Source: Syncephalis plumigaleata | Taxonomy: Eukaryota > Zoopagomycota > Zoopagomycetes > Zoopagales > Piptocephalidaceae | NCBI GenBank assembly: GCA_025201365.1 | Contig: JAIXMF010000001.1 | Span: 2,418,001-2,482,000, forward strand | Direction of reading: 5' to 3' | DNA length: 64,000 bases | Shown here: piece after piece, positions 1 to 64,000 of the stretch | Layout of the letters: every line of letters begins with the position of its first letter | Position numbering within the stretch: the first letter of the stretch is position 1 | Position numbers and translations under genes: made by a program | The notes under the pieces: model-generated | The model's input: only the letters and a program-made list of their open reading frames with translations | The model's database searches: none | What the model was told of the DNA's origin: nothing

Positions 1-3000
1 CTGCCAGTGCATCATCGAGTATAACAGATGATTATCTGATCAATCTTATCGACTCACCGGGACATGTGGACTTTTCGAGCGAAGTATCCACGGCATCGCG
101 ACTATGTGATGGTGCACTCGTCCTAGTGGATGTTGTGGAGGGTGTTTGCACTCAGGTATATAATTCTAGATGTTAATGATGCTAATAAATGATGCTAATA
201 AACGATGTTAATAAATTATGTTAATAAATGATGCTAAACACGTAGACGCATGCTGTATTGAGACAAGCACGTCAAGAGCGTGTTCGTCCCTTGCTCGTAC
301 TGAATAAGATCGATCGATTGGCCACGGAATTACGCTTAACGTCGATGGAGGCTTATCAGCACTTGCGTCGTATATTGGAACAAGTGAACGCGGTGATGGC
401 TCAGCTATTCGCCGATGAACGAGTGGAGGGAGAGACGCGTAAGCATGAATTGCAAAAAGTACGTATAAACAAATGACCACTAGTTATGTAGCATTTTATT
501 AAGTTGTTATTTTCTACCCTTACTAGGAGCAGCAACAGACGGGATTGTCGCCGTCGTCAGCATCATCGTCGGCTGTCAATACGCCAACTGTCTCCGAGGC
601 GGGTGATTTCGAGGAGGTTAGCGAGGATGATCGATGGTTCTTTGCACCGGAACGAGGTAACGTTCTATTTGCCAGTGCCATCGATGGTTGGGCATTTCGT
701 GTGGAACAATTCTCGCGAATGTACGCCACTCGTCTCGGCGTGAATGAGACACTATTACGACGCACGCTATGGGGCGACTACTACATTGACCCGAAAACTA
801 AACGGGTCATTGGACATAAACAATTGAAGGGACGAGTATTGAAGCCGATATTCGTACAAATGGCCCTCGACAATATATGGGCGGTGTATCATGCGGTGGC
901 GATTGAGCCGTAAGTATACGCAAGAACACAAATAACTATGATAAAAATGAACATATTCCTTAATCGATTTATTTTACTTTAATAGAGACGCGGAAAAAGT
1001 ACAAAAGATTGTCAAGACACTTAATGTTAAGGTGCTGCCACGCGATTTACGTAGTAAGGAGCCGCGTACACTATTATCCACCATTTTTGGTCAATGGCTC
1101 CCGTTATCCGCCAACGTATTACTTGGTGTGGTGGATCAACTACCATCACCGGTGGAGGCGCAAAAGGAACGATTGCATCATATATTGTATCCAAATGATA
1201 TGGATAATGAATTAGACAACATCACCGCGCAGAATAACGTGGAATCAGCCGTCTACACTTGCGACAATAACGATAACTCACCGGTGGTGGCATTTGTTAC
1301 GAAAATGCTATCGATTCCCGCGGAGCTATTACCGGAACACCGTAAACGACCGATGACTGCGGAGGAGATGCGTGAACGTGGACGACAATTACGCGAGGCA
1401 CGCGCAGCCAATACAGAGAATGCAGCATCAGTATCCGTACAAATGGTGGATTCCGCCAATAGTGAATCTACGCAGGAAGTAACGGAAGCATCAACACCAC
1501 CTACAGGCGAGGTACTTGTAGGCTATGCTCGTGTCTATAGCGGTTCACTACGTGTAGGACAGAGTGTACGCGTACTTGGTCCTAAATACGATGCAACTCG
1601 GCCACATTTGCACACATCACGAGTAACCATTAGCTCGTTGTACATGCTAATGGGACGAGATCTAGTGATGCTGGACGAGGTGCCTGCAGGCAACGTGTGC
1701 GGTATCGGTGGCCTAGATGGCGTGGTATTGAAAACGGCCACGTTAACCGATCAGGAGGAGTGTCCTAGTTTCGGTACATTAAAAGGCCAGGTAAGTCAAT
1801 TAGATTAATGGGATGATAATAACAATTAATAATAATAATAATGTAAATGTAGTCAGCACCTATTGTACGTGTGGCCGTTGAACCATCCAATCCATGTAAG
1901 TAATTTTATTAGTAGCAATAACAATATTAATAATAATGATGATGATGATGCATGCATGCGCGTATGTATGTATACAGCTAAAATGCAAGCATTAGTGGAT
2001 GGGTTGCGTTTATTAAGTCAAGCAGATCCATGTGCAGAGGTTGTACTGCAAACCACCGGTGAACATGTATTGATGACGGCGGGTGAATTACATTTAGAGG
2101 TAAGTATCAATACTATTGAACATGTACATATTCGCGTGCGTCGATCGTGCTAATGAACAAATAGCGATGCATTAAAGATCTTCGCGAACGATTTGCCAAG
2201 ATTGATATTCGTGTATCGCCGCCTATTGTACCATTCCGTGAAACGATGGTGGCACCCTCTAATGGTATGTTGCTGTCGAGTAATATGATTATACAGCAAT
2301 GAGTAACCAATTGTATATTTGTATGTATATGTGTGTATGTATAATATTGAATAATAGTGGATATGGAAGCTATGGCCAAATCTAAACAGTCTATTAATAT
2401 GGAGGCAGCGGGCGGTCGTATCAAGATACAACTACGTGCACGGCCATTACCACGACAAGTCGTAGAAACATTGCAAGGGCATAAGCAAGCCATTCAACTA
2501 TTACAGCGTATTACATCCAACGAATTGGACGTGGAGGATATGATGATGGCATCCAACAGTGCCACCAGTCTTGCTAATGAGCTTGACGTCACATTAACGG
2601 AAAGTGGCGATGGCCTATCGGAAGAGGGAAGACAGCAGGTACTTGAGTTTAAACAGCAATTGCAGGAAGCACTCCATAAGGAGAAGGACACCGTTTGGCA
2701 TAGTGTATTGGACAGGCAAGTTGCTAATGAGGAATACTATCAAGTGAGATTAGCATACTAATGAATATTGTATAGCATTTGGACATTTGGTCCCAAGCGT
2801 ATCGGGCCTAACCTGCTCGTCAATCATATACCAGGCTATAATCGTCGATCGTATCCTTTGCTTGTTTTCCTCTTCCTCTTACTAACCTGTCGATTCCCTT
2901 ATTAATAATGGTTATACCACTAACTGTATTTACTTGATGTGATCACACGAATAGATTATTCGATGACTTGCTACTATCTGATCATTCTACCAATGGTGAC

Positions 3001-3933
3001 AATAATGATACCAATGCTACTAAGCAACTCGTTGATATATTTGACGAGAATATCGCCACCGGGTTCCAAATGGCCACTCAAGCCGGTCCATTATGTGCCG
3101 AGCCATGTGTGGGTATTTGTTGGTTCATTGAATCGCTGGATGTAGTATCCGATCTAGATGCTAGCAACACAGTAGAAGAAGAGAAAGAAGAGAAAGAAGA
3201 GAAAGAAGAGAAAGAGGGAGAGAAAGAGGAGGAATCCCATTCGGTAACGGGACATGCTTCGCTAAGTAGATTTGGCGGACAAGTGATCACGTTAACGCGC
3301 GATGCTTGTCGTAAGGCATTCCTACAATGGTCACCTCGTCTCATGCTTGCCTATTACATTTGTGATATCCAAGCAACGAGCGAGGTACTAGGTCGAGTCT
3401 ATGGCGTCGTATCACGTAGGCGTGGACGTATCGTATCTGAAGAGATGGACGAGAGTACGGCACTATTTAGGATACAAGCCAAGCTGCCTGTAGTGGAAAG
3501 TTTCGGTTTCGGTGATGGTGAGTAATTTCGTTTTTGTTCGAATTGCTACTAAGCTTCGTGGTATTCTGTATATAATGTGCATGATTAATATTGATTTCAT
3601 TCGATGCTACGCTAGAGATTCGTAAACGTACATCGGGTGCCGCTATCCCACAGCTTATTTTCAGTGGATTCGAAATACTCGATGAGGATCCATTCTGGGT
3701 GCCTACGACCGAGGAAGAACTCGAAGATTTAGGCGAGAAATCGGACAGGGAGAATGTTGCACGACGATACATGGATGCCGTACGCAAACGAAAGGTACGT
3801 CATCTTTACGACACGCACGATTACGTGTGTGTGTTCTGTTTTGCTCAATTAATCATTTATGCAAATATAGGGCATGTTTGTGGAGAAGAAAATTACGGAG
3901 CATGCAGAGAAACAACGAACACTAAAGAAATAA
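1..3933 (+). CDS. EFL1: EFL1/Ria1 elongation factor-like GTPase (5' partial, 12 exons visible)
   Basis: EF2-like GTPase that, with Sdo1/SBDS, releases Tif6/eIF6 from pre-60S ribosomes in the cytoplasm (family knowledge). Seen: G3 motif DSPGHVDF in exon 1, G4 NKID in exon 2, then EFL1-typical blocks [51 protein letters not shown] and the C-terminal [13 protein letters not shown]. Exons: 1-155, 246-458, 527-909, 986-1790, 1853-1895, 1978-2099, 2165-2264, 2358-2715, 2776-2850, 2955-3517, 3616-3794, 3871-3933; phases agree throughout, giving about 1018 residues in the window. The intron at 2716-2775 has a GC donor (AG|GCAAGT) with a TACTAAT branch site. Exon 10 carries an acidic EEK-rich insert. 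The start lies outside the window. A CAGTG-ended DNA element begins 4 nt after the stop, so the 3' UTR probably lies inside it. Confidence 0.93.
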
Positions 3934-3937
3934 TATA

Positions 3938-4487
3938 CAGTGTTTTTCCATCCAATTTGCGCATTTACCCTTTAACATTTGCGGTTTATTAATAAATAGA
4001 TTAACACAATTGTTAACACCATTATTACCATAGAAATGCCAATTGATACAGCATGATAATAATAACAATCCATGTTTAGTAATGGATCATTTATTGATAA
4101 CATAACTATCATCATCAATTCTATAAGGTAGATGATACAAGTGTACTAGTATAGTTGGATATTGCCATGTCATGTACTTACAAGTAGCTATTGATTATCG
4201 TTTGTGGAATCGGGATATGGCAGCATGTCTGAATTTATTCAGATTATTCGCAGTGTTTGTGAGGACAAGGTGTTCCAACACAATTAACGACGTGCCGTTC
4301 TCCTCCTGATCCTAGTACGTCCGCAAAAATTCACTAAATGAAGATCAAGCCAAGAGGGATCAAACATCAAAAAACAAATTAACCAGGTTGTATCGTCAAT
4401 CGTTAAAATACAGGGTGATTGTGTGTTAAATATTATTTATTCGTAAAGACAGAAGGCTAACTGCGCAAATTGGATGGAAAAAGCCTG
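3938..4487. mobile_element. Non-autonomous Tc1/mariner-like element, copy 1 (550 bp)
   Basis: Ends are inverted: the left end starts CAGTGTTTTTCCATCCAATT and the right end, reversed, reads CAGGCTTTTTCCATCCAATT, both continuing TGCGCA. It is flanked by TA on each side, the target duplication of the Tc1/mariner superfamily. A longer relative lies at 7931-8990 with the same ends. No transposase frame is visible. It sits directly behind the EFL1 stop codon. Confidence 0.8.
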
Positions 4488-4489
4488 TA

Positions 4490-5826
4490 TATATAACAAG
4501 CGAAGAAGACACCGATTACGCACAGCATCGTGTAATAGTTTAGTTGTCTATCTTAATAAATGAATGTTGTCAATGATGATGATGATTGTAATGTCTATTC
4601 GTCATTACGTAGTGAAGGCCAATATTAATGATATATTCTTTGTTGTGTAACAACCCGGTTTATAATAGGCAGTACAAATGATTCATTAATGATTGTAAGA
4701 TGAACATGAGTAAATGAAGAAATAGGATGACCGTATAACGTTTATTCATATGTATAGTATCATGTCCTATCATAACAATCTATAATGTACGCTATCTCTC
4801 TGTCATTAAAGACAATGTGCTATCATTGCGAATGGTTGGAAATAGCCTGTACATACCACTACTGTTCAATGAATCACATGAAATGATACAAACACACATA
4901 TACGCAATGTGTTCCATACTACTAAAAATAGCGTGCTTTCCATAGTTACCTATTATATCCATTATCCGCTGCTGCTGCTACTACTACCGCTGCTACTTTG
5001 TGTATCTACAACAGGCAATCTAGCGGATAACATAGGGCTATCTTCGTGCCTTCGATATCAAACAGCAACAGCAATCACGGATCTGGTGTAATCATCGCGC
5101 TACTGAATAGACAGATAATGAACGAGGGTTATCGTGAACAGTCGTTTTGATTCATAGAAGATTAGTGATGATGGTATATGTATATGAAGCATTATTACTA
5201 TTATTCTATCGTTATCTAATAATGCATAGATTAATGAGCAAAAGAGCAAGTAGATCAATTCTATAAATACAGTAATATTTACACATACATGAATGTACAA
5301 GGCGAATAGCATTTCTACGATCATTTATCGCATCATTTATATCGCACTACCACTACTAGTTTATCATCTCCTTTTATTGCTTATTCTATTCTACCCTATT
5401 CCATTCTATCCTATTCTATTCTATCCATTATCTTCTATAACCGCTATTATACCATTTCGTTATATTTAGTTAGGCACGCATCTGATAAATAGGCAAGCGG
5501 AGATACCAGGATCTTTCTATCTTTCTAAATATATACATTCCTGGAGCGTATTCTCGTTTCTATCGTCATTATTACCCGCTGATGATAGTGACGAATAGAG
5601 GGAATGTAAGAACGTATTAGTGAGTGGACAACAAATCGATTCTATAAAAAGAAAAAGCTTTCGTTTATTTTTTTTCTAATTACTTATCCTACGTAAGCTT
5701 CCTTGCACCCTTCTCTTTTCCTTCTTTTCTATCCACTTGTTTGTTCGTTCGTTCATTCTCTCTCTCCCTCCCTCTTTTACTCATTCTCTCCCCTCTCGCT
5801 CTCACTTGCTTTGTCTCCTGTTCAGG
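4490..5826. other. Intergenic spacer between EFL1 and the zinc transporter
   Basis: No convincing gene. Around 4800-4845 a stretch resembles the right end of the CAGTG elements (GGAAATAGCCTGTA), possibly a decayed third copy. From about 5380 to 5450 there is a C/T-rich TTCTA-type simple repeat. The last 120 bases are pyrimidine-rich and end in TTCAG just before the ATG at 5827, so a 5' UTR intron acceptor there is possible. Confidence 0.5.
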
Positions 5827-7395
5827 ATGGCGCTTTCACGTAGCGTACGTATTACTATTTTACTTGTACTTAGTACTATATTCTTCTTCCTTGAACTTGT
5901 TGTGGGATATGCAGCGGGTTCAATTGCCCTAGTGGCGGATTCATTCCATATGCTTTCGGATATTCTATCGCTTTGTGTTGCGCTCTATGCCATTCGTTTA
6001 GCGAAGCGTACCAACCACGGTCCACGCTACAGCTATGGTTGGCAACGGGCCGAAGTGCTAGGCGCCCTTATCAACGGTGTATTCCTGCTTGCTCTTTGTT
6101 TAACCATTACCATCGAGGCTATTCAACGCTTTATCACGCCAGAACCGATAGAACGACCGCAACTAGTCTTGATAGTGGGTACGGCAGGCTTAATAGTAAA
6201 CTTGCTTGGCATGGTGCTATTCCATGAACACGGACACGGACACGGACACAGTCATGGACACGGACATGAACACGATCACGAACACGATCACGATCATGAA
6301 GATTCATATGTAGAAGAAGAGGAGGAAGTCAGTGTAGCTGCCGTTGATCCATCATCCCTGCCAAAGAAGATTAATCATCCAAAGAGTGGTCATGGCCATG
6401 GAGCGGATGCCACCACTTCTGGTCGTGGTGGTGTATCAAGCAGTGTCAACACTTATCATGGAAGACATTCACTAGATCGATTGGGTAGCGAGGAGGAGCA
6501 ACGACTTTCTCGGGCCTCCTTGCATCGACACTCGCGATCGGTCGAGGATAACATTGCCATTCTACCAGCACAGACGCGTGCCAGTATGGTTCAAGCAGCG
6601 GCCGAGGTACGCCAGCGTAATGAGGCATTGGCACTTGAGGAATCGGACGAGGAATCCGGTCAGAATAAGGAAGAAGAGTCAACATCTAATGATCATAAGA
6701 ACGGGGAAGGTCATCAACATACCATACTTACTATGGACAATGATGATACAATTGCTGCTAGTGCTACCGCTACCGCTACTGCTTCAGCTGGCACAGACAA
6801 CAATGCCACCAATACGACGAATAAACGACAGAAACGCGCTGCCAAGAAGCAGGGTGGCGCACTCAATATGCAAGGAGTATTCCTACACGTACTTGGCGAT
6901 GCACTAGGCTCCATTGCCGTTATCATATCGGCCCTTGTCATCTGGCTAACCGACTGGGAGTATCGTTACTATGTCGATCCGATTATCTCGCTCATTATCA
7001 CGGCGATGATCATCCTGTTCACCGTTCCTTTAGTGAAGTCCACCTGTTATATTCTACTACAGGGTGCACCCAATTCAGTACCGGTTGAAGAGGTGCGCGC
7101 GGATATCATGGAGCTGCAAGGTGTTCACTCGGTGCACGAATTGCACATCTGGCAACTAAGTGACACCAAGCTTATTGCTTCCGTCCACGTACTAGTAGCA
7201 CCCGAATGCGATTACATGAAGGTCACGAAGAAGATCAAGCGTCTATTGCACTCTTATGGTATACATTCAACGACAGTGCAACCGGAACGTAGAAAGTTAC
7301 TGGAACCTAATGAAATGGAAGATACAGAGAAAAGTTGCTTGTTGCGCTGTGCCGATGGATGCGTAGAGGAGAAATGTTGCACGGATGACGAGTAA
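5827..7395 (+). CDS. ZRC1: Zinc/CDF-family vacuolar-type metal transporter (Zrc1/Cot1/ZnT-like)
   Basis: Cation diffusion facilitator, exchanging Zn2+ for H+ to load zinc into the vacuole or an endomembrane store. The 522-residue product has the family layout: TM1-TM2 with the metal site in DSFHMLSD (D38, H41, D45), four N-terminal TM helices, a long cytosolic loop, then TM5-TM6 with the second site HVLGDALGS and a C-terminal cytoplasmic domain ending in a Cys-rich tail (CLLRCADGC, EEKCC). The loop begins with a dense HGHGH/HDHEH run (about residues 133-160), followed by about 180 residues of Ser/Glu-rich low-complexity sequence. The ATG at 5827 was chosen because the upstream open frame lacks an ATG and is a C/T-rich leader. 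Single exon. ZRC1 against COT1 cannot be decided. Confidence 0.9.
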   Translation: MALSRSVRITILLVLSTIFFFLELVVGYAAGSIALVADSFHMLSDILSLCVALYAIRLAKRTNHGPRYSYGWQRAEVLGALINGVFLLALCLTITIEAIQRFITPEPIERPQLVLIVGTAGLIVNLLGMVLFHEHGHGHGHSHGHGHEHDHEHDHDHEDSYVEEEEEVSVAAVDPSSLPKKINHPKSGHGHGADATTSGRGGVSSSVNTYHGRHSLDRLGSEEEQRLSRASLHRHSRSVEDNIAILPAQTRASMVQAAAEVRQRNEALALEESDEESGQNKEEESTSNDHKNGEGHQHTILTMDNDDTIAASATATATASAGTDNNATNTTNKRQKRAAKKQGGALNMQGVFLHVLGDALGSIAVIISALVIWLTDWEYRYYVDPIISLIITAMIILFTVPLVKSTCYILLQGAPNSVPVEEVRADIMELQGVHSVHELHIWQLSDTKLIASVHVLVAPECDYMKVTKKIKRLLHSYGIHSTTVQPERRKLLEPNEMEDTEKSCLLRCADGCVEEKCCTDDE

Positions 7396-7928
7396 TAATA
7401 ATAATATTTTATTAGTGGTGTAGTAAGCATGAGTCGTTCATTAAATATACATGTTTATGTTTGAATGAATGAATTATTTCTATAATGTTACATTGTTCAT
7501 TTCATATACCGTTGATTGTATCAAATGAATTAGACATATAATGTAGTGAATAGTAATCATCATCACAAAGTATCTATTATACCGATGATGAACTGCAGGC
7601 TTGTACCCGCATTGAATAGGAATGGAGTCACATGATTCATTCACACAATAGCAACATCTTCGCCATTATGGCGTATCATCCTCATTATTATACCTGCAAT
7701 AATGCAAGGAGAGCTAGAAGGGAGATGTTTGTTCACGCTCATTCATTCCATGTAACATATTTAACCAATCACGTCATCTATTTCAGCATACACGTAGCGG
7801 ACATACCGCATAAAATACCCATTAATGGTACTTGTGATGCTACCACTACTACAGTAGTAATGAATACACGACTTTTCTGTGTTGCCCCAAAACAACAACG
7901 ACAGCGACGACGACATCCGACCTTGACA
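7396..7928. other. Intergenic spacer, 3' side of the zinc transporter
   Basis: AT-rich, with no supported gene. Short frames here do not look like protein. Confidence 0.5.
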
Positions 7929-7930
7929 TA

Positions 7931-8990
7931 CAGTGTTTTTCCATCCAATTTGCGCATTTATCCTTTCTTTTACTGCTTATTAATAAATAGATTAACACAA
8001 TTGTTAACATTAATATAATAATTGTGAAATGAGATTAAGGGAAATCTAAAACGTAATCCATAGCAATGTTACAATTATTATAATGATTACAATAAAAAGA
8101 TTATACACCAAGAATAGAGAGAAAGTGGGATTTATTCGATGTGAAAGTAGGAGCGTGAATCTTGTTGTCTTCTCATTTTACATGAGAGCATTTCGGCTTG
8201 TTGCAATAAACCGCTATCCGGGTCGCGGGAACATGCTGATAAGTACATACAGCGATGTTAATGAAATGTGAACCGAGGACAGCTCAGACTATCGAGTCTG
8301 AGTGAGTTGTTATCAGCTGCTATGCAAATATCTTCACACCTATATACATTATCCACTATAAATACGGGTCCTATTTTGTACGAATTGAATAAACGTATCT
8401 TCATCTTCCAGTTCAATCGTCCCTATTACACTCTACTCACACTACCTTATCGTATATCGTCTACACATTGTGCTCGAGCAAATCGAGCAACCATAGCTCC
8501 CACACTATCAATGAGAAAGTGTCCTACTACTTGTCATGATCCCTTACGGTAAGTATACCTCATTACACTTTGATATTTATTACAGTATACTAATTCATTA
8601 TTCTACTAGATGCACACATCGAAACAATGATTAAGAGGACATGCAAGTTAAAGGATTCGAGTATCGTTTGTGGAATCGGGGTTATGGTTGCTCGTCTGGA
8701 TTTCATTCAAATCACCAAATGCCTTCGTAGTGGAACCGATGTTCCAACACACCCTCATCCAAGTGTCGTTGCTTCCAATCATTCAAGACAAGGACAACAA
8801 GGACATCAAGGAACCAAACAACAAATAACAATTTATCCGCGATGGTTATCGCTATCGCCCCAGTCCTTCTCCAAAGGGAGGGGGGCTGGGAAACAGAATA
8901 CGGGGGTACTTGTACTTGTAAGTGTTAACATAATTATTATTTATTCGTAAAGACCAAAGGCTAACTGCGCAATTGGATGGAAATAGCCTG
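7931..8990. mobile_element. Non-autonomous Tc1/mariner-like element, copy 2 (1060 bp)
   Basis: Starts CAGTGTTTTTCCATCCAATT and ends in the inverted counterpart (AATTGGATGGAAATAGCCTG), flanked by TA. The first ~85 bp and the last ~50 bp match the 550-bp copy at 3938-4487. An inner block around 8660-8760 (TCGTTTGTGGAATCGGG) is also shared but diverged. A perfect 8-bp stem hairpin (CTCAGACT ATCG AGTCTGAG) lies at 8283-8302. No transposase is recognised. Confidence 0.75.
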
Positions 8991-8992
8991 TA

Positions 8993-9391
8993 AATAGTCT
9001 CGTCATTCCATCTTGTGCATTGTTATCCTTCCCCATTCAATTTCCTCGTCACTATTGCTACTTCTTCTTCTTCTTCAAAGTCCTGTTCTCTTGTCTATCC
9101 TTTATCACTACTACCACTGCTCTTACTTTTATTGTTTATACAATCACGTCACTAGCTTATTCTACTCTCTTTATCTTTCTTCACAATTGATCGGTGAGAT
9201 ATCTCTACTGTCCTTGCTCCTTTTTTGATCCAGCCATAAATCACCGTCACACTCTCTTTACCACTAGTAACATCATTATTAACATCATTATCGTTGTTGT
9301 CGTTATCGTCCATTTAACTACTCCTTGATCGATTGATTCTACAGTCCATTACAAATACCTCTCACTTTATTGATTTCTATCGCGTAGCACG
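8993..9391. other. Intergenic spacer upstream of the STF2-like gene
   Basis: T/C-rich sequence typical of a fungal promoter and 5' UTR; CTACAG at about 9340 could be a leader-intron acceptor. Nothing else is seen. Confidence 0.4.
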
Positions 9392-9637
9392 ATGACTCGT
9401 ACCGTACGCCAGAACAAGGATAAATTTGAGAGACAGTCGCGCAATGGCACGCCCAATGATCCACGCCAGCAAACGAAGAAACAGGGCGGTGGTCGTGGTA
9501 ACTGGGGTACCATAGAGGATGACGTGGCCCTCGCCAAAGACGAAGTATTTGTGCAACCAGTACGCCAACGCAAAGTCTCCACGTCAAGTACCCATAGCAA
9601 CGATAATGAGAAGATTGTACTATCGGAATCAGTGTAA
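9392..9637 (+). CDS. STF2/TMA10-like small hydrophilin (HABP4/PAI-RBP1-type motif)
   Basis: 81-residue, charged, low-complexity protein. It begins MTRT and carries KKQGGGRGNWG, matching the hallmark KKQGSGKGNWG block of yeast Stf2/Tma10 in both order and spacing. In yeast these are small, heat-stable hydrophilins tied to F1Fo-ATPase inhibitor stabilisation, desiccation tolerance and ribosome association. No membrane segment or signal peptide is seen. The ATG is the first in frame after a pyrimidine-rich leader; single exon. The family call rests mostly on the central motif, and the exact function in this organism is inference. Confidence 0.7.
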   Translation: MTRTVRQNKDKFERQSRNGTPNDPRQQTKKQGGGRGNWGTIEDDVALAKDEVFVQPVRQRKVSTSSTHSNDNEKIVLSESV

Positions 9638-10504
9638 ACGATATACACCATTTCATATAGCAAGATACTACACCACTTATTGTTATTATTAGTAGTAGTA
9701 GTATCGTCGTCTTCTTTTGTGTAGTTGATTATTCGTAACTTATGAATAAACTATTACCATTCTGTCTATAGCGGCAACATTATGCCAGTCCATTCTATGC
9801 AACTACCGCTACTATTGTTATTTTTCAAGCTCAGTTTGTCTTGTTAGCATGATTTTTATCGGTTTGATTTTTCTATTCATTTCCTATACAATACCATAGA
9901 GAACAATTGTTTAATCGTAAATGTTTATAATGTATATATATATATATACTATCCTATCTATTTATTCTATTTATAAATAGAACTCTATGATTAGTAGCTC
10001 AAACATGTCGTATAGTTTATGTAAAGTGTCGTCAGTCTTTCATCTTTCTTTCTCCCAATAATTCCTAGCCAATCAATTAATCGATAAGTTAGTGAGTATA
10101 TCCGGGAATGTGTTCTGATAGTCGTAAGCGATGGGTCCGTAAACTTCCTTACCAACGAGACGGGAAAATTGGATTCATAAAAGTCTCGGTTTTGCTTCCT
10201 ACCTCGTATTGTCGTCATCTAATTCTTCTATAAGCGTGGATGTTCGATGAAGGCTTACCCACGCCCACACCCTGTACACGCGCACACACACTCACACTTT
10301 CTCGTTCTCTCGCACCTTGTTACACTACGCTTCTTTTTCTTACTTTTCTTACATACTCACTAGTTGGCTGTTTGCCTCGGTGGCAACACCGGTTATCACT
10401 TGTCGTTGTCTCGTAGTAGTAGTAGTAGTAGTCGATCGATCGATTGCTTGATAGTGCAATAAGCTATCTCGTAGCACGTCAGTCCTCTTCCTATACACAC
10501 GCCC
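9638..10504. other. Intergenic spacer between the STF2-like gene and the Hal-type kinase
   Basis: AT-rich 3' region with a short TA repeat near 9940, then from about 10240 a C/T/A-rich promoter-like segment (CACACAC and TCTCG runs) before the kinase ATG. No gene supported. Confidence 0.45.
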
Positions 10505-12462
10505 ATGCCCTCCTCTAACTCTAGCCAGCCTGGGCCCGTAGATACAGCATTTGTATTGGGCAGGGTTCCACATGGTGCAAGGACACATCACCACCATTAT
10601 CATCCGTTGTCAGAGAAGGAAAATGTAAATGCATCATCATCACCATCGCCGTCACCATATTATCCGCATCCGCATCCATATCATCATTCCCCTGTAACGA
10701 GAGTTAGATCCTATAACAGTGACATGCCACAACTTGCTACTACTGTTGCTCGTCCTACTCCATTGGATAAACGACCAGACCTACATCATGCCAATAGTAT
10801 TGCTGCATTACCGACAGCAAGTCATAGTAGTAGATCAACGAGTAATGCAATACCTGCTGTGTCACCTGGAACACCACCCACCAAAGCTAAATCATATTAT
10901 GAGCCTGATGTAGTTCATAGTAATGTAGCAACTACGATCAATACCCTACATACTACGGCATCACCATCTATGAAGGGCGTAGTCAATAATGTGCCACGAG
11001 AGACACATCGTAAAGAGTCGCCACTAGACCCGTTACGTCGATTCTTTCATGCTCATATATCACATGGACGTGGTACACCAATAACATCTACATCACCACA
11101 ACAGCAACAGCAACAGCAGCAGCAGAATCAAAGCAATACATCTATCGCTACTGTTGTTCCACCGCAACAATCACCGGCACCTTCAGTGTCAACGGAAGGA
11201 TCATTACGTGACAAGTACGGTCGTCAATGTCGAGTATTAGGTCATGGCACCGGTGGTACGGTACGTGTATTCCGTCGCACTGTAGGAGGACGACCACGTA
11301 TCAGTCCATTTGGTGGTGCCAACACTGGAGGATCGATGTTCAATCAACATGGTAGTGGTGGTAATGGCACCCTACTGGGTAGCACTCGAGATGACACACA
11401 AGTGACGAAGCTTTATGCCGTTAAAGAGTTTCGTAAGCGAAATCCTAATGAGGATCAGCGTAAATACATTAAACGATTAACGGCGGAATACTGTATTGCA
11501 TCCACGCTTCATCATGAGGTAATTATTGTTAAGTAATAGTATAGCATTATTGATTAATATGTTTTATGTATTCGATGTCTGCACATTAGAATATTATTGA
11601 GACATTAGATATTGTATTTGAGAATAATCGTGCCTACGTCGTAATGGACTATTGTCCGCATGACTTGTTCTATTTACTGGCAGGTAGTCATGCACCATCG
11701 GCATCTGACGGTGCCATCGATTGCTATTTCTCGCAACTACTTCATGGCGTGGGCTATCTACATCAAGCGGGTATCGCTCATCTCGATCTTAAATTGGAGA
11801 ATTGTGTGGTGGCACCCAATGGCATCCTGAAGATCATCGATTTTGGTTGTGCCGAAGTGGTACGTGCCCCATGGGAGATGCGCACTCGTCAATGCGAGAA
11901 AGCCAAGGGTAGTCAGCCCTACGTGGCACCCGAGGTCTATCGTTCGACCCCGTTCAATGGTCAGGAAGCGGATGCTTGGGCCGTTGGCGTCATGTTCGTT
12001 TGCATGGTGGAGCGTCATTATCCATGGCGTATAGCACGTCCATCCGTTGACGACTCTTATCGTCGTTACAGCGAGATGCGAAGTGTTTCCGATGCTGCAG
12101 AAGAGGCGGCAGAGCATAAAATGGCAGCGTTAGCGGCTGCTAATGCTACTGATGCTGTTGATGCTAATGCTGGTGAGCAGAGCGATGAAGCGTCGTTACA
12201 GGCTGGTTCCAAGGAGCAACGACCACACTCGCTGCCACCATTGGCTAGTGGCAATATCGCTGGTTACATGCGTAAACTATTGCCTGCACGTCCCGAGGCA
12301 TGGAGACTGATATCAGGCCTATTGAATACACAGCCATCTCGTCGATTGACCATTACGGAGGCATTGAATGATCCATGGGCTCGTCAAATAGAGACATGTC
12401 ATGATCATCATCCTGCTACGCATCATCGTCATGTTGGCTGCGAAGGCCCACTTATCAAATAA
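10505..12462 (+). CDS. Hal4/Sat4/Npr1-type serine/threonine kinase
   Basis: Exons 10505-11518 and 11590-12462, joined in phase 0 (HHE|NIIETLDIVF); 628 residues. The N-terminal ~235 residues are disordered and His/Ser/Gln-rich. The kinase domain follows: glycine loop VLGHGTGGTVRVF (~239), AVKEF lysine (~306), catalytic HLDLKLEN (~400), metal-binding IDFG (~420) and YVAPEV (~450). HLDLKLENCVV...GILKIIDFGCAEV is the pattern of the fungal-specific Hal4/Sat4-Hal5-Npr1 group, which stabilises nutrient and potassium transporters at the plasma membrane. A Gly-rich insert lies between the glycine loop and the lysine, and an Ala/Asp-rich insert in the C-lobe. The assignment to this group is good; which member it is stays open. 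Confidence 0.88.
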
Positions 12463-12771
12463 CAATGATCATAGTAATGCTGGCTTCACTTCTCTTACCT
12501 TCATCATTGTGCTCCATTATAGGTAACGAGTACTAGCTAAACTTCAAACAAATCAAGAACCTATTCATCATCATAACCCGATTAAAGTAATAAAATGTAT
12601 AGATATTTATCATATATATAGATATATATAATGTGGCAATATTGTATAACAAAGATGTAACTGTAACTGTAGTTGTTGTAAGCAATCAAATACAAGTTCT
12701 ATTGATTAGTCATCGACTTTATTCATTAGCAACGCATTAATTCAGTATAATGAATGTGAATCTGCCATCTG
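12463..12771. other. Kinase 3' flank up to the LINE target site
   Basis: AT-rich 3' UTR-like sequence with no gene; it ends in the left copy of the LINE target-site duplication (12772-12787). Confidence 0.5.
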
Positions 12772-12921
12772 AGATACTATCGGGTGTTTTTTTTTTTTTT
12801 TATTATAATCCTGGGCCGTAGCCTAATTTTATTTAATAAAGAAGACATGGCACAAGATCGCGTAAATATACAATACAATAGTTGTAGTGGAAGTTAGGTA
12901 GGTGCTGGACATACGTGGCTG

Positions 12922-15900
12922 TTAGGATAATGGGATCGTGTGGAACTTCAACGTTCCTGTATTCGGCAGCCCGCCAGGTTCAAAGGTGAACCATTGGCAT
13001 TGAATTTTTGTCCAGGTTTTTTGGAATGTACTGACGGATTTGTGTCGTATAGCGTGACGTAAATCCGCTTCTATTTTCGATTTTATGGCTGATTGCCATC
13101 TAGCAAGGATCGTAATACTAGGTGACGTGACTTGGCGTAACGCGTGCTCCACTTTTGCTCGATGGACTTGCCATACTGCTAGTGCGTGAAAGAGGCTGAC
13201 GTTTGGCACATGTGATTGCCATTTTTGTAGGCCGTTCGTAATATCGTGTATGTTAAGCGATGTGTCTGTCGGGTGATTCGGCGCGATCGCTTTAAGGAAG
13301 AATGTTGCTAGTTGCCAGAATTCTGTTATGCGAGGGCATTCTAGAATAAAATGACGTTTCGTTTCTACGTGTTCTTGACAAACTGTACACATGTTAGAGT
13401 GACCTGGAATGATGTGCATCATTCTATCCCCCGTGAGGATCGCTGCGTGTTGAAACTTCCACATGTACGAGCTGTGCTTTGGCTCGATTGCTTTGTCGAA
13501 CGTCTGGGACCATTCCATCATCGATGGGGAATCGTTCTGTATTTCTTCTTGGGTGTACCATCTTTCGGTTCTTGGTGGCGTGGTTTCCTGGTCACATTGA
13601 AACAGGCGGCCGATTTTCGGTTTATAGAGGTCCAATTTGGTGTCTGCCATCTTCAGGAATCTGAAGGGTAGGAAGTCTGGAATGATTGTAAGGAAATCTG
13701 GCCGTACCCAATTCAGTCTAGTGTCTGTGATTGAAGCGTATTCCTCCCACGTCCAGCTATCGTCGTCCGGTGTATTGTGGCCTTTCAAGTGTTTCCATGT
13801 CTCTAACGTGTAGTCGAAGAATCTTTTGGATGGACCTGCTCTAAGTTGAATTTTGGGCTTTCGACTTGTACATATGATTGAGTGATGCTTATTTGCCTCC
13901 TTCAGTTTCTCCTTTAGTAACTCTTGTGCTGTAGGTGCCCATTTCGGTTGATTCTCCGGCTCATCTAGCATTTGTGCGATCCAGACCGCAAAAATAGCTG
14001 TTGCCTGTTTACGTAGCGGTATCAAACCAACGCCTCCTGCCAGCTTTGGCTTCGTGATGATATCTTCCGCCACGAGGTTGAGTTTGTGTTTCCATATAAA
14101 TCTCTTTACACGTTGCTTTACTTTCGTTATAAAACCTTTAGAGAAGGGGATGATGTGGGCGGCGAACCATAATTTTGCTAGTAGACATGAATTTGTCAGG
14201 AGGACTCGACCTAGTAGCGATAAGCCGCGATCCTGCCATCTATCCGCGGTGACCTCTATACTGTTGAGCAACTTGGCTTCGGTTGCTTCAATTGCTATCC
14301 CTTTCCTTGTGAAGAGGATTCCGAGATATCTAGTTGATTCCCTTTCCGGTATAGGAGGATACGGTAAGACGAAATCTGGTGTGCCTAGTGGTATTAAAAC
14401 TGTTTTGTCCTCGTTTAGTCGTGCCGCTGATGCTTGTTCATGTAAATGAATGGCGTGACAGAACGTTCTGACATCCTGGTGAGAGCTAATTGCCACTGCT
14501 ATGTCGTCCGCAAAAGCAAGGCATTTTAAAGGGTGTACCGGTAGGTTGATTCCGATGAGTCGTTGGCGTAATGTACATAAAAAAGGTTCGAGGACAAAAT
14601 TGTATATTATAGGAGAGAGAGGGTCACCTTGACGCAGCCCTTTATGTATCGGTATCCATGAAGACAGTAGTGGGCCCATACGAGCCGCTCCATATGCTTC
14701 TGCATTCATCATTTGAATTATCTTGCGTATTCTCGGTCCTATGTTGAATGCGGCTAAGCATCTGTCTAGGTACGATCGATCTACCCTGTCGTAAGCTTTC
14801 TGCTGGTCTAATAGTAGCAGTGCTCCGGAGGCTTCTTCCGGTTTAATAATACCGTATTGAATAGCAAAGTGTAGTGTGTGAAGGTTATCGAAGATGGACC
14901 GATTTTTAATAAAACCTTTTTGCGAGTCGCCTATGCAGTGGTTAGCCGCTTTGTGCATGCGCTGTGTGATGATTCTCGTCAGGATCTTGATGTCGCAATC
15001 GGACAGGGCTATCGGGCGCCAGTTCGCTAATGATAGGAGATCACCTTGCTTTGGCAGCAGCAGAATGTGTATTCTTTTAAACGATAACGGGAATTGACCG
15101 TGCCTTATAAATTCGTTGTATAGCTTTGTTATAATAGGTGTCAATGTTGAGCTGAAACGTTTATAGAATTCATACGGTATGCCATCAGGTCCTGGAGCTT
15201 TGTTCCTGGGCGACTTCCGAATCGCTTCTGCCACTTCTTCTTCCGTGATTTCTGCATCTATCTCGTCTCGCATATTGTCGTTCAGCGTTTTTTCGATATT
15301 AGCTAGAAGCTCGTTTTGTGCTATCGAATTTGTATGCTCTGGCCCGAAGAGGTCTGTATAAAAATCCTGTACCACTTCGAAGATTTGCTCTGGTGTATCC
15401 ACTCGTTGACCGTTGCTAGCGCGTAGTTCTCGTAACCAATCGAATTGCTTACGTCCTTTTAGGCACTTGAAGAAGTATTTCGTCGATCGCTCACCTTCCT
15501 CTGTCCATCGAACGCGCGAATGTATACGTCTTGCTTCCGCTCGTCTGTGTGCGTTATTGGTGAGATCATTTTCTATCGTCGTAACCTGTTGTAGCCAATG
15601 ATGAGTAGCCGCGCTGTCTCGTCTCCAGTCGGGAGGGTTGTTGTACAACTCCTGCAGCTTCTTACTCTTATCTTGCATGTGTTTGTTGATCTTGCGTTTG
15701 TGTTTGCCGGCGAAAGCGATGGAGTAGCCGCGTAGCGTGTTCTTGAAGAGATCCCATGCGTAAACGGAGCTAGTGAGTGTCGATTTCGGGTTGCATTCAG
15801 GGTGGTCAACTCTGGTTTTGAGGGCGAGGATTGTGCGCTCCATATTTGCTATGTATTCATCTATTTCCAATAAACTTGTATTGAATCGCCACACCGGTCG

Positions 15901-18263
15901 CCCTGGTAGCTTTGGCTTATTTGGACAGATGGTAGTACATAGTGGCCAGTGATCTGATCTTGGTGCCGTCAATACTCTAGGTAGACTGCACCTTCTCGCT
16001 ACCGTCGATGTAGCTAGTACAGTGAGCGAAAGAATTGTTCACGTGTTTTGTACTTTCCCACTTTTCTAATCACCACATAATCAGTATGCAATGTATTTCT
16101 CTATTCTTTCACAAGTAAATAAAGGTATTTATTCTCTTTCTAACGATATAAATTAATCATATATTTAATTATAAAATGCTTGAGATATTAGTGTTGAAAG
16201 TCACGTGGTGCACGTGAACAATTTTTTCCATTACTAATAAAATTAATATTCTTGAGCAATAATCAATTTTTATTCAATTTAAATGTAATAAAATGTTTAT
16301 ATATGAGTAAATACGAGCTGTCGTGCATCGTACGAGCAATAAATAATTATAAAGCAAGTTGATGTAGTTGAGCAATATGGCTATAATTGCTCATTTTAAT
16401 GTATAGTAAAAATGTTACTACAGTATGCTTTATTCACTTCCAATTGCCGTGCAAATGCTTATTAAAGCGCTTTTAAGCAATGGTAGCCTCCCTAGAACCA
16501 CTGCGGGCAAGTTAGCTATGGTTAAAGATATGATTACATTGAACAATCACGCATGCAGTTGCTGGAATAGCGTTCACGTTACTACAATTTCGCTTATTAC
16601 TCAGTGTACATTCGACCGATCCTACTTAAATTGCAGGTTATGATAAAGCACGTCTTCGCGCAGATAATGATATAAAATAATGCTATGTCGATGGGAAAAG
16701 TGTCTAGTTGCCATCCTACAAAGATGATGTCACATTAATGTCACTGAATAGCGTAAATTAATTCTTATTAGATCTTTTAATAAATTCTTTAACACTTTAT
16801 TAACTGCTATTGTTATTGTTTATTATGCTTTATTAACGTGCTCTGCGCTATTTTTTACTATTATTTTTGGCATTAATTAATAAATTTATTACAAAAAATT
16901 AAAATTAAAATTTACGCTATTCAGTGACATTAATGTGACATCATCTTTGTAGGATGGCAACTAGACACTTTTCCCATCGACATAGCATTATTTTATATCA
17001 TTATCTGCGCGAAGACGTGCTTTATCATAACCTGCAATTTAAGTAGGATCGGTCGAATGTACACTGAGTAATAAGCGAAATTGTAGTAACGTGAACGCTA
17101 TTCCAGCAACTGCATGCGTGATTGTTCAATGTAATCATATCTTTAACCATAGCTAACTTGCCCGCAGTGGTTCTAGGGAGGCTACCATTGCTTAAAAGCG
17201 CTTTAATAAGCATTTGCACGGCAATTGGAAGTGAATAAAGCATACTGTAGTAACATTTTTACTATACATTAAAATGAGCAATTATAGCCATATTGCTCAA
17301 CTACATCAACTTGCTTTATAATTATTTATTGCTCGTACGATGCACGACAGCTCGTATTTACTCATATATAAACATTTTATTACATTTAAATTGAATAAAA
17401 ATTGATTATTGCTCAAGAATATTAATTTTATTAGTAATGGAAAAAATTGTTCACGTGCACCACGTGACTTTCAACACTAATATCTCAAGCATTTTATAAT
17501 TAAATATATGATTAATTTATATCGTTAGAAAGAGAATAAATACCTTTATTTACTTGTGAAAGAATAGAGAAATACATTGCATACTGATTATGTGGTGATT
17601 AGAAAAGTGGGAAAGTACAAAACACGTGAACAATTCTTTCGCTCACTGTATGTGGTCTATACGAGATCGACTGTCACCTGATGGGCTGCGCCTGGTATAG
17701 AGTTTGATGTCGGGATGATAGTATCGTACAGTGTCTATCAAACGGAATTGCGTTATCACGTTTGAATAGTGAGCCCATTCGTCTCTTGGTTGTCGTGGCG
17801 GTGGTGCTCTATCTAAGTGAGGATTCGGTGTGGCGTTGAGGTCGCCTAATACCATCATGTGAGGATGTGGGGTGATGACATGGCGTAGTGCTGTGCAGAA
17901 ATCTGGCTGTTGAGGTGGATCAGCTGGCGCGTAGACGCAATATATAACCAGGACCGGCCATGGTATATTTGGTCCAACTATTTCCGCTCTTAACACTCTG
18001 CCGTCTAGGTATGGTGTAGGTGTGGAATTAAAAGATAACGAGGAGTGTGGGTTTAAAAGAATGCCTGTATAAGGAGTCCATGCTGCTGGTCCGCCCCATT
18101 GAGTAGTCCACCAGTGGTGATCATTAGAACACGCGTTTGTTTCCTGTAAGGCGATAATGTCTATGTTTTCGTTTTTAATGTGTGTGAAAGTGATTGATCT
18201 ATTATTGGAGTCACGTATACGGTTGACGTTCCATGTTGCGATATGTATATTACGTGTCGTCAT
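12922..18263 (-). CDS. LINE ORF2: AP endonuclease, reverse transcriptase, zinc-binding C-terminus
   Basis: Starts at ATG 18263 and is interrupted by the foldback element (coding parts 18263-17651 and 16019-12922); 1236 residues. Endonuclease motifs: IATWNVN, ALQETNAC, GDLNATP, SRIDHI and the SDHWPL end, the last two lying on either side of the insertion. Reverse transcriptase: KAPGPDGIPYEFYK, RPIALSDCDIKILTRI, RQGDPLSP and the catalytic CLAFADDIAVA. The C-terminus has a Cys/His cluster CTVCQEH...RHFILECP typical of LINE ORF2 tails. The ATG overlaps the ORF1 stop as TAATG, suggesting stop-restart translation. Confidence 0.92.
16020..17648. mobile_element. Foldback/palindromic DNA element with 740-bp arms, TA target site
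   Basis: Arms 16020-16759 and 16909-17648 are inverted copies that I read as identical, with a 149-bp AT-rich centre. Ends are CAGTGAGCG...CGCTCACTG, flanked by TA on both sides (16018-16019, 17649-17650), the target signature of Tc1/mariner-type elements. Each arm holds the same meaningless 72-codon frame. No transposase is visible, so it is non-autonomous. It sits inside the endonuclease domain of the LINE. Identical arms imply a very recent origin or continual arm conversion. Confidence 0.85.
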
Positions 18264-18293
18264 TATTGATTGAGTGAATGATTGCTGTCCATT

Positions 18294-18477
18294 TGCAACG
18301 CGGTAGCCCACGTTTACATTAATCCCAATTCGCGTTCCCATTTAACTATCTGTACTACACAAAATCTTAATAAAAAGAGAGCTCCTCGCCACATTATGTG
18401 GGAGGGACACCTACGTTTTCACTTCAAAAACCCTAGCGGCAGTTATCTTTATTCAGTGTGTGCTTATACTTGTTTCA
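18294..18477 (+). repeat. 5' LTR of the gypsy element
   Basis: 184 bp, begins TGCAACGCGG and ends TTGTTTCA; matches 24225-24408 over its whole length by eye. Confidence 0.92.
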
Positions 18478-18517
18478 GTGGTAGCAACGGAGGATACGCA
18501 ACTTCAGTCTGCGTTAA

Positions 18518-20185
18518 ATGAGCACCAGATATCAATCAGCAAGGGAACGCAGAGCCAATCAGTCACAGCAGTACCAGCGGCAGGATTCAACAGAGAATCA
18601 ATCGTCAGATAATACAGTTGTCGAGCAACAATCACCACCATCGTCAGACACAGAAGTTTACTACGACACAGAGGCAGAACTTACAGTTACATACGACTCG
18701 GAAGAAGAAAATACGGCTACGACACCCCCATTAACAGGCACTAGCACGTACCGCGTCCCAAGTACACCATCATCAGAAGGATCAATCAACATCGACTTCC
18801 TCCCGGAGACTCACCGGGAATCAGACCTATCGCCTGCCCTAGATCAACGGCTATTAACAGCGTCATCACACACATCATCACCAGTACCGCGCTCGTCGTC
18901 ATCGCAATCGAACAACACCGAAATAGTAGACACGAACATGGGAGACCCAGTAGATATTCGTGACCTCATCCGCAACCTTATGCAGGAAGCACTACAGGAT
19001 ATGCGTGCAACCATCGCCCACGACATGCAAACGGAGTTACAACCTATACAACAACAGTTAAACGACGTCACAAACCCTAATGCGGCGACACACGCAACAA
19101 CCGTCGATCCCGCAACACCACAACCAATCAATCACGACGCGTTAGTCGCCGCTATCACGGCAGCAGTCAATGCTAGTAATCACGGACGTTTAGCCGGTGG
19201 CCACCGCGACTTGTGGTTATCGCCGAAGGCACCGGAATATCAAGGCCGCGACAGTGAGGTACCCTTCAATATATGGTGCAGGATGATATCGGACGAGGTC
19301 AGAATGTACGCCGATTGGACAGAGGAGCAGAAAGTGTGGGCAATCACTCGACAATTGAAGGGTGAAGCCGCCACGTGGTATCAGTTCTATGCAGAACAGG
19401 CAGATGCCGGTCGCCCAGGTTACACGCCAATCACCACTTGGGAACAGCTGCAAGCGGCGTTACGTAACCACTTCCATCCCAGGGAGCAAACACACGTGCT
19501 GCTAACTCGATTCGACAATCTCAGACAGGATCGGCGGCCACTATCCGCGTACCTCACGGAATTCCAACAGCTGGTGATGCAACTTCCGGAACTACCCGAG
19601 GAACTCAAGATACACCGTTTCCGCAGCGGACTATCCATATCCCGCTGGCAAACAGAGTTCAACATCCGCAATCCGACCACATTGAACGAAGCCATCGAAT
19701 TCGCTATGTACCTGGATTCAACACGATCCAACAACAATAGCAACAACAACAACCGCTATAGCCGACTCACCTACCAACCGCAACGCTCCGCCCAACCACT
19801 ACAATACCGCGGACCGCAGCCGATGGAACTCGACGAGATGGCGTTTCAACCGGGGCCAAACGACTGTTTTAACTGTGGCCAGCCTGGTCACCGGCGTTTC
19901 GAGTGCACCAATCAGTCGAGGTGCTACAACTGTGGTCGTCACGGTCATACGACACGCAATTGTACGCAGAATCGACCCCACGCGCACCGAGCACCCCCAG
20001 CCAACCGTCCCGCCGCCACAATGACACCTCGTCAAGCCCCCATCGCACGGGCCGGCCAACGCGCAGCTCAGCCAGCCCATCGTCGCCCGCGGCTAAATAA
20101 TGTTGAGTTCGGCGAAGGTGCGGTACCAACCGCCGACATCCACGAATACGAAGCAGATGCGGAGGATTTTGCCGCCGACCAGTAA
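18518..20185 (+). CDS. gag of the gypsy element
   Basis: 555 codons. The N-terminus is Ser/Thr/Gln-rich and disordered. A Ty3-type capsid region follows (about residues 230-400, with [10 protein letters not shown] and LRNHFHP). Two CCHC zinc knuckles lie near the C-terminus, [14 protein letters not shown] and [14 protein letters not shown], which bind the RNA genome. The pol frame that follows is separate, as in many family members. Confidence 0.88.
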
Positions 20186-20217
20186 ACACCGGCAGCTTAC
20201 TGGTCCAAGCCCCCACC

Positions 20218-23200
20218 TTGCCGGACCCCCCTCTCCTCGCGATCTCTGCACTGCTGAATTGTAACACACATTCCGACCCCTCTACCCACACACATCCCCT
20301 CCTCACCCTGCCATGTACTATCAATGGCGTTCCGGCACGCGCGCTCGTAGACTGCGGTGCCACAAACAACTTCATAGATACACAGCTAGCCCGCCAATTC
20401 CCCTCTCAATTCATGCCTTACAATTCCAACGGTCCTAAAGTTCGGTTAGGAGACGGCTCGGTCCGTCCGGTTACTGGGTTTGCAAAGAATGTCACAGTTA
20501 ATATTAAAGATATTATTTTAAACCTTGATTTTGAAATTATGTCACTGGGACGATACGATGCAATACTAGGTATGCCGTGGCTGGCCAAACACGACCCAGA
20601 TATCGACTGGAAGAATCGTGTGTTACGATGCCTCCGTCGTGGAATATCGGTAGTAGAAACTATACCGTCAGTGTTAGATGTTAAACTGTTGTCACCAAAC
20701 GCGACGTTACCCACACGAGGTTCGAATCAAGCAGCTGGATACGACCTCCACGCCGCCGAGGAAGTAACTATCCTACCCGGCCAATCGAAACTCGTATCCA
20801 CAGGATTAGCAATGAAGCCACCCGAAGGGACATACATACGAATTGCTCCACGCTCTGGCATGGCGGTTAAGCACTCGGTCGACGTGCTAGCAGGCGTAGT
20901 TGATGCAGACTACCGTGGCGAAGTTAAAGGTGTTTTAATGAATCACGGCAGCGACGAGGTACACATCCAGAGAGGCGAACGTTTCGCACAAATCATTTGT
21001 GAGGAGCACAAGTCTCCAACAGTACGTCAGGTAACGGAACTTGACGATACGCAACGCGGCCAAGCCGGATTTGGATCCACCGGCGTTAGGAAGGCACTCG
21101 ACCAACCAACTGCGACGGCAAAAGGAATCGAAAGTGAGACACCCGTGGAACTGCGAACGATCGACGGCGAACCGTTGGACCTAGTGGAAGACACTCCAAT
21201 GTTACTGTTTATAACGGAGTCTACCCCGACGACACCGCGTAAAGCTAAGATGGCCGATGACGTAACGGGCGACATTATAGAAGAATACGCGGACGTGTTT
21301 CCAGACGATCTCCCAGCGGGACTACCACCTCATCGTACCGTTGATTTCGCCATCGACATCATACCAGGATCAACACCACCATCGAAGCCACCTTATCGAC
21401 TATCGCAGGACGAACTGGAGGAATTGAAGAAGCAGTTAGACGACCTACTGAGCAAAGGCTTCATCCAACCGAGCGTCTCACCTTACGGCGCGCCAGTGCT
21501 ATTTGTGAAGAAGAAAGACGGTACTTCACGCATGTGTATCGACTACCGTATGTTGAACGACATAACGATCAAGAACAAATATGCGTTGCCGTACATCGAC
21601 GATCTGTTCCGACAACTACATGGCGCCAGGATATTCAGCAAGATCGACTTACGCTCCGGTTATCACCAAGTTAGGATCAAGGACGAACACGCGGAACGTA
21701 CGGCTTTCCGTACCCGTTACGGCCACTACGAATTCCGCGTCCTACCGTTCGGCCTTACTAACGCGCCGGCAACGTTCATGCGCCTAATGAATGACATACT
21801 GCGGCCGTTGCTCGATAAATGTTGCGTTGTATTCTTGGACGACATACTCATCTATAGTAAATCCGAGGAGGAACACCGTCAACACGTGCGACAGGTGTTG
21901 CAACTGCTGCGCGACAACCAATTATACGCCAAGCACAGCAAATGTACATTTGGCGCGCAACAGGTAGAATTCCTCGGGCATATGGTCAGCGGCGAAGGTA
22001 TTCACATGTGTCACGACAAGCTAGCCGCCATTCGCAACTGGCCACCACTCAGCAACGTACACGACGTTCGCAGTTTCCTAGGCCTGACCGGTTACTACCG
22101 ACACTTCATACGGAACTATTCCAAGATTGCACAACCTCTCACCAACCTCACGAAAACCAATGTGCCATTCAACATGGAAGGAGGACCGACCGCAGCATTC
22201 GAAGAACTGAAACGGAGGATGATGGAAGCGCCAGTATTGATGATACCCGACCCAAAGAAACACTTCATGGTTACGACGGACGCGTCAGACTTCGCGATAG
22301 GTGCCGTATTAGAACAGTCGGACGGAAAGAAGGCACGACCATGCGCGTACCTATCGCGCACGCTTACAACCGCAGAACGTAAGTGGCCAGTGTACGATAA
22401 GGAATTGTACGCCATTATGGAGGCGATCCGTGTCTGGGACGTCTGGCTAAAATGTGTGAAGTTCGACGTATACACGGACCACCAACCACTACGCTACCTT
22501 CGCAAGCAGACAAGTCTACCGAAACGACAGTCGGGTTATTTAGACCTGTTAGCAGACTACGATTTTGACGTCCACTACAAACCCGGACGTAAGAACGTAG
22601 TAGCCGACGCATTGTCACGACAAGCGCCTCACAGGATGGAGCTAGCTAATGTGTCATCAGTGGTACCGGAAGGAGCATTGGTAGAGCGTATTCGAAAAGG
22701 CTATACATCGGATACGTTTTTCAGTACGCTAGCGGGAGTATTGAACGGAGAGGAAACAACAACAACAACCAGAGACCGCAAGTGGAAACGGCAGTTCAGA
22801 CGAGTAGACGAAGATGGATTAATATACGAAATGCGGTCAGCCAATCCACGATTATGTATACCGAAAGTCGGCGACCTACGCGTGCAATTGATCCGCGAAC
22901 ATCACGACGCGCCGACAGCGGGGCACTATGGAGTAGAGCGCACAGTAGCACGATTGAAACGACTGTACTGGTGGCCCACACTCCGCGCGGATGTACAACG
23001 GTACGTGTTATCATGTGATAAGTGCCAACGGAACAAGTCACGTAATCGACACCCAGCAGGCCTACTAAAACCGTTGACAGTACCGGAACAGCGTTGGCAG
23101 GAAGTATCGATGGACCTAATCGTTAAATTACCAGCAACAAAGCGGAATGTAGACGCCATATTTGTTGTAGTCGACCGACTGACAAAACGAGCCCACTTCA

Positions 23201-24237
23201 TGGCTACCAAGACTAGTGCGTCAGCCCGCGACTTAGCTCGATTATTCATCGACAACGTGTTCAAGCTACACGGCATGCCAACGCGTATTGTATCGGATCG
23301 CGACACGCGCTTCATGTCACAATTCTGGAAGTCAATGTTCGACATATTGGGCACGCAATTACGGCCATCATCTGCATATCACCCACAAACGGATGGCCAA
23401 ACGGAACGCACGAACCGCACGTTGGAAACGATGATACGACACTACGTCAACTTCGCACAGGATGATTGGGATGAATGGCTAACCGCATTAGAATTCGCAT
23501 ACAACGACGCGGAACAAGAATCGATTCGCATGTCGCCGTTCTACTGCGACACGGGACGCCACCCACGACGACCGGATGCGCTATCGCGCTCTTTCGACAT
23601 ACGAGGTGCAACAAACGTGGCGGAAACGGAGAATTTCGTAGGCAGAATGCGCGAAATCATCCTAGAAGCGCAAGCTGCAATGGCGGACGCCCAGGCCAAG
23701 CAAAAGTATTACGCCGACCAACATAGACGTGCCGAAGAATTCGAGAAAGACGATCGGGTATGGCTATCAGCAGAGAATATCAATACAGAAGCAAGTAAAG
23801 AACGACCAACACGCAAGTTCAACGCACTTTATTATGGACCGTTCAGAATCACAAAGAAGATCTCGACAGTATCGTACGAACTGGAACTGCCCGGAAACTG
23901 GCGCATTCATAACGTGTTCCACATATCCTTATTGAAGAAGTACGTACCGGAACCGGAAGACATGCAAGGACGAGCGCCAAGTCGACCAGAACCGGAAATT
24001 GTCGATAACGAGGAGGAATACGAAGTAGAAGCAATATTAGAAACACGTGGCACAGGACGAAAACAGCAATTTCTAGTCAAATGGAAAGGGTGGAGTTACG
24101 ACGACGCCACCTGGCAAACGCGAGAAGACTTACGTAATGCGCCCGAAATCCTACGACAATTCGAACAAAGAAGAACAAGACGTAGCAGAAGAGTCGAGGT
24201 CGACTCTTTCAATAGGAGGGAAGGTGCAACGCGGTAG
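20218..24237 (+). CDS. pol of the gypsy element: protease, dUTPase, RT, RNase H, integrase, chromodomain
   Basis: About 1340 codons; the frame opens without an ATG near 20218 and its stop lies inside the 3' LTR. Order: aspartic protease [13 protein letters not shown]; trimeric dUTPase (about residues 155-295) with [30 protein letters not shown] and GQAGFGSTG; reverse transcriptase with FLDDILIYS; RNase H from [15 protein letters not shown]; integrase with the HHCC region and DRDTRF; chromodomain [10 protein letters not shown]...FLVKWKGW. A dUTPase between protease and RT is uncommon in this superfamily. The chromodomain suggests targeting to marked chromatin. Confidence 0.92.
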
Positions 24238-24408
24238 CCCACGTTTACATTAATCCCAATTCGCGTTCCCATTTAACTATCTGTACTACACAAAATCTTA
24301 ATAAAAAGAGAGCTCCTCGCCACATTATGTGGGAGGGACACCTACGTTTTCACTTCAAAAACCCTAGCGGCAGTTATCTTTATTCAGTGTGTGCTTATAC
24401 TTGTTTCA
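24225..24408 (+). repeat. 3' LTR of the gypsy element
   Basis: 184 bp, same ends as the 5' LTR; followed directly by the second CCATT target copy. Confidence 0.92.
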
Positions 24409-26047
24409 CCATTGTTGGTGGACTGGTGGTGGACGTGGTGGTAGCTGTGTTCATAGATGATTCATTGTGTTGTGTTTGGGTATGTTGCGTTGCACTGGAC
24501 GGGAATTCCAGGATAGAGCTTGGATTATCCTCGTTTGCCGTAGGGCTGACCTCGTTCTCAAAGCTGTCGACCATCTCTACTATGTGTTCTGTCTGCTTTG
24601 CGGGTGTGCCTTGTTCGGCTGAGTGAATCTCCGGAGCTAGGAGTGGGGTTGACGGGACTGTGGATGGGCTCACGACGTTCATCAAAGGAGCAACTTCCTT
24701 AATAAGTGTGGGTTGTGGGCCGGTGTTATTGGATTTGGTGTGTTTCTTCGTGATTTTTGATTGCGCTGTATATGGATGTGAGTTGCTTTGGGGAGGTGCT
24801 GGTGTCGTTTTCCGGACAGCTTTCCTCTTCCGTAGCGGGCGGCCTTGCAACTTAGCGTCCAGACTCTCTCGCAACTCGCCGATCGTCCTCCGCTTGGCCT
24901 CCTTCTTCGGTGCTGTCCTCCTGTCGACGTCCTTCATCTCGTCATCTTCGTCTTCCTCCTCTGTTAGATATTGATCCTCTGCTAGATCTTCATCCATATC
25001 ACTCAGTACTTCGAATGAATTCGTAGACGGCTGAATTGTCTGCTCCTTTGGCGACGGAGGAGGAGGAGAATTTGGCCGATGTCCAACTTGAGTGAAGTGT
25101 TCCTCATCTTGTGGGCTATCTTCCTCAAGCGATTGGATGGATGCGCTGGTCGAGGGTTGTTCGAGTAATGTTGCAGGCTGTGCGTCGTCTTCACCATTAG
25201 CAACTGATGGTGGCGCACTGTCCTCGTGTTGTTCCGCCTGTTGGTCGGTTGGGCGGTTATTATTTTGACGGAAACGTTTACGTATGTTCGTGCAATCATC
25301 CGTTTGGTGATCCGGTTGTTTGCAGATTCGACACGCTGTACGTTTTTGTTTCCAATAGACGTTAGCTTGAGTGTTTATAACTTGTATTCTGCTGGGGAAT
25401 ACCTCTGGTAACGTGGATGTAGATGTAGGCAATATTATTATATCCGCTCTACGTACGAATATTCTACCTTTACCAATAGTGTGAATAGCCGTATCTAACA
25501 CGGTTCCATATTGAGAGAAGGTCTCAATCAGAGCTTTGGTAAGAGTGACTGCGTCAGTAGCTGGTAAATCTGTGGCAGTGGCTGACAGTACCTGGTCATC
25601 CGCTGCATATAATCTTTGTAATGGAATTTGTTGGTTCTTGTATGTAATACCGGTGTTTAGAAAACCCAATAATAACTCTTCCGATTTCATGGAGAAAGTT
25701 ACAGTCAGTTGACGTTTGGAGGGGTCTCCGTACTCCGCTGCATCACCTACCGTATCTGCTACGTGATCTAATGCTTCATTCCATTCATTTTGAAAAGCGT
25801 TTAAGTCGCAATGTAGGGTATAGGTGTATGCGTAGTTGGCTACATGAGGAGGAGAAAAGTATTGTAAGGGCGCGCCTATTTCCGCCTCTCGCAGATGAAA
25901 CGTGCTCCATTTTCCATATACTGAACGATTTTTTTGATTTCTTTTTTGAGCTGTTGGGGGAGGCAGATCCGGTTGACCGGCAGCGTCTCTATATGATCGA
26001 GGCTGAGCATATATGGACTCATTGCTGTTTTGCGGAACTGCAATCAT
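24409..26047 (-). CDS. LINE ORF1: RNA-binding protein with CCHC knuckle (3' end displaced by the gypsy insertion)
   Basis: First ATG at 26047 (MIAVPQNSNESIYAQP). A gag-like RNA-binding region is followed by one zinc knuckle, CRICKQPDHQTDDC, and a long acidic, Pro/Ser-rich tail. The frame meets the gypsy element at 24409. Its last codons lie at 18288-18263 beyond that insertion and end in a TAA sharing its last A with the ORF2 ATG (TAATG); native length 554 residues. It supplies the nucleic-acid chaperone part of the LINE particle. Confidence 0.85.
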
Positions 26048-26088
26048 GATTAGCTTTTGCGCCTTCGGCGGAACGTCGAGGCGCAAAA

Positions 26089-26746
26089 GAGAGAATAAAT
26101 GTCAAACGAGTTGACGAGCAATAACGGTAAAGAGAGAATAAATGTCAAACGAGTTGACGAGCAATAACGGTAAAGAGAGAATAAATGTCAAACGAGTTGA
26201 CGAGCAATAACGGTAAAGAGAGAATAAATGTCAAACGAGTTGACGAGCAATAACGGTAAAGAGAGAATAAATGTCAAACGAGTTGACGAGCAATAACGGT
26301 AAAGAGAGAATAAATGTCAAACGAGTTGACGAGCAATAACGGTAAAGAGAGAATAAATGTCAAACGAGTTGACGAGCAATAACGGTAAAGAGAGAATAAA
26401 TGTCAAACGAGTTGACGAGCAATAACGGTAAAGAGAGAATAAATGTCAAACGAGTTGACGAGCAATAACGGTAAAGAGAGAATAAATGTCAAACGAGTTG
26501 ACGAGCAATAACGGTAAAGAGAGAATAAATGTCAAACGAGTTGACGAGCAATAACGGTAAAGAGAGAATAAATGTCAAACGAGTTGACGAGCAATAACGG
26601 TAAAGAGAGAATAAATGTCAAACGAGTTGACGAGCAATAACGGTAAAGAGAGAATAAATGTCAAACGAGTTGACGAGCAATAACGGTAAAGAGAGAATAA
26701 ATGTCAAACGAGTTGACGAGCAATAACGGTAAAGAGAGAATAAATC
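26089..26746 (-). repeat. Tandem array of 43-bp monomers forming the LINE 5' leader
   Basis: About 15.3 head-to-tail copies of a 43-bp unit beginning GAGAGAATAAATGTCAAACG on the plus strand; I see no difference between copies. The array lies inside the LINE target duplication (which resumes at 26747) and ends ~40 nt before the ORF1 ATG, so it belongs to the element. Between array and ATG sits an inverted repeat (TTTTGCGCCT / AGGCGCAAAA, about 26055-26089). Confidence 0.92.
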
Positions 26747-26831
26747 AGATACTATCGGGTGTACGCATTACAGCACTTGGCTTATCCGCCAATGAAATAA
26801 CGAGAATGCTCCTTCTCTTTATAGCGGTAGT

Positions 26832-27152
26832 GAGGATGGGGTTGTAGCCAAGTGGTTACGCTCTGTTTCTCGGACGAATAGGTCCTGGGTTCGATTCCTG
26901 CCAATCCCGTCATAGGAAAAAGGTATCCTTTCTAACTAGTTAACAGAAATGTTGACATTTATTAACCTACCGACTATATGCTAGTTGGTTTTTCTGCTAC
27001 ACAGCCGTGTTCTGCATTCGCAAGACACATTTTCCATCAATGTACCAGCCAAAGCACAAATAGTTTGTTAAAAAACTGTTTTTCAATCTTCCACACTTGC
27101 GTATGATTTATTTATGTATTCTTAGTTAAATAAATCTACATTATTCTCTCTC
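26832..27152 (+). mobile_element. tRNA-derived SINE (family 1)
   Basis: An 18-bp target duplication TCTCTTTATAGCGGTAGT flanks it at 26814-26831 and 27153-27170. The head (26838-26909) folds as a degenerate tRNA-Pro(CGG)-like cloverleaf: acceptor GGGGTTG/CAATCCC, anticodon loop CTCGGAC. It has perfect Pol III A box TAGCCAAGTGG and B box GGTTCGATTCC. The D stem is poor, so it is not a working tRNA. A unique ~240-bp body follows, starting with GGAAAAAGGTATC, and it ends in a TC-rich tail. Confidence 0.85.
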
Positions 27153-27170
27153 TCTCTTTATAGCGGTAGT

Positions 27171-27617
27171 ATTTCACGTTCCTTTTCCGTCCCTACTTTA
27201 GATTGCCATCACTGTTTTATTATACTCGCTGTATCACATTCCCCCGTGAAAAGACAACTGCTCTTGCTGCTGTTGCTCTTGTTACTATCACACCTTTCGT
27301 ATTCCCCAACGATTTCTATTGTCTACTTGTTCTATTTTCTCTTCCCTTCTTACTCTCTCCCTCTTCATCTTTCTCCTTTTACCCTTACTATTGCGCAATA
27401 CTTTTAGTCGATAACCCTTATTCTTAGCTCACATTTACCGTGTGTGCGTGTGTATGCGTATTTGTACACGCAATCTTTGTCTAAATCTTTGTTTTAACCG
27501 TTGTGTACACTTTTGAGTATTCTTGTCTACGACTGTTGTCTCATTTACGCTTACTAGCGAGCTATCTCTTCATTATTCATACTCGGTTTACTACTCGTAT
27601 CATTTTGGTCCATTTCG
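27171..27617. other. Spacer and promoter region of the adenylate kinase gene
   Basis: Strongly T/C-rich sequence as expected for a fungal promoter and 5' UTR. No gene supported. Confidence 0.45.
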
Positions 27618-28790
27618 ATGACTATAGAAGCAACTCGAGCGGTTTTAACACACTGGCGGGTCACTGCACTTGGATTTCAGCGTTATCATCATCATCATCA
27701 TCATTTTAATAGGAAGAGTTCAGCATGTCGTTTGATGCATACATGTCAGCCAAGTTCTGCTCGGGCTATCGCTACGGATGAATCACCTGATGGCATTCAT
27801 TTCACATCATCATCATCATCAGCTTCCTCTTCTAATAGCAACAATAGTAATAATCAGTTGCGTATGCTACTTATTGGTGCACCAGTAAGTATCGAGATGT
27901 ATAGATAATATAGATTACTTATTAATATTGATTGTTCTTACTAGGGCGCAGGCAAAGGAACTCAATCCGCACGATTACAAAGAGACTATGGCTTTGCTGC
28001 TCTGTCGAGTGGCGATCTACTACGCCGTCATGTTGCTGCACGTACACCCGTTGGCCAACAAGCAGCAGAGATTATGGCACGCGGTGAACTCGTTCCCGAT
28101 GCATTGATGATCCGACTTATCCTCACAGAGCTTGCACAATTCAATCATGGGACCAACCATACAATGGCTACTACTACCACTACATCTGCATCATCATCAT
28201 CATCATCATCATCATCGTCAGTATCTAATATTCATCAGGATTGGTTACTTGATGGATTCCCGCGTAACAAGGCACAAGCTGCATCATTGGATGCCACCTT
28301 GCTTAAACAAGGCACACCATTGAATATGGTGGTCAGTCTACAAGTGCCCGATGAAGTTATCCTAGAGCGTATTCTATCACGCTGGGTGCACGCACCATCC
28401 GGACGAGTCTACAATCTGGGCTATAATCCACCACTTCATCCTGGACTCGATGATATCACCGGTGAACCGTTGACTCGCCGTCCCGATGACACAGAGTCCG
28501 TGTTCCGATCACGTATGCGTGCCTTCCGTGAAACGACCGAACCACTACTTGAACATTATGACCGGCAAGGAGTACTAGTTCAACTCAAGGGAGAGACATC
28601 CGATATCATTTATCGGCAGTTGCAAAAGGAACTATTGGATCGTGGTCGTGTGTCTTTACTAGAGGAGGAAATGCTTGCTGACGAAGATTATACATTACAA
28701 GATACTGCTACTGCTACTGCTACTACTGATTCGACAAGATCTGAGCTTATGTCAACATCAACTAGTGTCAATTCTACACGACATGATTAA
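27618..28790 (+). CDS. ADK2: Adenylate kinase, GTP:AMP phosphotransferase type (Adk2/AK3-like)
   Basis: Exons 27618-27884 and 27945-28790, phase 0, 370 residues. It transfers phosphate from a nucleoside triphosphate to AMP, probably in mitochondria. Seen: P-loop GAPGAGKGTQ, split exactly by the intron after GAP; AMP site SSGDLLRR; WLLDGFPRN; and a Zn-free LID with SGRVYNLGYNPP and GLDDITGEPLTRR, as in mitochondrial AK3/Adk2. The first ~85 residues are Arg/His/Ser-rich and could be a targeting presequence with low-complexity extension. A Ser/Thr run is inserted near residue 150, so the protein is well above the usual ~225 residues. The subtype is inferred from the LID sequence. Confidence 0.9.
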
Positions 28791-28957
28791 ATATAAAATA
28801 AAGTGAATGATTGATTCTAATCATTGCCATGTAAACAATTACCAAATAATAGACATAAATATAAGAGAAACAAAGACGTGTAGTTGTTTTTTATTATCTA
28901 TGTTGTTATGACAAATCGCGCATTTATATCCATGATTAATGGATAGAAACTATAAGG

Positions 28958-29431
28958 TTATTTATTCTTGATGACAACGCAGAAGTTTCTGAACTTTGGT
29001 GTGCGATACTTAGTATCAAATTTGAAAACCACACCAGCTAAAGACGTTTTCTTATCCTTGTAGGTGTCATAGTCATTGAAGCACTGCAACGTGTAGACGA
29101 CAGTCGTCTTGAACAAAGTACCTTCTTGCATTTTAAACTTTGCAGCACATTGAGTGTTATCTCGACTGGTGTTTTGCCACGCACTAAGGGTCAATCGAGC
29201 CTGTGCTGGCTGACCGTCTAAACCCTTGAAAACTAAATCATGTTGCACGCCAGCCGGTGTAACTTCTTGCATACGCTGGGCACAGCCAATGTTGTCATAA
29301 GGATTGCCCCTGCTTTGTCCAACGATATTATTAGCGCTGGTGCTAGATGGTACTACCACTGTAGCATTGGTATTCGATATCAATGCAAAAGCACAGCTAA
29401 TCAACACAGTTGAGATCATGGAAGGCTGCAT
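28958..29431 (-). CDS. Small secreted cysteine-containing protein, unknown function
   Basis: Starting at the ATG at 29431 the product is 157 residues, beginning MQPSMISTVLISCAFALIS, a good signal peptide with likely cleavage near NTNA. The mature part has four cysteines in GCAQ, QCAAK, QCFND and NFCVV, compatible with two disulphides. It is rich in Thr/Lys/Asp, with no membrane anchor or known domain. An in-frame ATG 23 codons upstream exists but would bury the signal peptide. Secreted-effector or cell-surface roles are possible but unsupported. Confidence 0.75.
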   Translation of the reverse strand: MQPSMISTVLISCAFALISNTNATVVVPSSTSANNIVGQSRGNPYDNIGCAQRMQEVTPAGVQHDLVFKGLDGQPAQARLTLSAWQNTSRDNTQCAAKFKMQEGTLFKTTVVYTLQCFNDYDTYKDKKTSLAGVVFKFDTKYRTPKFRNFCVVIKNK

Positions 29432-30597
29432 ATTGCTCGATATCTTATTGGAGATAGTAACCGTTAGAAAGCGTGTATGAAAGTGAGAGACGAAAGACAC
29501 GTAATGTATGTGTGTATATGTGTGTATGTGTGTGTGTAAAAAGCAGGTGAGCGAGCGAGCGTGTAAGTGAGCAAGTGCAACGATAAACAGTAAAAAAGCG
29601 AGAAATAAACATGGTATATTTATAATGGTATCTCATTCCACATAAACCATATTCTGCTGAGACCAAATGAACTCCGAATCCATTGAGTGTCTCAATATGG
29701 CCAACAATCATATGGTATTGATACAGCATTACCATATATGAATGTGCCATGATTCGGTAGAATCCAGAATCATAACATCAAACAGCGTGTATGCCATGAG
29801 TACTTCCGGGTATATGTTGATAATACACGGGACCCGAACTACTATTCGAATAAGGCAAGCAACAGATGAGTATACGATCCCATTTATAGATCTAATGACC
29901 AGTATGTCCTCTATTTATTCAGTATAGACATATACAGACAAGTGATTGAATGGATAACACTACTAATACAGCTTACTATTTATGTAGTAGAACCACGGAT
30001 TCGTACAATTATAACGATCATTTATATCCATTTGATGTTTTGTTTTAGTTGCACGTCCATTGTGTGCGGATATACCATTTGCCAAATAGAATAAGGAGGA
30101 ATCCTAGTATCAACTGTACTCTTTGAACGAAATTGAGGAGTATCACATTGAATAACAAGGTATGACAATGAAACATTGCTTTTGTATCGATTGTAATCAA
30201 GTTGACTAGAACAACCGAGCGTTTTATTATAGTATCATTTAGCAAGATAAGTATATACAAAGTAGTAATGTATGTGTATGTATACATGATTAATCATAGC
30301 AGCAATAGAAAGTGGCATGTATATCGAATAAAATGAAAGTAAAAAAACAAGCATGAGATTGCAAACTCGAATGGCAACCATAAAACTATCTGTTTACATC
30401 ACGTGTAACAATCATGATTACAAATTGATTGAATCCAGCTTATGTTGAATCAATTTAGTTTGTTTACATTTTAGTGTTGGATCACTCGCACATGCGCGTG
30501 TATGCATTTACGTCTCAATCAGTCAATCAGCCAACAACTTGTTAATCTTTTTGCTATTCCATATCTTTTCTCCTTCAAACTAAGCTGCAACAACAAT
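29432..30597. other. Divergent intergenic region
   Basis: Upstream of both the secreted-protein gene (minus) and the telobox gene (plus). It contains a TG-rich simple repeat near 29500-29540 and otherwise AT-rich sequence. No gene supported. An in-frame ATG at 30502 could extend the telobox protein by 32 residues. Confidence 0.45.
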
Positions 30598-33184
30598 ATG
30601 CCCCTTCCTGCCACATCAGTAACGCATAAGCGTAGCGCTGATCACGAGGTGGACAATCCTAAAACCAAACAACTAAAGGCTTTCCAAGTAGTGGACGCAT
30701 CAACGACCACAGATCAATCTAGTACAGAAGACGCCCCGGATAGTAATAATAACAGCAACAATGAGAGCGATGAAATAGATTACGACGAAATAAAGGAACT
30801 CTTAACGTTGGCACGTCAAGTGACACGCTACGTGTTGGCATTCGATGCGTATTATCCGGAAGCTGACTCCCATGCCAAGTCAGAAGCACTGGCAACGTCA
30901 GATAATCAAGCTATGAAACAGGCTCAGAAGGTGTATAAGAAGCTTAAACGTAAGCGTAATGATTGGCGAAGCCATTCGTCTATCGACTAACTATCTGCTA
31001 AATTATTCACATATGAATAGGTCTTAGTCGACATGTTTTCTCGAAACAGATTTCAATGCTAAGTCCAGATCAATTAAGCTCATTACCGATTAGTACCGAG
31101 GAATGCGTGAACATATGCTGGCAAATTAATCTAGGCTACATGTCGCAAATACTCTGGATAAGCGATGATGATCTGCCAATCAGTAGAAGTAAATATGGCA
31201 ATTTCTTAATTGAATTGGCCGAGAACCTTAAACAAGTTGCTTCATTCATGGATGTGACATCATTTCCAGAATTAGTGGAAGTAGTAATAAGTGTTAAGAT
31301 TCAGGCAAGTATGCTTGTTAGAAGAGCGATGTTTACTATTAGTGTCATGCATTGAATACTAATGATTAATTGGAGGATAGGCCATTGCCGTATGGTTTGA
31401 TAAGCGAAGAAATATGAAACTTATCAAGGAGATGTTCCATCAAGATGAGGATCAATCGTCCGAATTAAACAGTGACGACAATGACAACGACAATGACGTA
31501 GAATGGATGCGAGAATTCAAGCGTGCACTAAAGGAGAAACAAGAGAATATATATAATGTGGCAAGTAATTATAGTCACGATATATATATATATATATAGT
31601 TAGCTAATGAATTCAATATTATAGTTGACAGAAATGTCGTTGAATGAGATTAGAGAAAAGTTCTCCTATAAAGAGTTTCAAGATGCACTTAAAGATTTCA
31701 TGTATAGTATGGCAAGCTATTTACAGAGCACATTAAGTGAGGTAGGCTAGTTATTTTATTGCAACTCTATTTACTTACTTGTTTACTTACTAACTAATAC
31801 TATTCAGTTACAAAATGAGAATACAGTTGTTGTATCACCTCAAGTCATTGGTGCCATTTATCGAGATTACCCAGATGATCTTGATAGAACATTGGATCGA
31901 ATTAGAATGACTACCCCAACTCATAGCACATCCAGTATAATACACACATCATTCGTTGAACTTATGGAAACGAAGCAACAAGCGAGGTTAGTGTTGTTTG
32001 TTCATGATTATTACTGTAACAGTTATAATAACAAGATGATATAGTGATACGAATGAATCATCACACGATAGAGCATCAACAAGTTCAACACATATAACGT
32101 AAGTAACAATGACAGTATGAATTAGACATTTGATATTAATAATAATAATAGTAAAAAGCGATATATTCACGATAGAGATGAGACTGCAACTCGTATGCAA
32201 TGGTCGGATGATGATGATGAAGAGGATAATGAGGACGAAGAGGAGGATAACGTATCCGCTGCATCCTCCAAACAAACAGAAGCAGCTATAGTAACCAACA
32301 ATGCTCTTGCACTCATACAAGATGAATACCATGATATGAGTAAGCAATTTGATAGTTTTGTAGAAGAGCAATCAACTACATCTGAAAGTACAGATGCTTC
32401 GAGTAAGTTAACAATAACTGATTGAGACCATGATCTGTAGTAGCTAATTCAAATATAATTAGAGCGAAGCAAATCTCCTTTACCATCAGCAAATCAAGTG
32501 GTATCAAGTAAGTTGTAGCATTATTACTATACTTGACTAGAATGAATCATTTACATGGTAGTAGATACTCATACAGAGTCAGTGCAAAACAAACGTGAAG
32601 CTCTACGTTCAACGCATATTAATCAGCAAGTTGACGGCGAGGTATGTGTCATCTATGTAGCAAAGACTAACAAACTAATAATAATAACATCAATGCATTA
32701 GGAATATGAATCTGAACTATCTGTCATATCAAAGGAATCCTCCGAAGATGATGCAGAAAGCAATGCATCCTCTTATAAAACAGCAAAATCAACTGACATG
32801 GAAGAAACAGAAACAGAGACGGCACAAGCACAAGCATCATCAACATCATCAACATCACAAGAGCCATCAAATAATCAAGAGAATAATCAAGAGAATGAAC
32901 AAGTAAATGACACACCGCCAACTGTACATGTTCCAGTATTCGCTAGAGCACAAAAACGACGACCATGGACAGACGAGGAGACAAACACACTTATTAAAGG
33001 GATGAATGAGCTAGGCATTTGTTGGCGTGCCATTTGCAATAAATACGGCAAGGAGAATGGACCATTAGCGGGACGAACTAATGTGCAACTAAAAGATAAA
33101 GCACGTAACATTCGTCTATATCGTTTACGACACAATATTGATTTGGGAATATTCGCTCTTTTAGGTCCTGATCCATCCAAATAG
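30598..33184 (+). CDS. Telobox Myb-domain protein, TRF/Tbf1/Taz1-like telomere-binding factor (10 exons)
   Basis: Exons: 30598-30949, 31021-31304, 31381-31560, 31625-31741, 31808-31986, 32045-32098, 32176-32402, 32463-32507, 32565-32641, 32702-33184; about 665 residues with consistent phases. The C-terminal domain RRPWTDEETNTLIKGM...WRAICNKYGK...NVQLKDKARNIR is a single Myb repeat with a telobox third helix, the TTAGGG-binding module of TRF1/2, Taz1 and Tbf1. An N-terminal helical region (exons 1-4, with LLTLARQVTRYVLAF and AIAVWFDKRRNMKLIKEMF) may be a TRFH-type dimer domain. The middle is acidic and disordered, with a basic patch KRSKSP. The intron 31305-31380 uses a GC donor (CAG|GCAAGT); the end of exon 3 (31557 or 31560) is uncertain. 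Confidence 0.82.
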
Positions 33185-33398
33185 TAGATTACGTATTTAC
33201 TATTACTAACCCTAATTAACGAAACTAATAATCATCTTATATGGTTGACTTATTTACTGTACTCTATCTATCTACTAATCTATGTGTGTTATGTCACATT
33301 TCTGTTTTCTCTTTCTATTTTATTTGCGTTTATAATGACTATAAATAAAGGGTTGATATTCACTACTTCTATTAGTATTAGTATTAGTATTAATCAAT

Positions 33399-36300
33399 CT
33401 ATTGTATAATAATAATAATGCTTACCTTCATTGTTGTATTAGTTGTCATCTTGAAAGTACTTAATAGTGCTTTACCAGAACGACGACCTGATATACTCGT
33501 ATTTGATGTAATACCTTGTTGACTAGTATCGACACCATCTAAGAAACGACGTCGTTTCTGCGGTGATCGATCAAGGAAGAATGGACGACGTGTAGGTTGT
33601 TGTGACTATTAAGTAATCAACTATTATTATTACTATACATGTATTACTCGAATGATTACTTACACTATTTGATGTATGTGTAGATATTGCATTATTGACA
33701 ATTGGAGTATTTGATTGTCTTGTCATTGATGATCTATTATTACTGTTATTATTACTGACTAGCCAGTGATCCACTTCAAAATCATCATCATTATCATTAT
33801 TGTTATTCATTGCTAATAATGAATTGTCCTCTATTAGACGACGACTACCTCGATGCTATTATAGTTTAGTATATGTATTAATAATATATCATGATTACTC
33901 ACTCTATACTTTGGTCGTTGTTGTTCATCTGCATCATGTTCATCATCAGATAGAAAGTTCAATTCATTACGTTCATCTTCATTGTCATCATCATCATCGA
34001 TCCCCAATGCTATACGAGCAAATGCTGCTGTAGCTGGATTCTTTTCTATATATATATCATAGTAATTAATAATAAATCGATTACAATTATACAATATACT
34101 ATTGATAATCATTCATTCACTCACCTAGTTGTCCTAGTTGTTCATCTATTTCATAATGATTGTCACGATGTCGTGTCTCTAACCATTCCATTGATTGATG
34201 TCGATAATGACCATTACCATCATCATCATCATCATCTAGACCATATCCTTTATTGTGGAAATCTAATCGTGATCTACCTAGTGTACCTTCTTGTAAACCT
34301 TTAATTAAATTACTAACATCTGCGGCATCTTGATCATCCATCTGCTGTCTATACACATGAACATTATAAGTATATATATATATATATATATACTAGTCAT
34401 TATGATACTTACCGATGTAATGCTATTACTTGCTCTTCGTTTTCCTCTTCATCACTTAGATCATGGACAACCATATCAATATCTTCCATATATCGATCAT
34501 CTCGATCATCTTCATCATCTTCATTATTACGTTGTTGTTGATTTAGGAACCCGGTCCATTCATCTTCTTCCTCTTCGGCTTCTGCATCGAAGTAGGCTGC
34601 TGTTCGTTTATTAATCGGTTTACTTGACTTCTTAATCAACTCGGTCATTAAGTGTTTCCTATTGAGTAAGCGTCGTTTATTCGATGTTTCTATTGGCTCT
34701 TCAATTTCCTGTTCACTCTCATTGTCAGTATCTGTATCACTGTCAGTATCTGTATCACTGTCAGTATCTGTATCATTTACAGGATTATCATGAATAGTGA
34801 ATATTGTATTATCTAGACTATTTGTAGCATTATTGTTTGTTGCTGTTGAATCCATTGTTGTTGTTGTTGTTGCCGCTGTACTCTTTTCTATGCTTGTTAC
34901 TTGATCTTCTTCATCTGATTCAATTGCTAATGTACGATGTCGTCCTTTAGATCGACTAATTAATGTGGAAGTAACATCCTCCTCTTCTTCTTCCTCTTCT
35001 TCCATTACATCCTCTTGATGCTCTTGTTGTTGCTCTTGTTGTTGTTGCTCAGTAGTAGATGTCATATTTGTACTGTCTAATGTAGCTGTCTCTCTTTCTT
35101 TTTCTTCCTCTCCTTCTTCCTCTTCTTCACCAGAATAAATAATCTCATTATCTTCTGCTTCGTTGTCTGGATCATATGCATCAGAGTCTTCATCAGTAGT
35201 TTTATCCAGTCCTACTGCTAGTTTACGTCTTTCCTTCTCACGCGCTAATTCTGATACACCTTGTGTTGGCGGTTGCCATACACCCATCTGCTTCGCTAGA
35301 TCCTCAGCCTCTTGTCGAAGTTGATGTGTTTGCTGTACAATCTTTGTTACCAAAGTGCGATTAAGTTCTTGTGGTGTTAGATCTACAGTCTGTGGTCGAT
35401 TCTGTACACGCTCCTTTTCTTGCCTAATCTCTAATAGTTTGCGTCGTAACTTTCTAGGTGTTGACACACTGGTAGATAAAGAGACAGCCTCGTTGAATGA
35501 CTCGACAATAAGTAATTCGGTATCAGCCATATCTAATGTTGTAGTTGCTCGTCTAGGAATATGACTAAATGTAGGCAGTTTCGATTTTATAGGCTGTTTT
35601 CCCTTGGATTTGTCAGATAATGATGATACAATGTTGTTGTCATCAAATACTGTTATCTCAACCGTATCCATAGATATAACTTCATCTTCAGCATTTGTTT
35701 GCGGTATATCCTCCATATTAGCATCAGTTTCACTTCTATTATTGATGTATATAAGTATATGTCAATATGTCATATATACAATCTAGAATGATCATTACCT
35801 TGATACATTGAATGAGCGTAGGAACTCTCCCATATCCAAACAATCAGTAATTGATTCCAATTGATTTGATGTTTCTATTAGATTCAATCAGTCAGTTAGA
35901 TAATAATAAACAATTGTGTACTGCTTACGTCGAATAAGTCTTTGCGATTCTTTATACATTTCCAATTGATCTTTCTTATTCAATCCCTATTATGGATCTA
36001 TCATTAGTATGCATATATGTATATTATATATATATTGGTAAATACACTCACCTTCTCTTTATTAGAGTGTTGTGCTTCGTTAGGTTCAGTAGAATCATGA
36101 TCACTATAATCGACAGATTCCATATTATTAAATACCGAGCCATCATTAATAGCAAGTGTCGCCGTATCATTTGTTGTTGCTGTTGTTGTTGTTGTTGTAG
36201 CTATTGATGATGCTTTCTGTAAGCATGAAATAGTTAGTTGTCTAATAGTAACATACATGCATGTATCCTCATTGTTATAGTTACCTTTGTCTTCTTTGTT

Positions 36301-36774
36301 TTACGAGATGATTTCGGTTGACGTTGTCGAGGTTGACGTTCCTTGCCAGTAGATTTTACTTTAGTAGTAGTGGATGATTGCTCGTTTGCTATTAATTCAT
36401 CACTACTTGAATCGAGCATTGCCTCGTCGATATCGGATAAATCTGAATCAATAAGCCATGCTGCTCGCTTATTTCCATAATGATTAGTCAATACCTATGT
36501 AATTAACAAATTCTACTTTATGAATTACCTGGCCTGGTCTAGTATGCTCAATATCTTCATCGCCTGACAGATTGGCAATACGTGTACCGAGTTCAGATCG
36601 ACGCGTGTATTCCTCGTCGCTGCCCTCACTATCGGCATATCGGTAGAGAGACTGCCAGTCCTCGTGCACTCCCTGACTATCGTGTGCAGCAACATCGTCT
36701 ACTAGATCTAATTCAGGTGAACTACAAGGAGATAATGCGCTATGCATAGCATCGTCAGCGGAATGGTCAGACAT
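33399..36774 (-). CDS. MRC1: Mrc1/claspin-like S-phase checkpoint mediator (10 exons)
   Basis: Exons: 36774-36529, 36494-36285, 36216-36052, 35986-35929, 35874-35799, 35735-34413, 34348-34125, 34045-33903, 33855-33664, 33605-33399; phases agree, 947 residues. Mrc1/claspin travels with the replication fork and relays ATR/Mec1 signals to the effector kinase. The diagnostic stretch in exons 6-7 combines AAYFDAEAEEEEDEWTGF, VVHDLSDEEENEEQ and DVSNLIKGLQEGTLGRSRL, the conserved Mrc1-like domain order. Exons 4-5 carry RLIRQTSNQLESI. Elsewhere it is Asp/Glu/Ser-rich and disordered, with many SQ/TQ-like sites, as the family shows. The last ~10 codons before the stop at 33399 are the least certain. 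Convergent with the telobox gene, 214 bp apart. Confidence 0.8.
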
Positions 36775-36977
36775 GTCGACACTGTAGAAGAAACAATAGG
36801 TAATAAAGAAAGTACAGTTTCGTGTATGTGTGAGAGAGACGTGAATTACACGCGTCAAATGAGATTTATTTACTTTTTTTCTACCCTCTCTTTATGCCCT
36901 TTAGATTTAATAGCCAATTCAATATACACATCCTTATTATTGTTATCATTAGTAAAATGATCAGAGTAGCACATAGA

Positions 36978-37152
36978 TTTATTCAATAAATGGTTGATAT
37001 TTATGTAATAGACCGCGAATGATCTTGTAGATATATTTCTTGATCCAAGGAATAATGACTTGAATGACATGGATACTAAATGAGGGACCTGCACCAATCC
37101 ATTCTTGACTTGAATACCTATAATATCTACTTGATGATGTCCTTGTCTTGTT
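36978..37152 (-). other. Terminal (largely 3' UTR) exon of microexon gene A
   Basis: Begins after the acceptor CTACAG at 37153 and runs to AATAAA at 36978-36983 (minus strand). It is nearly collinear with the terminal exon of gene B (55186-55022): most of the first ~140 nt match, including a 3-nt indel, and both end in TTATTGAATAAAT. In the full-length reading the stop lies upstream in the last microexon, so this is 3' UTR. If that microexon were skipped, a ~57-codon frame (NKTRTSSSRYYRYSSQEW...) would open. If all microexons were skipped it would give QDKDIIK and a stop. Confidence 0.6.
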
Positions 37153-37204
37153 CTGTAGTCATAATGGATTAGTATGGGTATGATTATTATGAATTATTAC
37201 TTAC

Positions 37205-38622
37205 TGCTTAAAGCTATCATTCCATTGATGCGAATTTTATCGCAGTTAGTATAACATTTATTGCAGTCAGAATGATGACTTACAAGCTGTTAGACGGAAA
37301 CATACGTGGATCATGAGCCATAATGCGATTAGTACATCCATGCATTGAGGTCAGAAGCATCAACTTACACCCTATCGTATGCAAACATACGTGGATCGTG
37401 TGTTTCATAGTGTGATTAGTACGTCCATTCATTATGATCGGGAATAAAAACTTACAGGCTGACATGCAAGAAGTGCGTGGATAATGAGCCATAGTGTGGT
37501 TAGTACATTCATAGGTTATAGCCAGGTAGTAACTTACAGGCTGGCATACAGGAGTATACGTGGATCGTGTGCCATACTGTATTTAGTACCTCACTCATTC
37601 CAGCTAGAATGATAACTTACGGTCTATCGTACAAAACATACAAGGATCATATGCCATAGCGTGATTAGTATACCATAGTTATAACCGGGATGGCCATTTA
37701 CCATCTATCATACACAAGCATACGTATGGGCCATACGTCGTATTATAGTTAGCATATCACTCATTGCAGCCAGGTGGTAACTTACTTGCTATCGTCCAGG
37801 AGCATACGTGGATGATGTGCCAGATCATGGTTAGTACCTCATAGGTTACGATCAGAATAATTACTTACAACCTATCATACAGGAGCGTATGTGGATCATG
37901 AGCCATAGCGTGATTAGTGTGACATTTATTATAATCATAATGGTAACTTACGTCCTATCGTACGAAAACACGTAGTGATTATGGATCATAATGTGATTAG
38001 TACATCCATGCGTTACGGTCAGGATAGTAACTTACACCCTATCATACGTAAATGAATGCGAATCGTGTGTCATAGGGTGATTAGTACACGTATAGATTGC
38101 AATCAGAATGGTAACTCACACCCTAGCATACGGGAGCGTATGTAAATAATGAGCCATAGTGTAATTAGTGTGGCATCAATTACGGCCAGAATGATAACTT
38201 ACAAGCTGATATACAGGAACATATGTGGATCATGTGCCACAATGAAGTTAGTACCACGTTCATTGCAGCTAGAATGGTAACTTACAGCCTGTAATAAAAA
38301 ATATACGTGGATTTTGTGCCGTAGCGTGATTAGCCTATCCATGCATTAAAAGTAGATGATAACTTACACCCTACAATAAGAAACATACGTGAATCGTGTG
38401 CCACGTTATAATTAGCAGATCATAACGACAATAACAACGTTAACTTACAAGTACTTGTAAGTGACATCACACATGATTTTGGTTTACACTACGATTAGTA
38501 TAGTACTTGCTATGGTCAATAGGATAACTTACAAGGTTGTGCTAACAATTTGATAGGTAGGATAAACATTATGATGTGATTAGCGTATCAAAACAACCAT
38601 TTGGTACACATGAACTTACGTT
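37205..38622 (-). repeat. Tandem intron-microexon cassettes of gene A (period ~83 bp)
   Basis: Microexons (minus strand): 38622-38620 AAC; 38541-38533 CACAACCTT; 38453-38449 TACTT; 38370-38368 GGT; 38288-38286 GCT; 38205-38203 CTT; 38122-38120 GGT; 38038-38036 GGT; 37954-37952 GAC; 37871-37869 GTT; 37788-37786 CAA; 37704-37702 ATG; 37623-37621 ACC; 37540-37538 CCT; 37458-37456 CCT; 37371-37369 GGT; 37286-37284 CTT; 37213-37205 CTTTAAGCA. Spacing is 79-87 bp. Intron bodies are related and share a core near CATGATCCACGTATG between the branch site and the acceptor, as expected from tandem duplication of one cassette. Confidence 0.8.
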
Positions 38623-38795
38623 CTATCGGTAATCATCGATGGACAATGAAACAATAGGCTACGATTAGTACATCAATTGATAGGGTCATGGCCAGACATA
38701 CCACGACGAATCAATGTGGGCTTGGCCTCAACGGTGACCAGACTGGCGAGAGCGACAATGGCGACGGCAATAGCGATAACGGCAGAGAACTTCAT
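37208..38795 (-). CDS. Microexon peptide gene A: signal peptide, RR site, 21-residue peptide from 18 microexons
   Basis: Exon 1 (38795-38702) codes MKFSAVIAIAVAIVALASLV..., a signal peptide, then KPTLIRR and one extra G before a GTATGT donor (phase 1). Eighteen exons of 3-9 nt follow. In order they add AAC, CACAACCTT, TACTT, then fourteen single codons, then CTT TAA GCA. The 5-nt exon brings the frame to phase 0, so each later microexon is exactly one codon. Predicted mature peptide after the RR kexin site: EPQPLLGALG followed by GDVQMTPPGLL, then TAA at 37210-37208; 52 residues in all. Every intron has CTAAY 30-45 nt before its AG, and a GTAAGT-like donor. The peptide's role is unknown: pheromone, effector or toxin-like are all possible. 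No transcript evidence is available here. Confidence 0.7.
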
Positions 38796-39666
38796 GTTGA
38801 TATTGGCCTAGTGGAATGGATAGGCAGATAAGCTGACTATAACGAGAGTAGAAAGTGGTGAGAGCAGAATAGAACGAGAATATAAGGCAGTGGTATATAC
38901 GAGTAGAAGCAAATAGTAGTAGCTAGAGTAGAATAGAATAGAAGAGCGAGTATGAAAATGACAAGTCGAGTGTACCAAAAAGTGATCGATTTATAGCCGA
39001 GATGATAGTGATGATGGCGGATATTCCTAGTGAACATAATATGATGATTATAGACCACAGTCAGACTATCTCCATACGATACTCTCCTCTGTACATGGAT
39101 TGTACTCGGAATGATGGAGCATCTATCGGACTGTACCTTTACCATGCCATCCATGTGGATATTGACCAGTAGATTTGCCAACTGAATGATGGCGCAATAC
39201 TGTTCTAACAGCATCATGCCAATTAGGAGTGAATATTGGTATAACTGCATGGTTAATCGATTGTTTGTGGGTAGTACGCCGAGCAGATTAGTACCAATTA
39301 AATGAATGTCTGCCATATCGTGTAACCGCATGGTTTGTCCATTGTCCAATCTATACTCTAGTATTATTTTGGAATTACTCGAATACTCCACCAATAATGA
39401 CACGTACACTTGTTACAACCAGCATGACTGGTTATATTCTATTGAAATGATTGTATTGAGCATCATGTACATGAGTATAGTTGAATGTAAATCAATGCAT
39501 AGCATGATGATGACAATGTGTTATTGCAATGTTGAGCTAACTCTGTAGCATTCGATCAATCTCTATTTATTATTAAATCCGTAGAATTCACATTTATTCC
39601 TCTCGTCATCTATCTAATCATATAGCGCGCAAAAGTATGATAATAATTATAATGCTATATTCAAGA
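38796..39666. other. Spacer between the WD40 gene and microexon gene A
   Basis: Promoter side of gene A. A 190-codon minus-strand frame (39409-38837) is open but starts without ATG, resembles nothing I know and ends 42 bp before the gene A ATG. I do not call it a gene. Confidence 0.4.
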
Positions 39667-42418
39667 CTACAATGTAAAATCCATAAAGTTCATTGACAAG
39701 TCGGAACTGATTGAGCCTAGAACCGACTTTGTAGGATGGAATCGCACCTCAATAATACGTTTATCTATAACAACAAAGATAGTATCGTTAGTCCACTCGT
39801 TTATCTATTCGGTGATCATTATTAAATTGATATTACCATGCGATTGAATAAGTTGGCAGGGCGACGATCGAACATCTTTATACCGGATATCCCTATAAAC
39901 AACATGCATTACTTGTCATTATCGCATTGTCGATCCTACACCATTTCCACTTACCATATAGATATGTGTGGCTTATCCTGTTGACCACACGCCACCATAT
40001 AGCCGTCACAATGCCATGATGGTGCAATGTATCGACTGAGACGCGATTGTTGCGGGAATCCAAATCGAAGCACCGGATCGTGTGGCGTTCTATGGTCATA
40101 GAGTAATAGTTGATCTTGCGTGCCGCTCACTGTGACAAGCAACAAGTGTGGATCAATCGGGTTGCGGTGGATATGATTAATACGCTCAGTAAGTTTGTTC
40201 TGGTACACCTCGCGACTCGTTGCCAAATCCCACGCTAATAAACGATTGTCGGCACCGCCCGAGTATAGCACATTAAATGAGGACAAGTGTGCTAACGCGT
40301 AAATAGACGATGTGTGCCGTTTCGGCAGGTAGTCAACGCTTTTCAAGGTGGCCGGCGTTTGCAAGTTGTTCGAACGTGTCATATGCCATACAACGATTTG
40401 CTTGTCATTACCTGCGGTGGCAAACGAGAATTGCTCCTTATTAGTGCTCAATGGCTCAATAACATTAATACCATTGCTATGTGGGCGATCGTGTAAATGC
40501 TGCACTTGCGACATTAACGAATGCTATTTATGAAATAATTAATGATATGAAATAGATCAGAGAGAATAATACGTACCCGAGATGAACTAGAAAAGTGAAC
40601 TAGGGATAATTGACGTGGCACTGGTGAATCGCGTGCAGGTGCACCTACCGCCAAGATATGATCGGTAATCCAGCTCATGGTTTCGGGCCATGTCTTTTCT
40701 AATTGCGTGTCTCTAATAATATGCTCTAGCCTATGCATAATAAAATCATTAAGCATGACTAATCTACCATTGTACTAATTACAATCAACTTACTCTTGAT
40801 GCCCGTATTTCCAGCAACGTATTTGTCTATAACAACAACAGTTAGCGCTATCCTATTGCTAGTACGTAAACACAATTTAATTACCCATCCAATGCACTAC
40901 ATAGTATAATTATTAGTTAATTATTTAGTCATTAATTAGTTACATATCAAAATGTACTTACCTTGCAACAATTAAATCAATACTATCCTTACCGCGTGCA
41001 TCAGGTAACCGATGGAATAGTAAGGATCTAGGTTTACGTGAAAATGCATTACGCCACTGATGCGTATGCAAATTACGTAATGGCGATGGCTTCTCATTAC
41101 TAGCTAATGGGAATTCATATGAAAACTTTTGCTGCACCACTTCTTTACCCTTATTTTCATCTATACCCGCAATTACGGATGGTGCGTTGATGGTATTGAC
41201 ACTATTACGTCTTGATGTCTTTACCGTTTCCTCCATAATTATATCAGTAGTGGCGGTAGTTGTTTTCTGTCTAGATTGATTAGACATCGTCATAGGTATT
41301 TCCGATGCATATGTCTCTAACTGTTTGCTAATCTTATGTATACGCCGTGATGCTCTTCGAAGCTATATTATCATTATCATTATTATTATTATTGTAAGTA
41401 GTCAACCAATAGATTAGTTAACCTTACCTTTGATGAATAGACGGCTACTTTAGTGCGCTCCTTCTCTAACTGTGCCATGTCAATCATTATTATTACTGTT
41501 ATGTTATATGAATTGAAATATTAATAACAGCTTACCATCCATGTTAACATTTGTAGCGATTCTTTATCGTATACTTCCTTTTGAGATTTGTGTTGTGAGT
41601 TTGATCGTTTTGCCGTTGGTCTACGCTCTTTTGCCTCTTTCGAGAATGCAGGCTGTACATCATCCATATCTGAATAGGATGACGACGTTGAAAATGAAAG
41701 ATCCGAATGTTTAGAGAGATTAGCTGAGGTGCTACTATTGTGTTCGTCATCGGTACTATCGTCGCTGCTGCTTGATAGATTAGCATCTGATGTTGACACG
41801 GTCTTATTTGACATACGCTAATTGACATTATACGGTTAACATCGTAATATGATAAATAATAGTGTTTTGTTAGTTGACACTTACCTTGCGTGGTCGATCT
41901 ATTCCCATGTCTTTGTTGCCATTCTTACGATTATCTTTGTCATTATCATAATCGTTTGTCGTATTCGTTTGCTCTAGACCTCGTTTCTTTGTCGCAGGTG
42001 TTTGCATACTCCTCGTATAATCACTTGATATATCCCGTCGATGCTGGTCAGGTTTATCATGCCATGGGCTACTTTCTTCTTTCTGCGCTGGTGAACTAGT
42101 ATCATTGCGACGTGTGGGGCCCCCACTTAACAGTACGGTGAGCTGTGTGCTTTTTGAGCTAGTTTCCGCTCCCGTTGCCGTATTACTAGGCGCTTTATGT
42201 AGCCCATTCTTATCGTTAAATTTTGAATTTAAAAGTGAAGCATTAAAATTTAGGTCAAACTGTGGACTCGGCTCATTCCGCCGTGAGCCATGACTAGGTG
42301 GTACGGCAGTTGGTGTAGCTATTGGAATACCCGTATTGCGGGTATCGTTTAGCGGCTTACCAGGGCCAGAAACGGCCGAGTTATGTAATGGACGATGCTG
42401 TTTTGAATAAGGTAGCAT
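39667..42418 (-). CDS. WD40-repeat protein with disordered N-terminus (10 exons)
   Basis: Exons: 42418-41885, 41817-41536, 41469-41428, 41362-40962, 40896-40885, 40826-40794, 40730-40577, 40523-39955, 39892-39837, 39764-39667; phases agree, 726 residues. The C-terminal half has WD-type blades: SALDGQIRCW, FATAGNDKQIVVW, LYSGGADNRLLAWD, LVTVSGTQDQLLLYD, VACGQQDKPHISIWD and a last blade ending in NFMDFTL. The N-terminal ~300 residues are Ser/Lys/Asn-rich and disordered. Exon 5 is only 12 nt (T GCA TTG GAT GG) and codes the SALDG turn of a blade, with 33- and 42-nt exons close by. Probably a scaffold protein; I could not assign an orthologue. Confidence 0.78.
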
Positions 42419-43857
42419 ATTCAAGCAAGCAAAGAAGAAGAGAAGGGTTAGTTTTGCTATTTTTAAATAGTGCATTCTATTAAAAACAAAACTAAAAATT
42501 TGTAGATCACCATTCTGTGAAACATAATTGGAAATAGCAGCATTGCATAGAATACTCGCCTCCCTTCCCTTTCAAATGCTTAGTTTCTTGTTTCTGATTA
42601 AAGTATACCACAATGATGATCTTACTTTCGTTCTTTTAATGTCTCATAATGCACGTTACGGCTATCATGGATGGTGATTATTGACATGCAAGTATCTAAT
42701 GCTTTATTCTATGCTGAATTGATTGTCATGTATTGCTTAATATCTGTGTTTATTCGAGTATGTATCGTGAATACGGCAATGTAAGCTTCGTATCATTTGA
42801 TACCATTGTAACTTTGCTGCAATGATATAATGCCGCCTATAGCTCAGCAACAAATAGATGAAAACGATCATGGACAATGGTATAATGTTGAGCATTGCTA
42901 GTAAGTGTACTAGTAGGATTCAGTATGTGCTATGCAAGTCTATGAACAATTGGGAAGCTGTTGGTATAGTAAACTGCATGCTTTGCTATTGGTGTCTAAT
43001 GCATTAATGATCTACTAATCCATTTCTGAGTATCTATTTCATTGCTGTTTCCCTTTACTTCTTTACCAATGCTGTCTTCTTTGTGTCAACTACATTCCAC
43101 TTGTCAGTAAACAATACACATATTCTTAGTGTTGACTACATTCCACTTGTCGTTAACTTCTTTCACATACTGTCTTATTCGTGCCAACTGCATTCTAGTT
43201 GTTTTCCTTACCATTAAACAGTAAGTGCCTTCTTTGTGCCAACTACATTCCACTTGTCAGTAAACAATACACGTCTACTTCCTCTTGACTATATGCTAGT
43301 TATTTACCTATTTACTTTCTCAGTAATACGCGTCTTCTTCGTGTCATTCGCATTCCGCTTACTTCCTCTTTCACTTTAGCATACACATTCCCAATAGCAG
43401 CTATTCTGTCATACTATCTCTATGACTTTTATTTATCTCTTTGTTTTCCTCTTCCTCTATCCTATCTACATGCTCATTTGTCGTTATTATCACTATACCA
43501 ATAAGTGTTGTTTATTGTTCGTTCTAGTCCTTTGTTTCCTATCACTGTCCTGCTTATTTATCAATGTTTAAGCGTGCACTGCTCTCGTTGTAATATGTAC
43601 CTTTTACTTTTACCACTTTTTTCCGTCATCTGTTTGTATGCCACCATTACGTCATGCTTTTATTTGTATTTTACTTGTTTATTGCCATCTACATACTCTA
43701 TCTACCTACAAGCATACACTGCTTCTTCGAATAAACTGACATACGTGTTCATGCACCCTTCCTTGCTCATTCCTTGCTCCTTCGTGACAAGTCAGTCATT
43801 CTACTAACTGCTACTTGTTTATTACATTGTTTATCGTGTATTCACTTTGTTCACTCG
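42419..43857. other. Intergenic region with imperfect direct repeats
   Basis: No gene supported. Between about 43080 and 43270 a motif of the type CAACTACATTCCACTTGTCA recurs three to four times at irregular spacing, some copies followed by GTAAACAATACAC. From 43300 to 43850 the sequence is pyrimidine-rich. Confidence 0.45.
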
Positions 43858-43873
43858 TTGCTACCTCTATGCA

Positions 43874-44205
43874 TTTTTTTTTTCTTTTTGAACATTGCCG
43901 TAGCTTATTTTATTATAATAAACATGTTTATACAAACTGGGCATGTCCACAAGTGAAGACATCGCATATCCTATTTCTTGGAAATCGATGGGAGAAGTCG
44001 GCCGTTGGTTAAGACGTCCTGGAAAACCGCACGCGGGTGAAAGAACCAACCTAGTTATTATTATGGTTGGGTGAAGACATTTTTTAAAGCTGCCTATACT
44101 TTTTTTTGATACCTTTTTTCCTCTTGAAGGGATTGGCAGGAATCGAACCCAGGACCCCTACGGTCCGAGGACGGGCGCCGTACCACTAGGCCACGGCACC
44201 GCCTC
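43874..44205 (-). mobile_element. tRNA-derived SINE (family 2) with a LINE-like 3' tail
   Basis: Flanked by a 16-bp target duplication TTGCTACCTCTATGCA at 43858-43873 and 44206-44221; 332 bp. On the minus strand the head has a perfect Pol III A box TGGCCTAGTGG and B box GGTTCGATTCC and a CTCGGAC anticodon-like loop. It shares GGTCCTGGGTTCGATTCCTG and GGAAAAA(A)GGTATC with SINE family 1. The body differs. The 3' end reads ATAAAATAAGCTACGGC before an A-rich tail and closely resembles the LINE 3' end. Confidence 0.87.
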
Positions 44206-44282
44206 TTGCTACCTCTATGCAATTAACCATAAGCATTATCATTATAACATATTTATTAAATACACGGTTTACAATGCTCATC

Positions 44283-44715
44283 ATCACATGTGCCAAACGT
44301 CAGCCTCTTTCACGCACTAGCAGTATGGCAAGTCCATCGAGCAAAAGTGGAGCACGCGTTACGCCAAGTCACGTCACCTAGTATTACGATCCTTGCTAGA
44401 TGGCAATCAGCCATAAAATCGAAAATAGAAGCGGATTTACGTCACGCTATACGACACAAATCCGTCAGTACATTCCAAAAAACCTGGACAAAAATTCAAT
44501 GCCAATGGTTCACCTTTGAACCTGGCGGGCTGCCGAATACAGGAACGTTGAAGTTCCACACGATCCCATTATCCTAACAGCCACGTATGTCCAGCACCTA
44601 CCTAACTTCCACTACAACTATTGTATTGTATATTTACGCGATCTTGTGCCATGTCTTCTTTATTAAATAAAATTAGGCTACGGCCCAGGATTATAATAAA
44701 AAAAAAAAAAAAAAA
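44283..44715 (+). mobile_element. 5'-truncated LINE copy
   Basis: 433 bp flanked by a 17-bp target duplication GGTTTACAATGCTCATC (44266-44282 and 44716-44732). It contains the last ~95 codons of LINE ORF2 (from PNVSLFHALAVWQ to the stop at 44577), the 3' UTR and a poly(A) of about 18. The protein part is the same as that of the LINE at 12.9 kb at every residue I compared, so it is a recent, dead-on-arrival copy. Confidence 0.95.
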
Positions 44716-44820
44716 GGTTTACAATGCTCATCGAATACAGCATATGATTATGGAGTATGCGAGTATTTGTAATGTGCATCCACTTTATTTAATATGGTAT
44801 AGCTGACACTGTAGACTATC

Positions 44821-44870
44821 TTTTTTTTTCTTTTAACATTGCCGTTGCTTATTTTATTATAATAAACCAA
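44821..44870 (-). mobile_element. SINE family 2 fragment (3' end only)
   Basis: About 50 bp matching the poly-T/3' tail part of the SINE at 43874 (AACATTGCCGTTGCTTATTT, then TATTATAATAAAC), with one to a few differences. Consistent with a strongly 5'-truncated insertion. I found no clear target duplication. Confidence 0.65.
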
Positions 44871-45250
44871 TTTGACAACATTCAAATGAATGATCATATG
44901 AGATAAAATAAAGTACAGAGATATGATTGTTTGGGTTATTGAAGTGAGTGGTTATCGAGAGTCGTTAGGCCGTGTATTATTATGTTGCGTGTTTTGGGAC
45001 TACATCAAGCATCACTTGCCACGGTAGCCGATAATTATTATTAATAATTCGGTATTTCGTAATGTTTATTTCATCAATAACGGTTGCTATCATTAGAATC
45101 AATTAGTTAGTTATACCTTATTGACATACTGATACGATCGTTCTATAATAATACTAAATTATTTAATTTTTTATTCAAAAATAGCTATTTTTTCAAATTT
45201 TGTCATTTTTTAATAATTAATATATAATGTCATAAACTCAAATTTTTATA
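44871..45250. other. AT-rich spacer before the second LTR element
   Basis: No gene. Very AT-rich toward 45140-45250; ends in TATA, the left target copy of the LTR element. Confidence 0.5.
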
Positions 45251-45750
45251 TGTAACGCGGCAATTTGTTCTGCCTGAAATAATGTTACGATAGATTCGAG
45301 AGCTCGTGTTAAGATAAGACACTATGATAAGTTGAGAGAATTGTAGAGTAGAGGGTATTGTTCGATGAGTAAGTGTGTGATAAGATAATGTCTTTATTTC
45401 GTATAAATGTAAGTACGCTTATATAGCTAGAACAGCTATGAATGTAAAGAGGTACCAGCAGTAGATGTGAGTTTGCTACAGCGCATCTTTGCCGAGTTAG
45501 TCGAAGATGTACTAGTTCGCGTAGTACTTGTTGATGAGCGGGAAGCGTAGCATGGCGAATGCTACTTTATGTTGAATCGTCGGGTGGTTGTTGATTGTTT
45601 GTGTAAGGGAATAAGAGGCGAGTGGGTGATCGTTATAGATCCTGACGTAATAATGAGCAAGTGTATCATCACGTGATCAAATCTAGGTGGAGATTCGTTA
45701 AAGTGAGGAAATCCTACTGTGAAGTTCATATATCACAGGAGCGGATTACA
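45251..45750 (-). repeat. 3' LTR of LTR element 2
   Basis: 500 bp, matches 50410-50909 throughout by eye. Confidence 0.92.
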
Positions 45751-45778
45751 TGCCCACACAAATGCTTGACGTCCTCGT

Positions 45779-48700
45779 TCAAGGTTGTCGGAAGCGACGA
45801 AGAGTGGATCGTAGTTGGCTTGGTCGAACGACAGGTATCATTTGTTGATATTCGTGGTATGGTTTAAGTCTGTCGACGTGAACGATATCGAAACTCTTAC
45901 CATCCGATATAAGGTAAGTACCGGGGTGTAATAAACGAATGACTTTGTACGGTCCATCATACAAGTTAGTGAATTTTCCGCTTGATGATACCATTACCCG
46001 TAATAAAACCTCCGTATTTGGTTGGAAAGAACGCGGTTGAACCGTTCGATCGTAGCGAATCTTCTGACGTATCTGTGCAATTCGCGTATTCTCTTGAGCC
46101 ACTTCTCGTAACTTCGGTAATTCGTACTGAATACTTTGTAAACGTTGATCGTATTCTTCTTCGGAATCAATGAAACTATTCGTATTCAACGTCCATACGG
46201 CTGGCGTTTTGAGCTCATAACCATATAACAAACGACTAGGGGTAAACTTCGTAGTAGCACTGGTCATGGTGCGAATAACTAATAAAGCTTTCCATAAATC
46301 TACATCCCATTGTAAATTGCCGTTAGTCAGTTTAGTTAGCTGCTCTTTCAATGTTCGATTTAACCGTTCTACTTGACCGTTCGCTTGTGGTCTATAAGCA
46401 GTAGTAGGAGTATGATGAATTCGTAAATACTTAAAGAATTCGTCGGCTAAATCGCTCGTGAAGTCGGCTCCTCGATCCGTAATTAACTGCTGAGGAACTC
46501 CATATAATGCCACAACATCTTCTATTAAGAAACGAATGACCGTCTCAGTGGTGATATCCTTGGTAGCTCGAGCAATAGGCCATTTAGTGAAGTAATCGAT
46601 AGCTGTCAAAATATATCGATTTCCAGACGTACTGATGGGGTTGATGGGTCCCATGGCGTCAACACCGAGTAATTGGAATGGATAACTGGAACTGATAGAA
46701 TGCATAGGTTCCTGTCTAATGGCCGTCGTAGTATTTCGCTGGCATATGTCGCATCCTTTTACTACTTCTTTCACGACTTTGTATAAACCGATGCCGGCGA
46801 AACGCATCTTCACACGTCTCCATGTATTTTCGACACCATTGTGTCCTTCATTATGTATCCTTGCTATTTCCTCGTGAGCGTTATGCTCATGTAATACTTC
46901 CTTTTCCTGATTATTGATAACTTGATACAATTTATCATCGATAACCTTATACTTTCCTGCGATTCTTCGTAATCGCTTTCTTTCAATTTCCGTGGCGTTG
47001 GTAGGATAAACCATTTTGTTCACATAATCTCTAGTTGCGTTATAGAAGGTGAATGACATTGCAAATAGGTCGGTATGCTGTTCCATAGGAGCTGGATGTC
47101 GAGATAAGTAATCTGCCGGGTTTATCTTGCCTTTGATATGTTCGATGTCGTAGTCGTATTCCATTAACATTAATTGCCATCTAGCTAGTCGACCGGTGAG
47201 TGGTTCTGACGTCTTAAATAGCGATAATAATGCAGAGTGATCCGTTTTAAGCGTAAATCGTCGTCCATACAGGTAATGTCGGTAATGCTTTACAGCCCAT
47301 ATGACGGCGAGTCCTTCCAGATGGGTGGGACTATAATTGCTTTCGGCTTGACTGAGACTACGGCTAGCATAAGAAATAACAACTTCCTTCTGATCGGGCA
47401 ACCGTTGTTGTAGGATTGCTCCAAGACCTCGTCCCGATCCATCTGTAGTTAAAACAAAAGGTAAGTTCCAATCTACAAATCGTAGAATAGGAGCGTTAGC
47501 GAGTTTGGATTGCAACGTTTGAAACGCTTCTATTTGATCTTCATCCCACGACCAGGGCGTATTCTTCCGCATTAATCGATTTAATGGGCGTGATATAGTT
47601 GCAAAGCCTTCCACAAAGCGTCTATAATAACTGGCCAGGCCCATAAATGATCTAACCGTCGTAACGTTAGTAGGCGGTTTAGCATGTATAATCGCATCGA
47701 TTTTGTTCGGGGTGGGTGCTAAACCATGAGCTGAAATTCGAAAACCTAAATATTCCAGTCCTTGATATCCAATGAAGCATTTAGTGGGAGATAGTTGAAG
47801 TTGAACTTTTCGGCATCTATCGAGGGCTATTTTTAGATGTTCCAAATGTTCGTCCACATTCTTCGAGTAAATAATAATGTCGTCAATGAATACTATGACG
47901 TTTTTCCATAACATATCAGCGAACACACGTTCCATCATGCGTTGATACGTTCCGGGGGCGTTTGCTAGACCGAAAGGCATAACTAAAAAGCGGTAAAAGC
48001 CTCCACCAGGAATTGCAAAAGCTGTTTTGTCGCGATCGTCTTCCGTAGCCAAAGGGACTTGCCAATATCCAGAACGCGCATCGAGTGTTGAGTAAACTGA
48101 TGATCCACCTAAGGCGTCCATGATTTCGTCAATTAAAGGTAAGGGATACTTATCCTTTCTAGTGATTGCATTTAACTTTCGATAGTCGACACATAGACGT
48201 AGTCCACCGTTCTTCTTTTGAATGGGCACAAGTGGAGCACACCAGGGTGATTGCGCTTCTTCGATTACGCCACTTTGCTTCATCTTCTCGATTTCTTCTT
48301 TGATTTGACGTAGCATTGCTTGTGGTACACGGTAAGGTCGAATTCTTACCGGCGAATGATCTCCTGTATCAATCGAGTGCGTTGCTGCGGTTGTACGTCC
48401 TAATTCCTCGATTTCCTCTGCGAAAACATCCTTAAAGTCGTCAACTACCGCTTGTAACTGGGCTCTGTCGTCTTCCGGTAACGGTTGATAAGCAGTGGTT
48501 GGTGTAGTGACTGCGAGTCCAAACAGATCGTCCGGGTCCATGATATCGAGATCTGCATCGTTTCCTGAATCGCTCTGACTGTTCACGGCAGTTACTCCTT
48601 CATTTTGTACACTGAAATGTTCGAATAAGGTTTCAATGCTGGCGGTATCCGTTGGAGGCGTGTCTGGAGCGGCAAATACGGGAGCGTCCTCTAATAGGGG

Positions 48701-50320
48701 GTCGATATCGTCGTACTGCTGCGTATTCATGGGAATTTCCATTGTTATACCATCCTTTCGATAAATTAACTTGTTTTGAATGATATCTGGTGTAATGGAA
48801 TTTCTCTTCATCCAGTCGATACCTAGAATCAGTAGATGACCTGTTCTTTCGAATACAATGATATCCGCGGGTAAAGTGAGGGGTCCAATACTTATGGGTA
48901 AGTCTTTCACCATATGCCGGGGAGTATGTCGTTGTCCATCTGCGGTGACCAATACTCGATCAACGCGGTGTCTAGGTCGTATACCTAAGTGTGAGACCAA
49001 CGCAGGGCTGATCACCGAGCTGGCAGCTCCAGTATCGATAATTGCCATTACTTCTATACCGTTGATGATTACACGTCGTCGAGCTGAAGTGTAATTGTGA
49101 CCAATTTCATCATCAAGATTGTTGGCATCCATCTCACGTCGTAAAGCTCGTGCTAACTGTTGTCTGATTGCCGGTGATTGGTAAATCAGTTGTGCAATCG
49201 AGATATTTGCTGGCGTCGAACGTAGTTGATCCTCAATCTTGTACGCATTTCTGTCTGTCTCCAAATTTAGATTAGGAGGCATTCGTGGTTGCCGGGGAAC
49301 TCTTGCAGCCACATTTCCTTCTTTCGCTGCGGGGGCTTTCCTTCGTGGTACATCCTTCGCTTGTACCGTTGGTTGCGCAACGTGTGTTGTTGGTACCGTC
49401 TGTTCTTGGATATCCATTTCCATATCGGTAGCAACGGCTTTTCTAGCGTTCTTCCTTGTAGCGGGAATAGCTATATCTCGTTCTTTCCTCTTTCCTAAGG
49501 GGAACAAATCATCTTCATTAGCATCGTTATCTAATAGATTCAGATTTTCTCCTTGTCTCTGGGGACATTCTCGGGCCATATGTCCTTTGCCTTGACAATT
49601 GTAACATCGTCTTTCGCTGAATGAACGCTCATTGTTTCGTTCCGTGGGCTTGCTCTTTTCTTGTACCATGGCTTGTATCATGTTGAGCGACATTTCTTGA
49701 AATCGCTCCATTAGACGTTCCATGCTGGTTTCGAGAGACTGACTCTTGCTTTCTTCGCTCTTGGTCCGACCAATTAACGCTGGTTGGTCGTAGGATGCCT
49801 TGATACTTGGTAAGATATCCTGCGCTTCTAAATCAAGACTTTCTTCTCGCAGTAATAACTCCTTGGCTCGTCGGTATGTATTTGGACCTTCCTTTCGAAA
49901 TTCACGCTTGTACTCCGGTCGAATAGCTTGAGCTAGTAATTCCAACTTGACCTCGTCGCTTGTAATTTCCGCACGCTTGATCAGGCTATCCAATGTGGTG
50001 AGTAGCTCGTCGATGGATTCTTCTTTTCCTTGACGATACGAGAAGAGCTGCCTAGTTGCATGATGTTTATAGCCAACGGTAACATATTTACTACGGAAGG
50101 CATTCTCGAATTCTTGCCAGGTCGTAGTCACTTCTTCGATGGATTCATACCATGCCTCGGCCGTCCCTTCTAAGCTGACTCCTGCCATTGCGATTGCTTG
50201 GTCGTCGAGCCAATTGTTTGCACGTTTGATCTTCTTGAATCGGCTCAGCCATTTCTCGGGGTCTTCACTCTTGCGTCTTCCGAAGGTAGGGGCTTCCATA
50301 CATCCGATCTTGCCGTCCAT
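45779..50320 (-). CDS. gag-pol of LTR element 2
   Basis: A single 1513-codon frame. Capsid-type gag region (AMAGVSLEGTAEAWYESI), one zinc knuckle CYNCQGKGHMAREC, aspartic protease AIIDTGAASSVIS, reverse transcriptase with YRKLNAITRKDKYPLP and VFIDDIIIYS, RNase H from LTTDGSGRGLGAIL, integrase HHCC (HNEGHNGVENTW...CDICQ) and DDE core (TDRGADF, YRPQANGQVERLNRT). The C-terminus is short and without chromodomain. Gag and pol share one frame, unlike the gypsy element at 18.3 kb. Confidence 0.92.
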   Translation of the reverse strand: MDGKIGCMEAPTFGRRKSEDPEKWLSRFKKIKRANNWLDDQAIAMAGVSLEGTAEAWYESIEEVTTTWQEFENAFRSKYVTVGYKHHATRQLFSYRQGKEESIDELLTTLDSLIKRAEITSDEVKLELLAQAIRPEYKREFRKEGPNTYRRAKELLLREESLDLEAQDILPSIKASYDQPALIGRTKSEESKSQSLETSMERLMERFQEMSLNMIQAMVQEKSKPTERNNERSFSERRCYNCQGKGHMARECPQRQGENLNLLDNDANEDDLFPLGKRKERDIAIPATRKNARKAVATDMEMDIQEQTVPTTHVAQPTVQAKDVPRRKAPAAKEGNVAARVPRQPRMPPNLNLETDRNAYKIEDQLRSTPANISIAQLIYQSPAIRQQLARALRREMDANNLDDEIGHNYTSARRRVIINGIEVMAIIDTGAASSVISPALVSHLGIRPRHRVDRVLVTADGQRHTPRHMVKDLPISIGPLTLPADIIVFERTGHLLILGIDWMKRNSITPDIIQNKLIYRKDGITMEIPMNTQQYDDIDPLLEDAPVFAAPDTPPTDTASIETLFEHFSVQNEGVTAVNSQSDSGNDADLDIMDPDDLFGLAVTTPTTAYQPLPEDDRAQLQAVVDDFKDVFAEEIEELGRTTAATHSIDTGDHSPVRIRPYRVPQAMLRQIKEEIEKMKQSGVIEEAQSPWCAPLVPIQKKNGGLRLCVDYRKLNAITRKDKYPLPLIDEIMDALGGSSVYSTLDARSGYWQVPLATEDDRDKTAFAIPGGGFYRFLVMPFGLANAPGTYQRMMERVFADMLWKNVIVFIDDIIIYSKNVDEHLEHLKIALDRCRKVQLQLSPTKCFIGYQGLEYLGFRISAHGLAPTPNKIDAIIHAKPPTNVTTVRSFMGLASYYRRFVEGFATISRPLNRLMRKNTPWSWDEDQIEAFQTLQSKLANAPILRFVDWNLPFVLTTDGSGRGLGAILQQRLPDQKEVVISYASRSLSQAESNYSPTHLEGLAVIWAVKHYRHYLYGRRFTLKTDHSALLSLFKTSEPLTGRLARWQLMLMEYDYDIEHIKGKINPADYLSRHPAPMEQHTDLFAMSFTFYNATRDYVNKMVYPTNATEIERKRLRRIAGKYKVIDDKLYQVINNQEKEVLHEHNAHEEIARIHNEGHNGVENTWRRVKMRFAGIGLYKVVKEVVKGCDICQRNTTTAIRQEPMHSISSSYPFQLLGVDAMGPINPISTSGNRYILTAIDYFTKWPIARATKDITTETVIRFLIEDVVALYGVPQQLITDRGADFTSDLADEFFKYLRIHHTPTTAYRPQANGQVERLNRTLKEQLTKLTNGNLQWDVDLWKALLVIRTMTSATTKFTPSRLLYGYELKTPAVWTLNTNSFIDSEEEYDQRLQSIQYELPKLREVAQENTRIAQIRQKIRYDRTVQPRSFQPNTEVLLRVMVSSSGKFTNLYDGPYKVIRLLHPGTYLISDGKSFDIVHVDRLKPYHEYQQMIPVVRPSQLRSTLRRFRQP

Positions 50321-50409
50321 TGCGATACTTGATGTAGAAATGTAACTAAATATGAAAAATAAATGTCTTAGTCTTAGCTAGAAGAACTCCCTGTAGTGAG
50401 CACCAAAAT

Positions 50410-50909
50410 TGTAACGCGGCAATTTGTTCTGCCTGAAATAATGTTACGATAGATTCGAGAGCTCGTGTTAAGATAAGACACTATGATAAGTTGAGAGAAT
50501 TGTAGAGTAGAGGGTATTGTTCGATGAGTAAGTGTGTGATAAGATAATGTCTTTATTTCGTATAAATGTAAGTACGCTTATATAGCTAGAACAGCTATGA
50601 ATGTAAAGAGGTACCAGCAGTAGATGTGAGTTTGCTACAGCGCATCTTTGCCGAGTTAGTCGAAGATGTACTAGTTCGCGTAGTACTTGTTGATGAGCGG
50701 GAAGCGTAGCATGGCGAATGCTACTTTATGTTGAATCGTCGGGTGGTTGTTGATTGTTTGTGTAAGGGAATAAGAGGCGAGTGGGTGATCGTTATAGATC
50801 CTGACGTAATAATGAGCAAGTGTATCATCACGTGATCAAATCTAGGTGGAGATTCGTTAAAGTGAGGAAATCCTACTGTGAAGTTCATATATCACAGGAG
50901 CGGATTACA
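50410..50909 (-). repeat. 5' LTR of LTR element 2
   Basis: 500 bp; on the minus strand it begins TGTAATCCGC and ends CCGCGTTACA. Confidence 0.92.
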
Positions 50910-50935
50910 TATAACTACAGCCAGTAGCCTCATAT

Positions 50936-51007
50936 GGGGGTATAGCGCAGTGGTAGCGCGCTCGCTTTGCATGCGAGAGGCCACGGGTTCAAACCCCGTT
51001 ACCTCCA
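50936..51007 (+). tRNA. tRNA-Ala (anticodon TGC)
   Basis: 72 nt with all arms paired: acceptor GGGGGTA/TACCTCC with discriminator A, D arm with A box TAGCGCAGTGG, perfect anticodon stem CTCGC/GCGAG around TTTGCAT (anticodon TGC), T arm ACGGG/CCCGT with B box GGTTCAAACCC. No intron. A T7 run follows at once. Confidence 0.97.
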
Positions 51008-51014
51008 TTTTTTT
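51008..51014 (+). terminator. Pol III terminator of tRNA-Ala
   Basis: Seven T residues directly after the tRNA 3' end. Confidence 0.9.
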
Positions 51015-51809
51015 GCTTCTGGTTGCTCTCGATAGCAGTCACTGTAAGACGTTCACACTAGGAGGGTGGAAAGGGAGGTATAAAGCGATAAGTGAGGTCT
51101 TATTAGTATAAGACGCTCACGCAAGTAGAATAGAAATAAGGGACAAAGCGACGAGTGAGGTCTTACGTAGAACGAGATCGTGCGAGAGAACCTTATGACA
51201 CAAACTACACGAACTCAAACAATAAAGCAAGTTACGAATAGTCAGAAGTGTCAAGGAAAAGGTCAATTAATGTTTATTGATATGTGTAACGTCGTTAGTT
51301 TATATACGCAACATACACCGCTCCATGAACGTAGCTCTGCTACGTTCTCTGTATTAAAAGAGACTTCTCCTCGAGTAAGAAGCGCTTAATCGGTAGGAGG
51401 GAGGTGATGTTGAGTAAGATAAATATGGCAACGTTAGTAGTGTTAATGATAGTGTTGATAATGAGAATACTGAAGTTAATGATAGAGATAATAATAATGT
51501 GACTGGTGATGCCGATGATGATACTACTAGCTAGTATCATCATGATCTTCGATGAAATGGGTGAGAGGCGTCACAGTCACTTTTTGCTACTATTTCTAGC
51601 TAATGCTACACGTGTATACAGGAAGGTAAGCGCCATTACAGTTGTGCAACACTTGGTAATGAGTTTAGTTAGATAGTGTAATGATAATGAGAATAATAAG
51701 AATAACTTTAATATGTATGTAATGCCATATAGGCAAGAGAGAGAGAGAGTTACAGCAAAGAAATACGAAATAACTAGAACTCCGTGCGTGTACGTTGGCA
51801 CCTATTCAC
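51015..51809. other. Spacer between tRNA-Ala and NOT3
   Basis: Contains an imperfect ~62-bp tandem duplication (about 51048-51170; both units end in AAAGCGA(T/C)(A/G)AGTGAGGTCTTA). A perfect 9-bp stem hairpin GAACGTAGC-TCT-GCTACGTTC lies near 51327-51347, and a second palindrome around ACTAGCTAGT at about 51525-51540. No gene; possibly remnants of older repeats. Confidence 0.45.
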
Positions 51810-53345
51810 TCATACTAGTTCAGCATCCTCCAAGTACCGATATTCAAATCGGAACTCTGTCTTTTTCCGTTGACACCATGCTCCCTCGTAGTCAAAGTAG
51901 ATGTAGGTGCCCATCTCATACTCGTCGGTAATTGCTACCGGCTCCTCATGTCGCTGGAACCACGTTTGGTATTTTTTATGATAACGCCATGATTTTTTCT
52001 TTAATGATCTTGCCGCTAGATATCTAATTAGGAGAGTAGAATGGCAGTGTCGTTTGTTAGTACTAGCGCTATTACATCACTAACTACTTACTGTTGATAG
52101 GTGCCCTGTTGATAATAGAAGATGAAGAATAAAGCGTCCGAGCTTAGCTTATCAAACAGTAGCGGATTATCGAATAGCGGTGATGGCGTTGTCGGATAAT
52201 AGGCGGGTGTAGGGTGTACATTTTTCGGTATATATTGCTTAGATCTAGTGATGATTCATTGATCGTACATTAATACACTAATAAACACACCTATTTGGTC
52301 GTTAATATTGACACATACCGTTCTGCATCCAGACTACCGGGTAGATAAAGACAGCCTTGATCAAGTATTTGCTGATATTGACCAAGATCATGTCGTGCTC
52401 GTGCTTTTTGTTTTGCCGTTTCAAATGTAGCAATTAAATCGGCTAAAGCGGCCGATGGCGGTTGATCTGCTCCAGCTGGTATTTTGGCACGTATTGCACT
52501 TGGTGCATTTGCATCTTTAACTGCTGTCGATTCCGTGGATGTAGTCGTATCCGGATGAGTAATTGTTGTCAAATTAGGTGATGTCTATAGTCAATTGCGT
52601 AAATGATATAAACAGCTAGTAGTTAGCATATCCATTATTATAGCGTTAGAGCATTTTTCTACCTTAATAGAATCCTTTGATATATTACTTGAAATCGAGT
52701 CAGTACTTGTTGTCATTTTCATGCTAGTTGCCGTACTAGTCTCATTGACTTTATTGTTATTGGTTTTTGCTGATGCTGATTGTTTACCAACCGCTATAAG
52801 TAACGAATAAACAAGCCTATTAGCAATTATGATAGAAAGGCGTATTAATTATAATACTTACTGCCTGCTACTACATCAGCAATTGTAGGTCCGGATGCCT
52901 TGATACTTGACGGTTTTACGATCGATGTAGTACTATTGGTGCTATTGTTATTAAGAGAAGCTTGCGCTGTAACCGAATACAACTGAGCTGTCGTTTGTTT
53001 ACGAGCAGGTGAAGGTGCAGCTGACGTGTTACTTGCTGGTGAAGGAGAATCCGGTCGATCTATATGCGTAACAGTGGGCGTAGAACCACGACTGATATCT
53101 AATAATGATAAACAAACGAGTAAACAAACGCTGAATTTCGCTATACATCAATTACTGAATTGACTAGTACTTACTTTGAGCCAAGTCTTTTGCCGATTTA
53201 CGCGATGAGGGCGGTTCTAGTCATAGAATAAGTGTACACGTCCTATTTCCATTACTGCTGAATACGTACCTTTTGGTGCTAGTGATCCACCACTTGATGC
53301 TTTAACTAGGGTCAACTTGGTAGATCCTGATTCGACTACCACCTA

Positions 53346-53387
<42 letters not shown>

Positions 53388-54663
53388 AGACTGATGATTA
53401 ATAACAACAACAATGTCTTTGCATTACCTCTGTGGATTTACGAGGTGACGCGTCTAGCTTGATATCATCGGTCGATTTGTCCATCTATTTATCATGTTAT
53501 CAACGCGTGCAACGAATGTCAAATCAGTCTACGCGACTTACTGTAAGTTCTTTAACTAATATCCGCAATGTACGTTAGTTAGCCGTAGAATTACTTACAC
53601 GCATGTTACTTACTATCGGATACCGATCCATGACTACTCTGGAGATCTTCATTCATGCCAATGGCGTAAAGCTCCTCTTCCGCCTCCAGGTTAAGTTCAT
53701 CGTAAATCTCTTCATCTTCCGCAAAGTCCGGATCCTAGTATCCATTTAGTACCATTTAGTAAGCTACAGTTCTTGCTACTATGAATCATTTAATCTACCT
53801 GATTATTCTCGGCATAGTATTCAACATCGTCTCGAATGCGTTGAACCTGACATACAAAGTGATTATAAGCATTCCCTCTACGGATATCGCTCTACCATCA
53901 TCAATGCTTACTTGGTCCGATGTCACATTGCCGTTCTCCAATAAGCGTAATATTAATTCTAGTCGTCCCATATGCCACTTGTGTCGTTGCACGCAGTCGT
54001 CGATCGCCGATATACGCTCGTATTTCTCTGAGGACTTTTTGTTTTTACGCAGTCCCACTTGTAATCGCTCTGCTTCCGCCTCAAGTCCATCAATCTGCGT
54101 GCTTAGATCCTCTACGGTACGCGTGATCCAATTCGATATCTCCTGTTTTTCCTTATCCTTGGGGTCCATACGAGCCGCTAGGGTAAGTCCTTCCTTGGAA
54201 AACGCTTTTGTCTTCATTTCTTTCTCGCACGCCTTAAACAATTCCATTTTCTATAGTGGAATGCGTCATGAGTAAGTGTGAACTCGTTTACTCGCCTCGT
54301 CATTCAGCGCGTATGCCACGCCAACCCGCTTACCTGCTCAATTAGTCGTCGCTGATCTACTAGTGGTGTTTTGTCCTTGATTTCACTGGACGAAATCCAA
54401 TTCTTAATTTGATCGCGTAATCGTTGCAACTTCTTAATTTCCTTCTTCAGGTCCTGTTCATGTTTCTCCTTTTGATTGAAATTGTCCGAGCCTTCCAACT
54501 TGCGAAATATCGCATCAAACGTCTCCACACCCTCAGAGACCTTTTTAAAGACGCGGTCGATTTCCGCTTAATGAATTGTAAGGTGTCAGCACTGGCGCTG
54601 TTCATAATACGTGTGTCTCTATCCTCATTCCCCTGCCTCACCCTGTAGTTTTCTACTTGCCAT
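51810..54663 (-). CDS. NOT3: CCR4-NOT complex subunit NOT3/NOT5 (13 exons)
   Basis: Exons: 54663-54642, 54566-54334, 54250-53912, 53846-53799, 53734-53624, 53484-53428, 53342-53270, 53216-53175, 53098-52862, 52793-52663, 52584-52319, 52244-52092, 52023-51810; all phases agree, 641 residues. The N-terminus [20 protein letters not shown] and [20 protein letters not shown] is the Not3/Not5 coiled-coil domain that monitors ribosome E-site state and decay coupling. [17 protein letters not shown] follows it. The C-terminal NOT box is present: [56 protein letters not shown] and the end [10 protein letters not shown]. The first exon is 22 nt. The middle is Ser/Thr-rich and disordered. Confidence 0.93.
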
Positions 54664-55021
54664 GGCGGATAATAGCGAAAATAACAATTAAATAAACGAT
54701 AATGAAGAAATAATGCTTGTGCACAACTAGAAGCAATGCCTCGACTGCTACATATACAAGATGTATACTGCCCGAGAAAGTATAGATGAATCGATGGAAG
54801 AATGATTATAAAAGAGAAAGTGCGATTGAAGATTGAAGATACGGGTGCAACTGTGTTTGTGTGTTCACTTTTATTCTCCTTCATTTTCCCATTAACAGGA
54901 TGATAATAATAATTAGTTACTATGACATTTCACTTCAGTTCAGTCACTCTAGATGTCTCTACATTATTGATTATCCAAACTACATAATAAATCATTGTAC
55001 TATTGTAATGGTCATAATAGG
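54664..55021. other. Spacer between gene B and NOT3
   Basis: AT-rich promoter region of NOT3 and 3' flank of gene B; no gene supported. Confidence 0.45.
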
Positions 55022-55186
55022 ACATATTTATTCAATAACTGATTGAATGATGATCTTGTAGATATATTTCTTGGTCCAAGGAATAATGACTTGAATGACA
55101 TGGACACTAAATGAGGATCTTGCACCAATACATTCTTGACTTGAATACCTATATCTATATCTACTTGATGATGCCCTTGGCTTGTC
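55022..55186 (-). other. Terminal (largely 3' UTR) exon of microexon gene B
   Basis: Starts after the acceptor GATTACAG; homologous over ~140 nt to the terminal exon of gene A and ends at the same TTATTGAATAAAT poly(A) signal. The full-length reading stops before it. Splicing exon 1 straight to it would give GQAKGIIK and a stop. Confidence 0.6.
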
Positions 55187-55240
55187 CTGTAATCATAGTT
55201 AAATCATACTGGTTTAAGCGTAGCTCTTTTTCAAACTCAC

Positions 55241-56529
55241 ATTTACCACTTTATGTTGCCATTATACGCAAAATGAGCGATACCGCGGTTAACGCATTAT
55301 TCGCTGTTGTGATCATGCTAACTTACGTGCTATTACGGGTACACACAATCGTAAATAAACGATGAATTCCGTTGACGTTAGCATGGTCTACATTGCAATT
55401 GGCATACCAACTTACCCACTAGCATTTATATAATCGCGCACACATCGCATGCCATATTGTATAATTAGTGCATTACGTGGGATAGTCGAAAGTTTAGCTT
55501 ACAAACTATGGCATGCGGCCATGTACGCGATAGGTGCCACATTTGTAATTAGCATAATGTACAAACTGTCATTGGAATGCGCACTTACATTCTGTTATCA
55601 ATGAGCATGCGTGAATCGTATACCGTATTGCAATGAGTATGTGGAAATAGTATAATCAAAGTGATAACTTACTTTCTATGATACGTCATCATCGATGAAT
55701 CGTCAATTATATTAGAATTAGCCTATTGTGGATTACAAACAAAAGAAATGACTTACCGGCTACCACATATGTGATTATTGATGGATTATGTATCACGTTG
55801 CAATATTAGCACATCATTGGGTATAGCACGTATGCCAACTTACATTTCGCTATACATAAGCACACACACACACACACATACACACGAAACGTATGTCACA
55901 ACATGGTTAGTGTATCGTAGCGTGTAATCCTAATAATAACTTACGGTCTATTATAGATAATTATACACGAGTTGTATGCCAATGTTACGGTCAGTACATT
56001 GAGTATTGCCAATAGAATGCCAGCTTACCTTTTTCTATAAAATTACGTTCGAGTTATTTGTCGCATTCTTGATTGTTAGCGTAGTATAGATTGAAGCAGA
56101 ACTAGCAACTTACAAGCTGATATGCGTGATATCATTACATAAATTGAGAATCACAGCACAGTAAGTTTCTCTTAGGCCATATTAGCTGGAATACTAACTT
56201 ACATTCTAGCATGCAGAATTACACGATCATTGTGTTATTTCCCGATCTGATTAGCAACGCATCATACACGATAATCCGGGTGTTGACTTACCTCCTATTA
56301 CGTATAATTAAGTATACGTGTAGTATTCCTCTATCGTTAGCGTATGCTCTCTTTATATTCCCGCAAGTCTATCTACTCACTGGTACTTCTAAATGTATTA
56401 CACAACGGTTAGTGTACTTGGGTGTATAGACATTGCATTGACCTACCATCTATCCATGGAGCAAACACAAAAAAATGTTACATAACGGTTAGTATGCTTA
56501 ATATTCCTATAGAATGGCAGACTTGCCAG
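55241..56529 (-). repeat. Tandem intron-microexon cassettes of gene B (period ~86 bp)
   Basis: Microexons (minus strand): 56529-56527 CTG (GC donor); 56449-56447 ATG; 56388-56381 AAGTACCA; 56294-56292 GAG; 56205-56203 AAT; 56116-56114 CTT; 56034-56029 AAAAAG; 55947-55945 ACC; 55849-55844 CGAAAT; 55759-55757 CCG; 55675-55673 AAA; 55591-55589 AAT; 55505-55503 TTT; 55418-55416 TGG; 55329-55327 CAC; 55248-55241 TGGTAAAT. Spacing is 66-101 bp, mostly 84-89. Nearly every intron has a CTAAY- or CTNAY-type branch site. Intron bodies are more diverged than in gene A, with a CA repeat in one. Confidence 0.75.
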
Positions 56530-56837
56530 CTAATACATAGCTATTAATCAGTTAAAACAATCCAGTTTTATTATTGTGACATACCACGGCGTTCTAGTGA
56601 GCGGAAAGCAGCAGGCGGAACATGATCACGACGCTCTAATGATCGAAAAGCAGCAGGAGGGACGTGGTCACGGCGACTTAATGGACTCAAGGCAGGAGGT
56701 AAAATATAATCTCGGCGTTCTAATGATCTGAAGGCGGCAGGCGGAACATGATCACGGCGATTTAATAGAGGAGTAGCATCGGCTATAGTCAAACCAGCTA
56801 CCATGGCGATGGCGGTAATAACGACAGAAAACTTCAT
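55243..56837 (-). CDS. Microexon peptide gene B: signal peptide, RR-separated repeats, 20-residue peptide from 16 microexons
   Basis: Exon 1 (56837-56585) codes a signal peptide (MKFSVVITAIAMVAGLT), NRR, then four 14-residue units ending in RR: DHVPPAAFRSLERR three times and DYILPPALSPLSRR once. Then one G before a GTATGT donor. Sixteen microexons follow (3, 3, 8, 3, 3, 3, 6, 3, 6, then six of 3, and 8 nt). The first 8-nt exon sets phase 0; the last, TGGTAAAT, holds the TAA (55245-55243). Predicted final peptide: ADEVPENLKK then TRNPKNFWHW; 104 residues in all. Kexin at the RR sites would also free up to four 12-residue peptides. The layout recalls fungal pheromone or Kex2-processed repeat precursors. 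Paralogue of gene A by signal exon, scaffold and 3' exon. Confidence 0.7.
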
Positions 56838-57787
56838 ATTGATATAGGTGATAATGGTAATATCTCTCTTTGATATTGATCGACTAAGAAGAAGAAATGC
56901 TATAGTTGGATGGAATGCTAGTAAAGAACCTTTTCTGAATGAGTGAGTTTGATATGGATTATGAGCATCGTTGGCATCGTCAATCGCATCCTATTTATAC
57001 AAGTAATAACAATCAATGGATGTTTGTAAACAAGTAGTCACAACTATTCTCTGTCTTACTCTTGTTTTCTACAAAGTCCTCTCTTTGTTTAGACAATTAT
57101 ACTGAACCCTTACTAGATATAGCTAGTTATAAATAGTATAACATAATTGACTAACAATAAAGAAGCGTTGTTGTTTGTTTTATCTCATCATTGTCGCATA
57201 GCAAAATCTTTGTCTGATTAGTAGCAATTGTTTAGTTTGTAGATTGCCTTGATACTTTACATCATGGCATTGCATCTCTTTGTCTTTCTTTCTTTTTTGT
57301 CTTTCTGTTTCAACATTGTCTACCACTAAAGTAATAATTTATTGTTTTCAATGCTGATGCTATTTTTAGTAATTATTCACTATACTTAACAAACAGGAAT
57401 ACATTCATCATCATTATCTTGCACTAAAGAAATATAAAAGAACAAACAACATCATACTATTACTAGCAATGGACATACAATAATTAAGCACATATTGAAT
57501 GGAAATACTACTATTTGTATTAAGAATAATAATAATTAAAGGTGGGCAATCGAGGAATAGATAGAAATAGATAGAAATAGATAGATAGATAGCGAAAGAG
57601 TAGCAACCATTCCAATGAAAAGTAAGAACAAAATAGTGTGATGACAGAGAAGCGTAACACAGAATGTAAAAGAGAATTAATAGGAAACGCTTTACTACTG
57701 ATTGTATCGATGTATAAGGTAAGAGAGCGAAAGAAAAAGACATTTTCCTTCTCTCTTCTCATTATAAACGTATATATTGATCTACGC
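56838..57787. other. Spacer between the chitin synthase and gene B
   Basis: Gene B promoter plus chitin synthase 3' flank; AT-rich, with a short ATAG repeat near 57560-57595. No gene supported. Confidence 0.45.
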
Positions 57788-60700
57788 TTACAAATTACCT
57801 TGTAGTACCATGTCAATAGTCTTGTTAATAAACTCTTTACGTGGTGTCATGTCCATTTGATGCATTTGACTAAGTTGCTCGCGCACTTGTTTCTTTGTGA
57901 TTGTCATCAAATCACTGGTGGATAGGATTTGTCGAATCTCTGCTACGAGTTGTTCATCACTTGGATAGCCACCGCCCATAGCGGCAACACCTCCTACACT
58001 ACTCATGGCATATGGTTGTTGCGGTTGTATGGACTGGGTATTACTGATCATGCTGTAGCGTGCCATACCATGCTCGTCCATGGAGGCCGAAGGACCAAAT
58101 GCCATGGATGGATCGTATTCACTACGTGCCATACCACCACCGCCATGACTGATCATTGATCGATGTGGGTCGTTGTTGCTTGGCATGTAAACCGATCCAG
58201 CGGTTGTACCACCTGCACCTCCATTGAACACAGACTGTGTACCCACACTGAATCCCTGCGATTGACGGTGATAGTCTGCACTACCCGGTACAGCTAGACC
58301 GCTAAAGTTGCCTCCTCGTTGACTGCCGCCGTATTGCGAGCCTCCTGCTACCGATTCACCTGCCACGGATCCTGGTGCTCTACTATGACTACGCCTACTG
58401 ATGCTTGTTAGCTGAGATCCTTGTGATCCGGTGGTGCCCTTCTCCCACATGTCTTGCTCGTATTGTGCCCAGGTTCGTAGTGGAATATCGTGTGGATCGT
58501 ATTTCTCCTCCTCGCCCACTACGATCACCTTCTTCTTCTTGTTCTCGCCGACGACAACACGCGTGTTACCCCAGGAGAAATCGTCGAAATGCCAGAACGA
58601 GTAGATTGGCAGTAGGAAACCAAAGATCGGCATGGCAAGCAAGTAGATGATCATCCAACCAATGTGTTGCCATTGTCGTTTAAGAATAAAGATAATCGCT
58701 TGGAAGCCATAGATAGCGCACAGAATGGTGATGGATACCCAACTGATGCTCAATGGAACGCCCTCCACCTTCTTTGATATGATATCGTAAAGCAAATAGA
58801 TGACGTAGCCGAGTGTAGCTGGCATGGTAATCGTACCGACCAAGTCGACCATTACCACGAATCGCATGGAGAAACAGCAGAAACCGCACAAATCTTCCAG
58901 GAATAACAATTCCACCAGATTGTGAATAGTCGAGTTAATCCATCGACGACGTTGCGACAGGAGAATCGACCATTTCTCGGGTGCTGCCGTCTCACAAGTG
59001 GCATCCGGTGTGAAGGTCATCTTGTATTGCGGGAAGTGTTTAAGCATGAGTGTGGTCAAGTAACGATCCTCACCGAGGGATAGCAAATTCTTCTCGTGGA
59101 GTGTATTCACATGATTCTCGGAATAAGCGGTTACAACGTCATCGGCGATAATCAATGGGCGATTCTTAACTGGGGTGCGTACACGATACATGCAGAAACA
59201 ACCGGGCAAACAAGTAACCGAACCGAATAGCGACTCGAAGGCTTTGGCCATATGATGGGAGATGTAGTATTCGTACACTTGAATCATTGTGGCCCATGTA
59301 AGATCCTCGTTTGCTAAGCGAGTCTCACCGCAAATACCCATAATCTTCTGGTCGTGCAACATACACGAGATGAGACGATTAAGTGATTGTGGCGATACTT
59401 GTGTGTCGGCATCCACCATGAGAATGTACTCGTAGAAACTGGGATGTACACCGATGACATTCTTCAGTTGATGGTAGATCTCCAATTCGAGTGGTGACAT
59501 GGCACGATCAAAGTGGACACGATTAAGGAATCGCATGAGTACGATTTGCGAGTCACGTTTACCACGATTACCAGGACGATTACGCTCGGTGGGTCGACCC
59601 ACTTTCACCACTACGAGATAGGGTACGACGTGTCCCTCGTATTCGTATAGACCGGAGTAGACCTTGCCGTAGTTCAACTGGTTAGCACCCTCGCCTACAC
59701 TCTTGAACGGCAATGGATCTGGATTGTATTTAGGATCGACACCGAGTAGATCTAGTACAATACGTGGCGTGGGACGATCGTTACCACTACCAACAATCAT
59801 ACCGTCGGCAATGACGAAGATTAGCTTGCGTTTGTCGTCGTAGTTGAGAGCGGCCAATGATTCGAAGGCGCGTTGTAGCGAGTCTTCACCCTCCGTGTAG
59901 CAAGGCACCTGGCAAATAACGAATTTGTCATGATCCTCCGGGTTACGACGTGTACCAAGTTGTAGAGCGGCCAAGAATTTAACCAGAATTACCAAACCGA
60001 GGAAACAAGCGGTAGCCAACAACAAGTACGATGCCAGTAGACAGCGTATACCTTTACGTTCATCAACCACACCGATCTTAAACTGATTGCGTAGACAAGA
60101 GAGGATGGCTGCTCTAGCGCGAGGTGGATTAATAAACTGCACTCGATCCGAGTTGTCTTGTCCGGAGTAGATGGTGAACAGGTCGTCTATCGCACGCAAG
60201 TATTGCCAGTCATCCTTGTTGGTTAATGCGGTGACATCGGATCGATTGGCGGTACGATAATACGATGTCAAGTCGATAACATCGTTGTTGATAATCGACC
60301 AGCGACGTAGATTCTTTTGTCCATCCCGCTTGACTTCCTCGGGATCAAAGGCTAGTTCGCCCTTACGTGATCGTCTCATTCTTGGTATGAATACGTCCTT
60401 GTACCAATTGGCTTGATTCAACTTTAGATCAGGCACACTCGAGTAAACGTTATCGGACGAGTGGAGCGCGGCACGATTCACCGTTTGTTGATCCTCAATA
60501 CTGCCCGTCACCTTAACATTTTCGTTGGTGACTAGGTCGCCACAGGCCACCGTCAACGGGATGGGGAATAGGTTGGTGACATCTAATCCGGCGTAGTCGT
60601 ACATGTCTTGCTTTGACACCGGTCGGCTACTAAGACCGTGATTACTATTCGATAATACGGTGACATCGTAGATTTGACCGTGAACCGCCACGTAAATGGC

Positions 60701-63700
60701 ATCGTCACCCTGGTAATGACTTAGTTCCTCTACCGTGAACAAATACTTGGGAGGACACAATAGCCATGGCAATAATACCACGTATAACATAGCGATGGCA
60801 CATAATAAAAAGATCAACAAACAGATGGCCACCTTCTCGCGCCATGCCATACGAACATCCTCGCGTTTCATACGACCGCACACGCGAATACAGCATTCGG
60901 GTATCCACCAGGTGAGTGCCCAGGTACAACAGACCCAACAACGACGCTGGCGTGTCTCCTCCATTTCCTCGTCATCTTCTACCGGGTCGTATTGTGCATT
61001 CTCGTGATAAATCGATTTCTTCGTCTTGGTAACGGGTGTTTCCTCGTTTTCGCCCCACATATTTTGTAGATGATTCGCTTGACTCATGCCGGCTTGACTG
61101 CGTGCACCATGATAGACGGACTCGTATAGCGACACGGAGTCATCGTCGTAAGGTTGCTGATGCGGTGATACACTTTGTGGTCCGCCACCATAATAGCTGG
61201 AAGGTCCACTAGTGCCGTTGAAGCTACCTTGATACGCGCCCGGATGATTACGCACCTGTAGGTATTCGTCCTCATTAAAGATGACACTTTGATTATCGCC
61301 GCCATAGGACGAGGCGGAATAGCCGGCATTGCCGCGGAATGGTGCGTCAGGCATGACCATAGACATGTTGTGTTGATTCATACCAGGTGTAGGCATGTTA
61401 CTGTGGTACATCTGTTGCTGTTGCTGTTGTTCTTGTTGCGCCATCATAGGTGATGCAGTTTGTAATGCGGTAGGATCATTGTTAACGGCGGCAGCGGCGA
61501 CATCATCATCATCCGCTTGATTGCCCTTACGTGCTGCACGTTCACCTTTCTCCGCTTGTCGTAGTGCATCCTCAAATTGCTTCCAAATGGCCTCGCGCAG
61601 GAACACGCGTGTATCACCGATTAGCACGTCATTCTCGGACCATCCCTTGATCATGGCGAGTGCGCTGATCTTCTCGCGTGGTGAACGTGACGCGTCCAAT
61701 TGGAATAGGCGTAGTAGTGAATCGAAACGTTGCAGGAACTCGTCGTGCGGGAAGGAGATTGTCATGTCGGGTGCCGTTTGACGTTGACGTGCCAGTTCCG
61801 ATAGTAGCATGGCACGCGTCTGTGCTTTCACCTTTTTATTGTCGAAAGTGGGCGCCGCACCATTAGCGATCATATCCGCGTCGTTAGGACGTAGATGATA
61901 GACGGGCCAAGTGCGACATTCATCGATGGCGGCGAATAGATCTTCGAGTGTCGAGTCAATCTGACGTGCTACACCTTGCTTGCCGTCGTTCATGGACTGT
62001 TTCGCGTCTTCTGCATTATCGGCTTCCGCGGCAGCATCACCGCCACGACGAGTGGCAGCGCGTTTTACACGTCGAGATGGCGCACGCATCGGTTTAGATG
62101 ACTGTTGCGCGGCTACAATAGCACGCGAATCACGTGGATTTGCCTCGGTGGCAACGGCCATTGAACTGAACAACTCGGAGATAAAGGGTGATTTCGAGTT
62201 ACGACACACATTCACTAGATCCGCCGATAGAATGTCCAGATTCTTAACGAGTGTGTCGCTGTCCACGTACGTTACTTGTCCGGCATAATGACCGATAGAC
62301 CATGCGTTATCAACAGATGGACGGGTAAAGTTATCATGCGACGAGAATAGCTTATTCAACTGGGCGACAAGTTGAGCCTCCGATCGTCTACTCTCGGATT
62401 TGGCCGATTCAATATCGAGGGTGGTCACCACGGAATACTCCTTGTTGGAACTGCCGCGTAACAATTCGACACAGGCCGTGTTATCTACACACATGACGCG
62501 TGGCACTTGTATGCCGTCATTACGCATTTCCGCGTCAACCGGGCCCTCGAATGCACGACGCGACACGTATGCTTGTACACGTTCGGCGGCAAAGTTAGCG
62601 AGGAACGTCTCGAAGTTGCCGGTAGTATTGGGCCTGCCATTATTCATGCCAGCCGCCGTCGTACGGAAACCCTGTGGATCGAGTAGTGCCACGATATTGA
62701 CGGTTTCCTCCTCGTGACATAGCTTTTGATTGAGACACTCGACAAGCCAGGTGAACAGTAATGAGTAAAGTGAACAGGCGAAGGCATCACGGTGTTGTCG
62801 TGCGGATTCAGGATTGAGTAGTACGGTGCACACGTCGCCGCGTACCTGTTTCGTTTGATAAGTGAGTGCCGTCTCCAATGCGCGGTAGTGACACCGAGTA
62901 AGCTGGCCACCACTTCCAGTTGATCATGATTACGAATAACACATGCATCATCCGCTAATTCACCGTCATCGAACTCGAGCTCGCCCAAGTGTAGAATGGC
63001 CGATAGCAGTTGGAATATCTGATCACGGGCACGACTTTTAATGCCGCATACCCGCATGGCCTCGGTAAGTTCTTGATAGCGGAGTGCATCGTCAACGCCG
63101 GGAATTTGAGTGGCACGCCCGCGTAGATAAGCATAAAAGGATAGATCGCGTAGTTGCCAACGCTGACGCTCTTCACTTGTGGCACCGGCTAGCAAATAGT
63201 AGAAGGCGTGGAAACTACGTTCTTGCGGACTGACCGCCAACATACGTGTCTTATCGAAGCCGAAAGTAAGGAACTTGGCACCAACGACACGACCACGCTC
63301 ATTGAATTGTAACTCCTCGAATAGACCATAGCTGGAAGCATTGGGATTATTGCTGCTACGTACGTTACCGAAAGCCTCTAGTACATGCTGAGCCTGTTGC
63401 ACCTGAGCGTGCATCTTGGCATCTTTCTTTGAATGTGCGGCCAACAAGCATAGTTGACGCACAAGAGCTCGATGACTTTCAGTTTTACCACTGCCAGCAA
63501 TACCACTACATCATATTACATTAATAACTACATTAAAAATAGTAATAATGATGGTAGCTTACCTGAAGATGGCAGCTTGATCCTGACCTAGACGACGTAG
63601 ATTCATGTAGATCTTTGTGGCTAGACCAAATAGATGCGGTGGCAATTCAGTCTGATCCGTCGTCTCAACATCACGGTATTGACGAGCGTGTTGCTTCGCG

Positions 63701-63912
63701 GTTTCATCGCCTAGGATCGATAGATAACGTCCGGGATTAACAACGGTGAGTGCGCTTGATCCACAGTTGGTATACGGTTGTTCACGACTATGTCGAGTGC
63801 GTAGACATTCGGCGATAGCATCTTCATTAAGGGATTCACTGGGTATTTGAACTAAATCATCTCGATCTTCCACTGAAGGATGCCGACTATGGCTATTCGT
63901 ATGAGTAGCCAT
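57788..63912 (-). CDS. Class V/VII chitin synthase with myosin motor-like domain
   Basis: Two exons (63912-63563 and 63505-57788, phase 2), about 2,020 residues. It makes chitin at growing tips and septa, with vesicle delivery aided by the motor head. Order: myosin-like head with P-loop GIAGSGKTES (next to the splice site) and a switch-like LLDPQGF; Gln/Ser-rich linker; two TM segments; cytochrome b5-like domain (YLFTVEELSHYQGDD, near 60740); TM; glycosyltransferase with MVDADTQV, GEDRYLTT and QRRRWINS; C-terminal TM helices; Ser/Gly-rich tail; DEK_C domain at the end (PSDEQLVAEIRQIL). The head frame changes once near 62885-62895: upstream ...VASLLGVTTA and downstream ALETALTYQTK both match the family but lie in different frames, at a GCGC dinucleotide. 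This is a 2-nt gain (or 1-nt loss), real or a sequencing error. Confidence 0.92.
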
Positions 63913-64000
63913 AGTGCGATATTTCTTGGGAAATATGCACTAATAGAAGGAGCTAATCTAGCATGTACATGTATGTTAGCAAGAAAAAAAACAATTTAAT

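Follow-up and report, generated by a model that had tools for sequence, protein, structure and literature searches.

Architecture of the Locus

The window, a 64-kb stretch of the Syncephalis plumigaleata genome, carries two genes, A and B, in which most of the internal exons are 3 nt long (Table 1). Exon 1 of gene A encodes MKFSAVIAIAVAIVALASLVTVEAKPTLIRR plus one base, which is read as a predicted signal peptide followed by KPTLIRR. Its microexons measure, in order, 3, 9, 5, 14 times 3, and 9 nt. Joined, they give a predicted product consisting of the signal peptide, the RR site, EPQPLLGALGGDVQMTPPGLL and TAA, with the stop inside the last microexon and no Cys in the predicted mature portion. 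The terminal exon contains AATAAA at 36983 and begins similarly to the terminal exons of paralogues. TRF scores part of the gene as a tandem repeat.

Re-reading of the letters places exon 1 and the start of the terminal exon where the first-pass annotation had put them, and its count of 18 microexons, 15 of them 3 nt long, was re-derived with the same result. The 5-nt exon turns phase 1 into phase 0 and the stop falls where it had been proposed to fall. The donors are GTAAGT-like as described (16 GTAAGT and one each of GTATGT, GTGAGT and GTAAAT), and a CTAAY branch site, claimed for every unit, is present in 18 of the 19 introns, the remaining one having CTAAA. Two figures needed correction: the microexons total 68 nt and not 64, and the spacing, given as 79-87 bp throughout, is 81-88 bp from acceptor to acceptor up to microexon 17 and then 73 and 61 bp. 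The argument that such an array is unlikely to arise by chance holds up. In the gene A region, exons of 12 nt or less can be chained up to 13 long, and 500 dinucleotide shuffles of that region never give a chain longer than 1. Once both genes are masked, the longest chain on either strand of the window is 1; shuffling the entire window 20 times gives no chain above 2.

Table 1. Coordinates of gene A, gene B and the 77-exon gene (window positions unless a contig is named)
Feature	Position	Strand	Description
Gene A exon 1	38702..38795	minus	94 nt; ends CGTCGTG, phase 1
Gene A microexon 1	38620..38622	minus	AAC, 3 nt
Gene A microexon 2	38533..38541	minus	CACAACCTT, 9 nt
Gene A microexon 3	38449..38453	minus	TACTT, 5 nt; phase shifter, 1 to 0
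Gene A microexon 4	38368..38370	minus	GGT
Gene A microexon 5	38286..38288	minus	GCT
Gene A microexon 6	38203..38205	minus	CTT
Gene A microexon 7	38120..38122	minus	GGT
Gene A microexon 8	38036..38038	minus	GGT
Gene A microexon 9	37952..37954	minus	GAC
Gene A microexon 10	37869..37871	minus	GTT
Gene A microexon 11	37786..37788	minus	CAA
Gene A microexon 12	37702..37704	minus	ATG
Gene A microexon 13	37621..37623	minus	ACC
Gene A microexon 14	37538..37540	minus	CCT
Gene A microexon 15	37456..37458	minus	CCT
Gene A microexon 16	37369..37371	minus	GGT
Gene A microexon 17	37284..37286	minus	CTT
Gene A microexon 18	37205..37213	minus	CTTTAAGCA, 9 nt: final codon, TAA, 3 nt
Gene A terminal exon, non-coding	36978..37152	minus	Starts AACAAGACAAGGACATCATCAAG; 3' end as placed by the first-pass annotation
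Gene B exon 1	56585..56837	minus	Predicted signal peptide, then four repeats of 14 aa with RR between them; donor set by eye
Gene B microexon array	55241..56529	minus	16 microexons, 12 of 3 nt; product ends RRADEVPENLKKTRNPKNFWHW, then stop
Gene B terminal exon, start	55165..55186	minus	GACAAGCCAAGGGCATCATCAA; gene A terminal-exon family
77-exon gene	G000:C1:1417653 down to ~1411320	minus	Loci L011-L016 and L077; 63 three-nt exons

In gene B, four 14-aa repeats ending in RR follow a signal-like N-terminus within exon 1, as in KEX2-processed repeat proteins. Its phase shifter is an 8-nt exon, AAGTACCA, and its last microexon, TGGTAAAT, carries the stop. The model was scored as partial because the terminal motif of the parser described below missed the terminal exon. 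A GC-AG intron (CTG/GCAAGT) is the second leader intron at the same place in L023, L038 and L039, and likewise in gene B. Elsewhere in the window, positions 20218-24237 of the plus strand encode a polyprotein of the Ty3 type, whose dUTPase domain sits between the protease and the reverse transcriptase and whose C-terminus is a chromodomain, and positions 26086-26745 hold 15.3 copies of a 43-bp tandem repeat that are 100% identical.

A Genome-wide Family

Gene A is one member of a large S. plumigaleata family of predicted secreted-peptide genes. The pattern CTAAT..AG-NNN-GTAAGT..CTAAT has 446+487 = 933 matches in the genome versus 4+10 in the reversed control, and a looser pattern for 3-nt exons has 847+909 = 1756 versus 8+6 = 14; a few overlapping matches are counted twice in these figures. 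A 4-nt version of the pattern occurs at chance level genome-wide (16 versus 25 in the control). A 0-nt version, with AG directly before the donor, is likewise at chance (50 versus 53), and zero-length recursive exons were rejected on this count. Among the 933 matched triplets there is no TAA or TAG and, genome-wide, a single TGA; triplets of the form T[AGT][CGT] number 126.

The first exon tells the same story of a family. Its peptide has at least 150 relatives in the same genome (the best 150 of 175 candidates), and a signal-like N-terminus is conserved among the 150 listed. For the donor string of exon 1, CGTCGTGGTATGTC, there are 90 occurrences genome-wide and 0 in the control.

Gene Models Built without Regard to Frame

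The family was modeled from 57 sources, consisting of the window and 56 further stretches of its own genome. A dynamic-programming parser takes donor, branch, acceptor and spacing into account, together with a terminal-exon motif, and ignores frame and stops. The sources yielded 34 models with at least 10 exons, 17 intronless copies, 4 short stretches with fewer than 10 exons (L041, L046, L048 and L057) and 2 without a model (L065 and L072). A model is termed closed when its first in-frame stop lies in an exon ending TAAGCA, TAAGCG or TAAACA, and 24 of the 34 models with at least 10 exons are closed; they are partly dependent because gene A and L021 are near copies. The parser recognized the terminal exon in 21 of these 24 and missed it in L024, L039 and L073. 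An earlier greedy parser, which missed GTAGGT and GC donors and broke off early in many loci, was replaced. The acceptor preference of the present one was retuned once, after two exons of a 77-exon gene were seen misplaced; 21 of the 24 closed models were closed before retuning, and L024, L025 and L061 only afterwards.

The closed models bear a clear coding signature. Not one of their 657 three-nt exons is a stop triplet, against 17.9 expected from base composition. Exactly one frame-shifting exon, of 5 or 2 nt, occurs in each of the 24, and after it the internal exons are multiples of 3 in all of them. The 717 internal microexons comprise 5 of 2 nt, 657 of 3 nt, 19 of 5 nt, 11 of 6 nt, 21 of 9 nt, 2 of 12 nt and 2 of 24 nt. 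Most of the three-nt exons are in phase 0 (604, with 53 in phase 1). The largest model, L024 (G000:C318:1457660-1465000), has 83 exons, 78 of them 3 nt long.

The introns are short and alike. In the closed models they range from 49 to 101 nt with a median of 80 (n = 764), and a typical one opens with a donor resembling GTAAGT and closes with an AG that lies about 46 nt downstream of a CTAAY branch site. GCAAGT donors account for 10 of the 764. AG occurs between branch and acceptor at only 2 of 20554 dinucleotides, a figure to which the parser contributes by penalizing AG in that zone. Mean intron identity within a gene is 0.64-0.83 (23 genes).

Ten of the 34 models are unclosed, perhaps through decay or parsing errors. 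No stop is reached in L064 and L068, the L064 chain reaching near the end of its locus and the L068 chain ending early. In L022, L030, L031, L062 and L067 an exon is apparently merged or missed. A surplus 2-nt exon is present in L033, L035 and L066, accompanied in L033 and L035 by a TGA exon. The latter two are short arrays of 12 exons, perhaps decayed copies.

Intronless Relatives

Seventeen relatives in the same genome lack the introns, and several of them display predicted junctions already joined. For example, L049 and L050, which are near copies of each other, share with the predicted spliced form of L023 an identical stretch of 36 nt across seven predicted junctions, CGTCGTG/CTG/TTG/TCGAAC/GCC/GTG/CTC/CAAATCCT; this match covers conserved leader exons, outside the variable array. 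The joined-junction string is present at 8 genomic sites. Twelve of the 17 intronless copies match a model exactly across one predicted junction or more, including L052 and L053, where the sole match is a chance-like 12-mer, and 5 of the 17 have none with any model. In the reversed controls 0 junctions are spanned in all 17.

A longer comparison comes from the 77-exon gene, whose exon 1 and first donor were set by eye and the remainder by the parser. Its product aligns with a contiguous open reading frame, C318:1455923-1456237, at E 1.6e-20 (67.4 bits, 42% identity over 111 columns), in one comparison run with no low-complexity filter or composition correction. This reading frame is the N-terminal part of the public protein P0008. 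Shuffling the exon order of the 77-exon gene gives at most 37.4 bits in 200 trials versus 67.4 for the real order. Before retuning, the product had internal stops at the two misplaced exons; afterwards there are none before the terminal part, and one exon near the end of the model (AATAAAGG) breaks the frame. The gene has no obvious signal peptide.

A LINE-type reverse transcriptase is encoded within the window, so retrocopying is a plausible source of the intronless relatives. In a tree of 44 rows, 16 of them intronless (L059 was left out as it has no terminal exon), the intronless copies do not form one clade and 8 changes are counted (AU p 0.008), with most forks weak and the firmly supported branches forcing only 2 changes.

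Unit Gain, Unit Loss and Codon Divergence

Whole units of codon plus intron have been lost and duplicated. Between L074 and L075, a block of 12 units (12 codons) has been cleanly lost, and the introns flanking the gap are 95-100% identical. L075 itself carries a 4-unit block at units 12 and 23, near both ends of the 12-unit stretch, with 95% intron identity. Similarly, L024 contains a 7-unit block twice (DIASDFE and DIASDFA, introns 98% identical) and a 3-unit block twice (GLA, introns 100% identical). L027 and L040 are set apart by a single unit.

Nine pairs of paralogues were aligned, and eight of these were tested for codon versus intron divergence. In 6 of the 8, codons have changed faster than introns (p 4e-9 to 1e-3), although the pairs are not independent because members recur across them. 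For example, L028 and L029 differ at 22% of codon sites versus 7% of intron sites (p 5e-7), and their codon changes include 12 that alter the amino acid and 2 that are silent. L061 and L068 show the reverse, with introns diverging more than codons (p 0.03), and gene A and L021 have no codon change among the sites compared. The ninth pair, L027 and L066, stands outside the eight tested and differs by 57% in codons versus 18% in introns.

Public Gene Models and Predicted Products

Two public gene models, P0005 and P0006, which presumably rest on transcripts, contain joined runs of one-codon exons. P0005 comes from another locus than L064 and matches the L064 model at 67 of 80 positions, exon 1 included, with 8 L064 codons absent. 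P0006 lies on the contig of L073 and has QEWNEF joined; ahead of this run it lacks 7 codons that the L073 model has, and after it P0006 continues into sequence that the L073 model calls intron.

Many predicted products have a C..CC..C pattern after RR, such as CKPDETFYDGYGGGHCCKQDGNDIVCRYQ in L040, and others are Gly/Ala-rich, such as that of the 83-exon L024, or free of Cys, as in gene A. In a Pfam scan of 8 products no family rose above its cut-off; one of them scored 17.7 bits against the conotoxin family (PF02950), below the cut-off of 25.1.

A Model for Splicing and Diversification

The first-pass proposal of a secreted peptide built from one-codon exons is backed by the closure of models parsed without regard to frame, the rarity of stop triplets, the intronless relatives and the public models. 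As far as the sequence can tell, members of the gene A family very probably encode predicted secreted peptides that are spelled by serial one-codon exons, spliced intron by intron and diversified by intron recombination. Exon 1 would supply a signal peptide followed by a short pro-region with RR at its end; we take this RR to resemble a Kex2-type site, and it may be cleaved. Single-codon exons of 3 nt, set between similar introns of about 80 nt, would then spell most of the mature peptide. One exon of 5 or 2 nt would bring the frame to 0, and the stop would lie just upstream of the shared non-coding terminal exon.

Splicing would proceed one intron after another. Each joining would leave the growing exon ending in NNN/GTAAGT, and therefore the next donor would stand ready 3 nt past the last junction. 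Introns that are short and uniform, with sites that are mostly strong, point to such an intron-by-intron order, and exon definition on 3 nt is hard to imagine. Recombination between similar introns can add, remove or swap codons in frame because each unit is a codon plus an intron, and this frame-safe exchange would let the peptides diversify quickly. A fuller version of the idea has about an even chance of being right: each residue of the mature peptide would be its own codon-plus-intron cassette, recombination between look-alike introns would shuffle codons or blocks in frame, and optional splicing could add variants. S. plumigaleata is a mycoparasite, and the peptides may act against or on its fungal host.

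Two alternatives start from the similarity of the introns. In one, the array is a decayed 80-bp satellite with splice-like motifs by chance and no serial splicing, an origin to which the likeness of introns within genes (mean identity 0.64-0.83 in 23 genes) and the TRF repeat in gene A would lend themselves. It is extremely improbable, and mere satellite DNA was rejected, in view of the near-absence of stop triplets, the closure in one frame, the joined junctions in intronless relatives and the public models with codons joined. The other reverses the direction of change, making the intronless genes ancestral and inserting introner-like elements at each codon boundary; the coexistence of intronless and intron-bearing forms is then explained along with the likeness of the introns. 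However, dozens of phase 0 insertions would be needed, one every 3 nt, and multi-unit block duplications are directly seen. The scatter of intronless copies over more than one clade fits repeated retrocopying, with only 2 changes forced by firm branches, and we regard introner insertion as unlikely.

Two further possibilities concern how fully the microexons are used. The splice sites could be real and most transcripts could still skip many or all microexons, leaving the full peptide as a minor product. A 3-nt exon is difficult to define, P0006 is without 7 L073-model codons before QEWNEF, and P0005 is without several L064-model codons, though at a different locus. On the other hand, long series are joined in the intronless relatives, and the absent stops, like the C..CC..C patterns that recur, suggest that the included codons are under selection, which makes majority skipping very unlikely. 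Skipping might instead be the main purpose, with any subset of one-codon exons left out in frame to give many peptides per gene. It would preserve the frame because the internal exons past the shifter are whole codons (in each of the 24 closed models their lengths are divisible by 3), and both P0005 and P0006 are short of codons relative to the models. Combinatorial splicing as the main purpose is nevertheless doubtful, a minor possibility, as the mostly strong and uniform splice sites suggest constitutive use and skipping would break the C..CC..C patterns.

If the fuller cassette version is true, introns serve as spacers for codon-level protein shuffling and the parasite gains a fast-evolving peptide arsenal. 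The arrays would offer a concrete route for introns to speed protein evolution at codon resolution. They are also a direct test bed for the recognition of very short exons, because the spliceosome has little room for exon definition. Exon size is here pushed to one codon, with dozens in series (up to 78 three-nt exons in the 83-exon model).

Relation to Known Systems

Several known systems share single elements of this architecture. Recursive splicing, in which exons have zero length, recreates a donor at the last junction or right beside it. A donor would be regenerated in the S. plumigaleata arrays as well, whereas each step there would leave one codon. KEX2-processed repeat proteins occur in fungi; unlike these, gene B runs on into a microexon array and gene A has a single RR.

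The micro-exon genes (MEGs) of Schistosoma mansoni encode secreted variable proteins with an N-terminal signal peptide and have many short exons, mostly multiples of three (PMC10526429). There are 35 of these genes with 10-20 exons each, introns of 0.1-5 kb, and exons mostly of 15 bp, with a range of 6-81 in the text and 3-81 in the abstract (PMC10526429). The likeness is one of architecture: in both cases very short exons come in series, and the 24 closed S. plumigaleata models have 657 three-nt exons among their 717 internal microexons, with one non-multiple of three per gene. Unlike those described for MEGs, the S. plumigaleata internal exons are mostly exactly 3 nt, reach 78 per gene and alternate with introns of about 80 nt.

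Aphid bicycle genes are rapidly evolving putative effectors with many small internal exons of one phase (PMC9168663). They average about 17 exons, in phase 2, and one megacycle gene has more than 100 microexons (PMC9168663). In contrast, S. plumigaleata exons are single codons, mostly in phase 0 (604 of 657), and occur in a fungal parasite of fungi. Drosophila homothorax has one 3-bp exon, alternatively spliced (PMC7392893). That exon is also one codon long, and differs in being single in one gene, where S. plumigaleata has serial arrays.

The first-pass annotation held serial one-codon exons in a fungus to be undescribed, and no description was found in the searched portions of the open-licence literature. 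The one-codon exon arrays are apparently a new, extreme and convergent variant of the micro-exon kind of gene. Similar secreted families may hide in other parasites because standard annotation misses such genes. All public-protein matches that carry an organism label are from S. plumigaleata, among them BDF22DRAFT_739549, which begins like the intronless copy L037; two matches carry no such label. P0014 (50 aa, from a 1753-bp contig, jgi) is a diverged exon-1 relative containing DAAPVLDRRGTSGYGYIN, perhaps from another strain or species.
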